Positions 1 through 64,000 of a stretch of 64,000 nt of DNA are shown here, in pieces. A program made the translations under genes and the position numbers. Numbering within the stretch: the stretch's first letter is position 1; every line of letters starts with the position of its first letter. The DNA lies in assembly GCF_014204795.1 (NCBI RefSeq), contig NZ_JACHMB010000001.1:4836001-4900000 (forward strand). Direction: 5' to 3'. A model generated the notes under the pieces. It had not been told where the DNA came from and did not search any database. It saw only the letters and a list, made by a program, of their open reading frames with translations. Origin of the DNA: Nonomuraea jabiensis (GTDB lineage Bacteria > Actinomycetota > Actinomycetes > Streptosporangiales > Streptosporangiaceae).

Positions 1-1
1 G

Positions 2-481
2 GTCAGAGCGCTGATCGCGGCCAATCTGGACCTCGCCGTGGTGGGCTGCGCCACCGCCGTACGCCACTTCCTCGCAGCCGGTACGCCCGGCGCCATCGTC
101 AACGTCACCTCCCACCAGGCCACCAGGGCGGTGCCCGGCAGCCTCCCCTACTCGACCGCCAAGGCCGCCACCGAGGGCCTGACCAGGGCCCTGGCCGTGG
201 AGTACGGCAGGCACGGGATCAGGGTCAACGCCGTGGCCCCGGGCTCGGTGGCCACCGAACGGTACGAGGCGTTCCTGGAGTCGCAGACCCCGCAGGCGCG
301 GCAGGCCGTCGAAGAGCAACTGGCCAGGCTGCATCCCCTCGGCCGGGTCGCGACCCCCGCCGAGGTGGCCTCCGTCGTGGCGCACCTCCTGTCGGACGAG
401 GCGGCGTTCGTCAACGGCGCCACCATCCCCGTGGACGGGGGCCGTACGGTGCTGGGACTCGATCCGGAAGCGCGGGAATGA
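2..481 (+). CDS. SDR family oxidoreductase, 3' part (5' end outside window)
   Basis: The reading frame is open from the first bases, so the first Met inside the window (position 38) is not the start; 159 residues of the C-terminal two thirds are present. The classical short-chain dehydrogenase signatures are visible: the Asn of the NAG-like segment (AANLDL), the catalytic Ser in VNVTSHQA, the YSTAK catalytic Tyr/Lys pair, the [10 protein letters not shown] loop, and the C-terminal [11 protein letters not shown] found in FabG-like enzymes. It is therefore a cytosolic NAD(P)-dependent oxidoreductase; the substrate cannot be read from sequence. The L31 gene starts 28 bp after its stop and could be cotranscribed. 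Confidence 0.9.
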
Positions 482-493
482 AAACCGTTGCCA
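479..493. promoter_or_regulatory. Possible degenerate Zur box upstream of type B L31
   Basis: The 15-mer tgaaaaccgttgcca has the dyad TGAAAA-N3-TTnnCA, resembling the actinobacterial Zur operator (outer TGA/TCA arms around an AT-rich centre), and lies 16 bp before the L31 start. Zinc-independent L31 paralogues are commonly Zur-repressed, which motivates the call. The right arm is poor and the site overlaps the stop codon of the preceding gene, so this is tentative. Confidence 0.25.
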
Positions 494-509
494 CTTGGTT
501 GTGCAGGCC

Positions 510-761
510 ATGAAGAAGAACCTGCACCCCGCGTACGGCCCCGTCGTCTTCCGTGACCCGAGCGTCGGGTTCGCCTTCCTCACCCGCTCGACCCTCACCA
601 GCGACAGGACGGTCGAGTGGGAGGACGGCAGGACCTACCCGGTCGTCGACGTGGACGTCTCGTCCGCCAGCCACCCCTTCTACACCGGCCGCGGCCGCAT
701 CCTCGACACCGCCGGCCGCGTCGAGCGCTTCAATCAGCGCTACGCGAACCGCCGCAAGTGA
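510..761 (+). CDS. rpmE2: 50S ribosomal protein L31 type B (zinc-independent)
   Basis: An 83-residue protein of typical type B L31 length, starting MKKNLHP and carrying the PVVFRD segment and the C-terminal HPFYTG...[14 protein letters not shown] block of the family. It contains no cysteine, so it is the C- form that replaces zinc-binding L31 in the large subunit when zinc is scarce. I chose the ATG at 510 over a TTG at 495 because family members begin exactly at MKKN. A strong hairpin follows the stop. It is a single small gene behind an SDR gene; Zur control is plausible from a weak dyad just upstream. Confidence 0.93.
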
Positions 762-769
762 CGGCCGGC

Positions 770-797
770 CCCCGCGGGCACGAGTGTGCCCGCGGGG
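770..797 (+). terminator. Rho-independent-type hairpin after L31
   Basis: A perfect 12-bp stem (ccccgcgggcac / gtgcccgcgggg) with a 4-nt loop begins 8 bp after the L31 stop. There is no long T run, as is usual for GC-rich actinomycete terminators. Confidence 0.75.
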
Positions 798-878
798 TGA
801 GCCACGCTGGTCCGCCGGAGGGGGCATGCCTGCGCTACTGCTGGGTAAAAGGTGGTCACCGGCATCGGAGCAGTGGTG

Positions 879-1121
879 ATGGCGATGAGTCTCTCTGGAA
901 AGGAACGCCGCATTCTCGCTGAGATCGAGCAGGCCCTTGAGCGAGAGGACCCCGAGCTGGCCAGGCGCGTCGCGGCGATCAACAAGATCGAATCGGACGG
1001 GGACTTCCCCCGGGCGTACGGTGATCGCCTGCGCAGATGGGTGCTGGCACACGTCTGGATGATCTTCACGGCCGGCGCACTGGTGATCGTCCTGCTACTG
1101 CTCGCCGTACTGACCACCTGA
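879..1121 (+). CDS. DUF3040 family small membrane protein
   Basis: An 80-residue protein. Its N-terminal part matches the actinobacterial DUF3040 pattern: LSGKERRILAEIEQALEREDPELARR, a charged amphipathic helix usually annotated only as DUF3040. A single hydrophobic segment (about residues 54-76) near the C-terminus makes it a tail-anchored or single-pass inner-membrane protein. I chose the ATG at 879 because CGGAG lies 8 nt upstream; ATG at 885 is an alternative. Family members usually have two membrane helices, so this is a short version. Function is unknown. Confidence 0.8.
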   Translation: MAMSLSGKERRILAEIEQALEREDPELARRVAAINKIESDGDFPRAYGDRLRRWVLAHVWMIFTAGALVIVLLLLAVLTT

Positions 1122-1124
1122 CAG

Positions 1125-1355
1125 TCAGCGCCGCCGGCGCAGTAGTGCCAGGTCGGTGGCCGCCACGACGGCCACCGCGGCGGCGATCGCCGCCTCCCAG
1201 CGCCACACCTCAGCCCCCGTGCTCGCGGCAAGCACCGCGAAGACCACCGCCGCCGCCATCCCCAGCACCAGCGCGACCAGGGACAGGATCCGCCGGGCGC
1301 GCAGCGGGCTGCGTGCGGTCAGTGGCTCCGTGCCCGCCCGGTTACGCAGCCACAT
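1125..1355 (-). CDS. DUF6343 family small membrane protein
   Basis: A 76-residue protein with the N-terminal GTEPLTARSPLRARR motif of the actinobacterial DUF6343 family, followed by two hydrophobic helices (about 24-44 and 51-70) separated by a short polar hairpin, and ending in a cluster of arginines. It is probably a two-pass cytoplasmic-membrane protein with both ends in the cytosol (positive-inside rule). It converges on the DUF3040 gene with only 3 bp between stop codons. Function is unknown. Confidence 0.72.
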   Translation of the reverse strand: MWLRNRAGTEPLTARSPLRARRILSLVALVLGMAAAVVFAVLAASTGAEVWRWEAAIAAAVAVVAATDLALLRRRR

Positions 1356-1377
1356 GGTCCATCCCCTCTCCGAACGG

Positions 1378-2082
1378 TCAGGCGAGGCACCTCAGGGCCG
1401 CGACCACGCGCGGGTCGATCCCGTGCGAGGCGGGCAGCCGCCCCACCGTGGCCTCCACGAACTCGGGGTACGACAGCGAGGCCGTGACCCCTCCCACGGC
1501 GGCCCAGATCTCGTCGGCCGTCTGCTCCACCTGCACCTTGGCCTCCTGCTCGGCCAGCACGAACCGCCCCACCGCCACCCGCCACAGCGTCCGGTCGTCG
1601 GCCTCGGCGTCGGAGACGGGCGCGCCGACGTCGTCGGCGTGGGTGGCGTACTCGGAGTCGTAGTGGAAGGCCTGCCGGCCGCACGGGTAGGGCCCGGCCA
1701 TGGTGTCGATCAGCCCGCCGGGGCCGAGCTCGCGCATGCGGCGGCGCGTCTCGCCGTTCTGGACCCGCCACTCCTCCAGCACTTCCGCCACGGGCAGGTT
1801 GCGCCGCTGCCGCACCGACCACTCGTTGAAGTCGTTGTAGCCGGACACGCCGGCCTTGGACAGCCGGGTCAGCAGGTCCTGCACGGTCCCGTCGAGGCAG
1901 GCGTGGTTGTACAGCTCCTCGCCCGCCAGGTGGCCCAGCACGTCGCGCACCGACCATCCCTCGCACCGCGACGGCCGCTGCCAGCCGGCCTCGTCGAGCC
2001 CGCTGAAGAACCGGTCGAGCCGGGCGGCCTCCGCGTCGAAGATGTCGAACGGGTTGAAGTCTTTGAGCAGCTCGTCGGCCAT
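1378..2082 (-). CDS. Maleylpyruvate isomerase family mycothiol-dependent enzyme
   Basis: A 234-residue cytosolic protein of the DinB/MDMPI-type fold (TIGR03083-like). The N-terminal helix bundle has the family pattern W-x-RPSRCEGWSVRDVLGHLAGE (about residues 34-55), where the His is a metal ligand in characterised members. In this family a divalent metal activates the thiol mycothiol, the actinobacterial glutathione analogue, for isomerase or transferase reactions. The substrate is not predictable; many members act in detoxification. It is a monocistronic-looking gene between two other minus-strand genes. Confidence 0.82.
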   Translation of the reverse strand: MADELLKDFNPFDIFDAEAARLDRFFSGLDEAGWQRPSRCEGWSVRDVLGHLAGEELYNHACLDGTVQDLLTRLSKAGVSGYNDFNEWSVRQRRNLPVAEVLEEWRVQNGETRRRMRELGPGGLIDTMAGPYPCGRQAFHYDSEYATHADDVGAPVSDAEADDRTLWRVAVGRFVLAEQEAKVQVEQTADEIWAAVGGVTASLSYPEFVEATVGRLPASHGIDPRVVAALRCLA

Positions 2083-2099
2083 ACTCCCGACGCTACCCG

Positions 2100-2804
2100 C
2101 TACGTGCCCGCTTTCACGGCCATCGAGCCGAGGGCGGACCTGACGCGTTCGTACTCGCCGGCGCAGGAAGGCACCCGCTCGGGCGGGACCCAGCCGCCCT
2201 GGGCGATCCGGTCGTATTTGCCGGGGTCCGAGCCGTACAGGAGACAGGAGAACGTGGCCGACTCCGGCGGCCCCGACAGGTGGTCGATGCCGGAGTGGTC
2301 CGCGAGCAGGTGGCGGGCCTCGGCGGCGGCCACCACGCGCTTGGGCGCGTCGGACGCGAGCGTCAGCGCCGCGAACTGATCGGCCTGCTCCTCGCTGTCG
2401 GCCAGGCCGTTCAGCGTGGTCAGGGCGTGGCCGAGCTGGTGGTGGAAGAGCACGGACAGCGCGCCGTCCATGCGCGCGGAGCCGGTACGGGCGTCGGTCT
2501 CCTCGGTCTCGGAGATGCCGTCCATCGCGCGGCGCACCTTGTCCACGAGCTGGTAGCAGATGGTGATCCGGCGCTCCTCGTGGTCCCAGGCGGCCTCCGC
2601 CGCGTCGCAGTCACGGACGACGACCTTGACCGGCGCGGGCAGCCGGATCCGGGTCCTGAGCGCGTCGCCGTCCTTGAGGAGCTTCCTGGCCTGCTCGGCG
2701 CGGGGCGAGCCCGGCTGCTCGTAGCGTACGGACAGGTCCGATGAAGGCGCCGTCCCCAGCGTGCTCGTCATGCTCAGGACGAGGGCGATGAGGGGATGCG
2801 GCAT
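2100..2804 (-). CDS. DUF4344-type secreted metallopeptidase homologue with altered HEXXH
   Basis: A 234-residue protein. The ATG at 2804 is preceded by AAGGAG at 7 nt and opens a signal peptide (MPHPLIALVLSMTSTLG). The body follows the DUF4344 putative metallopeptidase family: a DCDAAEAAWDHEERRITICYQL segment, then the position of the zinc motif, then SEEQADQFAALTL. The expected FHELGHA-type motif reads H122-Q123-L124-G125-H126, so the two metal-binding His remain but the catalytic Glu is Gln. The Gln codon is CAG, with no sign of frameshift. It may therefore bind metal without hydrolysing peptides. Exported; role unknown. Confidence 0.78.
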   Translation of the reverse strand: MPHPLIALVLSMTSTLGTAPSSDLSVRYEQPGSPRAEQARKLLKDGDALRTRIRLPAPVKVVVRDCDAAEAAWDHEERRITICYQLVDKVRRAMDGISETEETDARTGSARMDGALSVLFHHQLGHALTTLNGLADSEEQADQFAALTLASDAPKRVVAAAEARHLLADHSGIDHLSGPPESATFSCLLYGSDPGKYDRIAQGGWVPPERVPSCAGEYERVRSALGSMAVKAGT

Positions 2805-2899
2805 ACGAGGCTCCTTCGGGGGTCGGTAGATCCACGCAATGCGACTGTCCATGCACGCAAAGCGTGATCCCTAAACCTGAGGACCCCCGAAAAGCCGGA

Positions 2900-2929
2900 A
2901 GGCCCGGCCCCTGGGAAGGGACCGGGCCT
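2900..2929 (-). terminator. Terminator of the secreted Ig-like protein gene
   Basis: A 12-bp stem with one mismatch (aggcccggcccc / gggaccgggcct), 6-nt loop, 12 bp beyond the stop codon of the gene at 2942-3676. Reading on the minus strand, the hairpin is followed by a short T-rich stretch (cttttc). Confidence 0.8.
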
Positions 2930-2941
2930 CCGTCTTATGGA

Positions 2942-3676
2942 TTAACGACGCCACCAGCTGCCGTAGACCCGCACGGAGTCCGTGCGGCTCTTGGAGCCGT
3001 CGAGCTCGTCGTTGCCGTCGAACACGGCGCGGAAGGTGCCGCTCTTGTAGGCGCGGGTCTCGGCGTAGAACTTGCCGCCCCACTTGGTCTTGGCGGAGGC
3101 GACCCACTTCCAGCCGCTGGAGCCGTTGGCGCGGAAGTAGACGTTCACCTTCTCGCCGCGGACGCCCTCCCAGCCGTCGTCATCCACCTGGAGACGGCCG
3201 GAGAACTCGATCGTGCGACCCTTGCGGACCTTGTACGGGTCGGCGGAGAAGCGCGAGATACGAGTCTCGGACTTGCTCTTCTCGAGCTCGACCGAGAAGA
3301 ACGCCGTGTCCGTCGCGATCTGCTTGCCGGCAGAGTCGAAGGCTACAGCGGTGGCCTGCCACTTGCCCTGCGGGTCGCCCTCGGTGAAGCCGACGGCGAA
3401 GCGCCAGCCCTCGAGGTCCTTGACGTCCTTGGCGCGGAGCGTGCGAGCGCCCTCGGGCGCCACGCTGAGCTCGACCTTCTTGACGTCGGAGCTGGCCCCG
3501 ATGTCGAAGTACGCGGTCGTCTCGGAGCCGGGCTCCACCACGACCGGGTTAGGGTCGATGTCGCGGATCTTGAGCTGGGTGTCCACCTTGGTGGCCGCCG
3601 AAGCAGTGCTCGCGCCCGACATCAGCATGGCCCCGCCCACAAGGGCGGAAACGATACCAAGTGCGATCTTTCTCAT
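2942..3676 (-). CDS. Secreted protein with Ig-like/beta-sandwich domains
   Basis: A 244-residue protein with a clear Sec signal peptide (MRKIALGIVSALVGGAML, cleavage after ASTASA near residue 27). The mature part looks all-beta with two modules: residues 30-130 (DIDPNPVVVEPGSETTAYFDI, an Ig-like opening) and residues 140-240 (RFSADPYKVRKGRTIEFSGRLQ, typical of bacterial Ig-like repeats, followed by NVYFRANGSSGWKWVASAKT). There is no catalytic motif or cell-wall sorting signal. It is probably a small exported structural or surface-associated protein. No enzymatic family recognised. It is transcribed away from the PfkB gene, with about 175 bp of shared upstream DNA. Confidence 0.75.
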   Translation of the reverse strand: MRKIALGIVSALVGGAMLMSGASTASAATKVDTQLKIRDIDPNPVVVEPGSETTAYFDIGASSDVKKVELSVAPEGARTLRAKDVKDLEGWRFAVGFTEGDPQGKWQATAVAFDSAGKQIATDTAFFSVELEKSKSETRISRFSADPYKVRKGRTIEFSGRLQVDDDGWEGVRGEKVNVYFRANGSSGWKWVASAKTKWGGKFYAETRAYKSGTFRAVFDGNDELDGSKSRTDSVRVYGSWWRR

Positions 3677-3852
3677 GAGGGTGCTGATTCCTCTCCCCGT
3701 ATTGACTTGGAGCCGGCTCGGGGTGGCCGACCCCTTTACTACTTTGAGCCATGAGAAGGGGAAAAGGTTGGCTAAAGTTACAGAAAATATTTGATCACAT
3801 CGGCAACCAGGGCTTATGCGGGAAAAGTACTTGACCGGCTACAGTCTGGCGC

Positions 3853-4725
3853 ATGACCGACGTCTACACGCTCGGCGAGCCCTTGGGGGTCGTCTCCAGC
3901 GGCCGGGTTCGCCACGAGAGCGAAGCCCGGCTGGACGTGTGCGGGCCCGAGTTCACCCTGGCGATCGCGCTGGCCAGGCTCGGGCACCGCAGCGCGTACC
4001 TGGGCAAGGTGGGCGATGACGAGCTGGGCGCGAGGGCGCTCACCGCGCTCAGGGGTGAGGGCGTGGACGTCTCGGACATGCGCGTGTCCGAGGGGTTGCG
4101 CACGGGGCTGATCCTCAGGGAGACCCGCGTCGGCCGCGCACAGAGAGTGACGCAGTACCGCGCGGGCTCGGCGGGCTCGCGGCTCACTCCGGGCAACGTG
4201 CCGATCGACCGGATCGGGGCGTCGAAGATGCTCCACGTGACCGGTCTGACGGCGGGCCTCGGCCGGGACGCGCTCGAGGCGGTGCGCACCGCCGTGAGCG
4301 CCGCGAAGAACGCCGAGGTGATGATCTCCTTCTCCGTCGACTACGTGCCCGAGCTGTGGCCGTCGGTACGCGAGGCCGAGGAGGTGCTGGGCGAGCTGGC
4401 CTGCGACTCCCACCTGCTCTTCCTCCGCCAGGACGAGCTCGACCTGGTCAAGCCCGCGCTCACGCCGGAGCGCGAGGTCGTGGTGGACCGCGGCGCCAAG
4501 GGCGCGAGCGTGCGCGCCGACCGGATGCGCTACGACGTGCCGGGCTGGCAGGTGCCCATCGTGGACACGGCGGGCGCGGGGGAGGCGTTCGCCGCCGGTT
4601 ACATCAGCGCCGCGCTCGACGGCCTCACCCCCCAGGAACGCCTGCACCGCGGGGCGCTGTTGAGCGCCGCCGCGGTGACCAGCGTCAGCGACTGGCAGGG
4701 GCTGCCCACCAGGTCAGACCTCTAA
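3853..4725 (+). CDS. PfkB-family carbohydrate kinase homologue with altered signature residues
   Basis: A 290-residue ribokinase-fold protein. Recognisable parts are the GKVGDDELGARAL segment (51-64), the beta-sheet core, and the C-terminal VDTAGAGEAFAAGY block (238-250), which is PfkB signature 2. Two hallmark positions are unusual: signature 2 normally reads GAGD, where the Asp is the catalytic base, but here it is GAGE (Glu244); and the N-terminal GGxxxN substrate loop is replaced by CGPEFTL. Substrate, and even kinase activity, are uncertain. Its stop codon overlaps the stop of the convergent GH87 gene by 4 bp. No strong Shine-Dalgarno sequence is visible. Confidence 0.75.
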   Translation: MTDVYTLGEPLGVVSSGRVRHESEARLDVCGPEFTLAIALARLGHRSAYLGKVGDDELGARALTALRGEGVDVSDMRVSEGLRTGLILRETRVGRAQRVTQYRAGSAGSRLTPGNVPIDRIGASKMLHVTGLTAGLGRDALEAVRTAVSAAKNAEVMISFSVDYVPELWPSVREAEEVLGELACDSHLLFLRQDELDLVKPALTPEREVVVDRGAKGASVRADRMRYDVPGWQVPIVDTAGAGEAFAAGYISAALDGLTPQERLHRGALLSAAAVTSVSDWQGLPTRSDL

Positions 4726-7700
4726 TTGGTGGTCAGGGTGAAGGTCGAGGTCGTGTTCCTGATGTTCTGGTAGTTGTTCGCGAACCTCAGGTTGTTGATC
4801 GTGGCCGACCCGACGGCCGGGCCCTGGCCGGGCTCGGGCATCTCGTTCACCCAGATGCCGAACCCGGACTTGGCGTCGAAGGCGTCGCCGCTCTTCTGCG
4901 CGCCGCTGATCGACACGTTCGTGAGGATCGTGTCCTTGACCGGGTTCAGGGGCGCGCTGCCGGAGTAGCCGGTCTGGAACATGATCCCGCTGTACGTCGG
5001 GTCCACGATGTCCAGGTTGTTGACGCGGATGCCCTGGAACACCTTGGAGGAGGAGAACAGCCACAGCGCCGGGAACGTCTGCTGCCCCCAGAAGTGCCCG
5101 CCGGCCCGGACCAGCGAGATGTTGTCGAACGTCGTGGGCGGGCTGGCGCCGAACCCGTTCATCGGGATCCCGAAGTCCAGCGAGCTGATCGTGACGCCCG
5201 GGTAGGTCAGCGTGTCCGCGACGTAGATGTTCCTGAACGTGTTGTCGTAGCCGCCGTACACGGCCACGCCCGCGGCCCGCCAGGTGAGCAGCGAGGTCAG
5301 GTTCTCGAAGACGTTGCCGGTCTGCTCGCCGGGGTTGTTGTCGGTGGCCGAGAACAGCGCGAAGCTGTCGTCGCCCGTGGCCCTGGCCTCGACGTTGGTG
5401 ACGTGGTTGCCGGTGCTGCCGTTGGTCATGTTCAGGCCGTCGGCGAACAGGTCGCGGATCCGCGAGTTCTTGATCGTGATGTTGTCGGTGTTCGTGCCCC
5501 AGTAGAGGCAGATCTGGTGCTCGGCCCAGACGTTGTCGATCGTCATGTTCGCCACGTTCGAGAAGTCGAAGACCTTGCCGGGGCCGTCGATGCGCGAGGT
5601 GTAGTTGCCGAAGTAGGCGAAGTTCGCGAACGTCGAGCCGTTGGCCGAGGCTTCGGTGCGGAAGCCCACGTCGGTGTTGTCCTGCCCGGCGGGGGAGTAG
5701 AACCTGGTGAACCAGGGGCCCGCGCCGACGATCTTGACCGGCTTGCCGTACACCTGGAACTTGCCCGAGGTCTGGTAGTCGCCCTGCGGCAGGTAGACGC
5801 CGGTCAGGCCGGCGTCCATGCGGGCCTTGTCGAGCGCGTTCTGCACGTCCTGGTGGGTGAAACCGGTCGGTACGGCGTACTTCGCCGGGTCCGGGTTCGC
5901 GACCGGGGTCGCCTGCTCGAAGTCCACGAAGTCGATCGCGTACGTCTGGGTGTTGGCCGCGTCCTTCTGCAGCCTGATCGTGCTGCCCTTGGGCACGGTG
6001 GCGCCGAGGAGCACGTTCGCCTCGTCGTAAATGTGCCTGGGCGGTCCCGAGCCGGGGGAGTTGTTCGGGCTGGCCTCGGCGCCGTAGAGCCAGGCGTAGC
6101 GGGAGGTCAGGCTGATGGCCTTGAGGAACGAGCCGTTGACGTAGACGTTCAGGGTCGAGTTCAGGCCGCCGCCGCCCGCCGCGTCGGGCATGGAGAAGCG
6201 GGTGACCAGGGTGTTCGTGTCCGCCCTGGTGGTGAACTCGACGTACGCGCCGGTCTGGTTGAGCGTCACCGCGCGCCGCCCGGACGCCTCGCCGGCGATC
6301 GTGCCGATCTCCCTGCTCGGGCCCACGCGCGTGGCCCCGCCGCCGATCACGGCGTCCTCGGCCTCGTACGTGTCGTACGGCATGTTCGCGCCGCGGCCCA
6401 CGAACAGCGGCAGCTCGCTGGTGTTGTTGGCGCGCTTGACGGGCAGCTCGTTGGGGTCGTCGGCGAGCACCGTCCTGACCGTGTACCTGCCGTTGGCCGC
6501 GGTCCACGTGCCCAGGCTCACCGGGCTCGTCGTCGCGCCCGCCGCGATGGCGCCGCCGGTCGAGCCGGTCAGGGTCTTGACGACGGTGCCGGAGGCGTTC
6601 GTGACGGTGAGCGTGATGCCGTGGGAGCCGCCGCTGGAGGCCACCGTGCCCTGGTTCTTGATCGCCACCGAGAACGTCACCGTGTTGCCGGCGGCCGGGT
6701 TGCCCGGCGTCCAGGCGACGGGGGAGGCGACCAGGTCGGCCGTGTCGACCGGCTTCACGGTCAGGGTGCCGGTGGCGGTGTTGTTGGCCTCGTTCAGCTC
6801 GACGACCTTGCCGTCCTCGTCCACCTTGGCGGACAGCTGGTAGGTCCCGGCGTCCCTGGCGCCGATGTTCGCGGACACGGTGGTCGACGCCCCCGCGGCC
6901 AGCGCGCCCACGTTCGCGCTGCCGACCTTGGTGGCGCCCGCGTAGAAGTTCACGGATGTCGCGGCGGCGGCCGCGGTGCCCGCGTTCCTGACCGTGGCCG
7001 ACAGCGTGACCGCGTCGGTCTCGACCGGCGCGGCCGGGGACGAGGACAGGCCGCTCACGGTCAGGTCCGGATTGGCCGACGGGGTGCCGAAGATCTGGAA
7101 CTCGGCCACCTGCCCGCCCGGCGCGCCCGAGTTGGCGGTGATCTGCAGCCGGACGTCGGCGGCCTTACCGGTTACGGGGATGGTGACGGAGTTGCCGGTG
7201 GCCGGGTCGAAGGTGTAGACGGCCTGCGCGACCAGGGTGCTGAAGGCGCTTGCGCTCTGCTCCCGGCCCAGCACCTGGATGGTCTGGGTCCGCCTGGCCC
7301 AGGCGGGGTCGGGGTTGAGCTTGAGCGTGATCGAGGTCAGGTCGGCGTTGGCGCCGAGCTGCACGGTCAGCGTGTTGGGGTAGGCCGCGCCCTCCCAGTA
7401 CGTCTGGAGGTTGTCGTCGTTGGCGTTGGCGGCCACGTACGTGTGGGTGTGCGAGGACTCGGTGATCGCCTTGCCGAGGGCCAGGTTGGCGCCGCCCGGC
7501 GGGTTGTCCGGCGCGCTGCCCCACACCTCGAACTCGGAGAGCTGGCCCGCCGGCCAGCCGGTGTTCGCGGTGATCTGCAGCCGGACGTAGCGGGCGGTCG
7601 TGGCGGCGAAGGTGATCGTCGCGGCCGGGTTGAAGGTGTACGTCGCCGAGGCGGCGATCGTGCTGAAGGCGGAGCCGTTCGTGCTGCCCTGGACGGTCAG

Positions 7701-7982
7701 CGTCTGGGTACGGCTGGGCCAGCCGGACGGCAGCCTCAGCACGAGCCTGTTGACGCTCGCGCTGACGCCGAGGTCGACCTGGACCCATTGCGGGAAGGCG
7801 TTGTTGGCCGACTCCCAGTAGGTGGCCTGGTTGCCGTCGGTCACGTTGGGGGCGGCGTAGACGTCGGTGGAGCTGCTCGCGGTGGCGGTCCTGCCCGCCG
7901 CGAGGTTGGTGTCGGCCGCCGCGTGGGCGGGTGCGGCCAGGAATCCGAGGGCTAACGTAAGGGCGGCTAAGACTGCTCTCAT
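4722..7982 (-). CDS. Secreted multidomain GH87 alpha-1,3-glucanase (mutanase/mycodextranase type)
   Basis: A 1086-residue exported enzyme. The start at 7982 has GGAAGG 9 nt upstream and a signal peptide ending AAPAHA. Domains in order: two F5/8-type (discoidin-like) modules (about 25-155 and 160-290, both with NLAxGxxxTxSS and YWE), two CARDB-like adhesion modules (300-400 and 405-510), a CBM6/CBM35-like module (530-680), and a C-terminal parallel beta-helix. The helix carries the acidic residues expected of GH87, in FADGLN and ATGDDSF. GH87 enzymes cleave alpha-1,3-linked glucans such as fungal wall glucan or bacterial mutan. Its promoter shares a conserved block with the transporter operon at 9442. 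Confidence 0.85.
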   Translation of the reverse strand: MRAVLAALTLALGFLAAPAHAAADTNLAAGRTATASSSTDVYAAPNVTDGNQATYWESANNAFPQWVQVDLGVSASVNRLVLRLPSGWPSRTQTLTVQGSTNGSAFSTIAASATYTFNPAATITFAATTARYVRLQITANTGWPAGQLSEFEVWGSAPDNPPGGANLALGKAITESSHTHTYVAANANDDNLQTYWEGAAYPNTLTVQLGANADLTSITLKLNPDPAWARRTQTIQVLGREQSASAFSTLVAQAVYTFDPATGNSVTIPVTGKAADVRLQITANSGAPGGQVAEFQIFGTPSANPDLTVSGLSSSPAAPVETDAVTLSATVRNAGTAAAAATSVNFYAGATKVGSANVGALAAGASTTVSANIGARDAGTYQLSAKVDEDGKVVELNEANNTATGTLTVKPVDTADLVASPVAWTPGNPAAGNTVTFSVAIKNQGTVASSGGSHGITLTVTNASGTVVKTLTGSTGGAIAAGATTSPVSLGTWTAANGRYTVRTVLADDPNELPVKRANNTSELPLFVGRGANMPYDTYEAEDAVIGGGATRVGPSREIGTIAGEASGRRAVTLNQTGAYVEFTTRADTNTLVTRFSMPDAAGGGGLNSTLNVYVNGSFLKAISLTSRYAWLYGAEASPNNSPGSGPPRHIYDEANVLLGATVPKGSTIRLQKDAANTQTYAIDFVDFEQATPVANPDPAKYAVPTGFTHQDVQNALDKARMDAGLTGVYLPQGDYQTSGKFQVYGKPVKIVGAGPWFTRFYSPAGQDNTDVGFRTEASANGSTFANFAYFGNYTSRIDGPGKVFDFSNVANMTIDNVWAEHQICLYWGTNTDNITIKNSRIRDLFADGLNMTNGSTGNHVTNVEARATGDDSFALFSATDNNPGEQTGNVFENLTSLLTWRAAGVAVYGGYDNTFRNIYVADTLTYPGVTISSLDFGIPMNGFGASPPTTFDNISLVRAGGHFWGQQTFPALWLFSSSKVFQGIRVNNLDIVDPTYSGIMFQTGYSGSAPLNPVKDTILTNVSISGAQKSGDAFDAKSGFGIWVNEMPEPGQGPAVGSATINNLRFANNYQNIRNTTSTFTLTTN

Positions 7983-8016
7983 GGGGGTGGCCCTTCCGGG
8001 TAAGACGGATGGCCGA

Positions 8017-8045
8017 ACCATAGGATGCCGAACAGATGACCGCAA
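8017..8045 (-). promoter_or_regulatory. Predicted promoter of the GH87 gene
   Basis: On the minus strand: -35 TTGCGG (8045-8040), a 17-bp spacer, and -10 TATGGT (8022-8017), about 35 bp before the start codon. The same -35/-10 arrangement with the same 17-bp spacing precedes the transporter operon at 9442. The -35 lies in the right arm of the operator dyad at 8042-8064. Confidence 0.6.
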
Positions 8046-8064
8046 TATTTCGACGAGATTTCGC
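8042..8064. promoter_or_regulatory. Candidate operator of the alpha-glucan regulon (GH87 copy)
   Basis: Read on the minus strand: GCGAAAT-N9-ATATTGC, an imperfect dyad overlapping the -35 element. Fourteen bases (GTCGAAATATTGCG) are identical to the site before the binding-protein gene at 9442. Overlap with the -35 suggests repression by a dimeric regulator, most likely the LacI protein encoded at 8211, although this is not proven. Confidence 0.6.
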
Positions 8065-8175
8065 AAAGCATTGACTGACAAGAATCATGGCGTGCGGCCT
8101 TCCCTCCCTGGTCAGGAACGTCGCGGGACTGGGGAGACGGCGGTCGCGGCGGTGCAAAGCCTGACGTAAGCCGTT

Positions 8176-8187
8176 GCAAGCGCTTGC
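8176..8187. promoter_or_regulatory. LacI-type operator (perfect palindrome) before lacI gene
   Basis: gcaagcgcttgc is a perfect 12-bp palindrome with the central CG typical of LacI/GalR operators. It lies 23 bp upstream of the regulator's ATG at 8211 and points to autoregulation. Confidence 0.7.
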
Positions 8188-8210
8188 GCTGAAGGCCGTA
8201 TAGTTTGCGC

Positions 8211-9212
8211 ATGACGCGACGACTCGCAGAGGTGGCCAAGAAAGTCGGAGTCAGCGAGGCGACGGTGAGCCGCGTGCTCAACGGCAAGCCCGGGGTCTCC
8301 GACGCGACCCGCGAGGCCGTGCTGACCGCTCTCGACGTGCTCGGCTACGAGCGCCCCACCCAGCTGCGCGGCGACCGCGCCCGGCTGGTCGGCCTCGTGC
8401 TCCCCGAGCTGCAGAACCCGATCTTCCCGGCCTTCGCGGAGGTGGTCGGCGGCGCGCTGGCCCAGCAGGGGTTCACCTCCGTGCTGTGCACCCGCACGGT
8501 CGGCGGCGTCTCCGAGGCCGACTACGTGGACCTGCTGCTCCAGCAGCAGGTCAGCGGGGTCGTCTTCGCCGGCGGGTTCTACGCCCAGGCCGACGCCGCG
8601 CACGGGCACTACGAGCTGCTGCACGAGCGCAAGCTGCCGACCGTGCTGGTGAACGCGGCCGTCCAGCACCTCGACTTCCCGCAGGTGTCGTGCGACGACG
8701 CGGTGGCCGCCGAGATGGCCCTGGCCCACCTGCGCGCGCTCGGCCACGAGCGGGTCGGCATGGTGCTCGGGCCGAAGGACCACATGCCGTCGCGGCGCAA
8801 GCTGGAGACCTTCCAGGCTCAGGGCGGGGATCCCGGGCTGGTCGAGCACACGATGTTCTCGCTGGAGGGCGGGCACGCGGCCGCCGCCCGGCTGGTCAGG
8901 CGCGGGGTGACCGGCGTGATCTGCGCCAGCGACCTGCTCGCGCTGGGCACGGTCCGGGCGGCCCGCCGGGCGGGGCTGGCCGTGCCGGGGGACATCTCGG
9001 TCATCGGCTTCGATGACTCCGCCCTGATGAACTGCACCGACCCCCCGCTGACCACGGTCCGCCAGCCGATCGACGCCATGGGCCGGGCCGCCGTGGACCT
9101 GCTGGTCGCGCAGATCGACAAGGCGGTGGTGCCGGCGGACGAGCTGCTGTTCGAGCCCGAGCTCGTGGTCCGCGCCTCCACCGCCCGCGCCCGCGCGGCG
9201 GCCCAGGACTGA
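8211..9212 (+). CDS. LacI family transcriptional regulator of the alpha-glucan locus
   Basis: A 333-residue protein. The N-terminal LacI helix-turn-helix (LAEVAKKVGVSEATVSRVLNGKPGVS, about residues 4-30) is followed by the hinge and a periplasmic-binding-protein-like effector domain ending in the family motif VIGFDDSALMNCTDPPLTTVRQP. I prefer the ATG at 8211 to a TTG two codons upstream because family members begin just before the HTH. It is divergent from the GH87 gene and upstream of the transporter/alpha-glucosidase operon, so it probably senses an imported alpha-gluco-oligosaccharide. A perfect palindrome at 8176-8187 suggests autoregulation. Confidence 0.9.
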   Translation: MTRRLAEVAKKVGVSEATVSRVLNGKPGVSDATREAVLTALDVLGYERPTQLRGDRARLVGLVLPELQNPIFPAFAEVVGGALAQQGFTSVLCTRTVGGVSEADYVDLLLQQQVSGVVFAGGFYAQADAAHGHYELLHERKLPTVLVNAAVQHLDFPQVSCDDAVAAEMALAHLRALGHERVGMVLGPKDHMPSRRKLETFQAQGGDPGLVEHTMFSLEGGHAAAARLVRRGVTGVICASDLLALGTVRAARRAGLAVPGDISVIGFDDSALMNCTDPPLTTVRQPIDAMGRAAVDLLVAQIDKAVVPADELLFEPELVVRASTARARAAAQD

Positions 9213-9330
9213 GACCAGCCTCTTCCGTCTCCCCTTAAAGGGGCCTCGACCCGTGCGCTGGGCCAGGGCTGAGACCAGCCCCTTCCCTCTCCTCTCCAAG
9301 GGACCTCAGCCCGGGCGGTGGGTCAGGGCC
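9211..9330. repeat. Two tandem copies of a 60-bp unit after lacI
   Basis: Units 9211-9270 and 9271-9330 start gagaccagcc and match at about 48 of 60 positions by eye; the last 10 bp before the first unit resemble a further partial copy. The array begins at the lacI stop codon and fills most of the gap before the operon promoter. The first copy holds a small ccccttaaagggg dyad that could help terminate transcription. Confidence 0.7.
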
Positions 9331-9363
9331 GTCGCGACATCGGCTTAACCCAGTCGTTATCTT

Positions 9364-9386
9364 GCAATATCCAGTCGAAATATTGC
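9364..9386. promoter_or_regulatory. Candidate operator of the alpha-glucan regulon (transporter copy)
   Basis: GCAATAT-N9-ATATTGC is a perfect 7+7 inverted repeat whose right arm covers the -35 hexamer of the operon promoter. The 14-mer GTCGAAATATTGCG (9374-9387) and the 10-mer ATCCTATGGT (9402-9411) both recur at the GH87 promoter with the same 14-bp interval between them. Confidence 0.68.
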
Positions 9387-9411
9387 GAACATCCGTCCCC
9401 GATCCTATGGT
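9383..9411 (+). promoter_or_regulatory. Predicted promoter of the binding-protein/permease/alpha-glucosidase operon
   Basis: -35 TTGCGA (9383-9388), 17-bp spacer, -10 TATGGT (9406-9411), 30 bp before the ATG at 9442. It is aligned base for base with the GH87 promoter. Confidence 0.62.
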
Positions 9412-9441
9412 GTGGGCACCTCGCATCAGAAGGGTCAGACC

Positions 9442-10797
9442 ATGCGGAGATCCACTGGGCTCTTGCTCGTATCCGTGCTCGGCCTCTCAGCCACAGCCTG
9501 CGGCTCCGGCAACCCCGCCACCCCGTCAGCCGGCGCGGGCGGCGCCAAGGCCGTGACGATCACGGTGGCCTGCCAGCCCGCCAAGTCCGCGCCGAAGGAG
9601 CGCCAGGCCTGGGACGACGACGTGGCCACGTTCATGAAGGCGCACCCGGGCGTGACGGTCAAGAGCACGGACCAGCAGCCCTGCTTCGACCCCAAGACGT
9701 TCGGCCCCAAGCTGGCCGGCGGCCAGATGGAGACCGTCTTCGTGGTCCCGGTGACGAACTACGACGACGTCATCAGCCAGGGCCAGGCGCTCGACATCAC
9801 GCAGTACACCGGCACCATCAAGAACTGGAACGACCTGCGCCCCGACGTGCGCGAGCTGGTCACCAAGGACGGCAAGGTGTACGGCGTGCCGAACGTCCAC
9901 TACGGCGTCGGCCTGGTCTACAACCGCGCCCTGTTCACCAAGGCCGGCCTCGACCCTGACACCCCGCCCAAGACGTGGGCCGAGGTGCGCGAGGCGGCCA
10001 AGAAGATCGCCGCGCTCGGCCCCGGCTACGTCGGCTACGGCGAGTACTCCGGCGGCAACACCGGCGGCTGGCACTTCACCCAGGCCATCTACGGCCGCGG
10101 CGGCAGCATCCTGACCCCCGACAACAAGAAGGCCGCGTTCAACTCGCCCGAGGGCAAGGCCGTGCTGCAGAACCTGCACGACATGCGCTGGGTCGACAAC
10201 AGCATGGGCAACAAGCTCCTGGTCGGCTGGGAGTCGCTCATGATGGCCATGGGCAGCGGCAAGGTCGGCATGATGCTGGGCGCGCCCGACGTGGTCACCG
10301 ACGTGGTCAACAAGTTCAAGGGCAACGTCGCCGACTACGGCATCACCGGCTTCCCCGAGGCCAAGGCGTCGCTGAGCGGCGGCGAAGCGTTCATGATCAA
10401 CCCGAAGGCCACCCCCGAGGAGGCCAAGGCGGGCCTGGAGTGGATCGACTTCCGCTACAACACCGTCGGCAAGGGCCGCTTCGACTTCGCCCGCGGCAAG
10501 GCCATCGGCAACCCGGTCGGCGTGCCCGACAACGCCGTCTACGGCGACTCGGCGACGGGCAAGGCCATCCAGGCCGACCGCGAGAAGAACGCCTCGCTGC
10601 CGGTCACGAACTACGCGCCGTACGTGCAGGCCGCCGCGACGATCCCGCCGAAGGCCGAGCCGGTGCACGCGCAGGAGCTGTACGCCATCCTCGACGTGGT
10701 CATGTCGGGCGTGCTGAGCCGTAAGGACGCCAGTGTCGACCAGCTCCTGGCGGACGCCGAGACCAAGGCGAACTCCATGCTGGCGGCCAAGGGCTGA
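9442..10797 (+). CDS. Sugar ABC transporter substrate-binding lipoprotein
   Basis: A 451-residue lipoprotein. The ATG at 9442 (GAAGGG about 8 nt upstream) gives an N-terminus MRRSTGLLLVSVLGLSATACGSG with a lipobox ending in Cys20. The rest is a cluster-B (family 1) solute-binding fold: TPDNKKAAFNSPEGKAVLQNL and the hinge-region GEAFMINPKA segment are characteristic of malto- or oligosaccharide-binding proteins. It heads the operon SBP, permease, permease, GH13 alpha-glucosidase. Together with the secreted GH87 enzyme this suggests capture of alpha-1,3-linked (nigero-type) oligosaccharides, although the ligand is inferred from context only. Confidence 0.9.
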   Translation: MRRSTGLLLVSVLGLSATACGSGNPATPSAGAGGAKAVTITVACQPAKSAPKERQAWDDDVATFMKAHPGVTVKSTDQQPCFDPKTFGPKLAGGQMETVFVVPVTNYDDVISQGQALDITQYTGTIKNWNDLRPDVRELVTKDGKVYGVPNVHYGVGLVYNRALFTKAGLDPDTPPKTWAEVREAAKKIAALGPGYVGYGEYSGGNTGGWHFTQAIYGRGGSILTPDNKKAAFNSPEGKAVLQNLHDMRWVDNSMGNKLLVGWESLMMAMGSGKVGMMLGAPDVVTDVVNKFKGNVADYGITGFPEAKASLSGGEAFMINPKATPEEAKAGLEWIDFRYNTVGKGRFDFARGKAIGNPVGVPDNAVYGDSATGKAIQADREKNASLPVTNYAPYVQAAATIPPKAEPVHAQELYAILDVVMSGVLSRKDASVDQLLADAETKANSMLAAKG

Positions 10798-10802
10798 CCT
10801 CG

Positions 10803-11669
10803 ATGGGAATCTTGAGGCGCAACCTGACGGCCTACGGGTTCCTCTGCGCGGCCCTGTTCTGTTTCGCGGTGTTCGCCTGGTATCCGATGGTCAGGGAGTT
10901 CATTCTGAGCTTCCAGAAGACCGACCTGATCAACCCGCCCACCTGGGTGGGGCTGGACAACTTCAAGGCGGCGGTCCAGGACCCGGCCTTCGGCGAGGCC
11001 TGGCTGAACACCGTGGAGTTCACGCTGCTCGCGCTGCTGTGCGGCTACGCCGTGCCGTTCGTCGTCGCGCTCGTCCTCAACGAGCTGCGCCACGCCCGGG
11101 CCTACCTGCGGTTCGTCGTCTACCTGCCGGTCATGCTGCCGCCGATCGTGGCGGTGCTGCTGTTCCGGTGGTTCTACGATCCGGGGCCCGGGCTGTTCAA
11201 CCAGGTCCTGGACTTCTTCCACCTGCCGCCGCTGGCCTGGCTGGACTCGTCGTCGACCGCCCTGATCTCCCTGGTCCTCGTCTCGACCTGGATGAACATG
11301 GGCAGCGCGACGCTGATCTACCTGGCGGCGCTGCAGAACATCCCGCCCGAGCTGTACGAGGCCGCCGAGCTCGACGGGGCCGGGATCTTCAAGCGGATCA
11401 GGCACGTCACGATCCCGCAGACCCGGCTGATCCTGCTGCTCATGCTGATGCTGCAGATCGTGGCGACCATGCAGGTGTTCATCGAGCCGTACATGCTGAC
11501 CGGCGGCGGCCCGGAGAACGCGACCGTGAGCGTCGCGTACCTGATGTACCAGTTCGCGTTCTCGCAGATGAACTACGGCCAGGCGGGCGCGCTGGGCATG
11601 CTGCTCATGCTCGTGCTCCTCGTCTTCGCGGCCTTCCAGCTCAGGACGACCCGTGAGGACAAAGCATGA
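10803..11669 (+). CDS. Sugar ABC transporter permease (MalF type)
   Basis: A 288-residue six-helix membrane protein. The binding-protein-dependent permease signature is the cytoplasmic EAA loop, ELYEAAELDGAGIFKRIRHVTIPQ (about residues 185-208), which docks on the ATPase. It begins 5 bp after the binding-protein gene and overlaps the next permease by ATGA, so the genes are translationally coupled. No ATP-binding subunit is encoded nearby; in streptomycetes such CUT1 importers share the MsiK ATPase. Confidence 0.93.
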   Translation: MGILRRNLTAYGFLCAALFCFAVFAWYPMVREFILSFQKTDLINPPTWVGLDNFKAAVQDPAFGEAWLNTVEFTLLALLCGYAVPFVVALVLNELRHARAYLRFVVYLPVMLPPIVAVLLFRWFYDPGPGLFNQVLDFFHLPPLAWLDSSSTALISLVLVSTWMNMGSATLIYLAALQNIPPELYEAAELDGAGIFKRIRHVTIPQTRLILLLMLMLQIVATMQVFIEPYMLTGGGPENATVSVAYLMYQFAFSQMNYGQAGALGMLLMLVLLVFAAFQLRTTREDKA

Positions 11670-12715
11670 TCGCCCGTGAGGGAGCGCCGTCGCCTGGACT
11701 GAGGAGCGGCGGGAGCGAAGCGACCAGAGTGACGAGGGAAGGCGACGGCTCCACGGCGACCGAGCCGCCTCCACGGAGTGGAGGCGACAAGCAGAGCGCG
11801 CGTACCACTACCGGACGGCGACGCGGTACGAAGAGAGCACCCAAGCCGATCCAGGTGCAGTTCCGCACGATCGTCTCGCCGCACCAGCTCAACAGCAGGT
11901 GGGGCCGGCGGATCTACTGGCTGGTCCTGATCGCCGTCGTCGTGGTCTTCACGCTGGCCTTCGTCTTCCCGCTCTACTGGATGATCACCGGCGCCATGAA
12001 GACGCCGGAGGAGATCGCCCAGATGCCGCCGTCGCTCGTCCCGGCCGACCCGACGCTGGAGGCGTTCTTCGAGGCGTGGGACCTGTTCGACATCGGCACG
12101 CTGCTGGCCAACACCGCGTACTACGCGCTGGGCGCGTGGCTGTTCTCCATGGCGGTGGACGTCACGGCGGCGTACGCGCTGTCGAAGCTGCGGCCGATGT
12201 TCGGCAACGTGATCCTCGGGGCGATGCTGGCCACGCTGATGATCCCGCCCATGGTCATCCTCATCCCGCTCTACGTCACGATCGTGGACCTGGGGCTGCT
12301 CAACAACGCCTGGGGCCTGTGGTTCCCGGCGGCGGCGAACGGCTTCAACATCTTCCTGCTCAAGCGGTTCTTCGACTCGATCCCGCGGGAGCTGATCGAG
12401 GCGGCGCAGATCGACGGCGCGGGCCCGCTGCGGGTGCTCTGGTCGGTCGTGCTGCCGGTCTCCAGGCCGATCCTGGGCGTGGTCTCCATCTTCACGATCG
12501 TCACCGCGTTCAAGGACTTCGTCCTGCCGCTGCTGGTCATGACCGACAGCGAGAAGATGACGATCAGCGTGGGCCTGTCGCAGACGGCGGGCGCGGTGAC
12601 CCAGAACCAGATCATGGGCGGTCTGGTCATCGCGAGCATTCCCATGATCATCGTCTTCTTCGTCTTCCAACGACACATCATGGCGGGGCTCACCGCCGGA
12701 AGCATCAAGGGATAA
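11666..12715 (+). CDS. Sugar ABC transporter permease (MalG type) with repeat-derived N-terminal extension
   Basis: A 349-residue protein, some 60 residues longer than usual MalG-type permeases. The permease core starts near residue 60 (VQFRTIVSPHQL, first helix about 80-100) and carries the EAA loop ELIEAAQIDGAGPLRVLWSVVLPV. Most of residues 5-50 are a low-complexity cytosolic extension, and residues 7-28 (APSPGLRSGG and following) are encoded by a 67-bp terminal-inverted-repeat element that recurs at 43462-43528 in another gene. The start overlaps the previous gene by 4 bp (ATGA), which supports it. A later start could remove the extension, but no better start was seen. Confidence 0.88.
   Translation: MIAREGAPSPGLRSGGSEATRVTREGDGSTATEPPPRSGGDKQSARTTTGRRRGTKRAPKPIQVQFRTIVSPHQLNSRWGRRIYWLVLIAVVVVFTLAFVFPLYWMITGAMKTPEEIAQMPPSLVPADPTLEAFFEAWDLFDIGTLLANTAYYALGAWLFSMAVDVTAAYALSKLRPMFGNVILGAMLATLMIPPMVILIPLYVTIVDLGLLNNAWGLWFPAAANGFNIFLLKRFFDSIPRELIEAAQIDGAGPLRVLWSVVLPVSRPILGVVSIFTIVTAFKDFVLPLLVMTDSEKMTISVGLSQTAGAVTQNQIMGGLVIASIPMIIVFFVFQRHIMAGLTAGSIKG
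11682..11748 (+). repeat. 67-bp TIR element, copy A, inside a permease gene
   Basis: It matches the reverse complement of 43462-43528 at 64 of 67 positions. The outer part carries the inverted repeats ccgtcgcc (11687-11694) and ggcgacgg (11741-11748), giving a potential hairpin. Weaker similarity continues to about 11768. It lies wholly inside the permease coding region and is read as APSPGLRSGGSEATR and on through TREGDG without interrupting the frame. Confidence 0.88.
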
Positions 12716-12719
12716 GCGC

Positions 12720-14234
<1,515 letters not shown>

Positions 14235-15665
14235 CCGGAGCGCGACCAGCCCGGCGGCGGCCAGCGCGAGGCACAGCCACGCGAACCAGTCGCCGAACCG
14301 GGCGTACACGGTGGGCCCGGGGCCCGAGGGCACGTCGGCGAAGGCCATGACGAACGGCTTCCGCGTGCCCTCGGTGTCCCGCTCGGCCAGCACCCGGCCC
14401 CACGGGTCCGAGATCGTCGGGGTGCCCCACTGCGCCGCCCAGGCCACCGAGAGCCCGGTCTCCACCCCGCGCAGCAGCCCCATCCGGCTGTGCTGCCGCC
14501 CGTTGCCGAACTCGTCGGCGGCCGGCACCGCCATCAGGCGCGCCCCGGCGCGGGCGTAGTCGCGGATCGGCGCGGGGAAGTTGAGGTCCATGCAGTTGGC
14601 CAGGCCGACGTGGTCGCCCGCGAAGACGAGCTCGTCGCCGTGCCGGAACGGCTCCCCGGGCGCGAAGTGCCACTTCGCGTAGTAGACCGGCGCGGATCCG
14701 TCGGCCGGGAGGTCCACCGAGTAGTTGTACTTGGTCCGCGGGGTCGTGTGGACGACCCCGATCACCACGTCCACGTTCCGATCGCGGGCGACCTCGCGAA
14801 GCGGCGCGAGCGCCGGGCCCAGGCTCGCCTCGTCGGTGCCCAGCGTGCCCTCGGGCAGCACCACCGTGCCGGTGCCCGGGGGCAGCCCGGCGATCTCCTT
14901 CACATACTCCTGGACCAGTGCCTTTCCGCCGGGGCTCGCCGCGTCGGGCGCCCACTGGTAGCGGGTGGCCGACAGCACCGCCACCTGCCGCCAGGCGGTC
15001 GAGTCCGCGCCGGCCAGCCGCACGGCCCCGAAGACGAGCACGAGCAGGCACGCCGCCGCCCCCACCACGCCGGTACGCAGCCACGCCGCCGCGGCCGCCC
15101 CCGGCCACAGCATCGCCGCCAGGGTGGCCGGCGCCAGCATCACCACGTACTCCACGCCCCAGGCGCCGGTCACCGAGGCGATCTGGATCACGGCGGGCAC
15201 GTCGGCCACCGAGGTGGCGAGGGGCCAGATGATGCCCGTCGGGTTGGCCAGCACGGTCAGGTACATGGACCCCACCCACAGGGCAGGCGGCGCGCAGGCG
15301 GCGAGCAGCAGCAGCCCGCGCCGGGCGAGCGCCCTGAAGAGGCAGACCGCCAGCCCGAACAGCAGCGAGCAGCCGACGATGATGCCGATCCCGATGGGCC
15401 GCGGCACCGACGGGGTGCGCAGGAAGAATTCGAGCTGGTTCGTCATTCCCAGCAGGAACGCCAGGAACGCGGCGAGGAACGTCGCCCGGCCGCTCGCCCG
15501 CGGCGCCAGGAGCAGCATCGGCAGCGGTGCGAGCCAGGTCAGCGCCGGGATCGGCGCGAAACCCGTACCGAAATAGAAAAGCACAGCGGATAAGAGCGGC
15601 GCGGCGATCCTGAGCAGCATGTTTACACCGTAAACAGGAAGGTATACGGCGTCAACATAAGCCGA

Positions 15666-16538
15666 TCAGGTGGGGCACATGCACGTGACGAACATGTTCA
15701 CCAGCGTCCGCACGGCCTCCCGCCGGTCGTCGCGCCGCCAGACGACGGCCAGCCTGCTCGGCGGCAGCCCCGCCACGGGCCGGCTGACCACGTCGTCGCG
15801 CCGGTAGAGCTCGGCGTTCCCGGCCGAGACCAGCACCACGGCCCGCCCGGACGCGACCAGCTCCAACGCCTCCTCGGCCGTCTCCGCCTCCGCCCCCACC
15901 ACGGCGGGCGCCGGACGCTGGTCGTTGGCCAGCCAGAAGTCCCGCATGGGACCGGCGGAGACCGGCATCGCCACGAACGTCTCCCCGGCCAGGTCGGCGA
16001 GCGTGACCTCGGAGCGGGCGGCCAGCGGATGGGCGGCGGGCAGCGCGACCCAGCGCTCCTCCGTGCTGACCACCGTCCAGTCGTAGTCGTGGCCGGGCAT
16101 GGGCAGCCACGCGACGGCCACGTCGACCTGGCCGTCGCCCAGTCCCACGGTGGGGTCGCTCCACGGCACCTGCCGGAAGCGCAGGCGCCAGCAGGGCAGC
16201 GCGCCCGAGATGGACGGCACGAGCCCGCGCCCGATCCGCGTCTGGAACCCGACGACCAGCGTCCGCTCCGCACGCGCGGCGGCCACCGCCCGCTGCGCTC
16301 CCTCCCACTGCTCGATGATCCGCCGGGCCTCGGGCAGCAGCGCCGCCCCCGCCGCCGTCAACGCCACGGTACGGCGGTCGCGCTCGAACAGCTTGGCCCG
16401 CAGCGACAGCTCCAGCTGCCTGATCTGCCTGCTCAGCGAGGGCTGCGAGATGAAGAGCCGCTCGGCCGCCGCCCGCGTGAAGCTCAGCTCTTCGGCGACC
16501 GCCACGAAATACCTGAGATCCCGAATGTGGGTATCCAT
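15666..16538 (-). CDS. LysR family transcriptional regulator
   Basis: A 290-residue protein. The N-terminal winged HTH (LRYFVAVAEELSFTRAAAERLFISQPSLSRQIRQLE, residues 8-43) is the LysR signature, followed by a type 2 periplasmic-binding-like effector domain. It is transcribed divergently from the SDR gene at 16592 with 53 bp between starts, the classic LysR arrangement, so it probably controls that SDR gene and itself. Inducer unknown. Confidence 0.92.
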   Translation of the reverse strand: MDTHIRDLRYFVAVAEELSFTRAAAERLFISQPSLSRQIRQLELSLRAKLFERDRRTVALTAAGAALLPEARRIIEQWEGAQRAVAAARAERTLVVGFQTRIGRGLVPSISGALPCWRLRFRQVPWSDPTVGLGDGQVDVAVAWLPMPGHDYDWTVVSTEERWVALPAAHPLAARSEVTLADLAGETFVAMPVSAGPMRDFWLANDQRPAPAVVGAEAETAEEALELVASGRAVVLVSAGNAELYRRDDVVSRPVAGLPPSRLAVVWRRDDRREAVRTLVNMFVTCMCPT

Positions 16539-16591
16539 AGCAAAAAGCTATAACAGCCGGTCTTGGACGGGCAGGGAAACCGGCCTCCACG

Positions 16592-17374
16592 ATGGAGTGC
16601 ATGAGAGATTTGTCAGGAAAGACGGCATTGGTTACCGGAGCTTCGCGGGGAATCGGGCGGGCCATCGCCGAGCGCCTGGCCGCCGACGGGGCCCGGGTGA
16701 TCGTCCACTACGCCAGCAACGACGACCTGGCCAAGGAGACGGTGGCCGCAATCGAGGGCGCGGGCGGGCAGGCGTACGCGGTGAAGGCGGCCTTCGAGGA
16801 CGGCGTGGACGCGCTGTTCGAGGGCATCCAGGGGGAGCGGCTGGACATCCTGGTCAACAACGCCGCCATCCTCGCCGGGGTGCTGGGCACGGTGAGCGAG
16901 GAGCAGTTCGACCGGGTCTTCGCCGTGAACGTGCGGGCGCCGTACTTCATCATCGAACGCGCCCTCCCGCTCCTGAACGACGGCGGCCGGATCATCAACA
17001 TCTCCTCGGCCGTCGTCCGCATCGCCCTCCCGGACCTCGTCTACTCGATGACCAAGGGCGCCCTGGACACGCTGGGCTTCAGCCTGGCGCCCCTGCTCGG
17101 CGACCGGAACATCACCGTGAACACCGTCTCCCCGGGCGTCACGGAGACGGACATGAACGCCTGGCTCCGCGCGGACGACGGCACCGCCGAGCGCGCGGTC
17201 ACCGAGGTGACCGCGCTGGGCCGCATCGGCCGCCCGCAGGACATCGCGGACGCCGTGGCGCTGCTCGCCAGCGAGGAGGCCCGGTGGATCACCGGGCACG
17301 TCCTGGACGTCACCGGCGGCTACTTCCTCGGCCCGCGCGGCGGCGTGGGGCAGGTCCCGGCAGAGGCGGTCTAG
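16592..17374 (+). CDS. SDR family oxidoreductase, likely LysR-regulated
   Basis: A 260-residue classical short-chain dehydrogenase: TGASRGIG nucleotide-binding motif, NNAAIL, the catalytic Ser in ISSAVV and YSMTK catalytic Tyr/Lys, ending in ITGHVLDVTGGYFLGP. It is a cytosolic NAD(P)-dependent enzyme of unknown substrate. ATG at 16592 and 16601 are both possible; the GGAG at 16594-16597 is rather close to the latter. The stop codon lies in the first unit of a 13-bp tandem repeat. Confidence 0.9.
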   Translation: MECMRDLSGKTALVTGASRGIGRAIAERLAADGARVIVHYASNDDLAKETVAAIEGAGGQAYAVKAAFEDGVDALFEGIQGERLDILVNNAAILAGVLGTVSEEQFDRVFAVNVRAPYFIIERALPLLNDGGRIINISSAVVRIALPDLVYSMTKGALDTLGFSLAPLLGDRNITVNTVSPGVTETDMNAWLRADDGTAERAVTEVTALGRIGRPQDIADAVALLASEEARWITGHVLDVTGGYFLGPRGGVGQVPAEAV

Positions 17375-17429
17375 CGGGGCGGTCTAGCGGGGCGGTCTAG
17401 CGGGGCGGTCTAGCGGGGCGGTCTAGCGG
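17365..17429. repeat. Five tandem copies of a 13-bp unit holding CTAG
   Basis: ggcggtctagcgg repeated five times without a mismatch. Each unit has CTAG, giving a TAG stop on both strands, and because 13 is not a multiple of three the array stops all six frames. The SDR stop (17372-17374) is in unit 1, and the stop of the convergent phosphotransferase remnant (17410-17412) is in unit 4. Confidence 0.93.
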
Positions 17430-17823
17430 GTGGCGCCGCTGGGGCGTTCCAGAGCAGCCCGGCGGGGGCGGCGAGCAGGTTGCCGGGATGCGCGTCCCCG
17501 TGGACGGCCTGCGCCGTGCGGCCGGCCAGCCGTTCGGCCAGGTCCGCGTGCGCGTCCCGCAGCCGCGCCAGCACGCCGGGCGGGACCTCTCCGTCGAGCA
17601 GCTCCAGCAGCCGCAGCGGCTCGTCGAGCACCGGCCCGAGATAGGGCAGCTCGCCGGGGAACCCCCGCATCGCCTCGTGCAGCTCGGCGAGCGCCCGCCC
17701 GGCGGTCATGAGCGCCGGGCACAGGTGGACCCGGAGGTTGAACGAGTCGTTGAGGACCACCGGATCCACGACCCGGATGCCGTGCTCCCCGGCCAGGCAG
17801 ACGGCGGCCACGGCGGGGGTCAT
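17410..17823 (-). pseudogene. Remnant of an APH-type phosphotransferase gene
   Basis: A 137-codon open frame with pieces of an aminoglycoside-phosphotransferase-fold protein. The N-terminal piece (EHGIRVVDPVVLNDSFNLRVHL) jumps directly to the mid-protein helix (ALAELHEAM), and the Brenner motif HGDAHPGNLLAA is present. The catalytic Asp region that should follow (usually a DxE/DWE metal-binding motif some 20 residues on) is missing: the frame runs into Pro/Ala-rich sequence and stops in a 13-bp repeat. Intact members have roughly 250-330 residues. It therefore seems to have lost most of the N-lobe and the C-terminus. The ATG abuts the stop of the LacI gene upstream. Confidence 0.65.
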
Positions 17824-18819
17824 TCAGGCGGACTCCCTGATCACCAGCTCCGTGGGCATGATCAGCGGCTCGGCCGGCCCGCCCTCGAACAGCCCGAGGA
17901 GGAGCTGGACCATGGCCGTCGCCTGGTCGGCCACCGGGTGCCTGAGCGTCGTCAGCGGCGGCTCGGTGTATTTGGCCGCCTCGATGTCGTCGAAGCCCAC
18001 CACGGCCACGTCGTCCGGCACCCGGCGCCCGGACTGCCGGAGCGACTGCAGGGCGCCGACGGCCATCAGGTCGTTGGCCACGAAGACGGCGTCCAGGCCG
18101 GGGTCGTCGCGCAGGAGCTGCCGCATCGCGACCGCGCCCGACTCCCGGGTGAAGTCGCCGATCGCCACGATCGACCTGAGGTCGGAGTCGCGCAGCACGT
18201 TGCGGTAGCCGGCCAGCCGGTCCTGGCCGCCGATCATGTCCTGCGGGCCCGCGATCGTGGCGATCCTGCGCCGTCCCGTCTCCACCAGGTGCCGCACCCC
18301 CATCTCCGCTCCGCCGACGTTGTCGTTGTCGACGTACGGGATGTCCACGGGGACGGCGGGCCGCCCGTAGGAGACCACGGGGACGCGCAGGCGCGACAGC
18401 GCGGCCGGCAGCGGGTCGGCGCCGTGCATGGAGATCAGCATGACCCCGTCGACGTGCCCGCCCGCGATGTAACGCTCCACCCGGGCGTGGCTCTTGGCGG
18501 AGGAGGCCAGCATGAGCACGACCTGTTTGTTCACCGCTTCGAGCGCCACGGACGCCGACCTGATCGCCGTGGAGAACATCGGGTCCTCGGAGAAGACCCG
18601 GGTGCCCGGCTCGCTGACGACCAGCGCGATCGAGTCGGTGCGCTGGGTGACCAGGCTGCGCGCGGCCGAGTTGGGCACGTAGCCCAGCTCGTCGATCGCG
18701 CGCTGCACGGCGTCGCGGATGTGGGGCGCCACCGTCGTCTGGCCGTTGACGACCCGGGAGGCGGTGGCGCGCGAGACCCCCGCCCGGGCGGCGACCGCCT
18801 CGAGCGTCGGGCGCCTCAT
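17824..18819 (-). CDS. LacI family repressor of the beta-glucoside operon (CebR-like)
   Basis: A 331-residue protein starting MRRPTLEAVAARAGVSRATASRVVNG, a LacI HTH at its very N-terminus, with the effector domain ending VVGFDDIEAAKYTEPPLTTLRHP. It is the last gene of the operon SBP, permease, permease, GH1 (32 bp after the GH1 gene), the gene set of streptomycete ceb loci, where CebR represses until cellobiose binds. The 18-bp palindrome at 23310-23327 upstream of the binding-protein gene is its likely operator. Orthology to CebR is inferred from context. Confidence 0.9.
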   Translation of the reverse strand: MRRPTLEAVAARAGVSRATASRVVNGQTTVAPHIRDAVQRAIDELGYVPNSAARSLVTQRTDSIALVVSEPGTRVFSEDPMFSTAIRSASVALEAVNKQVVLMLASSAKSHARVERYIAGGHVDGVMLISMHGADPLPAALSRLRVPVVSYGRPAVPVDIPYVDNDNVGGAEMGVRHLVETGRRRIATIAGPQDMIGGQDRLAGYRNVLRDSDLRSIVAIGDFTRESGAVAMRQLLRDDPGLDAVFVANDLMAVGALQSLRQSGRRVPDDVAVVGFDDIEAAKYTEPPLTTLRHPVADQATAMVQLLLGLFEGGPAEPLIMPTELVIRESA

Positions 18820-18851
18820 GGATGCACCAAGTGGGAGAGCACGAAGAAAAT

Positions 18852-20222
18852 CTACAGGCCGTTCCTGGCGATGACGTCTCTGTACCAGAGAGCGCTGTCC
18901 TTGAGGACCCTGGCCTGTGTCGCGTAGTCGACGTGCACGATGCCGAACCGGCGCCGGTAGCCCTCGGCCCACTCGAAGTTGTCGAGCAGCGACCAGACCA
19001 GATATCCGCGCAGGTCCGCGCCCGCCCCGATGGCCCGGTGCACCTCGCGCAGGTGGCCCTCCAGGTAGGCCACCCGCTCGTCGTCGTGCACGCGGCCGCC
19101 CTCCACGACGTCGTCGAAGGCCGCGCCGTTCTCCGTGACCATGAGGCCGACCTGCGGATAGTCCTGCGAGAGCCGTACGAGGAGCCGTGACAGGCCGTCC
19201 GGCACGATCGGCCAGCCCATCGCGGTCGTCGGCGCATCCGCCGCCGCGAACCGGACGCCCTCCGAGCCCGGCCACGCCGCGTCGGCCGGCAGCCCCGGGC
19301 CCGACTCGACCACGCACGGGTTGTAGTAGTTGACGCCGACCAGGTCGATCGGCGCGTTGATCAGCGCGAGGTCGCCGTCGAGGACATGGTCCGTCCCGCC
19401 GTTGCGCGCCGCCGCCTCCAGGACCTCCGCCGGGTACGTGCCGTGCACCGCCGGGTCGAGGAACTGCCTGGTCAGCAGCGCGTGGACGCGGTCCACGACG
19501 GCCGCGTCCGCCTCGCCGGCCACCGCCGAAGGGTCGTTGACCTGGGCGGGGGTGAGCACGGGGGAGGAGTTGACCACCAGCATGAGGCTGCGGGCGCCGG
19601 ACGCGCGCAGCCGGCGCGCGGCCAGCCCGTGGCCGAGCAGCAGGTGGTGCGCCGAGCGCAGGGCGCCGGCCGGGTCGCGGCGGCCCGGCGCGTGCACGCC
19701 GTTGCCGTAGCCGAGGAAGGCCGACACCCACGGCTCGTTGAGCGTGGTCCAGTCGCCCACCCGGTCGCCGAGCCGGTCGTGGACGGCCTGGGCGTAGTCG
19801 GCAAACCGGTACGCCGTATCGCGATTTGTCCACCCACCACGGTCTTCGAGTGCTTGGGGAAGATCCCAGTGATAAAGGGTGACATAAGGCGAAATTTCGG
19901 CGGCGAGTAGTTCGTCCACGAGCCGGTCGTAGAACGCCAGCCCGCGCGGGTTGACCGGGCCCGCGCCGTCCGGCTGGACCCGCGGCCACGCGACCGAGAA
20001 CCGGTAGGCCGCCAGCCGCAGCTCCCGCATCAGCCTGACGTCCTCGCGGTAGCGGTGGTAGTGGTCGCAGGCCACGTCGCCGGTGTCGCCGTCCACCACG
20101 TTCCCGGGGGTGTGGGAGAAGGTGTCCCAGATCGACTGGCCCCGCCCGTCCTCCTTGACCGCCCCCTCGATCTGGTACGAGGCCGTCGCGGCACCCCAGA
20201 CGAACTCCTCGGGAAAGATCAT
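18852..20222 (-). CDS. GH1 beta-glucosidase, cytoplasmic
   Basis: A 456-residue protein with no signal peptide. The family 1 N-terminal signature FVWGAATASYQIEGA, the acid/base TLNEPW and the nucleophile VTENGAAF are intact, as is the aglycone-side WSLLDNFEWAEGY block. It hydrolyses beta-glucosides or cello-oligosaccharides with retention. The ATG overlaps the end of the permease gene by 4 bp, so it is translationally coupled to the importer, matching cellobiose-type uptake and intracellular hydrolysis. Confidence 0.95.
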   Translation of the reverse strand: MIFPEEFVWGAATASYQIEGAVKEDGRGQSIWDTFSHTPGNVVDGDTGDVACDHYHRYREDVRLMRELRLAAYRFSVAWPRVQPDGAGPVNPRGLAFYDRLVDELLAAEISPYVTLYHWDLPQALEDRGGWTNRDTAYRFADYAQAVHDRLGDRVGDWTTLNEPWVSAFLGYGNGVHAPGRRDPAGALRSAHHLLLGHGLAARRLRASGARSLMLVVNSSPVLTPAQVNDPSAVAGEADAAVVDRVHALLTRQFLDPAVHGTYPAEVLEAAARNGGTDHVLDGDLALINAPIDLVGVNYYNPCVVESGPGLPADAAWPGSEGVRFAAADAPTTAMGWPIVPDGLSRLLVRLSQDYPQVGLMVTENGAAFDDVVEGGRVHDDERVAYLEGHLREVHRAIGAGADLRGYLVWSLLDNFEWAEGYRRRFGIVHVDYATQARVLKDSALWYRDVIARNGL

Positions 20223-21022
20223 CCCTTAACAGCTCCTTGCATGATTCCACCGATGATTTGCCTGCCGAACAGGGCGAAGACGGCCACGAGCGGGAGCGTG
20301 CCGATCGCCGTCCCGGCCAGCCCGAGCACGTAATCGTTGACGTAGCCGCTGGCCAGCGTGGACAGCGCCACCTGGACGGTCGGGTTGTCCGGGTTCAGCA
20401 CGACCAGCGGCCAGAAGTAGTCGTTCCAGGCCGACATGAACGTCAGCATGCCGAGCACCGCCGCCGCCGGACGGGCGGCGGGCAGCACGACGTGCCAGAA
20501 CAGCCCCCACGTCGAGCACCCGTCCACCCGGCCGGCCTCCAGCAGCTCGGTGGGCAGGGCCCGCGACAGGTACTGGGTCATGAAGAACACGCCGAACGCG
20601 TTGACCAGCGCCGGGACGATCAGCGCGTAGTTGGTGCCGGTCCACTCCAGCTTCACCATGAGCATGTAGAGCGGGATGATGCCGAGCTGCGCCGGGACCA
20701 TCATGGTGGCCACGGTGATCACGAGCATGATGTTCCTGCCCCTGAACTTCAGCTTGGCGAAGGCGAACCCGGCCAGCGTCGAGAAGAACATCACCGCGAT
20801 CGAGATCGACCCCGCCACGATGACGGAGTTGACCAGCGCGAGCCCGAAGGGGACGGTGTCGAAGACCCGGGAGACGTTGGCGAAGAAGTTGCCGCCGGGG
20901 ATCAGCGGCGGCGGCACCTGGGCCAGCGCCGAGTTGTGCCGGGAGGCCACCACGACGCTGTAGTAGAGCGGGAAGGCCGAGAAGAAGGCCACGGCGGTCA
21001 GGGTCAGGTAACGCAGCCTCAT
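20219..21022 (-). CDS. Sugar ABC transporter permease (MalG/CebG type)
   Basis: A 267-residue six-helix permease with the EAA loop ELLEAGRVDGCSTWGLFWHVVLP. I place the start at the ATG at 21022, which overlaps the stop of the upstream permease (ATGA); the frame is open further upstream, but that part is the shadow of the neighbouring gene. Second permease of the beta-glucoside importer, coupled by 4-bp overlaps on both sides. Confidence 0.93.
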   Translation of the reverse strand: MRLRYLTLTAVAFFSAFPLYYSVVVASRHNSALAQVPPPLIPGGNFFANVSRVFDTVPFGLALVNSVIVAGSISIAVMFFSTLAGFAFAKLKFRGRNIMLVITVATMMVPAQLGIIPLYMLMVKLEWTGTNYALIVPALVNAFGVFFMTQYLSRALPTELLEAGRVDGCSTWGLFWHVVLPAARPAAAVLGMLTFMSAWNDYFWPLVVLNPDNPTVQVALSTLASGYVNDYVLGLAGTAIGTLPLVAVFALFGRQIIGGIMQGAVKG

Positions 21023-21981
21023 ATCAGGCCCCCTCTCACTCTGCGGGTGATCAGGAAGTTGACCAGCGCGACGATCACCACGGCCAGGAACATCAGCCAG
21101 GAGGCGGCCGAGGCGTAGCCGAAGTCGAACGTCGAGTTCGCGAAGCCCTGCTCGTAGACGAACAGCGCCAGGGTCTGGAACTGCCGGTCCGGCCCGCCGG
21201 TGGCGATGCCGCCCCCGCCGCCGCTGCTCTGCCCGAACAGCAGGGGCTCGGCGATGATCTGCATGGCGCCGATCGTCGAGACGATGACCACGAAGACGAT
21301 CGTCGGCCGGATCATCGGGATCGTGATCCTGCGCAGCTGCGTGAAGCCGCTCGCGCCGTCGAGGGTGGCGGCCTCGTACAGCTCGCGCGGCACGGCCTGC
21401 ATGGCGGCCAGGAAGATCAGCGCGTTGTAGCCGGTCCAGCGCCACATGATCATCACGGAGAGGGCGAGGTGCGAGGTCGCGGTGCCGGCCGCCCAGTCGA
21501 TGCTGCCGACGCCGAACCACGAGAGCACCCAGTTGATCAGCCCGAAGTCCCGGCCGAAGAGCTGGCTGAAGATGACCACGACCGCCACCACGCTCGTGAC
21601 GTTCGGCAGCAGAAGCGCGACCCGGAACAGCGTCTGGAACCGCAGCCGCCGGTTGAGCAGGTGCGCCAGCCAGATGGCCAGCAGGAGCTGCGGCACGGTC
21701 GAGAGCACGCCGATGGACAGGGTGTTGAACGTGGCGTTCCAGAAGTACCCGTCGCCCAGCAGCGTCGAGTAGTTGTCCAGCCCGATGAACGTCTGCGTCT
21801 CCGACAGCAGCGACCACTCGTGCAGGCTCACCCAGGCCGTGTAGACCAGCGGGAACAGCCCGAAGGCGCAGAAGAGCAGGAAGAACGGCGCCACGTAGGC
21901 GTACGGCGACACCCTCAGGTCGAGGGTGTGCCGCATGCCGCGCCTACGCCGTCGCGAGACCGCGAGGGGAAGAGTGCTCAT
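21019..21981 (-). CDS. Sugar ABC transporter permease (MalF/CebF type)
   Basis: A 320-residue permease. The ATG at 21981 overlaps the binding-protein stop by 4 bp and gives the N-terminus MSTLPLAVSRRRRR, a basic cytosolic leader, followed by six helices and the EAA loop ELYEAATLDGASGFTQLRRITIPM. Like the other importers in this window it has no ATPase gene beside it. Confidence 0.93.
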   Translation of the reverse strand: MSTLPLAVSRRRRRGMRHTLDLRVSPYAYVAPFFLLFCAFGLFPLVYTAWVSLHEWSLLSETQTFIGLDNYSTLLGDGYFWNATFNTLSIGVLSTVPQLLLAIWLAHLLNRRLRFQTLFRVALLLPNVTSVVAVVVIFSQLFGRDFGLINWVLSWFGVGSIDWAAGTATSHLALSVMIMWRWTGYNALIFLAAMQAVPRELYEAATLDGASGFTQLRRITIPMIRPTIVFVVIVSTIGAMQIIAEPLLFGQSSGGGGGIATGGPDRQFQTLALFVYEQGFANSTFDFGYASAASWLMFLAVVIVALVNFLITRRVRGGLI

Positions 21982-23276
21982 TTGATCTTCTTGACGTCCT
22001 CGAGCACCTGGGTCCACGCCTCGTCAGGCGTCTGCTTGCCCTGCTCCACGCGGCCGAGGCCGTTGCCGATGGCCGTGCGCACGTCGGCCTCCTTGGGGCC
22101 GAGGTGCTGCGGCTTGAGCGCCTTGGCGGCGTCGGAGTAGATCTTGCCGATGGGGGCGTCGCCGAAGAACGGCTTGGTGAAGTTCTGGATCGACGGGTCG
22201 TCGTACAGGGCCGGGATCGACGGGAATGTCCCCTCCTCCTTGAACACCTTGGCCTGGTTGTCCTTCGAGGTCAGGAAGTCGATCAGCTCGGCCGCCTCCT
22301 TCGGGTGCTTGCTCTGCCTGGGCACCATGAGGTGGGAGCCGCCGCTGTTGCCGGAGCCGCCCGGGACGGTCGCGATGTCCCACTTGCCGGCCGAGTCCTT
22401 GGCCTGCTCCTGGATGAAGCCGGTCATCCAGGCCGGGCAGATGATCGTGGCGAACGAGCCCTTGGCGAAGCCGGTGTTCCACGGCGGCGTGAAGGCCGCC
22501 AGCTTGGCGGTCAGGCCCTCCTGGGTGAGCTGGTTGGACAGGTCCCAGGCCTTCTTCACGTCCGGGTTCGAGGCCACGATGATGTTGTCCTGGGCGTCGT
22601 ACAGGCCGGTGGGCGCCTGGTTGACCATGGCGCGGAAGATCTCGCCGGGGGAGTCGACGAACTTGGCCCCCGCCACGTTCGCCCCGGCGAACTTCTTGCC
22701 GGTCGCGATGTACTGCTCCCACGTCGGCCAGAGCGCCGCCACCTCGCTCCGGTCTGTCGGCAGCCCGGCCTTTTTGAACAGGTCCTTGCGGTAGCACATG
22801 GCCAGCCCGCCCACGTCGGTGCCGAGGCCGAGCACCTGCGTGCCGTCCTTGCTGAGGCCCTGCTGCCACTTCCAGTCGAGGTAGTCGGGCTGCCGTTTGT
22901 CCAGCCCGTACTGCTTGAGATCGACGAACTTGCCCGGCTGGGCGGTGAACGTGCTGATGTAGCCGACCTCGACCGCCTCGATGTCGCCCGCGCCGGCGTT
23001 GGTGGCCAGCCGCTTGACGAGGTTGCTGTGGTGGTCGTTGAACTGCGTGACGTTCTCGACGATCTCGATGTCGGGGTGGGTCTTCTTGTACTCCTCGTAG
23101 AGCGGTTTGAAGCCGAAGTCGCCGAAGAGGCCGACGGTGAGCTTGATCTTCTCTCCCGGCTTGGCGCTCTCCGCGGCGGTGGTGCTCCCGCCGCCTCCCC
23201 CACCGCAGGCCGTCGCCAGGGCGAGCAGGGACGCGGTGATCAAGGGCATGGCGAATCGCCGGACGCGAGGGGTCAT
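21978..23276 (-). CDS. Sugar ABC transporter substrate-binding lipoprotein (CebE-like)
   Basis: A 432-residue lipoprotein. The ATG at 23276 is preceded by GGAGGG, favouring it over the Met four codons upstream. The signal MTPRVRRFAMPLITASLLALATACGGG ends in a lipobox Cys. The mature protein has the CUT1 binding-protein fold (EEYKKTHPDIEIVENV near the N-terminus, MCYRKDLFKKAGLPTD in the middle). First gene of the operon, downstream of the 18-bp palindrome at 23310. Likely ligand is a cello-oligosaccharide or other beta-glucoside, from the GH1 gene and the operator type. Confidence 0.9.
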   Translation of the reverse strand: MTPRVRRFAMPLITASLLALATACGGGGGGSTTAAESAKPGEKIKLTVGLFGDFGFKPLYEEYKKTHPDIEIVENVTQFNDHHSNLVKRLATNAGAGDIEAVEVGYISTFTAQPGKFVDLKQYGLDKRQPDYLDWKWQQGLSKDGTQVLGLGTDVGGLAMCYRKDLFKKAGLPTDRSEVAALWPTWEQYIATGKKFAGANVAGAKFVDSPGEIFRAMVNQAPTGLYDAQDNIIVASNPDVKKAWDLSNQLTQEGLTAKLAAFTPPWNTGFAKGSFATIICPAWMTGFIQEQAKDSAGKWDIATVPGGSGNSGGSHLMVPRQSKHPKEAAELIDFLTSKDNQAKVFKEEGTFPSIPALYDDPSIQNFTKPFFGDAPIGKIYSDAAKALKPQHLGPKEADVRTAIGNGLGRVEQGKQTPDEAWTQVLEDVKKIK

Positions 23277-23309
23277 GGAACCCTCCATGGTCGGTGCTTG
23301 CGAGGTAAG

Positions 23310-23327
23310 TGAGAGAGCGCTCTCTCA
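23310..23327. promoter_or_regulatory. LacI/CebR-type operator, perfect 18-bp palindrome
   Basis: tgagagagcgctctctca is a perfect palindrome with the GAGCGCTC core known from CebR operators (TGGGAGCGCTCCCA in streptomycetes). It lies 34 bp upstream of the binding-protein ATG at 23276, so it probably controls the whole operon including the repressor gene at its end. Confidence 0.82.
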
Positions 23328-23399
23328 AGAGATTCGCGGCGCTCACACCAGGCTGTCAACGGGGGTTAAATAACGATCCGGCCTAGCGAGAGAGCGCGT

Positions 23400-24290
23400 T
23401 CACGCGTTGAGCGCGCGGCCGGCCATGCGGGCGTACATGCGGCCGGGGCTGGGGGCCTCGGTGAGGAAGCCGGGCAGCACGGGCAACTCGACGGCGAACG
23501 GGTCGAGCCGCTCGTACAGCTCGTTGGCGTCGGCGGGCCGGTCGTCCGGCAGCTTCTCCAGCAGCTGCGACAGCAGCGCGCCGAGCTCGCGGGGCAGGCC
23601 GGGGATGGCCGGCGGGCGCTCCTTGACCTGCTTCTCGAAGACCATGTAGTCGGTGGGCCCGGTGAACAGCTGGCGCCCGGTCAGCATCTCGTGCAGCACG
23701 CAGCCGAGCGAGTAGAGGTCGCTGCGCGGCTCGGCGACGCCGTGCTGGATCTGCTCGGGAGCCATGTACGCCGGCGTGCCCAGGATCTGCCCGATCCTCG
23801 TGAACGTGGTGACGTCGGTGTCCCGCAGCATGGCCAGCCCGAAGTCGAGCACCTTCACGCTGCCGTCGGGGCAGAGCATGAGGTTCGTGGGCTTGAGGTC
23901 GCGGTGGCAGATCGCCAGGGCGTGGGCCGCCGACAACACGGCACACGCCTGGGCCGCGATCGCGGCGGCCCAGGCGACGGGCAGCGGGCCGTGCTCGCTG
24001 ACCACGTCGGCCACCGTGACGCCCTCGATGAACTGCATCACCTGGTAGAGCCGCTGCTCGTGGGTGCCGAAGTCGTAGAGCACCGGCGCGCCGGGATGTT
24101 CGAGCCGGGCCAGGATGCGGGCCTCGCGGATGAACCTGCGCTCCAGCTCGTGATCGTGCCCGCTGGGCAGCCTGAGCAGCTTCACCGCCACCCGGCGGTC
24201 CAGGTGGCGGTCGTGGCCCGCGTACACGGCGCCCATGCCACCTTGCCCGAGAGGGAGGTCGTCGAGCACATAGCGGTCACCGATGACCAT
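23400..24290 (-). CDS. Soluble Hanks-type Ser/Thr protein kinase
   Basis: A 296-residue kinase-only protein. Glycine loop GQGGMG (15-20), Lys37 in VAVK, HRDLKPTN with catalytic Asp131, DFG (149-151), and the APE motif in AYMAPEQIQ are all present. Unlike many actinobacterial kinases it has no transmembrane helix or PASTA domains. It lies 62 bp downstream of the DNA methylase gene on the same strand and may be cotranscribed with it; a PP2C-type phosphatase gene is divergent just beyond. Substrates unknown. Confidence 0.93.
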   Translation of the reverse strand: MVIGDRYVLDDLPLGQGGMGAVYAGHDRHLDRRVAVKLLRLPSGHDHELERRFIREARILARLEHPGAPVLYDFGTHEQRLYQVMQFIEGVTVADVVSEHGPLPVAWAAAIAAQACAVLSAAHALAICHRDLKPTNLMLCPDGSVKVLDFGLAMLRDTDVTTFTRIGQILGTPAYMAPEQIQHGVAEPRSDLYSLGCVLHEMLTGRQLFTGPTDYMVFEKQVKERPPAIPGLPRELGALLSQLLEKLPDDRPADANELYERLDPFAVELPVLPGFLTEAPSPGRMYARMAGRALNA

Positions 24291-24352
24291 TCGCCCCTCC
24301 CCGCAGCCTTCCGGGAAAAAACTACACCGTCAGGCGAGGGAGTGCCGTCTGG

Positions 24353-26170
24353 TCAAGGGGTGAGGCCATGGGCGCCGGGGTGGAGGTGGCCGTCCGCCAG
24401 GCCGTCGAGGCCGAGCCTGATCAGCGCCTGTCCCAGCGTCGAGGTCTCGCGGATGGCGTCCTCGAGCACGGCGAGCTGCCGGAAGGCGTCGCCGTACGCC
24501 TTCTGCTCCTTCAGCGACAGGCGCGGCAGCCGGGTGCGGCGCACGTCGAATCTGCTGGAGCCGGTGGTCGCCCGGCCGCCGGCGGCCCGCAGGAAGCCCG
24601 CCAGGAAGTCGGGGTCGAGCCGGCGCGCGTCCACCCGGTAGAGCGTCAGATGGGGCCCCAGCACCGCCCCACCGTCGGCCATCACGCGCACGCTGGAGTA
24701 GGAGGCCACCACGTCGCCCGGGCGGATCGCGATCAGCCCCTGCTGCATGGTGGTGCCACCGGACGGCGGCGTGCCGTTGAGCACGTCGTCGGAGGTCAGC
24801 ACGGGCACCTCGCCGCCGTCCGCGGCCATCTTGGGCGGGGCCTGCGACGTGGCCACCAGACCTTCCTTGATCAGGTCGCCCAGCGTGGTCGCGGGCTGGT
24901 CGAGCGGCTGCTCCAGGACCTTCAGGTCGGGCGGCGCCGAGGTGGCGGCCATGAAGCGGTCGCGGGCCTCGGCGTACGCCTTGCCGACGTCGTCGCGCCG
25001 CTGGTGGCGGGCCGGGGTCATGTCGACCTCGTCGGCCAGCAGGTCGATGATGCGCACGGTCTGGTCGGAACGGTCCTCCAGGTACGCCTCCCAGGCCGGC
25101 TCGACGATCGCCAGGTCGGCCGTGGCGTCGAGGATCAGCACCTCGGACGGCGGCCGCTCGCCCGGCGCGGGCCTGCGCAGCAGCCAGAGGTCCGATCCCG
25201 GCAGCGCGATCACGGCCCGCAGGGCGCCCGCGCGCAGCAGGTTGGCCCGGATGCGGCGGCCCGCCTTGCGGCTGGCGGCGGCCGGCGGCATGAGGATGGC
25301 GACCAGGCCGCGCGACTTGACGTGGGTGAGGCAGTGCTGCACCCAGGCCAGCTCCGGCTCGCCGCGCGGCGGCAGGCCGTACTCCCAGCGCGGGTCGCCG
25401 GTCAGCTCCTCGTAGCCCCAGGCCCGCTCGTTGAACGGCGGATCGCACACCACGGCGTCGGCCCGCTCGCCGGCGAACCCGTCGTGGCGCATCGAGTCAC
25501 CGGACACGACCTCGGCGTCGATGCCGCGCAGCCGGAGCCTGGCGGCGGTGATGGCCGCCGAGGTCTCGCTGAGCTCCTGCCCGAGCATCCTGACCGCCCC
25601 CGGCTCCGCCTGGGCGTGCCGGTCGTGGGTGGGGGCGAGGAGCAGCGTGCCGACGCCGCAGGCCGGGTCGAGGATCGTCGAGCCGGTCGGCCGTACCAGC
25701 CTGACCATGAGCCCGGCCACGTCCTCGCGGGTCACCGAGAGCTGCCGCGAGTGCGCCTCCAGGTAGCGCTCGCAGAGGAACTCGTACGCCGTCAGCGCGC
25801 CGAGCTGCTCGGCCAGCTCCAGTACGAGCTCCGCCAGCTCCGGCTCCAGCCCGCCCTCGACGGGCGATCCGGGATCCGGGGCGGGGCGGGTCAGCAGGGC
25901 GCCGGCCTGGGCCACCAGCTCGCCCAGACGCAAATCTCCCGCTGCTTTCAGGCGTTGCCACACCCGATCTCCCAGGGAGACCTGGTAGGACTTCCCATAG
26001 CGACGTAGCCAGGACTCGACCTGCCGGAGCGAGAAGAGCGGCTGGTTGGCCGTGCCGCCGATGGGATCGGGGAAGTCGTCGTGGCGGCGGCGCCAGTTGC
26101 TCACCGCGGCACGCCCGACACCGGCGAGCCGGGCGATGTCCCCGGCGTTGACGGTCGGGTCGTGGCTCAT
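24353..26170 (-). CDS. Solitary N6-adenine DNA methyltransferase with N-terminal HTH and C-terminal specificity-like domain
   Basis: A 605-residue protein. An N-terminal helix-turn-helix (residues 9-30, IARLAGVGRAAVSNWRRRH) precedes a helical region like HsdM N-termini. The gamma-type methyltransferase core has motif I LDPACGVGTLL (167-177) and motif IV DPPF (243-246). Residues 430-600 resemble a type I specificity (TRD) domain, with a LSLKEQKAYGDAFRQLAVLEDAI coiled segment. No restriction endonuclease is nearby, so it is an orphan methylase, either protective or epigenetic. ATG at 26170 preferred over GTG at 26179. An inverted repeat at 26185-26217 overlaps its promoter region. Confidence 0.88.
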   Translation of the reverse strand: MSHDPTVNAGDIARLAGVGRAAVSNWRRRHDDFPDPIGGTANQPLFSLRQVESWLRRYGKSYQVSLGDRVWQRLKAAGDLRLGELVAQAGALLTRPAPDPGSPVEGGLEPELAELVLELAEQLGALTAYEFLCERYLEAHSRQLSVTREDVAGLMVRLVRPTGSTILDPACGVGTLLLAPTHDRHAQAEPGAVRMLGQELSETSAAITAARLRLRGIDAEVVSGDSMRHDGFAGERADAVVCDPPFNERAWGYEELTGDPRWEYGLPPRGEPELAWVQHCLTHVKSRGLVAILMPPAAASRKAGRRIRANLLRAGALRAVIALPGSDLWLLRRPAPGERPPSEVLILDATADLAIVEPAWEAYLEDRSDQTVRIIDLLADEVDMTPARHQRRDDVGKAYAEARDRFMAATSAPPDLKVLEQPLDQPATTLGDLIKEGLVATSQAPPKMAADGGEVPVLTSDDVLNGTPPSGGTTMQQGLIAIRPGDVVASYSSVRVMADGGAVLGPHLTLYRVDARRLDPDFLAGFLRAAGGRATTGSSRFDVRRTRLPRLSLKEQKAYGDAFRQLAVLEDAIRETSTLGQALIRLGLDGLADGHLHPGAHGLTP

Positions 26171-26184
26171 GGTGCCCACAGTAG

Positions 26185-26217
26185 TTCACAAGAGTCTTCA
26201 GCGCATCTGCTTGTGAA
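26185..26217. promoter_or_regulatory. Inverted repeat between the methylase and phosphatase genes
   Basis: TTCACAAG (26185-26192) and CTTGTGAA (26210-26217) form a perfect 8-bp inverted repeat with a 17-bp spacer in the 76-bp divergent region. It could be a binding site for the methylase's own HTH domain or another dimeric regulator acting on both promoters. Confidence 0.55.
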
Positions 26218-26246
26218 GTCTTTCAACCAATGATTTACTGCTGGGT

Positions 26247-27017
26247 ATGAAGCACAACATCCGCTATGCCGCCGGATCAGACGTGGGCCGCCGCAGGGAG
26301 CAGAACGAGGACTCCGGCTATGCGAGTGGCCGGCTGCTCGTTGTGGCCGACGGGATGGGTGGGCACGCGGCCGGCGAGCTGGCGAGCTCGGCGGCGATCG
26401 CCGTCATGCGCGAGCTGGATGCCACGCTTCCCGAGACGGGCTCGGACCTCGAGGCGGCCCTGGAGGGCGCCGTGCACGAGGCGGCACGCAGGCTGGTCGA
26501 GCTGGCCGACATCGACCCCGCGCGCAGGGGGATGGGGACCACGGTGACCGCCATGCTGTGGGACGGCTACCGGTTCGCCCTGGCTCATCTCGGTGACTCC
26601 CGCGGATATTTGCTTCGCGACGGTGCTCTCTACCAGATGACCAAGGATCACACACTTGTGCAGTCGATGGTGGACGAAGGGCGGATAACCGAGGACCAGG
26701 CCGCCGTGCACCCCCGGCGTTCGATGGTGCTGCGGGTGCTGGGCAGCGAGGGCAGGGCGGAGCCCGACATGGCGCTGCGCGAGGCCGAGCCTGATGACCG
26801 CTACCTCCTCTGCTCCGACGGCCTCACGACCGTACTCGGTCCCGAGGTTCTGCACGAGGTCCTGACCACGGTGGCAGACCCGGGCTCGGCCGTCCAGCGG
26901 CTCATCGATCTGGCCAACGAGGGCGGCTCGCCGGACAACGTGACCGTGATCGTGGCCGACGTGGTCGCGCCGGGCGCGGGCGAGGCGGCCGTCTATCGCG
27001 TGGGGGCCGGCGCTTAA
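26247..27017 (+). CDS. PP2C-type Ser/Thr protein phosphatase
   Basis: A 256-residue soluble phosphatase of the PstP/Stp type: SDVGRRREQNEDS at the start, VADGMGGHAAG, GTTVTAMLW, HLGDSRGYLL, LLCSDGL and the final GSPDNVTVIVA supply the metal-binding Asp residues. It probably dephosphorylates Ser/Thr kinase substrates. It is divergent from the methylase and kinase genes, so the three may form a functional group. There is no membrane segment. Confidence 0.95.
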   Translation: MKHNIRYAAGSDVGRRREQNEDSGYASGRLLVVADGMGGHAAGELASSAAIAVMRELDATLPETGSDLEAALEGAVHEAARRLVELADIDPARRGMGTTVTAMLWDGYRFALAHLGDSRGYLLRDGALYQMTKDHTLVQSMVDEGRITEDQAAVHPRRSMVLRVLGSEGRAEPDMALREAEPDDRYLLCSDGLTTVLGPEVLHEVLTTVADPGSAVQRLIDLANEGGSPDNVTVIVADVVAPGAGEAAVYRVGAGA

Positions 27018-27165
27018 CAGGAGTGGTCACCAGTCTCAGCTGCCTCACCAGTCACAAAACCGAAATATTGGCTAATAGCACGACACTTTCCGAGTGATTC
27101 GCGCAATTTCCCGATGGCGCTACTACAGTCCATCGTGATTTATCGGTTTTCTGGGAGGAGTCACC

Positions 27166-28017
27166 CTGGACCCGATCGCGGACGAGCTGCTGAAGACGGT
27201 GCGGCAGGAACTCGGCTACAAGGAGAAAAACGGCCAGTTCACGAAGTTCGGCCAGTGGTATGCGGATCGCGTCCAAGACACCCAGTACCGCAACGGGCCG
27301 TGGTGTGACATGTTCATCGCCTGGGCCGCGGACAGAGCCGACCTCAGCCAATACGTGGGCGAGTTCGCCTGGACGCCCTCCCATGCCGCCTGGTTCATGA
27401 AACAGGGGGCATGGACGCAGAAGCCCGAGCCGGGTGCGCTCGTCTTCTTCGACTGGAAGGGCGGCAAGAGCTACAAGGGCATCGACCACGTGGGGATCGT
27501 GGAGAAGGTCAGCGGCAAGAAGATCCACACGATCGAGGCGAACGTGGACCGGATCTGGCTCAAGCGCAAGACGCGGGAGACGGACAAGGTCGTCGGCTAT
27601 GGCATTCCGCGCCTGGTCAAGGCCAGCGCCGACAAGCTCGGGGAGATCCGCTCGACCGAGCGGCCCTTCGTGCCCTTGCCGCGCGTGGACAGCGGGCAGG
27701 GGTCGCCTCTGGACGTCCTGGGCACGCCGCCCGCGCTGCTGACCGCGATGGTGCTGATGACCGTCGTCCTCTCCCTCCGCGTCACCGGCCGCCGCCGCGG
27801 CACCCACCGCCGCCTCGCCTGGCCCTGGAACGCACCAACCACCGAGCAGGAAGCCACTCCTGCACCCGAACGGGTGACGATCCGCGCCAAGGCCCCGGAG
27901 AAGACCTCACATCCCCGTCCCGCGCCGCCCGCCCGCCCCGAAAGGACGCGCGTCCCGGCTGCCGCGGGCACCAGGCCCCCGACCTCGACGAGACGCAAGC
28001 CCTACGAGCCCGGCTAG
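27166..28017 (+). CDS. CHAP-domain protein with membrane anchor, probable CTG start
   Basis: A 283-residue protein. Codons from 27166 read (CTG)DPIADELLKTVRQELGYKE, matching the usual N-terminus of actinobacterial CHAP proteins. GGGAGGAG lies 5 nt before this CTG, while the next possible start (GTG 27199) has no comparable site and would remove the conserved first helix. The catalytic Cys is in GPWCDMFIAWA and the His in GIDHVGIVEK, so it may be a peptidoglycan amidase or endopeptidase. A hydrophobic helix near 188-203 and a basic, Pro-rich C-terminal tail follow. There is no signal peptide; export route unclear. Confidence 0.75.
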   Translation: MDPIADELLKTVRQELGYKEKNGQFTKFGQWYADRVQDTQYRNGPWCDMFIAWAADRADLSQYVGEFAWTPSHAAWFMKQGAWTQKPEPGALVFFDWKGGKSYKGIDHVGIVEKVSGKKIHTIEANVDRIWLKRKTRETDKVVGYGIPRLVKASADKLGEIRSTERPFVPLPRVDSGQGSPLDVLGTPPALLTAMVLMTVVLSLRVTGRRRGTHRRLAWPWNAPTTEQEATPAPERVTIRAKAPEKTSHPRPAPPARPERTRVPAAAGTRPPTSTRRKPYEPG

Positions 28018-28040
28018 CCCGCGTTCCGGCCCGCGAGGGG

Positions 28041-29090
28041 CTAGGCCGTGAGGTCGATGACCACCTTGACGTCGTGGCCGCGTTCGAAGGCGTCCAGGGC
28101 GCGCGACAGCGGGACCCGGCGCGTGATCAGCCGTTCGAGCCACCCGATGTCGGCCTTGACCAGCGCGTCGGCGGCGTCCCTGTAGTGCCGCAGGTTCGCG
28201 TTCACGGAGCCGAAGACCACGTCGTTCTCCAGGACGATGTCCCGGTTGATGAGCCCGGCGTCCACCCGGTGCGCGCGGCCTCCGGGTGAGAGCCCGGCCA
28301 GGCAGACGATCCCCGCGGCGGCCGTGCCGACCATGGCGTCGATGACGAGCGTCCCGGCCCCCGTGCACTCGATGATGACGTCGGGCCTGACCGTGGTGAG
28401 CTCCTTCAGCGACGTGCCGGAATGGTAGGTCCCGTCCAGGTTCTCCACGAGCCGCGACTTGAGCCCGGCGGGCGAGCGGTCGAGCACGTGCACCTCCAGC
28501 CCCCGCTGCCGCCCCATCAGCGCCGCCAGCAGCCCGATGGGCCCGGCCCCCGTGACCAGCAGCGTGTGGGGCTCGAACCAGGCCCGCGACCCGATCCGCT
28601 CGATCTGCTCCCACGCCTTGGCGACCACCGACGCGGGCTCGACCAGCATGCCGACGCTCTCCAGCGACGGATCCAGGCGCACGGCGTAGGCGCCCTCGAC
28701 CGTCCAGCGTTCGGAGGCGTACCCGTCGATCTCCTTGATGCCCCGCTCGGTGTACTGGCCGTTGCGGCACATGTCGAACTCGCCCCGCCTGCAGGCTCCG
28801 CAGGGCACCGGGTCGGGCCGCCGGACCACTCCGACCACCAGGTCGCCGGGGGAGTACGCGGACCCTTCGGGCACCTCCAGCACCCGGCCCAGCGACTCGT
28901 GCCCGAGCACCATGCGCTCCTTGCCGGGCGGCGGCCAGCCGTACTCGGCGGTGATCAACTCCCTGTCGGTCCCGCAGACCCCCAGCGCCAGCCCCTGGAC
29001 CAGCAGTTCGCCCGTGCCCGGGGCGGGATCAGGGACCTCTTCGACGGCCAGCGTCCCTTGCTTGCCCGGTGTGAACGTCAGTGCGCGCAT
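28041..29090 (-). CDS. Zinc-dependent MDR dehydrogenase, glucose 1-dehydrogenase-like
   Basis: A 349-residue medium-chain dehydrogenase. ATG at 29090 with a G-rich Shine-Dalgarno (GAGGGGG). Catalytic zinc residues in GVCGTDREL and GHESLG, a structural-zinc-like CGACRRGEFDMC cluster, and a Rossmann motif VTGAGPIGLLAAL. The pattern CGTDRELI with GHE resembles archaeal and bacterial glucose 1-dehydrogenases. It is divergent from icmF, with a pair of operator-like repeats between them, so expression may be coordinated. The physiological substrate is not certain. Confidence 0.85.
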   Translation of the reverse strand: MRALTFTPGKQGTLAVEEVPDPAPGTGELLVQGLALGVCGTDRELITAEYGWPPPGKERMVLGHESLGRVLEVPEGSAYSPGDLVVGVVRRPDPVPCGACRRGEFDMCRNGQYTERGIKEIDGYASERWTVEGAYAVRLDPSLESVGMLVEPASVVAKAWEQIERIGSRAWFEPHTLLVTGAGPIGLLAALMGRQRGLEVHVLDRSPAGLKSRLVENLDGTYHSGTSLKELTTVRPDVIIECTGAGTLVIDAMVGTAAAGIVCLAGLSPGGRAHRVDAGLINRDIVLENDVVFGSVNANLRHYRDAADALVKADIGWLERLITRRVPLSRALDAFERGHDVKVVIDLTA

Positions 29091-29137
29091 GCGGTTCACC
29101 CCCTCGGGCCCCCTACCCGGATGCCGGGGAGAAATAG

Positions 29138-29175
29138 TAGGACGTCCAAGTACCAATTAATAGGACGTCCTAGTA
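29138..29175. promoter_or_regulatory. Paired operator between dehydrogenase and icmF
   Basis: TAGGACGTCCAAGTA (29138-29152) and TAGGACGTCCTAGTA (29161-29175) differ at one base and start 23 bp apart, on nearly the same helical face. The second holds the perfect palindrome TAGGACGTCCTA. Palindrome style suggests a TetR-type regulator, but no regulator gene is adjacent. Confidence 0.75.
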
Positions 29176-29214
29176 TCTTCGGAAGGGAGAGCCCTCACGA
29201 AGGAGTGAACAGGC

Positions 29215-32200
29215 GTGCACGTCCCGGTACACCCAGTCCGTTTCGTGACCGCCGCGGCCTTGTTCGACGGCCACGACGCGGCGATCAACATCATGCGGCG
29301 CATCCTCCAGTCGCAGGGGGCCGAGGTCATCCATCTCGGGCACAACCGCTCGGTGGACGAGATCGTCACGGCCGCCGTCCAGGAGGACGTCCAGGGCGTG
29401 GCGATCAGCTCGTACCAGGGCGGCCACGTGGAGTTCTTCACCTACCTCGTGGAGCTGCTGCGCGAGCGCGGGGCCGGGCACGTCAAGGTGTACGGCGGGG
29501 GCGGGGGCGTGATCGTCCCCGAGGAGATCGAGCTGCTGCACTCGCGCGGCGTCACCCGCATCTTCTCGCCCGAGGACGGCCAGCGGTACGGGCTGCCCGG
29601 GATGATCAACCGGCTCATCGAGGACTGCGACGTCGAGCTGGACGGCTGCCCGCCGGTCGAGGCCGTGGTCTCGGGCGACCAGGCGGCGCTGGCCCGCGCG
29701 ATCACGCTCATCGAGTCGGGGCGCGCCCCGGAGGGGCTGGTCGAGGGCCTGAAGGCCGCCGCGACGGGGAGGAGCGCCCCCGTGCTCGGCATCACCGGTA
29801 CGGGCGGCTCCGGCAAGTCCTCGCTCACCGACGAGCTGGTCCGCAGGTTCCGCGTGGACAACGACGACAAGCTACGCATCGCGGTCATCGCCATCGACCC
29901 CACCCGCCGGCGCGGCGGCGGCGCCCTGCTCGGCGACCGCATCAGGATGAACAGCCTGAGCCCCCAGACCTACTTCCGCTCCCTGGCCACCAGGGGCGCC
30001 GCCAACGAGGTGCCCGCCTGCCTCGACGAGGTGATCACCGCCTGCCGGGCCGCGGGCCACGACCTGGTGATCGTGGAGACGCCCGGCATCGGCCAGGGCG
30101 ACGCCGGGATCGTCCCCCACGTGGACGTGCCGATCTACGTGATGACGCCCGAGTTCGGGGCGGCCTCGCAGCTCGAGAAGATCGACATGCTGGACTTCGC
30201 CGAGGCCGTGGTGATCAACAAGTACGAGCGGCGCGGCGCGGAGGACGCCCTGCGCGACGTGCGCCGCCAGCTCGTACGCAACCGCGAGGCGTTCGGCGCC
30301 AGGCCGGAGGACATGCCGGTCTTCGGCACCATCGCGGCCCGCTACAACGACGCCGGGGTCACGGCCCTCTACCAGCACCTCAAGCCCCTCCTGCTGGGCG
30401 AGCCGGGGCCGGGGCTGCTGCCGAAGGTGTCCGGGCGCACCTCGCGGGCGTCGGCCGCCATCGTGCCGCCGGCCCGGGTCCGCTACCTGGCCGACATCGC
30501 CGAGACCGTGCGCGCGTACCACGCCGAGACGCTCGCCCAGGCCGAGGTCGCCCGCCGCCGCCAGCAGCTGGCCGCCGTGCGCTCCCTCCTGGAGGACCCC
30601 CGCCTGGAGGAGCTGGAGGCGCAGGCGGAGCGGGAGCTGAGCGAGGAGAGCCGGGCCCTGCTGGATGCCTGGCCCGCCGTCAGGGAGCGCTACACCGCCG
30701 ACGAGCTGGTGGTGAAGGTGCGCGACCGCGAGATCCACACCCCGCTCTGGCGCGAGACCCTGTCCGGCAACCGGATCCCGCGCGTGGCGCTGCCCCGCTA
30801 CAGCGACCACGGCGACCTGCTGAGGTTCCTGCGCGGGGAGAACCTGCCCGGGTCGTTCCCCTTCACCGCCGGGGTGTTCCCGTTCAAGCGCGACGACGAG
30901 GACCCGACCAGGATGTTCGCCGGTGAGGGCGACCCGTTCCGCACCAACAGGCGCTTCAAGCTGCTGTCCGAGGGCCAGCCCGCGACCAGGCTGTCCACGG
31001 CGTTCGACTCGGTGACCCTCTACGGCCACGACCCGGACCTGAGGCCCGACATCTACGGCAAGGTGGGCACCTCGGGCGTGTCGATCGCGACGCTCGACGA
31101 CATGAAGGTGCTCTACGACGGGTTCGACCTGGCGGCGCCGAACACGTCCGTGTCCATGACGATCAACGGCCCGGCGCCCACGATCCTGGCCTTCTACCTC
31201 AACACCGCCATCGACCAGGCCCTCGACCGCTTCCAGGCCGAGCAGGGGCGCCCGCCGTCGGCCGAGGAGGCCGCCGCCCTGCGCGCCCGTACGCTGGCCA
31301 CGGTCAGGGGCACCGTGCAGGCCGACATCCTCAAGGAGGACCAGGGCCAGAACACCTGCATCTTCTCCACCGAGTTCTCGCTCCGGATGATGGCCGACAT
31401 CCAGGAGTGGTTCATCAAGAACGGCGTGCGCAACTTCTACTCGGTCTCGATCTCCGGCTACCACATCGCCGAGGCCGGGGCCAACCCCATCAGCCAGCTC
31501 GCCTTCACGCTGGCCAACGGCTTCACGTACGTGGAGGCGTACCTGGCCAGGGGCATGAAGATCGACGACTTCGCCCCGAACCTGTCGTTCTTCTTCTCCA
31601 ACGGCATGGACCCCGAGTACAGCGTGCTCGGGCGGGTGGCCCGCCGCATCTGGGCGGTGGCCATGAGGGAGCGCTACGGCGCCGGGGAGCGGTCGCAGAA
31701 GCTGAAGTACCACATCCAGACCTCGGGCCGGTCGCTGCACGCCCAGGAGATGAACTTCAACGACATCCGTACCACCCTCCAGGCCCTGATCGCCGTCTAC
31801 GACAACTGCAACAGCCTGCACACCAACGCCTTCGACGAGGCGGTGACGACCCCGTCGGCCGACTCGGTGCGCAGGGCCATGGCCATCCAGCTCATCATCA
31901 ACCGCGAGTGGGGCCTGGCCAGGAACGAGAACCCGCTGCAGGGCTCGTTCATCGTCGAGGAGCTGACGGACCTGGTGGAGGAGGCCGTGCTCGCCGAGTT
32001 CGAGCGGCTGTCCGACCGGGGCGGCGTGCTGGGCGCGATGGAGACCGGCTACCAGCGCGGCAAGATCCAGGACGAGTCCATGCTGTACGAGATGCGCAAG
32101 CACGACGGCTCGCTGCCGATCGTCGGGGTGAACACGTTCCGCAACGGCACGGAGGAGCCGCCGGCGCACAAGCTGGAGCTGGCCAGGGGCACCGAGGAGG

Positions 32201-32406
32201 AGAAGCGCTCGCAGCTCGACCGGCTGCGCGCCTTCCACGAGCGCAACCGCTCGGAGGCCCCGGCGCAGCTCGCCCGGCTGCGCGAGGTGGCGATGTCGGA
32301 CGGGAACGCGTTCGAGGTGCTGATGGACGCGGCCCGCGTCTGCTCGCTCGGCCAGATCACGGAGGCGCTGTTCGAGGCGGGCGGCCAGTACCGCCGCAAC
32401 GTCTGA
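29215..32406 (+). CDS. icmF: Fused isobutyryl-CoA mutase (IcmF)
   Basis: A 1063-residue single-chain mutase with its own G-protein chaperone. Order: B12-binding domain at the N-terminus (FDGHDAAINIMRRILQ from residue 17, HLGHNRSVDE), MeaB-like GTPase with P-loop GITGTGGSGKSS from residue 192, a linker, and the substrate-binding TIM-barrel mutase domain (from about 560; YGKVGTSGVS, LHTNAFDEA). This order distinguishes IcmF from methylmalonyl-CoA mutase. It interconverts isobutyryl-CoA and n-butyryl-CoA with adenosylcobalamin, linking valine and fatty-acid metabolism. GTG start with AGGAG 9 nt upstream; the operator pair at 29138-29175 precedes it. Confidence 0.95.
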   Translation: MHVPVHPVRFVTAAALFDGHDAAINIMRRILQSQGAEVIHLGHNRSVDEIVTAAVQEDVQGVAISSYQGGHVEFFTYLVELLRERGAGHVKVYGGGGGVIVPEEIELLHSRGVTRIFSPEDGQRYGLPGMINRLIEDCDVELDGCPPVEAVVSGDQAALARAITLIESGRAPEGLVEGLKAAATGRSAPVLGITGTGGSGKSSLTDELVRRFRVDNDDKLRIAVIAIDPTRRRGGGALLGDRIRMNSLSPQTYFRSLATRGAANEVPACLDEVITACRAAGHDLVIVETPGIGQGDAGIVPHVDVPIYVMTPEFGAASQLEKIDMLDFAEAVVINKYERRGAEDALRDVRRQLVRNREAFGARPEDMPVFGTIAARYNDAGVTALYQHLKPLLLGEPGPGLLPKVSGRTSRASAAIVPPARVRYLADIAETVRAYHAETLAQAEVARRRQQLAAVRSLLEDPRLEELEAQAERELSEESRALLDAWPAVRERYTADELVVKVRDREIHTPLWRETLSGNRIPRVALPRYSDHGDLLRFLRGENLPGSFPFTAGVFPFKRDDEDPTRMFAGEGDPFRTNRRFKLLSEGQPATRLSTAFDSVTLYGHDPDLRPDIYGKVGTSGVSIATLDDMKVLYDGFDLAAPNTSVSMTINGPAPTILAFYLNTAIDQALDRFQAEQGRPPSAEEAAALRARTLATVRGTVQADILKEDQGQNTCIFSTEFSLRMMADIQEWFIKNGVRNFYSVSISGYHIAEAGANPISQLAFTLANGFTYVEAYLARGMKIDDFAPNLSFFFSNGMDPEYSVLGRVARRIWAVAMRERYGAGERSQKLKYHIQTSGRSLHAQEMNFNDIRTTLQALIAVYDNCNSLHTNAFDEAVTTPSADSVRRAMAIQLIINREWGLARNENPLQGSFIVEELTDLVEEAVLAEFERLSDRGGVLGAMETGYQRGKIQDESMLYEMRKHDGSLPIVGVNTFRNGTEEPPAHKLELARGTEEEKRSQLDRLRAFHERNRSEAPAQLARLREVAMSDGNAFEVLMDAARVCSLGQITEALFEAGGQYRRNV

Positions 32407-32489
32407 CCACGCGCGTGGGTGATGAGGGGGCTCGGGAGCCGCGCGGATAGGATCACGGATCGGGGAACATCGCTATCCAGGAGGCTTTC

Positions 32490-32990
32490 ATGTCCGACGT
32501 CACTTTCAAGGGCACGCCCGTCACCGTGGGCGGCACCTTCCCGCAGCCCGGCGACAGCGCGCCCGCGTTCAAGCTGGTGGGCGGCGACCTGGCCGAGCAC
32601 TCGCTGGAGGAGTACGGGCAGAAGACCAAGGTGCTCAACATCTTCCCGAGCCTCGACACCGGCGTCTGCGCGGCCTCGGTGCGGCGCTTCAACGAGGTGG
32701 CCGCCGAGCACCCCGAGGTGGCCGTGCTCTGCGTCTCCGCCGACCTGCCCTTCGCCCAGAAGCGGTTCTGCGGCGCCGAGGGGCTCGACAACGTGATCAC
32801 GCTCTCGCTCATGCGGGGCCGCGAGTTCCTGACCGACTACGGCGTGGCGCAGGAGTCGGGTCCGCTGGCCGGGCTGGCCGCGCGCGCGGTGGTCGTGCTC
32901 GACGGTGACAACCGGGTGGTCTACTCCCAGCTGGTGCCGGAGATCACCCAGGAGCCCGACTACGACGCCGCGCTGGCGGCGCTCAAGTAG
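32490..32990 (+). CDS. tpx: Thiol peroxidase (atypical 2-Cys peroxiredoxin)
   Basis: A 166-residue protein of normal Tpx length. Peroxidatic Cys in [10 protein letters not shown] and resolving Cys in [11 protein letters not shown], with the family start [12 protein letters not shown]. It reduces peroxides using thioredoxin in the cytosol. Starts at ATG with GGAGG 5 nt upstream. A 12-bp perfect hairpin follows the stop. Monocistronic in appearance, 83 bp after icmF. Confidence 0.96.
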
Positions 32991-32994
32991 CGGT

Positions 32995-33021
32995 CCGGGG
33001 GTCCACACCGTGGACCCCCGG
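32995..33021. terminator. Bidirectional terminator between tpx and the methyltransferase
   Basis: ccgggggtccac / gtggacccccgg, a perfect 12-bp stem with a 3-nt loop, placed between the two convergent stop codons (32990 and 33024). Confidence 0.88.
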
Positions 33022-33023
33022 CC

Positions 33024-33827
33024 TCAGCCCCTCCTGGCCACGCCGCACAGGATCAGCGACGACTCGGGCCCGTCGACGAAGTCGATCATGTCGGCCTGGT
33101 CGGGCCGCCACTCCGGCAGCCACACGAGGCCCGGGTCGACCAGCTCGAACCCCTCGAACAGCGCCGCGATCCGTTCCCGGCTCCGGAACCTGATCGGGGC
33201 GTTGGTGCCCCGGTAGACCTCGGTGATCGCCTCCACGGCCGCGGCGCGGGCGTCGGTGGTGCCGTGGGACATGACCAGGCAACTGCCGGGGGCCATGGCG
33301 TCGCGCAGGCCCGCCACGATCTCCCGAGGGCGGTCGGAGTCGGCGACGTAGTGCATGATCGCCGTCAGCAGCACGCCGACCGGGCGGCTGAAGTCGATCG
33401 CCGCCATCACCTCGGGATTGCGCAGGATGCCCTCGGGCTTGCGCAGATCGCCCTCCACCGCCGTCGTGTCGCCCTGACCGGCCAGCAGCGCCCTGGCGTG
33501 CACCAGCACCACGGGATCCCGGTCCACGTAGACCACCCGGGCCCCCGGGGTGATCTTCCTGGCCACCTCGTGCACGTTGTCCGGGCCGGGCAGCCCCGTC
33601 CCGATGTCGAGGAACTGCGTGATGCCGGACTCGGCGAGGTACCGAACGGCACGCCCCAGGAACGCGCGATTCGCCCGGACCGCCGCCCGTAACTCCGGAG
33701 CCGCCTCGAGCAGCTTCTCCGCCGCCGCCCGGTCGGCAGGGAAGTGGTCCTTGCCACCCAGGAAGTAGTCGTAGAGCCGGGCGATGTTGGGAGTGTGCGG
33801 ATCGAAGGCTGGCGACTCTCGTTCCAA
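33024..33827 (-). CDS. SAM-dependent methyltransferase (PF04672 / DUF574 type)
   Basis: A 267-residue protein of the actinomycete-specific S-adenosylmethionine methyltransferase family: PNIARLYDYFLGGKDHFPADR at the N-terminus, LDIGTGLPGPDNVHEVA (SAM motif) and VVYVDRDPVVLVHARALLA. Substrates of this very expanded family are mostly unknown. TTG at 33827 is the likely start, with GGGGGA 8 nt upstream and the family-typical N-terminus following. Confidence 0.88.
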   Translation of the reverse strand: MERESPAFDPHTPNIARLYDYFLGGKDHFPADRAAAEKLLEAAPELRAAVRANRAFLGRAVRYLAESGITQFLDIGTGLPGPDNVHEVARKITPGARVVYVDRDPVVLVHARALLAGQGDTTAVEGDLRKPEGILRNPEVMAAIDFSRPVGVLLTAIMHYVADSDRPREIVAGLRDAMAPGSCLVMSHGTTDARAAAVEAITEVYRGTNAPIRFRSRERIAALFEGFELVDPGLVWLPEWRPDQADMIDFVDGPESSLILCGVARRG

Positions 33828-33926
33828 CCGTCATTCCCCCGATCAAGAGTTAACGATCTTCGACCTGGATTCTACGGATCTATACCGACATTCACCGCCG
33901 AATACCCGTCGATCTAGGCTGATGTT

Positions 33927-34673
33927 GTGGATGACACCGGCGTGCCCGTGAAGATCCCCGAGACCGTGCGGCGGATCGTGTCCCTGGTGCCGTCGCTGAC
34001 CGAGTCGGTGGCGGCGACCGTGCCGGAGGCGCTGGTGGGGGCGACCGACTGGTGCTCGCACCCGGCCGACCTGGACGTGGCCAGGGTCAGGGGCACCAAG
34101 AACCCCGACCTCGACGCGATCAGGCGGCTCCGGCCTGACGTGGTCCTCGCCAACGCCGAGGAGAACCGCGCGCCCGACATCGAGGCCCTGCGCGAATCGG
34201 GCATCGCGGTCTGGGTGACGAAGATCGAGACGCTGGACCAGGCTTTCCGGTCGCTGGAGCGCATGTTCCGGGAGGCGTGCCGTACCGGACGTCCCGGGTG
34301 GCTGGACGCGGCGGAGGAGGCGTGGCGCGCGCCCGCGGAAGGGGCGCGGCGCACGGCCGTCGTCCCGATCTGGCGGCGGCCCTGGATGGTGGTGGGGCGC
34401 GACACGTTCACCGGGGACGTGCTCAGGCGCCTCGGCGTGGTCAACCTCTACGCCGGCCACGAGGAGCGCTATCCCAAGATCCCCCTGGCCGAGCTGGTCG
34501 AGCGGCGGCCCGACCTGGTGGTGCTGCCGGACGAGCCGTACGCGTTCTCGGAGACGGACGGCCCCGAGTGCTTCCCGGGGCTCGCCTGCGCGCTGGTCAG
34601 CGGGCGGCTGCTCACCTGGTACGGCCCCTCGCTCGTGGAGGCGCCCGCCCTGCTGCGGAGCGCCCTGGGCTGA
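33927..34673 (+). CDS. BtuF-like helical-backbone metal receptor, apparently cytosolic
   Basis: A 248-residue protein of the type III periplasmic-binding (BtuF/FecB-like) fold: RRIVSLVPSLTESV opening, LVGATDWCSHPADL, GTKNPDLDAIRRLRPDVVLAN, ending SGRLLTWYGP. BtuF-type proteins bind corrinoids or metal chelates for import. This one has neither a signal peptide nor a lipobox and no transporter genes beside it, so it may be a cytosolic derivative. GTG start at 33927. It converges with the ROK gene (6 bp between stops). Confidence 0.82.
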   Translation: MDDTGVPVKIPETVRRIVSLVPSLTESVAATVPEALVGATDWCSHPADLDVARVRGTKNPDLDAIRRLRPDVVLANAEENRAPDIEALRESGIAVWVTKIETLDQAFRSLERMFREACRTGRPGWLDAAEEAWRAPAEGARRTAVVPIWRRPWMVVGRDTFTGDVLRRLGVVNLYAGHEERYPKIPLAELVERRPDLVVLPDEPYAFSETDGPECFPGLACALVSGRLLTWYGPSLVEAPALLRSALG

Positions 34674-34679
34674 CCGGGC

Positions 34680-35837
34680 TCAGCGCGCCCGTACGCGTCC
34701 GGCGGCCAGGGCGGCGTCCACGGAGGCGGCGGAGAGCACGTGCTCCATGACGATCACCGCCATCCCCACGATCCCGGCCCGGTCCTCGAGCGAGGTGGGC
34801 ACGATCTCCAGGTGCCTGGTCGTGTACGGCAGGCTGTGCCGATAGACGATCTCCCTGATCCCCGTCAGATAGTGCTCCCTGGTCTCCGCCATGTCCCCGG
34901 CCAGCACCAGCACGCCCGGATTGAGCAGGCTGACCGCGGTGGCCAGCACGAGGCCCAGCGTGCGCCCCGCCTCCTGGGTGCGGGCGATGGCCGCCGGATC
35001 GCCCGCCTGCACCAGGCGTACGACGTCGCGGCTGGACTCCTGGCCCAGGTCGGTGGCCAGGGCGTGGCCGCTGGCCAGCGAGGCCACGCAGCCGCGCGAG
35101 CCGCACGTGCAGACCCGGTCGTCGTGCTCGTTCAGCCGCACGTGCCCGATGTTCCCGGCGGCCTCCTCGACGCCCCGGTAGATCTGCCCGTCGATGATGA
35201 TCCCGGTGCCGATCCCGGTCGACACCTTGATGAGGATGAGGGAGTCCGTGTCGCGCCACGACGACCACCACTCGCCCAGCGCCATCGCGTTGGCGTCGTT
35301 CTCGACCAGCACGGGCACGTCGTAGGTCTCCGCGATCGCCTCGCCCACCGGATAGCCGTCCCACCCGGGCATCAGGAACGACCTGATCATCCGCCCGGTG
35401 GTGTGGTCCACGGAGCCGGGCAGGTCGAGCCCGATGCCGTACACGTCGCTCGCCGGCCGCCCGGCCCGGTCGAGCAGCCGCTGGAACGCCTCCCGCACCC
35501 ACGACAGGACCGCCTCGGGGCCGAGCTCGATGCGCATCTCGGCGCGCTCCTCGGCCAGGGTGCGGGCGGCCAGGTCGGTGAGCGCCACGCGGGCGTGGCT
35601 GGCGCCCAGGTCGGCCACCAGCATCAGGCGCCGGCCGGCGTCCACGTCGAGCACCGAGGGCGGTCGCCCGCCCCCGGAGGCCGCGACGCCGGACTCGTGG
35701 ATGTATCCGGCGTCGATGAGCCGGTCGACCCGGTCGGTGATCGTCGACCGGGACAGGCCGGTGTACTCGATCAGTTCCTTGCGCGTACGGCAGGTGCCAT
35801 GGCGGATGAGCTGGAGGATCTGCCCTGCCGTCAGCAT
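34680..35837 (-). CDS. ROK family transcriptional regulator
   Basis: A 385-residue protein with an N-terminal winged HTH (RKELIEYTGLSRSTITDRVDRLIDAGYI, residues 19-46), a ROK sugar-kinase-like domain, and the zinc-binding VCTCGSRGCVAS motif. It follows the permease gene by 3 bp, so it is the last gene of the importer operon and probably senses the imported sugar. The AT-rich palindrome at 39268-39297 is a candidate operator, ROK regulators generally preferring such sites. Confidence 0.93.
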   Translation of the reverse strand: MLTAGQILQLIRHGTCRTRKELIEYTGLSRSTITDRVDRLIDAGYIHESGVAASGGGRPPSVLDVDAGRRLMLVADLGASHARVALTDLAARTLAEERAEMRIELGPEAVLSWVREAFQRLLDRAGRPASDVYGIGLDLPGSVDHTTGRMIRSFLMPGWDGYPVGEAIAETYDVPVLVENDANAMALGEWWSSWRDTDSLILIKVSTGIGTGIIIDGQIYRGVEEAAGNIGHVRLNEHDDRVCTCGSRGCVASLASGHALATDLGQESSRDVVRLVQAGDPAAIARTQEAGRTLGLVLATAVSLLNPGVLVLAGDMAETREHYLTGIREIVYRHSLPYTTRHLEIVPTSLEDRAGIVGMAVIVMEHVLSAASVDAALAAGRVRAR

Positions 35838-35840
35838 GGT

Positions 35841-36692
35841 CTATCCCTTCTCCGCCCCTGCCGTGAGGCCCTCCGTCAGCAGTCGCTCACTGGCGAAGAA
35901 CACGATCACGATGGGCAGTGTCAGCACCACCGAACCTGCCATCAGGACCGTCGTGGGAATCTCTATGCTCCCCGCCAGCTGCGAGAGGCCCAGGGACACC
36001 GTCCAGCTCTCCCGCTTCTCCACGAGGAAGAGCAGGGCGAACAGGAACTCGTTCCACGCGATCATGAACGCGTAGAGGCCGGTCGCCATCAGCGCGGGCT
36101 TGGAGAGGGGCAGCACCACGCGCCAGATGGTCGAAAGCCTCGTGCACCCGTCGATCGCGGCCGCTTCCTCCACGCTTTGCGGCACGGTCTCGAAGTAGTT
36201 GCGGAGCATGTATACCGTGACGGGCACGGTTTGCGCGATATACACGAGGATCAGTCCGAAAAGGGATCCGCGTAGCCCCAGCATCGTGAAGAGCACGAAG
36301 AGGGGGATGGCCAGCACGATCGCCGGAAACAGGTACACCGCCAGGAAGAGGAAGTGGACCTGCCGCCGGCCGAAGAAGCGCAGCCGCGCGACCGCGTACG
36401 CGCCCGGGATCGAGATCAGCAGCGTGACCGCCACCGAGGCGAGCGCCACGATCGCGCTGTTCCTCAGGAAGCTCAGGAAGCCCTGCCTGGTCAGCACGTC
36501 CACGTACGTGTCCAGGGTGAAGGCGCGCGGCCAGAGCGAGCCCGGCTCCAGGATCAGCTCCTGGATGTCGCGCACGGACAGCAGCACCATGTAGAGGAAC
36601 GGGAACGCGGTCATCAGGAAGAGCACCCCGATGACCAGCGGCTTCAGCACCCGGAGGAGGGCCCGCTCGAACCTATCTCTGCTCACCTTCAC
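35841..36692 (-). CDS. Sugar ABC transporter permease (MalG type), ROK cluster
   Basis: A 283-residue six-helix permease with EAA loop SVEEAAAIDGCTRLSTIWRVVLPL. GTG at 36692 overlaps the upstream permease by 20 bp; the GTG two codons later is an alternative. Member of the ABC operon that ends in the ROK regulator. Confidence 0.92.
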   Translation of the reverse strand: MKVSRDRFERALLRVLKPLVIGVLFLMTAFPFLYMVLLSVRDIQELILEPGSLWPRAFTLDTYVDVLTRQGFLSFLRNSAIVALASVAVTLLISIPGAYAVARLRFFGRRQVHFLFLAVYLFPAIVLAIPLFVLFTMLGLRGSLFGLILVYIAQTVPVTVYMLRNYFETVPQSVEEAAAIDGCTRLSTIWRVVLPLSKPALMATGLYAFMIAWNEFLFALLFLVEKRESWTVSLGLSQLAGSIEIPTTVLMAGSVVLTLPIVIVFFASERLLTEGLTAGAEKG

Positions 36693-37581
36693 CCCCGCCG
36701 AAGAACCGCAGGTAGATGGCCAGGAACACGACCAGGAAGACCGCCAGCACGATCGCCTGCGCGGCCGAGGCGCCGATGTCGTCGCGGGCGGTCAGGAAGT
36801 TGTAGACCCGCACGCTGACCACCTCGGTCCCGGCCCCGCCGCCGGTCAGCAGGTAGACGTCGTCGAACTTGGTGAACGTGAACACGAACCGCAGCACCGA
36901 CAGCAGCGCGATGATCCGCCAGAGCTGCGGCATGATCACGTATCGGAACCGCTGGGTAGGCGTGGCCCCGTCCACGACCGCGGCCTCGTCCAGCTCCGCG
37001 GGCAGCGCCTGGAGCCTGGCCAGGATGAACAGGAACGCGAACGGGAAATACCGCCACGCCTCGAACGCGATCACCGTGAACAGCGCCACCGGCACCCGCA
37101 CGCCCAGGAACTCGCCCCTGGCCTGGGTGAGGAACGCGATCGGCTCCTGGAGCCAGGTGTTGACGATGCCGTACTGGGGGTTGAGCATCGTCTCCCACAG
37201 GAACGCCACGGCCACGACCGGCGCCACGTACGGGATCAGGATCGAGGCCCTGACCAGGGTCCGCCCCCTGAACCTGTCACGCAGCGCCAGCGCCGCCACC
37301 AGCCCGATCGCGATCGACAGCACGGTCCCCGCGACGGTGTAGACGAGCGTGTTGACCAGGGACGACCAGAAGCCGGGCTCGGAGACCACGTAGGAGAAGT
37401 TCTCCAGCGTGTAGTGGCCGAAGATGCCGACCCGGCGGATGTTGATCAGCCGGGCGTCCTGGAACGCCAGCATGATCGCCCACAGCAGTGGCAGCACCAC
37501 CACGACCAGCGTGATGACGAGCGTCGGCGAGATGAGCGCCAGCCCCGCCCGCCCTTCCCGCTGCCGCAGAGTGGGGGTCAC
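36673..37581 (-). CDS. Sugar ABC transporter permease (MalF type), ROK cluster
   Basis: A 302-residue permease. GTG at 37581 overlaps the binding-protein stop by 4 bp (GTGA), typical of coupled genes; the frame is open for a further 89 codons upstream, but that is the binding-protein gene out of frame. The EAA loop reads ELDEAAVVDGATPTQRFRYVIMP. Confidence 0.92.
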   Translation of the reverse strand: MTPTLRQREGRAGLALISPTLVITLVVVVLPLLWAIMLAFQDARLINIRRVGIFGHYTLENFSYVVSEPGFWSSLVNTLVYTVAGTVLSIAIGLVAALALRDRFRGRTLVRASILIPYVAPVVAVAFLWETMLNPQYGIVNTWLQEPIAFLTQARGEFLGVRVPVALFTVIAFEAWRYFPFAFLFILARLQALPAELDEAAVVDGATPTQRFRYVIMPQLWRIIALLSVLRFVFTFTKFDDVYLLTGGGAGTEVVSVRVYNFLTARDDIGASAAQAIVLAVFLVVFLAIYLRFFGGGEGEQR

Positions 37582-38945
37582 TGGCGGATCCCGCGCTTGA
37601 TGGTCTCCACGTCGGCCTTGGCCTGGGCGGCGGCGGCCTGCGGGGTCAGGGAGCCGTCCACGACCGAGCTGAGCGCCTTGGGCACCGGCAGCTCGCCCAT
37701 GGTGGCGCCGACCAGCTTGCCCTGCCCCTGCGGGATCCCCCAGCGGGCGAAGGTGTCCGGGCTCTTGCGCAGGGCGTCCAGCACGTCGGCCGGGTAGATG
37801 TCGGCCAGCGGCTTCTTGGAGTCGACCCCGGCGGGCAGCTTGTTCCACTTGTCCTCGAAGCCCTTGCGGGTCGGGAACTTGCCCTCGGGCGCCATGCCGA
37901 TCCAGCGCTCGTAGCCCTCGTTCATCATGTAGGCGACGAACTTCGCGGCGGGGTCCTTGGCGGCGTCACGGGTGATCGCCCAGGAGACGATCTCGCCGTA
38001 CTGCGCGGGCGCGCTCCCGTCGGGCCCCTTCAGCGCCGTGACCACGCCGGTGTTCTTGGCCAGCCACTCGGGTTCGGCGCGGCACTCCTGGCAGCTCGGC
38101 AGCGCGTCCTTACGGAGCCCGGCCAGCTCGTCGAGGATGAACGACGACCAGATCGTCATGGCCGCCTTGCCGGAGAAGTAGGTGGCCCGGGTGGAGTCGA
38201 CGTCCTGCTTGCCCTTGACCGAGTAGTCCTTGGCGAGCTTGCCGTAGAACTCGAACGCCTTTACGCACTGCGGCGAGTCAAGGGCGACATTTCCGGAATT
38301 GTCGACGAGCTGGCACCCGTTCGCCAGCGCGACGTGCTCGAAGCTCTGCGCGGTGAACGAGTCCTTCGGCGCGATCGCCAGCGTGATGCCCGCGACCCCG
38401 CCCGTGTTCAGCTTGGCGGCCGCCGCCTCCAGCCGCTCGTACGTGTCGGGCGGCTGCAGCCCGGCCTTGTCGAACAGATCCTTGCGGTAGAGGATCAGCT
38501 GCGCCCACCCGTCGCTCGGCACCGCGAGCAGCTTCCCGCCCGAGCTGTCGAGCTCCAGGGCCCGCGGCGAGAAGGAGTCCCGGCCGAGCTGGTCGACGAC
38601 CTTGCCGGGGGTCTCGGTGTCGAGCAGGTCGTTGGCCTCCAGTTCGCGCACCGCCGCCAGCGGCAGCGCGCCGATCACGTCCGGCAGGTCGCCGGCCGCG
38701 GCGGCGGCCGTCACGGCCTGGCTGAACTGGTCCTCGGCCATGGCGACCAGCTTGACCTGGATCCCGGTCTTCTTGGTGAAGTCGGCGGCGATCTGGTTCT
38801 GTACGGCCATCCGGTCGTTGAGGTTCTCTTCGGTCCAGACGGTGATCTGGTTGCCGGCGGACGACTCGCCACCGTCGCCGCACGCCGCCAGTGAGGCGGC
38901 GGCCAGCAGGGCGACGGAGAGGACGGCGGTTACCTTCTTCGGCAT
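37578..38945 (-). CDS. Sugar ABC transporter substrate-binding lipoprotein, ROK cluster
   Basis: A 455-residue lipoprotein (MPKKVTAVLSVALLAAASLAACGDGG, lipobox Cys22) of the CUT1 binding family, with ITVWTEENLNDRMA opening the mature domain. RBS GGAGGAG 7 nt before the ATG. It contains two extra cysteines in the CQEC segment (about residues 280-285), possibly a disulfide. Ligand unknown; neighbouring genes (glucosylglycerate-hydrolase-like enzyme, dehydrogenases, isomerase) point to a glucoside. Confidence 0.9.
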   Translation of the reverse strand: MPKKVTAVLSVALLAAASLAACGDGGESSAGNQITVWTEENLNDRMAVQNQIAADFTKKTGIQVKLVAMAEDQFSQAVTAAAAAGDLPDVIGALPLAAVRELEANDLLDTETPGKVVDQLGRDSFSPRALELDSSGGKLLAVPSDGWAQLILYRKDLFDKAGLQPPDTYERLEAAAAKLNTGGVAGITLAIAPKDSFTAQSFEHVALANGCQLVDNSGNVALDSPQCVKAFEFYGKLAKDYSVKGKQDVDSTRATYFSGKAAMTIWSSFILDELAGLRKDALPSCQECRAEPEWLAKNTGVVTALKGPDGSAPAQYGEIVSWAITRDAAKDPAAKFVAYMMNEGYERWIGMAPEGKFPTRKGFEDKWNKLPAGVDSKKPLADIYPADVLDALRKSPDTFARWGIPQGQGKLVGATMGELPVPKALSSVVDGSLTPQAAAAQAKADVETIKRGIRQ

Positions 38946-39060
38946 GGCACGCTCCTCCGGTTCGGGGATATGCCGCCCTTACCCTCGTCATGACCTCGGC
39001 AACGTTCGGTAGCCGATAACGAGACCGGTCTGTACCCACTCCGTGCCTCCCCCGCCACAA

Positions 39061-39085
39061 GTGGATCTTTGCCGGAAAGATCTAC
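39061..39085. promoter_or_regulatory. Inverted repeat upstream of the ROK-cluster binding-protein gene
   Basis: gtggatcttt-gccgg-aaagatctac: 10-bp arms with one mismatch, about 115 bp upstream of the binding-protein start. Either an operator or a small hairpin; lack of a T run argues for an operator. Confidence 0.5.
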
Positions 39086-39267
39086 TTTGGGGTATTTCGG
39101 TCATCCGGAGGTCACCGCACTAGCTAGAAAGCCCAGGTGTGCGACCTGGTCGGCGATGTCGGTAAGGTCACTTTCCGGAAGACACGCTGTGAGAAACCCC
39201 AATTTCACCAGCCGCCCCCGGCGGAAGTCGTAGACTTAAGAGTGTTACCAGCGCAACTATCGTATGC

Positions 39268-39297
39268 AAACAAGTACTAAAGCTTTGACTTTTGTTT
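39268..39297. promoter_or_regulatory. AT-rich palindrome, candidate ROK operator
   Basis: AAACAA-N5-AAAGCTTT-N5-TTGTTT is symmetric about 39282.5 with 10 of 15 positions paired, in otherwise GC-rich DNA. It is 25 bp before the dehydrogenase ATG at 39322. Confidence 0.6.
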
Positions 39298-39321
39298 GAT
39301 CATTAAGCCTAAGTGTGGGGA

Positions 39322-40350
39322 ATGCGCGTCATCACGTTCGAGCAGCCAGGCCGTGTCCGCGTCAGCCTGGAATCGCCAGCCGACCTCGCGCCGGGATCCG
39401 TACGAGTCCGTACGATCTACTCCGGCGTTTCGGCAGGCACGGAGCTCACCGCCTATCGCGGCACAAATCCATATCTCAACCGCCATTGGGACACCGAGCG
39501 CCGGCTCTTCGTCGATGGCCAGACGCACGCGTACCCGCTGAGCGGCTGGGGCTACCAGGAGGTCGGCGAGGTCGTCGAGGCCGCGCCCGACGTCGCCGAC
39601 CCGCCGGTGGGCAGCATCGTGTGGGGCATCTGGGGCCACCGCGCCGAGGCGGTCGTGCCGGCCGAGAAGCTGGTGGGGCACGTGATGCCGCCCGGCGCCG
39701 ACCCGCTGACCGGAGTGTTCGCCCGGGTCGGGGCCATCGCGCTCAACGCGGTGCACGCCTCCGACGTGCACCTCGGCGACCAGATCGCGATCTTCGGCCA
39801 GGGCGTCATCGGGCTGCTCGCCACCCGCCTGGCCGTGCTGAGCGGCGCCCGGGTGGTCGCGGCCGACGCCATCCCCGACCGGCTGGAGCTGGCCAGGAGG
39901 TTCGGCGCGGCCGAGGTGTTCGACGTGCGCTCCGGGTCGGTGGCCGAGTTCATGCGCAAGCGCATCGAGGGCGCCGACACCGTCATCGAGCTGAGCGGCA
40001 CCCACCAGGGCCTGCACGAGGCCATCAGGACCGTGCGCAAGGGCGGCAGGGTCGTGGCGGCCGGCTTCTACCAGGGTGACGGCGTGGGGCTGCGGCTGGG
40101 CGAGGAGTTCCACCACAACCAGGTCCAGCTCGTCTCCTCCCAGATCGGCGGCGTGGCCTCGTGGCTGGCGCACCGGTGGGACGTCGAGCGGCTGCAGCGC
40201 ACGTTCATGGCGCTCGTCCACGAGGGCCAGATCGAGGTCGGCGACCTGATCAGCCACGTGGTCCCCGTCGAGAGGGCCGCGGAGGCCTTCGACCTGATCG
40301 ACAAGCACCAGTCCGAGGTGCTCCAGCTCGTCTTCACCTTCGAGGAGTGA
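39322..40350 (+). CDS. MDR-family dehydrogenase A of the ROK cluster
   Basis: A 342-residue medium-chain dehydrogenase. SGVSAGTELTAYRGTNPYL near the N-terminus and AIFGQGVIGLLAT (Rossmann) define the family; the usual zinc-binding GHE motif is missing, as in other members of this subgroup. It shares SGVSAGTELT, GTNPYL and LGEEFHHN with the dehydrogenase at 42323, so the two are paralogues. ATG at 39322 is chosen; a GTG at 39313 is possible, and no clear Shine-Dalgarno exists, so the mRNA may be leaderless. First gene of a three-gene operon. Confidence 0.88.
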   Translation: MRVITFEQPGRVRVSLESPADLAPGSVRVRTIYSGVSAGTELTAYRGTNPYLNRHWDTERRLFVDGQTHAYPLSGWGYQEVGEVVEAAPDVADPPVGSIVWGIWGHRAEAVVPAEKLVGHVMPPGADPLTGVFARVGAIALNAVHASDVHLGDQIAIFGQGVIGLLATRLAVLSGARVVAADAIPDRLELARRFGAAEVFDVRSGSVAEFMRKRIEGADTVIELSGTHQGLHEAIRTVRKGGRVVAAGFYQGDGVGLRLGEEFHHNQVQLVSSQIGGVASWLAHRWDVERLQRTFMALVHEGQIEVGDLISHVVPVERAAEAFDLIDKHQSEVLQLVFTFEE

Positions 40351-40352
40351 CA

Positions 40353-41138
40353 GTGAAGCTCGCCGTACAGGAGCAGCTTCTGCCCGGCCGCACGTTGCAG
40401 GAGAAGTTCGCGTTCGCGCTCGATGCCGGGTTCGACGCCATCGAGCTGCGCGGCAAGGGCGATTTCCACTTCGCGGGCCGCCTGACGGAGCTCAAGCGGG
40501 CGCGGGCCGACGGCGTGGTCATGCCGACGGTGTGCGTGGACATGCCGCACTTCATCGGCGACTTCGACCCGGCCAAGCGCAAGGACGCCATCCAGCAGCT
40601 CAGGTCGCAGCTCACGGTGATCGCCGAGCTGGGCGGCATCGGCGTCATGACGCCCGCCTCCTGGGGGCAGTTCTCGCTGCGGCTGCCGCCGTTCGAGCCG
40701 CCGCGCAGCGCGGAGCAGGACCGCGAGGTGCTGACCGAGGCGCTGGGCATCCTGGGCGAGCACGCGCAGCGCAACGGCGTGCTGATCATGCTCGAACCCC
40801 TCAACCGGTACGAGAACCACATGGTCAACACCCTGGCCGACGCCGTCTCCTACTGCTCGATGGACTCGATCAGGATCGTCGGCGACACGTACCACATGAA
40901 CATCGAGGAGGACGACCCCTGCCGCTCGCTGGCCGAGGCCGCCCCCTACCTCGCGCACATGCAGATCAGCGAGTCCAACCGCAACCAGCCGGGCACCGGT
41001 CACATCGACTGGGGCGCGCAGCTGGCCACGCTCGACGCCGTCGGCTACGACGGCTACCTCGCCCTGGAATGCCGCCTTCGGGGCGAACCCGAGATCGTCC
41101 TCCCCCAGACCGCGGCCTTCGTCAGGAAATACCTATGA
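40353..41138 (+). CDS. Sugar phosphate isomerase/epimerase family protein
   Basis: A 261-residue TIM-barrel protein of the AP-endonuclease-2-like family, used for sugar isomerases and epimerases. DAIELRG near the N-terminus, MLEPLNRYENHMVNT with metal-ligand Glu, DTYHMNIEE and the final LECRL give the four-residue metal site. GTG start with GAGGAG 5 nt upstream, 2 bp after the dehydrogenase stop. It probably isomerises the oxidised or released sugar of the cluster. Confidence 0.88.
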   Translation: MKLAVQEQLLPGRTLQEKFAFALDAGFDAIELRGKGDFHFAGRLTELKRARADGVVMPTVCVDMPHFIGDFDPAKRKDAIQQLRSQLTVIAELGGIGVMTPASWGQFSLRLPPFEPPRSAEQDREVLTEALGILGEHAQRNGVLIMLEPLNRYENHMVNTLADAVSYCSMDSIRIVGDTYHMNIEEDDPCRSLAEAAPYLAHMQISESNRNQPGTGHIDWGAQLATLDAVGYDGYLALECRLRGEPEIVLPQTAAFVRKYL

Positions 41139-42454
41139 TCCTTCGCGACGCTGTGCGCGTCCTGGTGGCCAACTGGGACGGCAGCTACACGGTCCCCTCC
41201 CGGCGCCTGTACCCGCACCAATGGAGCTGGGACTCCGCCTTCATCGCGATCGGCAACGCCCGGTGGTCGCCGCGACGGGCCAGGATCGAGCTGCTCTCCC
41301 TGTTCGGCGCGCAGTGGCGCGACGGCAGGGTGCCGCACATCGTCTTCAACCCCGCGGTGCCCGAAGGGGCCTACTTCCCCGGGCCCGAGTTCTGGCAGGC
41401 GTACGCGCCGGGAGGCTCCGCGACCTCCGGGATCGTCCAGCCGCCGGTCCACGCGCTGGCCGCGTGGAAGACGCACCTGGCCGAGCCCGACCCGGCGTTC
41501 CTGCGCCGGATCTACCCCCGGCTCGTGGCGCAGCAGGAGTTCCTGCGCGCGGCCAGGCGCTCCCCTGAGGGGCTGATCTCGATCGTGCACCCCTGGGAGT
41601 CGGGCATGGACAACAGCCCGGCCTGGGACCTGCCGCTGCGGGCCGTGCGGCCCGACACCGTGGGCTTCGTCCGCCGCGACCTCGCCACGGTCAGCGCCGA
41701 CGAGCGGCCCACCGACCGCGACTACGAGCGTTACGTCTCCCTCGCCCGTGCCTACCGCGACTCCGCCTACCGCAGTCCGGGGGAGTTCCAGGTCGAGTGC
41801 CCCCTGTTCAACGCCGCGTACGGCGTGGCCGAGTCGACGCTGGCCCGGATCGCGCAGGTGTGCGGCCTCGACCCCGAGCCGCACGAGCGGGAGGCGGCCG
41901 CGATCACCGGCGCCATGGTCGAGCACCTCTTCGACGGCGGCCTCTTCCAGGCCCGCGACGTGCGCACGGGCCGGCTGCTCTGCTCCAGCAGCACTGCCGG
42001 GCTGACCCCGCTCATGCTCCCGCACCTGCCGGACGAGGTCGCCGAGGCGGTGATCGGCACCGCGCTCGACCGGTTCGCTTTCAAGGACGGGGCGCTGCCC
42101 AGCTACTCTCCCGCGGCGCTCGACTTCGACCCGGCCCGCTACTGGCGCGGCCCGAGCTGGATCAACCTCACCTGGCTCGTCTGGCAGGGGCTCAAGGACC
42201 GCCGCCCCGACCTGGCCGCCCTGGTCGCCGAAGGGATGGTCAACTCGGTCGCGCGATCGGGCTTCCGCGAGTACTTCGACCCCTTCACCCTGCACGGCCA
42301 CGGCAGCCACGACTTCAGCTGGTCAGCCGCCCTCCTCCTCGACGTGGTCGCTGAGCACGGCCTGGACGGTCTGCCGGCGTCTGGCCGCGAGGTCGGACAG
42401 GAACTCGGGGGCCTCGGCGAAGCCGACGACGTCGGTGATCACGTGCTGGCGTAG
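41135..42454 (+). CDS. Probable glucosylglycerate hydrolase (GH63-type)
   Basis: A 439-residue (alpha/alpha)6-barrel hydrolase without signal peptide. YPHQWSWDSAFIAIG (26-40), HPWESGMDNSPAWD with probable acid Asp159, RGPSWINLTWLVWQGL, and FREYFDP with probable base Glu379 match the compact GH63 enzymes of the mycobacterial glucosylglycerate hydrolase (GgH) type, which also have about 440-450 residues. The gpgS gene 2 kb away makes glucosylglycerate phosphate, supporting the call; mannosylglycerate remains possible. ATGA overlap with the isomerase gene. The last 40 or so residues are coded antisense to the convergent dehydrogenase gene and are not family-like. Confidence 0.78.
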   Translation: MILRDAVRVLVANWDGSYTVPSRRLYPHQWSWDSAFIAIGNARWSPRRARIELLSLFGAQWRDGRVPHIVFNPAVPEGAYFPGPEFWQAYAPGGSATSGIVQPPVHALAAWKTHLAEPDPAFLRRIYPRLVAQQEFLRAARRSPEGLISIVHPWESGMDNSPAWDLPLRAVRPDTVGFVRRDLATVSADERPTDRDYERYVSLARAYRDSAYRSPGEFQVECPLFNAAYGVAESTLARIAQVCGLDPEPHEREAAAITGAMVEHLFDGGLFQARDVRTGRLLCSSSTAGLTPLMLPHLPDEVAEAVIGTALDRFAFKDGALPSYSPAALDFDPARYWRGPSWINLTWLVWQGLKDRRPDLAALVAEGMVNSVARSGFREYFDPFTLHGHGSHDFSWSAALLLDVVAEHGLDGLPASGREVGQELGGLGEADDVGDHVLA

Positions 42455-43426
42455 CCGCCGTCCGTACCGCCTGAGCAGGGCGATCGTCTCGTGCGAGAGC
42501 CGCTCCCGGTCCCAGGAATGCGCCAGGCCGCGCGGCACCCGGCCGATCTGGGCGCAGCGCAGCGTCAGCCCGTTGTGGTGGAACTCCTCGCCCAGCCGCA
42601 CCTCCTGCGCGCCCTGGGTGTAGAAGGCGAGGTCCACCAGCGTGCCCTGGGGGCGCAGCATCCTGAGCCCGAGGGCCAGCGCCCTGGTCTGGCCGCGGCA
42701 CTGGAACACCACGTCGGCGCCCCGGTCGTCGCGGCCGTGCCGCCAGCGGCGCTTCAGGTCCACGGCGGGATCCTCGTCGGCGGCCAGGACGTTCGCGCCG
42801 AGCGCCGCGGCGATCGCCAGCCTGGCCGGGGTCTCGTCCACGACCACGACCTCGGCCGCGTCGCAGGCCATGGCGAAGCACGCCGTCAGCAGCCCCACCA
42901 CGCCCGCTCCCACGACCGCGACCCGCCGCCCGCGCACGCCGTCACCGAGCCGCTGCACGGCCGGGCCGTACAGGTCGTGCGCGGCGTGCAGGAGGCCGTT
43001 GGCGCAGATCGGGCCCATGTGGGCGACGTAGACGCCGAGCATGGGGTCGAGGTCGTCCGGCAGCTCGACGAACCGGTCGGCCATCGGGTCCGCCACGTAC
43101 GCCGTGCGATGTCCGTAACACATCGCCACCAGCGCACCCTCGCTCACGGCCCGTGTCCGCGTCTCGACCACCAGGCCGACCTGCATGTAGCCGATGCCGC
43201 GCACCGGGTAGGCGATCGACGGCGTGCCCTCGGAGAACAGCCCGAGCGCCGGGTCCCAGGTCGAGGACAGGTACGGGTTGGTGCCCTTGACGTAGGTCAG
43301 CTCGGTCCCGGCCGAGACCCCGCTGTGGGTGGTGGCCAGCATGAACCCACCCTCGGGGATGCCCGGCAACTTCTCCTCCACCAGGCGAACCTCACCCGGT
43401 GCCTCGATACTGAGCACAGTGCCCAT
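42323..43426 (-). CDS. MDR-family dehydrogenase B of the ROK cluster
   Basis: A 367-residue paralogue of the dehydrogenase at 39322 (shared SGVSAGTELT, GTNPYL, LGEEFHHN) with Rossmann motif VVGAGVVGLLTACFA. It begins 4 bp after the Gfo/Idh gene, so the two form an operon running towards the hydrolase gene, which it overlaps tail to tail by 132 bp. Its ribosome-binding site (GGAG in acggagtgaggcc) lies in the last codons of the Gfo/Idh gene, just after the repeat element. Confidence 0.87.
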   Translation of the reverse strand: MGTVLSIEAPGEVRLVEEKLPGIPEGGFMLATTHSGVSAGTELTYVKGTNPYLSSTWDPALGLFSEGTPSIAYPVRGIGYMQVGLVVETRTRAVSEGALVAMCYGHRTAYVADPMADRFVELPDDLDPMLGVYVAHMGPICANGLLHAAHDLYGPAVQRLGDGVRGRRVAVVGAGVVGLLTACFAMACDAAEVVVVDETPARLAIAAALGANVLAADEDPAVDLKRRWRHGRDDRGADVVFQCRGQTRALALGLRMLRPQGTLVDLAFYTQGAQEVRLGEEFHHNGLTLRCAQIGRVPRGLAHSWDRERLSHETIALLRRYGRRLRQHVITDVVGFAEAPEFLSDLAARRRQTVQAVLSDHVEEEGG

Positions 43427-43430
43427 GGCC

Positions 43431-44474
43431 TCACTCCGTTCGGCGGCTCGGTCGCTGGGGTCCGTCGCCTTCCCTCGTCGCTCTGGTCGCTGCGCTCCCG
43501 TCGCTCCTCAGTCCAGGCGACGGCGCTCTCTCGCTCTCATCAAGCACCACCGGCCTCCGTTCCGCCGCGGACTGTGCGAGGGCCAGCGCCAGGCGATGAG
43601 TGCGTAGCGCCTCCCCGTACGGTACGCGTACGTCGGCGTCCTTACCCTGCACCGCGTTGATGAACTCCCGGTCGACGCGCGTCTTCGCCCGGCCGTCGTC
43701 CTCGATCACGCGCTGGCCGTCCACCAGCAGCCGCGTCTCGCTGAGCTCCAGCGCCAGGCCGTCGGCGCACACCTCCAGGCCCACCCGGTGCTTCTGGGCC
43801 AGCAGGCAGGAGGTGGCCAGCAGCCCGGCCGCGCCGTCGGCGAAGCGCAGGACCGCCGCCGTGGCCCGATCCACCTCGCCGTCGCTGTGGTTGGCGGCGG
43901 GGACGGCGTGCACCATCGACACCTCGCCCACCAGGACGCGGGCGAGGTCCAGCACGTGGACCGCCTGCTCGACGATCTGGCCGCCCGACATGCTCGGGTT
44001 CAGCCACCAGGCGACCGGCGGCACCTTGTCCAGCCAGTGGCCCAGGGCGAGCCGTACGGGGCGCTCCGCGAGCAGGTCACGGGCGTGTCCGAGGATGTCG
44101 AGATAACGCCAGTGATGGCCGACCGCGGTCGGCAGCGATCTTCGCTCGATTTCGGACGCGATGATTTCTGCGGTTTGGAGGTCGAGCGAAAGGGGTTTTT
44201 CCACAAAAAACGGTAGATTACACGACAGAACATCATGTTCGGGGGTGCCGTGCGCGAAAGGAGGCACACAGACGTAAACAGCATCGAGACCGCCGGCGCT
44301 GAGTAGGTCGGCATGGTCACCATAGGCGGGGGCGCCGTGCCGGGAGGCCAGAGCCTCGGCCCTGTGGAGATCAATGTCGGCGATTCCCGCGATCGTGACA
44401 TCTGGGAAGCCGGACAGTACATCTGCGTGGCGAGCGGCGACATTTCCGGCACCGATGATGCCGACGCGGGTCAT
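43431..44474 (-). CDS. Gfo/Idh/MocA family oxidoreductase with repeat-derived C-terminus
   Basis: A 347-residue NAD(P)-dependent oxidoreductase. Rossmann motif VGIIGAGNVAARH right after the start, FVEKPLSLD (EKP motif) and the C-terminal alpha/beta domain with GGQIVEQAVHVLDLAR. I place the start at ATG 44474 because the family opens there. The final 30 residues, from about APSPGLRSDG to RRTE, lie beyond the normal family end and are coded by the 67-bp element also found in the permease at 11666. Probably oxidises or reduces a sugar ring carbon. Confidence 0.87.
   Translation of the reverse strand: MTRVGIIGAGNVAARHADVLSGFPDVTIAGIADIDLHRAEALASRHGAPAYGDHADLLSAGGLDAVYVCVPPFAHGTPEHDVLSCNLPFFVEKPLSLDLQTAEIIASEIERRSLPTAVGHHWRYLDILGHARDLLAERPVRLALGHWLDKVPPVAWWLNPSMSGGQIVEQAVHVLDLARVLVGEVSMVHAVPAANHSDGEVDRATAAVLRFADGAAGLLATSCLLAQKHRVGLEVCADGLALELSETRLLVDGQRVIEDDGRAKTRVDREFINAVQGKDADVRVPYGEALRTHRLALALAQSAAERRPVVLDESERAPSPGLRSDGSAATRATREGDGPQRPSRRTE
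43462..43528 (-). repeat. 67-bp TIR element, copy B, inside the Gfo/Idh gene
   Basis: Reverse complement of 11682-11748 with 3 mismatches. Terminal inverted repeats ccgtcgcc and ggcgacgg are intact. It is read in the same protein frame as copy A, adding a Ser/Arg-rich tail to the oxidoreductase. Confidence 0.88.
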
Positions 44475-44582
44475 TGGGGACACATTCCGGCATATGCCAC
44501 ATCTGATCGCCATCAAACAAAGAGGTTCAGAGGCGCATAGATCGGGCAGAAGTCGTGACCTCGTGAGATCGGGGCTTACTGC

Positions 44583-45554
44583 ATGGAGAGAAACCTGCGC
44601 GCCTTGGCCAGAATCCAGGAATGGTACGGTCCGCACTCGAGCACGGCAGCCGAGTGGCCGGTCGACGCCCTGATGCTGGCCAAGGGATCCACCACGGTAA
44701 GTGTCATCCTACCTGCTCGTAACGAAGAAAGCACAGTGGGTGACATCGTCCGTGTGATCCGCCGTGACCTCGTCGAACGGGTTCCACTCGTAGACGAGAT
44801 CCTCGTCGTCGACTCCAACTCGACCGACGCCACCGCCGAACGCGCCCGCGAGGCGGGCGCCCGCGTGGTGGCGCAGAACCAGGTGCTCTCCCACCTGCCG
44901 CCCTTGACGGGCAAGGGGGAGGCGCTGTGGAAGGGGCTGGCCGCCTCAAGGGGCGACATCGTCGTGTTCGTGGACGCCGACCTGCTCGACTTCGGCGCCC
45001 ATTTCGTGTCCGGCCTGGTGGGGCCGCTGCTGGTGGACAGTGACATCAGCTTCGTCAAGGCGACCTACGAACGTCCGTTCACGGGCGAGGACGGCGTGGT
45101 TCGCCGCGCCGCGGGTGGCCGGGTGACCGAGCTGGTCGCCCGACCCTTGATCAACATGTTCTGGCCCGAGCTGGCCGGGTTCGCCCAGCCGCTCGGCGGC
45201 GAGTACGCGGCCAGGCGCGAGGTCCTGGAGCAGGTGCCGTTCGTCACCGAGTACGGCGTGGAGTTCGGCCTCCTCGTCGACCTGCTCCAGCTCGTCGGCC
45301 TGGACGCGATGGCCCAGGTGGACCTGGGCAGCCGTACGCACACGCACCAGTCGATGAGCGCGCTCGGCCGGATGGCCGGGCAGATCATGCTCACCGCCTG
45401 GTCCCGCCTGGAGCGCCAGGGGCGCGTACTGGCGGCTCAGCGGCCCGCGCACACGATGCTGCAGTTCGGCATCGACGGGGCGGACCTGGTGGACGTGGCC
45501 GTGGCGGAGCGACCTCCGCTCGCCTCCCTCGTACAAGAGGAGGATGTGGCATGA
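44583..45554 (+). CDS. gpgS: Glucosyl-3-phosphoglycerate synthase
   Basis: A 323-residue GT81 glycosyltransferase with GT-A fold: SVILPARNEESTVGDIV, VDSNSTDATAE, GKGEALWKGL and the DADL metal motif, then PLGGEYAARR and ELLVDLLQL-like helices, as in mycobacterial GpgS. It joins glucose from a nucleotide sugar to 3-phosphoglycerate, the first step to glucosylglycerate, a compatible solute and precursor of methylglucose polysaccharides. No glucosyl-3-phosphoglycerate phosphatase is encoded here. It overlaps the GT4 gene by 4 bp. Confidence 0.92.
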   Translation: MERNLRALARIQEWYGPHSSTAAEWPVDALMLAKGSTTVSVILPARNEESTVGDIVRVIRRDLVERVPLVDEILVVDSNSTDATAERAREAGARVVAQNQVLSHLPPLTGKGEALWKGLAASRGDIVVFVDADLLDFGAHFVSGLVGPLLVDSDISFVKATYERPFTGEDGVVRRAAGGRVTELVARPLINMFWPELAGFAQPLGGEYAARREVLEQVPFVTEYGVEFGLLVDLLQLVGLDAMAQVDLGSRTHTHQSMSALGRMAGQIMLTAWSRLERQGRVLAAQRPAHTMLQFGIDGADLVDVAVAERPPLASLVQEEDVA

Positions 45555-46666
45555 AAGTCCTGGTCAACGCGGGGCCGTGGCTCGCGGTCCCGCCCCCCGG
45601 CTACGGCGGGATCGAGAACGTCGTGGCCACGCTGGTGCCCGCGCTGCGCGAGCGCGGCGTGGAGGTCGTCCTGGCCTCCGTCGGGTCCAGCGCGCTGGAG
45701 GTGGACGAGCTGATCAGCGTGTACGACGACGGCCAGTTCACCGAGTTGCAGAAGCCGTACAACCAGGTCATGGGCATCGCGCACGCCCACCAGGCCAGGG
45801 TGGCGGCCGAGCTGCGCGCCCGCGACGACATCGACCTCGTCCACGACCACGTCGAGGTGGTCGGGCCGGCGGTCCTGTCGGCGTTCGGCGGGCCGCCCGT
45901 CCTGCACACCCTGCACTGGGACCTGCGCAAGCATCCCGCGTTCTACGGCGCCTTCCCGCCGTCGATCGCGGTCAACGGCGTCTCGGAGTCGCAGCTCGCC
46001 CGCGCCCCCGACGCCCTGCGGGCGGCCTCGCTCGGGGCCGTCTACCTGGCCAGCCCGCTCGCCGACCGCGACCTGCGGGTCGATCGCGGCGAGTACCTGA
46101 TGGTCATGGGCCGGATCTGCGGGCTCAAGGGCCAGCACGTGGCGGCCAGGATCTGCCAGAAGCTGGGGCTCCCGCTGATCCTGGCGGGGCCGGTCAGCGG
46201 CCGGAACACCCCCGCCGAGCTGGACGAAGTGGTCCAGAACCCGTACCACCCGCTGCACAGCCATCCGGACGTCCGCTACCACCTCGACCAGGTGTCCCGT
46301 TACCTCGACGGGGACCTGGTCAGGTGGGTCGGCGCCGTGGGCGGCGAGGCCAGGGACCAGCTCTACGCCAAGGCCAAGGCCGCGCTCTTCCCCATCCAGT
46401 GGGACGAGCCCGGCGGCACGGCCGTCGTCGAGGCGCTCGCGCTCGGGGTGCCGCCGGTCGGGCTGCGCCGCGGCTGCCTGCCCGAGATCATCGACCACGG
46501 CCGCACCGGCTTCCTGGCCGACTCCGAGGAGGAGCTGGCGGAGTGGGTGCTGCGGGTGGACGAGATCGACCCGGAGGAGTGCCGCAGAGAGGCCCGCCGC
46601 CGGTTCTCGCCGTCCGTCATGGCGGAGCGCTACCTGGAGCTGTACGAGGCCGCCACGGCCCGCTGA
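45551..46666 (+). CDS. Glycosyltransferase family 4 protein
   Basis: A 371-residue GT-B enzyme. PPPGYGGIENVVATLV (N-terminal domain), MVMGRICGLKGQHVAARI (domain junction) and the donor-binding DEPGGTAVVEALALGVPPVG with its Glu pair. It is translationally coupled to gpgS (ATGA), so it may extend or modify the glucosylglycerate product, for instance to a di-glycosylglycerate. This role is inferred from coupling only. Confidence 0.88.
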   Translation: MKVLVNAGPWLAVPPPGYGGIENVVATLVPALRERGVEVVLASVGSSALEVDELISVYDDGQFTELQKPYNQVMGIAHAHQARVAAELRARDDIDLVHDHVEVVGPAVLSAFGGPPVLHTLHWDLRKHPAFYGAFPPSIAVNGVSESQLARAPDALRAASLGAVYLASPLADRDLRVDRGEYLMVMGRICGLKGQHVAARICQKLGLPLILAGPVSGRNTPAELDEVVQNPYHPLHSHPDVRYHLDQVSRYLDGDLVRWVGAVGGEARDQLYAKAKAALFPIQWDEPGGTAVVEALALGVPPVGLRRGCLPEIIDHGRTGFLADSEEELAEWVLRVDEIDPEECRREARRRFSPSVMAERYLELYEAATAR

Positions 46667-46687
46667 CCTCGTGCCGCCCTGAAGGGG

Positions 46688-46719
46688 CGCCCGAGCCGGA
46701 TGGGGTGCCGGCTCGGGCG
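46688..46719. terminator. Terminator between the GT4 and USP genes
   Basis: cgcccgagccgg / ccggctcgggcg, a perfect 12-bp stem with an 8-nt loop, between convergent stops at 46666 and 46749. Likely serves both genes. Confidence 0.85.
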
Positions 46720-46748
46720 TCTCGGCGCGCCACGTGTCGGTCGCGGTG

Positions 46749-47543
46749 TCAGGCGAAGCCGCGGGGGAGCACGATGACCGGGCAGGGCGAGGCCCGCAGC
46801 GCCTTCATGGCCAGCTCGCCCAGGAACACCCGGTGCGGCTGCGCGTCCTCGCTGGCCGCGCAGACCAGCAGCTCGCCCGGCAGCCACTCCACATCCGCCA
46901 GCGCGGCGGCCACGTCGTGGCCCTCGGCCACCTCCGACTCCGCCTCGATCCCGGTGGTCTCCCAGGCCAGCCGCACGGCCAGGGCGAGATCGTCCCTGAG
47001 CTTGCCCGGATCGTCCGTGCGCAGGTCGAGGGTGATCAGCCGGAGCGGGATGCCCAGCGCCAGCGCCGCCTGCGCCATCCGTTCGACCGCCTCGTCGCAC
47101 TGCGGCCGGTGCACGTACGCCAGCGTCAGGCGGCCGGGCCCGTCGACCGGGACGTACTGGGCGGGCACCAGCATGACCGCCTCGGACGACAGGTGGAGCA
47201 GGTGGTTGGAGGTGGCGCCGATGGTGATGCGGCCGTGCCGGCCGCCCTCGGCCGAGCCGACCACGATCAGGTCGGCCCTGATGCGGCTGGCCAGCACCGA
47301 CAGCCCGCGTCCCGTGCCCCGGCTCTCGTACGTGAGGTAGCCGGCGGGGATCGAGCCCAGCTCCTCCGCCGCGTGCGCCAGGTTGGCCTGCGCCTCGACC
47401 GCCAGCCCGGGGCTGCCCGGCGGGTAGATCGTGGCGACCGTGAGCTCGCCGCCGGTGACCCGGGTGATCGCGGCGGCCAGGGCCAGGGCGTCGCGCCCGC
47501 CGGGGGCGTTCGTGTAGCCGACGATCACGTGCTCTCCGATCAC
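46749..47543 (-). CDS. Universal stress protein, two tandem USP domains
   Basis: A 264-residue protein with two Usp modules. The first (HVIVGYTNAPGGRDALALAAAI to GSAEGGRHGRITIGATSNHLLHLSSEAVMLVP) has the ATP-binding G-2x-G-9x-G(S/T) pattern; the second ends SPCPVIVLPRGF. GTG at 47543 has GGAGGG 5 nt upstream. Such proteins respond to hypoxia or nutrient stress. It faces away from the PAP2 gene with 231 bp of shared upstream DNA in which I saw no further gene. Confidence 0.9.
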   Translation of the reverse strand: MIGEHVIVGYTNAPGGRDALALAAAITRVTGGELTVATIYPPGSPGLAVEAQANLAHAAEELGSIPAGYLTYESRGTGRGLSVLASRIRADLIVVGSAEGGRHGRITIGATSNHLLHLSSEAVMLVPAQYVPVDGPGRLTLAYVHRPQCDEAVERMAQAALALGIPLRLITLDLRTDDPGKLRDDLALAVRLAWETTGIEAESEVAEGHDVAAALADVEWLPGELLVCAASEDAQPHRVFLGELAMKALRASPCPVIVLPRGFA

Positions 47544-47774
47544 GAATGCCCTCCTACCCGCTCTGAGCTGCGAATACGCGGCCTTGATCCGAACGTTGTA
47601 AACCATCGGAGGCGCAAAGAAGTGGACACCGTGGAGCATCGCCAGGGCCGGTTTGGAGCTGCGGCGCCCACTTCTTTCTTAGGACATTTCCTGACATTCG
47701 ACCTAATGGTCGAGGCATTTGACGGCGGGAGTTCGTAAGGTCATGTCCATTGCCCATTCACGGATTGGACACAC

Positions 47775-50199
<2,425 letters not shown>

Positions 50200-50203
<4 letters not shown>

Positions 50204-50772
50204 GCCCACTCGTGGCGCGCCAGGAACGAGCGGTCGCCCGTGGCGTACTCGTTGAAGGCGGCCTGCACCTCCGCCAGCTCGGGCACCATGGTCCGGATCA
50301 GCGTGCCCTCCTTGTACTCCAGCTCGTAGCCGGGTGACACCTGCAGGAAGTGCCGCCCGAAGTTGACCAGGGCCACGAACGGGTTCTGCGCCGACAGCGT
50401 GGCGAGGACGTCGTGGACCAGGCCGAGGTCCGGGTCGTGGACGACCATGCCGTCGCCCGTGTGGAGCTGCATGCCCTCGTAGACCCCCAGGGGCGCCACG
50501 TTGTGCACCAGGTCGCGCTGAGGGTCGTAGCAGACCAGCCCGTGCGCCCGCGCGATCGTGAACACCTGTGCGGACGTCTCGTCCATCGTGTCCAGGTCCA
50601 TCGTCACCAGCACGTGGCCCGGGTAGGTCGTGACCTCCCCGGGCAGCTCCTTGGCGACGTCGGGCGCCTCCCCCGTCACAGGGGAGTCCCGCTTGACCGC
50701 CAGATAGGTGGCGCGGGCCTGGTCCCTGCTGATGGGCACCGGCTCGTCCCACACCATCAACTCAACGCTCAT
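50200..50772 (-). CDS. Conserved-looking protein of unknown function
   Basis: A 190-residue protein with no signal peptide or membrane segment. ATG at 50772 opens MSVELMVWDEPVPISRDQA. The middle has an alternating pattern (YPGHVLVTMDLDTMDETSAQVFTIARAHGLVCYDPQ) suggesting an alpha/beta fold. I do not recognise the family; the strong third-position GC bias supports coding. It is convergent with the dehydratase gene, sharing a stop-codon CTAG. Confidence 0.7.
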
Positions 50773-50847
50773 CGGTCCATCTTGACGGACGGGCACCGTA
50801 CTCGCGCGACATGGCACCCATGTGCCGGAAAGCCGTGCGGGACAAAG

Positions 50848-51267
50848 TTACGCGGGCTTCTCCGAATCCGGCACCAGCTCGACCGTGCAGGCGGCGCATC
50901 GCCGGGCCTCGGCGGGGATATCGGTGAGGCATTCGGGGCACTGCTTGGTCGTGGCCTCCTTGTGCCGGTCGAGCAGACCGACCAGCCGCGTCATCGGGGC
51001 CACGACCAGCCAGTACACGACAGCGGAGACCATCAGGAAGGTGACGAGGTGGTTGAGGAAGTCGCCGTACTTGAACCGGCTGCCATTGATGGTGAAGGAG
51101 TATTCGGCGAAGTTCGGCTGCCTGCCGCCGGTGACGGCGCCGATCAGCGGGGTGATCAGGTCGGCGACGAGCGCCTGCACCAGGCCGCTGAAGGTGGCGC
51201 CGACGATCACCGCAACGGCGAGTTCGACGATGTTGCCGCGGAGTAAGAACTTCTTGAAGCCACCCAT
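50848..51267 (-). CDS. mscL: Large-conductance mechanosensitive channel with zinc ribbon
   Basis: A 139-residue MscL: FKKFLLRGNIVELAVAVIVG (first pore helix), the periplasmic loop with SFTINGSRFKYGDFLN, second helix FLMVSAVVYWLVVAP, and a cytosolic C-terminal CPEC...CAAC ribbon replacing the usual helix bundle, as in other actinomycetes. It opens on membrane tension in hypo-osmotic shock, fitting the osmolyte genes around it. ATG at 51267; the open frame upstream is the shadow of glgX. Confidence 0.94.
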   Translation of the reverse strand: MGGFKKFLLRGNIVELAVAVIVGATFSGLVQALVADLITPLIGAVTGGRQPNFAEYSFTINGSRFKYGDFLNHLVTFLMVSAVVYWLVVAPMTRLVGLLDRHKEATTKQCPECLTDIPAEARRCAACTVELVPDSEKPA

Positions 51268-51426
51268 GGCACCACCACGTAGCCAGGATCGGCCCCGGCA
51301 AACCATGCTTCGAGCCCTGGCACCGTTCAACTGGAATAACGACCTGGTGAGGGTGGGAAGGAACAAAGCGGCTTGTCCGGGTGAGCGGGGGAACGGAACA
51401 TGGGGAGAGACCGCAAGGGAGCCTCG

Positions 51427-53512
<2,086 letters not shown>

Positions 53513-53520
<8 letters not shown>

Positions 53521-55642
53521 GCCGGCCTCCACCTACCGGGTGCAGCTGACCCCCGACTTCGGCTTCGCCCAGGTGGCCGAGATCGCCGGCTACCTGCGCG
53601 ACCTCGGCGTGAGCCACGTCTACCTGTCGCCGATCCTGCAGGCCACGCCGGAGTCGCGGCACGGCTACGACGTCACCGACCACTCCAGGATCAGGGAGGA
53701 GTTCGGCGGGGCGTCGGGGTTCAGGGAGATGGCGCAGCAGCTCGCCGCCCATGACCTGGGCATCGTGGTGGACATCGTGCCCAACCACATGAACACGGTC
53801 AACGCGCAGTTCTGGTCCGTGCTCAAGGACGGGCCCGCCTCGCCGTACGCGAGCTGGTTCGACATCGACTGGCAGGACGGGAAGGTCGCGCTGCCCGTGC
53901 TCGGCGACGACACCGAGCCGTACGTGCACGGCGACGTGGTGCGCTACCACGGGCACACCTACCCCTATCCCGGCCACTACCGGCTGGTCGACTGGCGCGA
54001 GGGGCCCGGCTACCGGCGCTTCTTCGACGTGTCCTCCTTAATCGGCCTGCGGGTGGAGGATCCGTCGGTGTTTTTCGCCACGCACGAGGTGATCTTCTGG
54101 CTGCTCGACGAGGGGCTGGTGGACGGGCTGCGGGTCGACCACCCCGACGGGCTGGCCGACCCGCGGGGCTACCTGGAACGGCTGCGCGCCAGGGCGGGCG
54201 AGACCTGGACCGTGGTCGAGAAGATCCTCATCGGGCCCGAGCGGCTGCCGAGCGACTGGCCCTGCGACGGCACCAGTGGCTACGACGTGCTCAACCGGGT
54301 GAACGGGCTCTTCGTCGATCCCGACGGCAAGGCTCCACTCGTCCAGCTTTTTGCCGACATGACCGGGCAACCTTCCGAGTACCGGCCCGTGATGGCGCAG
54401 TCCAAGCGCGAGGTGATCGACCTGTTCTTCGGCGCCGAGGTCGCCCGCCTGGCCAGGGCCGCCGCGCAGGACCCCGCCGCCGTGCGCGAGCTGCTCGCCG
54501 CGATGCCGGTCTACCGCGCCTACGTGGTGCCCGGCGAGCCGCCGCCGCCCGAGTCCGTCGAGATCGTCGAGCTGGCCGCCGAGGCGTGCTCGCCCGCCGT
54601 GCTGCCGCTGGCCCGCGAGGTCCTGTACGGCTCGGACGAGGCGATCGTACGGTTCCAGCAGGCGTGCGGGCCCGTCATGGCCAAGGGCGTGGAGGACACG
54701 GCGCTCTACCGGTGGTATCCGCTGGCGTGTCTCAACGAGGTGGGCGGGGAGCCGGACGCGTTCGGGGTGACGGTGGAGGACTTCCACGACTTCTGCGCCG
54801 AGCTGCGGCCGTACACGATGACCACGCTGTCCACGCACGACACGAAGCGGTCGGAGGACGTGCGGGCGCGGCTGTCGGTGCTGTCGGAGCTGCCCGAGGA
54901 GTGGGCCGCCGCGGTGGCGTCGTGGTCGGCCTCGGTGCGCTTCGATCCCCATCTGGACTATCTGGGCTGGCAGAACCTCATGGCGGCCTGGCCGATCTCG
55001 GTCGAGCGGTTCACGGAGTACCTGCTCAAGGCGGCTCGGGAGGCCAAGACCGCCATTTCCTGGATAAATCCGGATCCGTCCTATGAGCGTGGATTGCGGG
55101 AGTTCGCGGCGGCGGCGGTGCGGCAGCCGGTCGGCGAGTTCACCGCGCGGATCGAGCCCTATGCCATGTCCAACTCGCTCGGGGCCAAGCTCGTGCAGCT
55201 CATGATGCCGGGAGTGCCCGATGTGTACCAGGGCAACGAGACGACCGACTTCTCGCTGGTCGATCCGGACAACCGGCGGCCGGTGACGTACCCCCGCAAA
55301 CCCGAGACCGCGTGGGACGCGGCCAAGCTGCTGGTGACGACGCAGGCGCTGCGGCTGCGCCGCCGTCTCGGGGGAGCGGCGCCGTACCGGCCGCTGTGGG
55401 CGGAGGGGCCGGCGGCGTCGCACGTGATCGCCTTCGCCCGCGGGGAACGGCCGCAGGCCGTCGCGGTCGCCACCCGGCTTCCCGTGCGCCTGGCCCGGTG
55501 CGGATGGGGCTCCACGTCCCTGACGCTCCCCGGCGGGACCTGGCGGGACCTGCTCACCGGCGGCCTGTACACGGGGCGGATCCCGCTCGCGCACCTGCTC
55601 GGTCAGTATCCGGTCTCACTGCTGGAGCGACATGATCTTTGA
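53513..55642 (+). CDS. treY: Malto-oligosyltrehalose synthase
   Basis: A 709-residue GH13 subfamily 26 enzyme. The N-terminal TYRVQLTPDFGFAQVAEIAGYL is diagnostic, with DIVPNHMNT, GLRVDHPDG (catalytic Asp), IVEK-type Glu in TVVEKIL, and TMTTLSTHDTKRSEDVRAR. It converts the reducing end of maltodextrins to a trehalosyl unit. GTG at 53513 overlaps the glgX stop by 8 bp and gives the family start; GTG at 53495 is possible but lacks a well-placed RBS. Coupled to treZ. Confidence 0.94.
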
Positions 55643-57344
55643 GGTCTGGGCACCGAGGGCCACGGCTGTCGAACTGCTCGCCGCGGGCGGGCTCCACGCG
55701 ATGTCGCGCGGGGAGGGGGGCTGGTGGTCGGTCGAGGTGGCGGGGGCCTCGCACGGCACGCGGTACGCGTACCAGGTGGACGGCGGCGGGCCGTACCCGG
55801 ACCCGCGGTCGCGGCGGCAGCCGGAGGGGATCTTCGGGCCGAGCGCCGTGTACGAGCACGCTCGCTTCACCTGGTCCGACCACGAGTGGAAGGGCCGCGA
55901 CCTGCGCGGGGCGGTGATCTACGAGCTGCACGTGGGGACGTTCACGCCGGAGGGGACGTTCTCGGCGGCCATCGAGAAGCTGCCGCACCTGGTGGAGCTG
56001 TCGGTCGACTTCGTCGAGGTCATGCCGGTCGCGCCGGTGCCCGGGGGGCGGAACTGGGGTTATGACGGGGTGGATCTGTACGCCGTCAACGAGACGTACG
56101 GGGGGCCTGACGGGCTCAAGTCGTTCGTGGACGCGTGCCATCGGGCCGGGATCGGGGTCATCCTGGACGTCGTCTACAACCATCTCGGCCCGTCGGGGAA
56201 CTTCCTGCACCCCTTCGCCCCCTATTTTTCCGGATTTAAGGGCAGTTATTGGGGCGATGCGGTCAATCTGGACGGGCCGGGCTCCGACGAGGTGCGGCGG
56301 TACTTCATCGGCAACGCGGTGCAGTGGCTGCGCGACTACCACATCGACGGGCTGCGGCTGGACGCCGTGCACGCGCTGCACGACCGCCGCGCCGAGCACC
56401 TGCTGGCGGAGCTGTCGGCGGAGGTGGACGCGCTGGCCTGCTCCCTCGGCCGCCCGCTGTCCCTGATCGCCGAGTCCGACCTGAACGACCCGCGCATGGT
56501 GCGCTCGCTCGACGCCGGCGGCCTGGGCATGACCGCCCAGTGGTGCGACGACATCCACCACGCCCTGCACTGCGCGGTGAGCGGGGAGTCCCACGGCTAC
56601 TACGCCGACTTCGCCGCCCTGCCGGCGCTGGCCAAGGTGCTGACCTCGGGCGTGCTCCACGACGGCACCTACTCCTCCTTCCGCGACCGCGCCCACGGCC
56701 GTCCCTTCACGGGCGTACCCGGCCACCGGCTGGTCGCCTGCCTCCAGAACCACGACCAGATCGGCAACCGCCCCGGCGGCGACCGCCTGCCCCTCCCCGC
56801 ACTCAAGCTGGGCGCGGGCCTCCTGCTGACCTCGCCGTTCACGCCCATGCTGTTCATGGGGGAGGAGTGGGGGGCGCGCTCGCCGTTCCTGTTCTTCTCC
56901 GACCACGTGGAGCCCGAGCTGCGGGAGAGCGAGGCGGCGCGCCGGGAGCGGGAGTTCGAGGGGTTCGGGTACGCCTGGGACGCGCCCGACCCGTCGGACG
57001 AGGACACGTTCCTGCGCTCGAAACTGGACTGGAGCGAGGTGAAGGAGGAGGAGAACTGGTCGCTGCTGTGCTGGTACCGCGACCTGATCGCCCTGCGCAA
57101 GGCGTTGCCCGAGCTGTCGGACCCGCGTATGGAGCGGGTCAGGGTGGAGGTGGATCCGCTGGGGAAGTGGCTGGTGATGTGGCGGGGGTCGCTGGCGGTG
57201 GCGGTGAACTTCGCCCAGGAGTCGGCCACGGTGCCGGTGCCCTCGGGGACGGTGCTGCTGGCCTCGGACGACCCGGTCATGGCGGACGGCGAGTCCCTGC
57301 GCCTCCCGGCCCAATCCATGGCCATCTGCAAGCCCCACCCATAG
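55632..57344 (+). CDS. treZ: Malto-oligosyltrehalose trehalohydrolase
   Basis: A 570-residue GH13 subfamily 10 enzyme: FEVWAPRATAVELL (CBM48-like), VIYELHVGTFTPEGTF, DVVYNHLGPSGN, GLRLDAVHAL with catalytic Asp, LIAESDLND with Glu and LQNHDQIGNR. It cleaves trehalose from the end of maltooligosyltrehalose, completing the glycogen-to-trehalose route. It overlaps treY by 11 bp. A hairpin follows the stop. Confidence 0.95.
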   Translation: MIFEVWAPRATAVELLAAGGLHAMSRGEGGWWSVEVAGASHGTRYAYQVDGGGPYPDPRSRRQPEGIFGPSAVYEHARFTWSDHEWKGRDLRGAVIYELHVGTFTPEGTFSAAIEKLPHLVELSVDFVEVMPVAPVPGGRNWGYDGVDLYAVNETYGGPDGLKSFVDACHRAGIGVILDVVYNHLGPSGNFLHPFAPYFSGFKGSYWGDAVNLDGPGSDEVRRYFIGNAVQWLRDYHIDGLRLDAVHALHDRRAEHLLAELSAEVDALACSLGRPLSLIAESDLNDPRMVRSLDAGGLGMTAQWCDDIHHALHCAVSGESHGYYADFAALPALAKVLTSGVLHDGTYSSFRDRAHGRPFTGVPGHRLVACLQNHDQIGNRPGGDRLPLPALKLGAGLLLTSPFTPMLFMGEEWGARSPFLFFSDHVEPELRESEAARREREFEGFGYAWDAPDPSDEDTFLRSKLDWSEVKEEENWSLLCWYRDLIALRKALPELSDPRMERVRVEVDPLGKWLVMWRGSLAVAVNFAQESATVPVPSGTVLLASDDPVMADGESLRLPAQSMAICKPHP

Positions 57345-57369
57345 ACGGGCGGTCCCCCTGTCGGGTCGG

Positions 57370-57404
57370 CCGAGTCGGGTATGGCGCGCGCCCACCCGAC
57401 TCGG
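57370..57404. terminator. Bidirectional terminator after treZ
   Basis: ccgagtcgggt / acccgactcgg, an 11-bp perfect stem with a 13-nt GC-rich loop that can be extended beyond a 4-nt bulge by gtcggg / cccgac. It lies between the convergent stops at 57344 and 57424. Confidence 0.8.
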
Positions 57405-57423
57405 CCCGACACGGACCAACAGG

Positions 57424-58866
57424 TCAGGGATGACGACGCTTCTCGTAGTCGTCGATGACCTTGCCCAGCTTGGCGAGCTTCTCGGTGAACCAGACGTTCT
57501 CGGCGCCCGTCGGCGGCCGGTTGGAGTCCACGTACTGGTAGCCGAGGTTGGAGAACATGGTGACGATGTAGGTGCGGCCGCCCTTGCCGGGCAGGGCCTT
57601 CACGATGCCCGCGTCAGCGCCGGAGTTGTTCACCCAGCCGTTCTTGTGGGCGTACGTCACCTCGGCCGCGTCGTTGCACGGCCGTACGTCGTGGCCGTAC
57701 GCGATGCCCTGGCCGGGGATGGTCACGGTGCCGTCGGCGCCGATCCAACGCGAGGGCGTGAGCTGCGGGATGCCCGGAGCGGGGTAGGCGGCGCCACACC
57801 AGTTGGTGGTCGACAGGGTGACGTTCATGCCCTGGTCGCCGAGCTTGCCCTTGAAGAACGCGCGGGAGGCGTCGCTGAGGACCGCGGCGGTGACGCCGGT
57901 GCCGTTGGGAGCCGTCCACAGGGTGCCCAGCCCGCCGTTGACCAGCATCAGCAGCTTGGCCGTGTCGAGCGAGCTCATGGTGACGGGGTTGCCCCAGCGT
58001 CCGCCGGTGTTCGGGTTGGTGTTCTTCAGTTGCAGGGTCTCCAGGCCCAGGTCCTGGAAGGTCTGGTTGAGGCCGTCGACCGCGCCGCGGTCGTGCAGCA
58101 GTTTGACCATGGCACAGGCGGCGTTGTTGGACGACCAGGTGAGCGCGGCGTCCAGGTAGCCGCGGATCGTGTTGCTGCTGCCCGGCCCGCACAGCGAGCT
58201 GATCGGCGCCACAGGCTCGTAGTTGTAGGTGTCGTCGAGCGAGATCTGGCCCTGGTCCACCAGGCGCAGCACCCCGAAGGCCACCATCAGCTTCAGCACC
58301 GACGCGGGGTACGGGCTCATGAAGTCGATGGAGGCGTTCTCGCGGCCCGGCACGATGTCGATGCTGCCCTGGCCGTGGTTGGCGTACCAGCCGGCGTCGT
58401 CCCACTGCCGCCAGCGGACGTCGGTGGTGTGCAGGTTGCGGTCGACCGGCACGACCTTCCCGTCCGGATACTGCGGGCTCATCAGCACGGTGCCCGAGGA
58501 GACGGGGCGGCCCAACCGGTTCAGCTCGATGACGGTCAGGTCGATCTGCGGCTGCTGCGAGATCGGCTCGGCCGCCGCGACGGCCGCGAGCAGGTCGGCC
58601 TTCTTCGGCGGCTTCCGCGCCTCCTTGTCGACGCTCTCCTGCCGCAGCGCGTTCAACTCAGCGGCGCCGGTCGGCGGATTGGTGTCCAGGACCTGCTCGA
58701 ACTGTAACTGGTCAAGAGCCCGGCGCAACTGATGCGCCAGCACGCTCGCGGAGCCGTCCTCCGCCGCGGCGGCCGGAGGCGGCGCTACCAAACCGCCCAG
58801 CAGTACGGCTGCGGTGGCGAGCCCGGCGAGACCTCGACGTCGATTTCTGGATCTTGAGAGGTTCAC
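57424..58866 (-). CDS. Secreted beta-lactamase-fold serine hydrolase
   Basis: A 480-residue exported protein: basic N-terminus, hydrophobic core LAGLATAAVLLGGLVAPP and an AAAA cleavage region near 35. The class A beta-lactamase-type motifs are SVLK (Ser-x-x-Lys, in YPASVLKLMVAFG), SNN in TWSSNNAACAM in place of SDN, and KNG in AHKNGWV in place of KTG. It is about 180 residues longer than true class A lactamases, with an N-terminal helical extension. More likely a peptidoglycan- or ester-hydrolysing homologue than a resistance enzyme, though lactamase activity cannot be excluded. Confidence 0.82.
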   Translation of the reverse strand: MNLSRSRNRRRGLAGLATAAVLLGGLVAPPPAAAAEDGSASVLAHQLRRALDQLQFEQVLDTNPPTGAAELNALRQESVDKEARKPPKKADLLAAVAAAEPISQQPQIDLTVIELNRLGRPVSSGTVLMSPQYPDGKVVPVDRNLHTTDVRWRQWDDAGWYANHGQGSIDIVPGRENASIDFMSPYPASVLKLMVAFGVLRLVDQGQISLDDTYNYEPVAPISSLCGPGSSNTIRGYLDAALTWSSNNAACAMVKLLHDRGAVDGLNQTFQDLGLETLQLKNTNPNTGGRWGNPVTMSSLDTAKLLMLVNGGLGTLWTAPNGTGVTAAVLSDASRAFFKGKLGDQGMNVTLSTTNWCGAAYPAPGIPQLTPSRWIGADGTVTIPGQGIAYGHDVRPCNDAAEVTYAHKNGWVNNSGADAGIVKALPGKGGRTYIVTMFSNLGYQYVDSNRPPTGAENVWFTEKLAKLGKVIDDYEKRRHP

Positions 58867-59019
58867 CGCGCCACTCTAGCCAGCGAGCGAGCCGGCGGCG
58901 CGAAATATCCTGAACTACTTGATCTACGGACAGACGGGCAGCGGCCGTCGCGGCGTGCGGAGCTCAGGTGCTCCGGCCCCGGGGTGATGGCGTACGCGCC
59001 GCGCCCGCCGGCAGCCGTG

Positions 59020-59042
59020 GTCGGCCTCTAAGTGAGGCCGAC
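59020..59042 (-). terminator. Hairpin across the stop codon of the propeller gene
   Basis: gtcggcct / aggccgac, an 8-bp perfect stem with a 7-nt loop, spanning the TAG stop at 59028-59030 of the minus-strand gene. It may act as terminator or mRNA 3' stabiliser. Confidence 0.45.
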
Positions 59043-60866
59043 GACGGTGGTGCCGCCGTTGTAGGCGACCACGACCGCGCCCGAGACCGGCAGCAGGTTC
59101 GGCGCCTGAGCCTGGTAGTAGCTGATCCGGCGGTAGCCCATGTCGAAGGAGATGCTCCTCGGCTGGGTCGTGCCCCAGCCGGCCACGCGGGTCTCGATGG
59201 TCACGGTGTCCACCTCGACCTTCGCCTGCGCCACGAGCAGGCCGTCCTTGAGCGGGAGGTGCCGTACCCGCCAGGGGTCGCCTCCCAGCGCCGGCAGCTC
59301 GGCCGTCTTCGGCTCGCCGCCGCCGTACCAGCGGTACTTCTCCCGCTCGCTCTCGTACGACTTGGTCAGGTATCCGTTGGCGGTGAACACCTGGAACACG
59401 TTCGCGGACGAGTCGGCGGGCCCCACGTCCTCCCCGTGCTCCTGAGCCAGGACCACCTCCTTGTTCACCATCCTGTCGCCGTCCCTGACGGTCAGCCACA
59501 GGGCGCTGCCGTCCTGCGCGCGTTCGGCATAGATGTCGGGTGTGCTGTAGGGCCACGGCCGCTCATAGCGCCACACCTCGTCCCCGTTCCGCGGGTCCAG
59601 GGCGATCACCGCGATGTTCTGGCCGCAGAACGCCGGCAGGGCGATCACGTCACGGAGGTTCACGTGCCAGGGCTCTGACCGGGTGGCCCGCCAGAAGTCG
59701 GTATGGCATCCCCTGGGCAGGCGATACGACCAGGCGGGCTCCTCGGCGTCCGGCAGGCCCCATCCGACCACCGTTCCGTCGTGGGCTGAGGCCGTGACGA
59801 AGCCGTACGAGGTCAAGGCGGCGGCCGGGCGGAAGCCGCGGGCCTGCTCGGAGAGGACCTCGCCGGTGTAGGCGTCCAGCAGCACCGTCCGGGCCCTGAC
59901 CTCCTGCGCGTTCCTCACCCTGCTGAACTCCACCGCCACCATGCCGCCGTCCGGGGTGGCCAGGACCTCCACGGTGACCGCTCCAGGACGGCGGTAGTGC
60001 CAGCGTTCGCGGCCCGTGACGGAGTCCACCGCCACCACACCGTCCGACACGCGCACGACCACGTGCCCGCCCGCGGCCACCACCTGCCGGACGGGCTCGC
60101 CGCTCGGCGGGCTCCACTGCCAGGCGACCTTGCTCACCGAGACGGGACCGGGGTCCGGCATGGCAGACCCTGGACCCACCCCGGAGGGGCGTGGACCCAC
60201 CCCGGAGGGGCGGGGGGTCGCTCCGGAGGGGCCCGGGGGCGCCGCGACGGGCGCCGCGACGGGCGCCGCGGCGGGCGCCGCGATGGTGGCCTCGACCGGC
60301 AGTGTCTCGGCGGCCAGCAGGCCGGCCTGCGCCGCGGCCGCCACGGTGAGCAGCCCCGCGCACAGGCTCGTCAGCGACCGGTTGGTCAGGCCGGGCGGGA
60401 CCCTGCCCAGCAGGGCGAGCCCGGCCGCGGTGAACGTCATGCCGAGGCCGAACAGGACGTCACCGGGCTCGGGCAGCCCGCCCATGAAGCCGCGTTGCAG
60501 GCGGACCAGGCCGTACAGGGCGAACGGGCTCACGACCAGCATCGCCATGGCGACCCGCGCCCGTACGCTGTCCACCGCGTCCGAGACGGGACTCAGGCTC
60601 TCCTCGGGACGGGCGGCTCTGCGAGCGAGCCTGACCAGCGCGATCATCAGCATCAGCAGCAGCCCTGCCGCCAGGAGGAGCCCGGCGTTGGTCCCCATCG
60701 ACGGCTTCTCGACCAACGACCAGCGCAGGGTGTGACCCCACCCGGCCGCCGCCACGCCGGCGATCACGAGCCCCGCGCCGAACCAACCCCAGCGCATGCC
60801 CGCCGCGCGGCGCTCCGGGAGTTGCCCCGAAGGGGTCTCGTCGCGATCAGTGTCGGGATGCGTCAT
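59028..60866 (-). CDS. Membrane-anchored PQQ-like beta-propeller protein
   Basis: A 612-residue protein. The N-terminal 190 residues have about five hydrophobic helices; an Ala/Pro/Gly-rich linker (about 195-235) is coded by short tandem repeats; the rest is a propeller with PQQ-like repeat motifs (VVAVDSVTGRERWHYRRP, IAVIALDPRNGDEVWRYERP, TVVGWGLPDAEEPAWSY). No catalytic PQQ-dehydrogenase residues or cytochrome motif were seen, so it is probably an extracytoplasmic binding or scaffolding protein. It is cotranscribed downstream of the gene at 60879 (12 bp gap). Confidence 0.8.
   Translation of the reverse strand: MTHPDTDRDETPSGQLPERRAAGMRWGWFGAGLVIAGVAAAGWGHTLRWSLVEKPSMGTNAGLLLAAGLLLMLMIALVRLARRAARPEESLSPVSDAVDSVRARVAMAMLVVSPFALYGLVRLQRGFMGGLPEPGDVLFGLGMTFTAAGLALLGRVPPGLTNRSLTSLCAGLLTVAAAAQAGLLAAETLPVEATIAAPAAAPVAAPVAAPPGPSGATPRPSGVGPRPSGVGPGSAMPDPGPVSVSKVAWQWSPPSGEPVRQVVAAGGHVVVRVSDGVVAVDSVTGRERWHYRRPGAVTVEVLATPDGGMVAVEFSRVRNAQEVRARTVLLDAYTGEVLSEQARGFRPAAALTSYGFVTASAHDGTVVGWGLPDAEEPAWSYRLPRGCHTDFWRATRSEPWHVNLRDVIALPAFCGQNIAVIALDPRNGDEVWRYERPWPYSTPDIYAERAQDGSALWLTVRDGDRMVNKEVVLAQEHGEDVGPADSSANVFQVFTANGYLTKSYESEREKYRWYGGGEPKTAELPALGGDPWRVRHLPLKDGLLVAQAKVEVDTVTIETRVAGWGTTQPRSISFDMGYRRISYYQAQAPNLLPVSGAVVVAYNGGTTVVGLT
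60171..60281. repeat. Short tandem repeats coding the Pro/Ala linker
   Basis: Two perfect 21-bp copies of a tggacccaccccggagg-type unit (60171-60212), a decayed third, and then about three copies of the 12-mer gacgggcgccgc (60246-60281). All are in frame and give the Pro-Ser-Gly-Val-Gly-Pro-Arg and Ala-Pro-Val-Ala linker of the propeller protein. Confidence 0.85.
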
Positions 60867-60878
60867 GAAGCTCCCACC

Positions 60879-61934
60879 TCATTTGGCGGCGTCGCACTGC
60901 CGCTTCCGCCGCGGATCGGCGTCGCATGCGGGGATCCTGTCTCCGCCGCGGACGACCAGCCGCCGGTCGCCGAGCGGTTTGTCGAGATGGACGACCTGGT
61001 CTTGGGGAAGGGCCCGGTAGCTGTCGCGATCCGCGCACTTCCCGTCGAGGCGTCCACCGGCGTCACGCTCCGACTCCTCGAAGACGCCGACCACCACCTC
61101 ACGGGCGTTCTCCTCGACCGCGTGGTCACTGCGGCGAGCGCACGGCGACACCGTGTAGATGACCGTCACCTTGCTGTCGTCGACGTTGCCGTAACGGTCG
61201 ACGTAATCCCTGTAGCCGATGATGTGCCCAGAGAGCCGATCCGACTTGGGCTTCAGCCCGAGCTCGCGAACCTGGCCCCTCTTGACCCTCGAAGCGCGCT
61301 CCAGTGCCAGCACGTCGCAGGCTTTCACGCGCTCCGGGTCGGCCTCGCAGCTGGGGATCTCGGCGCCGTCCCAGGCGATGACCCGCCGGCCGTCGAGCGG
61401 TGCGTTGAGCGCGAGAGTGCTGATCCTGGGCACGGATGCGTCGGGCAGGTCGTCCACGCACCGGAGGTCCTCGACGATGCGCACCCTGATCTGGGTCTCT
61501 TTCTCGTCGAACATGTTCCGCTCGAGATGCGGGCACATCGAGACCTTGTAGATGATGCGCACGGACTCGGTTTCGCTGCCTTCGCTGTAGCCGATGATCT
61601 GGCCGGTGTGCTCGTCCGAGCCCGGTGCGACGCCGAGGTCCCGCGCGTCACCGCTCTTGATCAGCTTCGCGGTCTCCTGCTCGATCTTCGCCAGCTCCGC
61701 GGCATTCTTCTGCCGCCGCTCCTCGATCAGGCTCTGCAAGGGGTCGTACGTGACCGCGTCCCTGTACAGGAACATCCCGGCGGCCAGGACGACCAGCGCC
61801 GTGATCGACCACCAGCGCGCGGAGTCAAGGGGAAGCCGCCTCCAGACGAACACCCTCTGGCCCAGCTCGGGGTTGATCGCGGACATGATAAGGGCGACCA
61901 CCAGGACGATGATGATCAGCCATAACAGAACCAT
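60879..61934 (-). CDS. Membrane protein with duplicated extracytoplasmic domain
   Basis: A 351-residue protein of unknown family. Two N-terminal helices (about 2-19 and 42-58) are followed by a charged coiled-coil-like stretch (70-95) and two homologous domains: the first (SDEHTGQIIGYSEG...IIYKVSMC...IPSCEADPERVKACD, about 105-225) and the second (SDRLSGHIIGYRD...VIYTVSPC...IPACDADPRRKRQCD, about 240-348). Each has conserved Cys residues that could form disulfides outside the cell. It lies 12 bp upstream of the propeller gene and may act with it. Confidence 0.75.
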   Translation of the reverse strand: MVLLWLIIIVLVVALIMSAINPELGQRVFVWRRLPLDSARWWSITALVVLAAGMFLYRDAVTYDPLQSLIEERRQKNAAELAKIEQETAKLIKSGDARDLGVAPGSDEHTGQIIGYSEGSETESVRIIYKVSMCPHLERNMFDEKETQIRVRIVEDLRCVDDLPDASVPRISTLALNAPLDGRRVIAWDGAEIPSCEADPERVKACDVLALERASRVKRGQVRELGLKPKSDRLSGHIIGYRDYVDRYGNVDDSKVTVIYTVSPCARRSDHAVEENAREVVVGVFEESERDAGGRLDGKCADRDSYRALPQDQVVHLDKPLGDRRLVVRGGDRIPACDADPRRKRQCDAAK

Positions 61935-62592
61935 GAAACCTACGCCTTGTCGAAGCCGCCGCCGAAAGCAGGGACTCTAGCGTCGGGCGCTGAAACGGCA
62001 CTGAAACGGCAGGCAGACCCACCTGGCGACGCCACGCAGCCGATCCCACGCCGCCCTCTCCCCGCAGATGGCAGGGATCACCGTGGACCGGAGCCGATTG
62101 AACGGACCTCAGACCGCAGCGTTATCCACAGGGTCGAGCACAACCCCAGGCGTATCCCCAGAACCCCGCTCCACTCCGCCCAAGCCCCCTGCGATCGCCG
62201 ATGATCCTGAGTGCCTCACCAACCCCAACAACGGGACACCTGAACCCTCAGCACCCCAACAGACAGACGCCTTAAAGCATCCCGACAGCCCGACCCCCGG
62301 AGCACCTCAACCCAACGCCTCCACCGACAGCACTTCAACACCTAAAGCACCGCCACCGCCGCAGCAGTCCACCGCCACAGCAGTCCACCGCCACAGCAGT
62401 CCACCGCAGCAGCAGTCCAGCACCGCAGCACTCCAGCACCGCAGCACTCCAGCACCGCAGCACTCCAGCACCGCAGCACTCCAGCACCGCAGCACTCCAG
62501 CACCTCACCACCGCAGCACCTCAGCACTGCAACATCCCGCCTCCACCCCCTGGTTTGCGCGGGCCCTAAAGACAACCCGGAGCGCATTCACC
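61935..62592. other. Gene-poor stretch before the Cys-rich protein gene
   Basis: About 650 bp without a convincing gene. A plus-strand frame is open from 62068 and continues into the gene at 62593, but its third-position bias is weak and its sequence is Pro/Thr/Ser repeats, so I treat it as non-coding or as a doubtful extension. The main content is the 16-bp minisatellite at 62362-62505. Promoters for the divergent genes should lie between 61935 and 62300; none stood out. Confidence 0.5.
62362..62505. repeat. 16-bp minisatellite, nine units
   Basis: Units follow cagcagtccaccgcca, then cagcagtccagcaccg, then mostly cagcactccagcaccg, in an ordered series that suggests stepwise unit conversion and slippage. 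Three units (48 bp) would encode a 16-residue Gln/His/Ser/Thr/Ala/Pro repeat if the plus-strand frame were translated. Confidence 0.92.
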
Positions 62593-63729
62593 ATGAAGAT
62601 CATCCTTCCTTTGCCCGCCACGTTGACCACCCTCTTCATCGTGGCCACGGATCACCTGCCGTTCGACGTCGACTCGTTCGTGCCCTGGCGCATAGCCGGC
62701 CCGTACAGAAGAGCCGCGATCACCGCATCAGGCAGCGGCTCCCTGACGGTGACCCACCACCAGACCCCCTGGAAGCCAACCGCGACCAACCTCACAGACG
62801 AGGAAAGACGCCGCCTACGCCGCACCGGCCAACACCTGGTGGTGTCCACGACCGCACCCCCGCACAAGCTGCCGACCAGCATCCAGACGGCGAGAGCGAC
62901 GGCCCGCGCCCTCGCGAGGGAGTGCGACGGCCTCCTGATCGACCCACTGACCGGCACTTCCATCCTCACCTGCGGAAGATGCGCGGGCGAACCCACGGAC
63001 TTCCGCCTCACCGACGACTGGCTGTCCTGGGACGTCCAGGTTCACGACGCCGCGACCTGCCCGCCCTGGGACCCGTCCGACATGGGCGGGTGTGACTGCC
63101 TACGCGTCACATCCCGAGGCCTGCGCCGCTTCGCCCTCCCCGAGATCACTCTCGACGGCGCCGCCTGCGCCCACAACCTGTGCGCGACCAACCTCCTGCG
63201 CACAGTGGCCCACCGCCTGGTCACAGACCACCTGGCCTACGTAACCACTCACCCGGAGGCCACCGACCGCAAAATCGACGACTTCCTCCAGATAAGCCCC
63301 GCGGACCAGCCAGACGGCGGCCTCCCTTTCGGCGTCCAGCTAACGCCCTACGACGCGGACCAGGGCGACCTGGGCCGCACAGGCACCATTCGCCGCCTCA
63401 AGATCGGCCCACCACCAGGCGCCGGCCAGATCACCTGCCTGAAGGTCGGCCCGCCATCAGGCTTCCCCGGCTCCCTGAACGACTGGCTATGCGCCACCCA
63501 GAAGCCCGCCCACCCCCCACTCGCCTTGATCAACTGCCACACCACGACCCCACCCACCGCTACCTCCCCACCAGCCCCTTTCCCCCAAACACCCCTGCCC
63601 CCGCCCTACCCCCTGGCGCCAACCAGAGCCACGCAACCGACTCCCTCCACTGACCCGACCCCAACTACCGCCCTGACCGTGGCACCCACCCAGCCCCCGC
63701 GAGTGGAAGCCGAACGTGCAGCAGCCTGA
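62593..63729 (+). CDS. Unknown Cys-rich protein with Pro/Thr-rich C-terminal tail
   Basis: A 378-residue protein of unrecognised family. Third-position GC bias becomes strong from the ATG at 62593 (GGAG about 11 nt upstream), so I start here rather than at 62068. The first 230 residues contain TCGRCAG, TCPPWD, GGCDCLR and ACAHNLC, possibly one or more metal sites. The last 60 residues are Pro/Thr/Ser-rich, probably disordered. There is no signal peptide; the first 20 residues ([19 protein letters not shown]) are mildly hydrophobic. Confidence 0.62.
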
Positions 63730-63887
63730 GCCCGACGCTGAGCCCGAGCCTGAGCCCGAGCCTGAGTCCGACCCTGAGCCCGGCGCTGAGCCCGAGCCTG
63801 AGTCCGGCGCTGAGCCCGGCGCTGAGCCCGAGCCTGAGTCCGACGCTGAGCCCGAGCCTGAGTCCGACCCTGAGCCTCAGCGACCTC
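63728..63887. repeat. Hexanucleotide-based low-complexity repeat (Glu-Pro coding)
   Basis: Many gagccc/gagcct hexamers interspersed with gagtcc, gacgct and ggcgct. A frame open from GTG 63716 to 63976 would give an 86-residue Glu-Pro/Asp-Pro repeat protein, but it starts inside the previous gene, has no RBS and ends in unrelated sequence, so I do not call it a gene. The remaining bases to 64000 show nothing else. Confidence 0.8.
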
Positions 63888-64000
63888 GGTGCGGCCCCTG
63901 GCGCGATCCCTGCGCGACTGCTCGGCTGAGCCCGGTACTCATGGCGGCAGATTCCTGGAGGTACTGGTTCTGGTGAACGGCTGCCTGCGGACGGTGGCGG

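What the first reader, a model, noticed from the sequence alone, without database searches (positions are those of the whole stretch)
11682..11748. A 67-bp inverted-repeat element inserted in-frame in two unrelated sugar-locus genes
Copies at 11682-11748 (plus) and 43462-43528 (minus) match at 64 of 67 bases, carry perfect 8-bp terminal inverted repeats, lie inside coding sequence, and are translated in the same frame in both hosts (APSPGLRSxGSxATRxTREGDG-type peptide). One extends the N-terminus of a permease, the other the C-terminus of a Gfo/Idh oxidoreductase. This resembles the protein-embedded palindromic elements known from Rickettsia, but I know of no such family described for these actinomycetes. 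Placement at protein ends would be the least harmful.
Basis: partly seen in the sequence, partly recalled or inferred. Interest (0 to 1): 0.8.

Follow-up and report, generated by a model that had tools for sequence, protein, structure and literature searches.

The report
Mobile repeats that donate start codons
The two 67-base repeats are parts of a roughly 115-base mobile DNA element that keeps landing where one gene's stop overlaps the next gene's start and supplies a new start signal, much like the MIRU repeats of mycobacteria but in other soil actinomycetes.

Summary
The two 67-mers match at 64 of 67 bases and are the core of an element of about 105-117 bp. The window's genome has 25 strong copies, and 39 of 54 genomes of the genus, Nonomuraea by contig match, carry it. 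Four orthologous junctions show empty and filled alleles. Three empty sites are DTGA stop/start overlaps, the fourth an ATGA start in an 8-nt overlap; the element begins 0-6 nt after the DTGA. It typically ends ...GAGGC-CATGA, whose ATG starts the downstream gene: 39 of 46 scorable ATG loci are in that frame, 21 of 24 per independent site. Covarying stems are kept. The in-frame peptide is a by-product. This is the behaviour of mycobacterial MIRUs, not of Rickettsia elements. MIRUs fetched here, one just before regX3, share the hairpin 2 bp-GA/GA-2 bp-GNA. A related element in Kribbella sits at DTGA starts in the opposite orientation. Sequence homology with MIRUs is not proven, and the mobilising enzyme is unknown. 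Verdict: new variant of a known kind.

The parts
11676..11792 (+). Element copy 1 (full unit, ...GGAGGC-GACAAGC), beginning 6 nt after the native ATGA junction; where the consensus has a terminal ATGA it reads ACAA (11787-11790), and it is read through as an N-terminal extension
11682..11748 (+).
11767..11785 (+). Stem B of copy 1: GCCTCCAC-GGA-GTGGAGGC; the 3' arm holds a GGAGG (Shine-Dalgarno-like) sequence, the 5' arm its complement
   Evidence: sequence; fold of a sister copy
11666..11669 (+). Native ATGA: stop of the upstream permease overlapping the start of the downstream permease; ATGA or GTGA in the 20 orthologues read
10803..11669 (+). Upstream ABC-transporter permease (BPD_transp_1)
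11666..12715 (+). Downstream permease (BPD_transp_1), open from the native ATG through the element
43424..43534 (-). Element copy 2 (GCGAGAGAGCG...GAGGCC-ATG); its ATG is the start codon of the downstream dehydrogenase ORF
43431..44636 (-). Upstream Gfo/Idh/MocA oxidoreductase, extended by 34 residues through the element
42323..43426 (-). Downstream zinc-type dehydrogenase (ADH_zinc_N), starting at the element's ATG (MGTVLSI; MSSVLSI at the empty site of G041)

Best explanation
A non-autonomous, MIRU-like mobile element of about 105-117 bp. It inserts at or a few bases after DTGA (D = A, G or T), the tetranucleotide where an upstream stop overlaps a downstream start. It carries covarying hairpins and a conserved apical core, and in 70 of 119 loci its last copy has ATG at the terminal position, mostly as CATGA preceded by GAGG. 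After insertion the downstream gene starts at the element's own ATG. The upstream gene either ends just before the element or is extended into it, sometimes to the terminal TGA, so that a -4 overlap can be rebuilt and expression should be little disturbed. Shown: copy number, empty and filled alleles, start-codon frame, orientation bias, covariation, tandem arrays, shortened relics. Inferred: that ribosomes re-initiate at the element's ATG; that the conserved hairpin is the mark read by the mobilising machinery, perhaps as single-stranded DNA; that a trans-acting enzyme, still unknown, moves it.
For: Copies: 25 strong in the genome; 39 of 54 genomes of the genus at E<=1e-6. Empty versus filled, classed by eye, own genome included in each n: junction 1, full unit in 2 of 21 (G000, G066), short form in G016, doubtful G055, none recognised in 17; junction 2, full in 2 of 21 (G000, G054), short in G044 and G016, doubtful in G055, G022, G010 and G057, none recognised in 13 including G041, 97-98% identical in the flanking genes; junction 3, full in G000, G041 and G002 (two units), shortened in G054, G016, G044, possible remnants in G051 and G022, none recognised in 13 of 21; junction 4, at least one full unit in 8 of 25, shortened in 3, doubtful in 2, empty in 12 (20 of 48 places found were fetched, plus 5 filled ones held). 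At junction 4 the empty site reads CAGTGA and 5 of the 8 filled ones CAGTGA|GCGAGGG, in several element subtypes. Start codon: of 70 ATG loci, 39 coding in frame, 7 in the other two frames, 8 opposite strand, 16 unclear; one locus per independent site: 21, 3, 7 and 11 of 42. Upstream gene co-oriented in 55 of 59 scorable loci, downstream in 66 of 82; per site 32 of 36 and 37 of 48. A second Nonomuraea set with another gene caller: 28 of 36 and 28 of 34. Structure: 9 of 22 predicted pairs keep pairing through double changes, 3 of 660 cells broken.
Against: No insertion was watched, no enzyme found, and translation from the element's ATG is inferred from coding statistics. The ATG is absent in 49 of 119 loci (ATA 26, other 23). 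Downstream coding was unclear in 37 of 119 loci and upstream in 60. A DTGA lies within 14 nt left of the element in only 30 of 119 loci (control windows 290 of 3294, 8.8%) and 16 of 74 independent sites. An ORF from that DTGA ends at the terminal TGA in 13 of 30, not clearly above the one third expected. Shared sites in distant species could be old insertions with losses rather than repeated insertion. Loci were fetched mostly from the best-scoring matches, not at random.
Confidence: 0.85

Rival explanations
1. A cis-regulatory structured RNA leader (attenuator or riboswitch-like) conserved upstream of genes, not a mobile element.
For: Covarying stems; in stem A G-T cells (65) far exceed A-C (3) of 1029, which fits a structured transcript; position at gene starts; SD-like sequence in stem B.
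Against: The host genes looked at differ in kind (six proteins of three junctions). Presence differs at the same gene between genomes about 98% identical in flanking genes. More than one unit in tandem at 21 of 119 loci, four with equal scores at 116-bp spacing in G013. The Kribbella elements lie antisense to their genes. No Rfam match in the window or seven loci. The G-T excess is weaker elsewhere: stem B as I drew it has 23 G-T and 28 A-C, 20 of the latter in one pair that is probably not real, and shuffled columns already give 152 G-T to 98 A-C.
Confidence: 0.07
2. A REP/REPIN-type element moved by a RAYT-like Y1 (HUH) transposase.
For: Short hairpin element, orientation-specific insertion beside a tetranucleotide, tandem arrays; Y1_Tnp counts correlate with element counts (Spearman 0.40, p 0.003).
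Against: 11 of 39 element-bearing genomes show no Y1_Tnp match, one of them with 17 element copies; 4 genomes with Y1_Tnp have no element; an unrelated family (RVT_1) correlates as well (0.44), so the trend may be general mobile-element load. No GTAG or CGTC tag was seen at the hairpin ends of the aligned copies (by eye; tags as described in PMC3733652, abstract and passages seen).
Confidence: 0.12
3. A Rickettsia-type palindromic element inserted in frame inside proteins, kept for or tolerated as a peptide.
For: Both window copies are translated in the same frame; of 31 upstream ORFs entering the element, 19 share one phase.
Against: The other 12 enter in the two other phases; most scorable copies lie at junctions with the ATG as start; where a co-oriented upstream ORF reaches the element (74 of 119 loci), it stops before it in 42, inside it in 23, at its last TGA/TAA/TAG in 6 and reads through in 3.
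Confidence: 0.02

Closest known systems
Mycobacterial interspersed repetitive units (MIRUs; Supply et al. 1997, known here through passages of PMC12548453 and PMC4473831)
   Same: Short dispersed and tandem repeats between co-oriented genes; apparently mobile; sit at start codons; terminal (A/G)TGA can rebuild a -4 overlap; a small ORF may run through the unit. Both contain GAGCGNAGCGA, and both alignments fold to the same apical hairpin: 2 bp, GA/GA, 2 bp, GNA triloop.
   Different: Different sequence outside the core; R1 does not find MIRUs significantly (best match at a MIRU place E=0.16). Longer (about 105-117 bp, versus tandem periods of 51-55 bp in the MIRUs found); strong covarying stems, whereas PMC4473831 says MIRUs lack dyad symmetry (though 2 of 8 pairs predicted for the MIRUs here also keep pairing through double changes); found in Nonomuraea and other genera.
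REP/REPIN elements with RAYT transposases (PMC3733652, abstract and passages seen)
   Same: Short hairpins, dispersed, sometimes tandem, presumed non-autonomous; G-T pairs in stems.
   Different: No GTAG/CGTC tag seen, located at start codons rather than extragenic, not tied to Y1 genes.
Rickettsia palindromic elements (recalled; no paper read)
   Same: Palindromic repeat that can be translated as part of host proteins.
   Different: Here translation is a by-product at gene ends, with no single conserved frame.
Bacterial MITEs (general; review PMC10969869 seen only in a search listing)
   Same: Small, non-autonomous, dispersed.
   Different: No terminal inverted repeats in the Nonomuraea form; no transposase partner found.

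Membership tests
MIRU | Short repeats, dispersed and in tandem | tested here: met
   119 loci among the loci fetched, 21 with more than one unit; spacing 104-120 bp between neighbouring units (G013 116 bp)
MIRU | Same orientation as flanking ORFs | tested here: met
   Upstream 55 of 59, downstream 66 of 82 scorable loci; second set 28 of 36 and 28 of 34
MIRU | Insertion at start codons (DTGA) | tested here: met
   Four orthologous junctions with empty and filled alleles; ATG frame 39 of 46. A DTGA is seen within 14 nt left in only 30 of 119 loci
MIRU | Small ORF whose ends overlap the contiguous ORFs | tested here: inconclusive
   13 of 30 loci with a left DTGA have an ORF ending at the terminal TGA; chance would give about one third
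MIRU | No dyad symmetry (as stated in PMC4473831) | tested here: not met
   Covarying hairpins
MIRU | Sequence homology to mycobacterial MIRUs | tested here: inconclusive
   Shared 11-nt core and hairpin plan, but R1 gives E 0.16 at best at a MIRU place in 26 of the 30 MIRU loci; those loci were chosen by a pattern holding that core
REP/REPIN with RAYT | Y1 transposase partner in the genome | tested here: inconclusive
   Spearman 0.40; 11 of 39 element-bearing genomes show no match
REP/REPIN with RAYT | GTAG or CGTC tag at one end of the hairpin | tested here: not met
   Read by eye in the 23-sequence alignment; tags as described in PMC3733652
Rickettsia palindromic element | In-frame insertion within ORFs in a conserved frame (recalled) | tested here: not met
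   Phases 19/10/2 of 31; junction placement
MITE | Terminal inverted repeats and target duplication | tested here: inconclusive
   The inverted arms are internal; DTGA stands on both sides at junctions 3 and 4, but whether it is a duplication or part of the element is open

The most novel reading that the evidence does not exclude
Mycobacterial MIRUs are one branch of an actinobacterial superfamily of start-codon-targeting elements built on one conserved single-strand hairpin (2 bp-GA/GA-2 bp-GNA). It is moved by an undiscovered enzyme that recognises DTGA gene junctions, and lineages differ in which way the element faces: sense in Nonomuraea and mycobacteria, antisense in Kribbella, with the start codon supplied by whichever end meets the gene.
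Probability: 0.45. Interest if true: 0.8.

Novelty: new variant of a known kind. Interest (0 to 1): 0.62.

Why it matters
MIRUs are a basis of tuberculosis strain typing (recalled), and one paper says those of the senX3-regX3 region exist only in M. leprae and the M. tuberculosis complex (PMC4213456, passage). Finding the same insertion behaviour in soil actinomycetes of other genera, with covarying structure and clean empty sites, makes the question of how MIRUs move testable outside pathogens. It also shows a way for a parasite to enter operons with little harm: land on the stop/start overlap and bring a replacement start signal. Practically, it warns that N- and C-terminal extensions in these genera may be element-derived rather than functional.

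Tried and rejected
Rfam: no match. Plasmid and phage collections, blastn distant mode, one copy as query: no match. Y1_Tnp and RVT_1 as mobilisers: both counts correlate with element number (0.40, 0.44), but they are undetected in 11 and 10 of the 39 element-bearing genomes, and both in five, one with 17 copies; neither accepted. A protein-level function of the peptide: rejected on mixed phases. A relay ORF as a general rule: only 13 of 30. Tandem spacing of 2 mod 3, as a relay ORF would need: 13 of 21 arrays, taking the three arrays with unlisted inner units at 116, 114 and 110 bp; suggestive only. Strand bias of wobble pairs as proof of an RNA: clear in stem A (65 to 3), weaker or muddled in stem B, and the Kribbella-type sample gives 3 versus 1, too few. 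Homology to MIRUs by covariance model: not significant. A hammerhead-like motif (CTGANGA) was considered and dropped because the shorter subtype lacks it (by eye). Literature: ten searches, about six of them aimed at this element or at MIRU-like repeats elsewhere; their listings showed no description outside mycobacteria. The library is open-access only, so this is weak.

Rows dropped or mended: matches under 30 bits and duplicates of the same copy (171 to 146). The first count of 122 loci split three tandem arrays; one search mends this to 119, and its numbers are used here. Clusters of independent sites went from 73 to 74. One search skipped cores near an edge. One search scored 29 of 41 cores; the other 12 lacked a start triplet directly after CC, though 8 of them by eye have ATGA there; its 50-nt DTGA zone has no control.

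Full report
What is there. Aligning the copies of the genome gives GCGAGGGAGCGCCGnnGCC-TGGACTGAGGAGCGnnGGGAGCGnAGCGACCnGAGCGACGAGGGAA-GGCnnCGGC...GCGACCGAG-CC-GCCTCnnCGGAGnnGAGGC-CATGA(A/G)CA. In the window copy 1 is about 11676-11792 (+) and copy 2 about 43534-43424 (-). A covariance model (R1) finds 25 strong copies and 8 weaker ones in the 13.17-Mb genome. In the genus, 39 of 54 genomes have at least one match at E<=1e-6, from 1 to 44 matches each.

Empty sites, classed by eye. I read four orthologous junctions, each n including the filled ones. Junction 1 (window copy 1, two sugar permeases): the native junction is an ATGA or GTGA stop/start overlap; a full unit is in G000 and G066, a short form in G016, a doubtful trace in G055, nothing recognised in 17 of 21. 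The three closest relatives by this gene (G041 98%, G054 96%, G044 94%) lack it, although G041 has a faint element-like stretch there. Copy 1 begins 6 nt after the ATGA; against G054 the insert is in frame (64 versus 25 residues before PIQV). Junction 2 (window copy 2): full in G000 and G054, short forms in G044 and G016, doubtful traces in G055, G022, G010 and G057, none recognised in 13 of 21. G041 reads GTGCTGGATGAGTAGTGTCC, so the oxidoreductase ends VVLDE and the dehydrogenase starts MSSVLSI at an ATGA inside an 8-nt overlap; in G000 the oxidoreductase gains 34 residues and the dehydrogenase starts at the element's ATG (MGTVLSI). Junction 3 (ABC ATPase and MacB/FtsX permease): empty alleles such as G007, G008 and G063 are single GTGA or ATGA overlaps; G000 and G041 are GCGTGA-GGCC-GCGAGGG...GAGGCCATGA-ACACGG; G002 has two units; G054, G016 and G044 keep shortened forms; G051 and G022 may hold remnants; 13 of 21 have none recognised. 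Junction 4 (20 of 48 places found plus 5 filled ones already held, so not a random sample): 12 of 25 are empty with CAGTGA, 8 hold at least one full unit, 3 a shortened one, 2 are doubtful. In 5 of the 8 filled alleles the element starts directly at CAGTGA|GCGAGGG although its subtype differs between species (for example G021/G060 versus G041 versus G010). Repeated insertion at one site is the simplest reading; old insertion with conversion and loss is not excluded. Shortened forms often keep the 3' part with stem B and CATGA, which is what a start signal in use would leave.

Context statistics. From the loci fetched I kept 146 distinct copies at 119 loci, 21 of them with more than one unit (which mends an earlier count of 122). 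With a codon model trained on the window, 70 loci have ATG at the terminal position, 26 ATA, 23 other. For the ATG loci the downstream coding frame is the ATG frame in 39, another frame in 7, the opposite strand in 8, unclear in 16. Taking one locus per independent site (74 clusters) the numbers are 21, 3, 7 and 11 of 42; in the window's genome alone 9, 1, 2 and 4 of 16. Upstream genes are co-oriented in 55 of 59 scorable loci (60 unclear) and downstream genes in 66 of 82 (37 unclear); per site 32 of 36 and 37 of 48. A second set of 40 Nonomuraea cores from named records, with a simple gene caller, gives 28 of 36 upstream and 28 of 34 downstream. An upstream co-oriented ORF reaches the element region in 74 of 119: it stops before the element in 42, inside in 23, exactly at the terminal stop in 6, and reads through in 3. 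A DTGA lies within 14 nt left of the element in 30 of 119 loci, against 290 of 3294 control windows. ORFs that enter the element do so in phases 19, 10 and 2 of 31, so no one peptide is kept. The sample leans to best-scoring matches, and the model leaves many loci unscored.

Structure. RNAalifold on 30 copies predicts 22 pairs, 9 with double changes kept and 3 of 660 cells broken. On 129 non-redundant copies, stem A has 952 Watson-Crick, 65 G-T and 3 A-C cells of 1029; the outer helix 704, 37 and 7 of 766; the inner one 737, 17 and 4 of 763; stem B as I drew it 705, 23 and 28 of 903, with 20 of the A-C cells in one outermost pair that is probably not real. For stems A and B together, observed Watson-Crick 1531 compares with 1304 (sd 9) in shuffles, where G-T and A-C are 152 and 98, so part of the G-T excess is composition. 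Mutual information ranks stem pairs high, but also columns that mark subtypes, and a C.A / A.G pair near the apical loop that I cannot explain. The apical part is GG-GA-GC-GNA-GC-GA-CC: two pairs, tandem GA/GA, two pairs, a GNA triloop. The 7-mer GCGAAGC is known as an extraordinarily stable DNA mini-hairpin (recalled; papers on it appeared only as a search listing).

Beyond the genus. R1 matched 18 of 394 genomes drawn from the class, 17 of them in the same family. In Kribbella, genes around the core lie mainly on the opposite strand (upstream 33 of 37, downstream 26 of 37). Read in gene direction the element ends GGAGGCCCC-(A/G)TGA; of 41 cores (39 loci, 2 of them Actinomadura) 29 have a start triplet directly after CC there; downstream coding is in that frame in 15, in another in 0, opposite in 1, unclear in 13; 25 of the 29 also have a DTGA in the 50-nt zone before the element, a count without a control. 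So the same core is used in both orientations, each time at DTGA starts. The conserved strand is then antisense to the Kribbella genes, which argues that the shared hairpin serves mobility rather than the host mRNA; that is inference.

Comparison with MIRUs. A 2025 review describes MIRUs as apparently mobile units that insert at start codons so that an ORF in the unit is coupled at -4 nt (PMC12548453, passage); another review says they lie between ORFs in the same orientation, comprise small ORFs overlapping their neighbours and lack dyad symmetry (PMC4473831, passage). A MIRU core recalled from memory was found in 12 of 394 class genomes, all in one genus, and one copy sits directly before a gene whose product matches RegX3 (2oqr, E 7.5e-143), a known MIRU site (PMC4213456, passage). 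Of 26 distinct such loci, 24 have an ORF of at least 100 codons, or one reaching the end of the stretch held, starting within 110 nt downstream. The alignment of 24 units folds to the same 2 bp-GA/GA-2 bp-GNA hairpin. R1, run on 26 of the 30 loci, does not find them with significance (best at a MIRU place 0.16). I therefore call the Nonomuraea element MIRU-like and do not file it as a MIRU.

Mover. Neither Y1_Tnp nor RVT_1 is a convincing partner: both counts correlate with element number, and each is undetected in about a quarter of the element-bearing genomes. Plasmids and phages held no match. The mechanism of movement remains open.

Noticed in passing
Nonomuraea copies, alignment positions 31 and 47 of the consensus: A non-Watson-Crick pair covaries: C.A in 87 and A.G in 36 of 128 sequences. 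No explanation.
   Followed up: partly
G000:C1:12639877-12639910 (L021 7478-7511): A match to only the first 34 bases of the element followed by other sequence: a truncation or the end of something larger.
   Followed up: no
L180, L183, L216, L274 (Nonomuraea basaltis): Full units joined to half-units holding only the 3' part (GGCGGCGGCAT..GAGGC-ATGA), reminiscent of short MIRU types.
   Followed up: no
Kribbella loci such as L249, L270, L283: Core element in the opposite orientation to the host genes, with inverted TCATGGGGC/GCCCCATGA around the core and DTGA on both sides.
   Followed up: partly
G416 (same class, family f6, genus g50): Three weak R1 matches, E 4e-6 to 8e-6, in another genus of the family that holds the MIRU-bearing genus.
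   Followed up: no
L342 2881-2939 (MIRU-bearing genus): A stretch like stem B and tail of the Nonomuraea element (CGCC..GCGGAGC-GAGGCCA), E 0.093, away from the MIRU.
   Followed up: no
G000:C1:3494034 versus G041:C1:8278481 and 8278600: One unit in the window's genome and two tandem units at the matching site of its closest relative: a repeat-number polymorphism as in MIRU-VNTR typing.
   Followed up: partly
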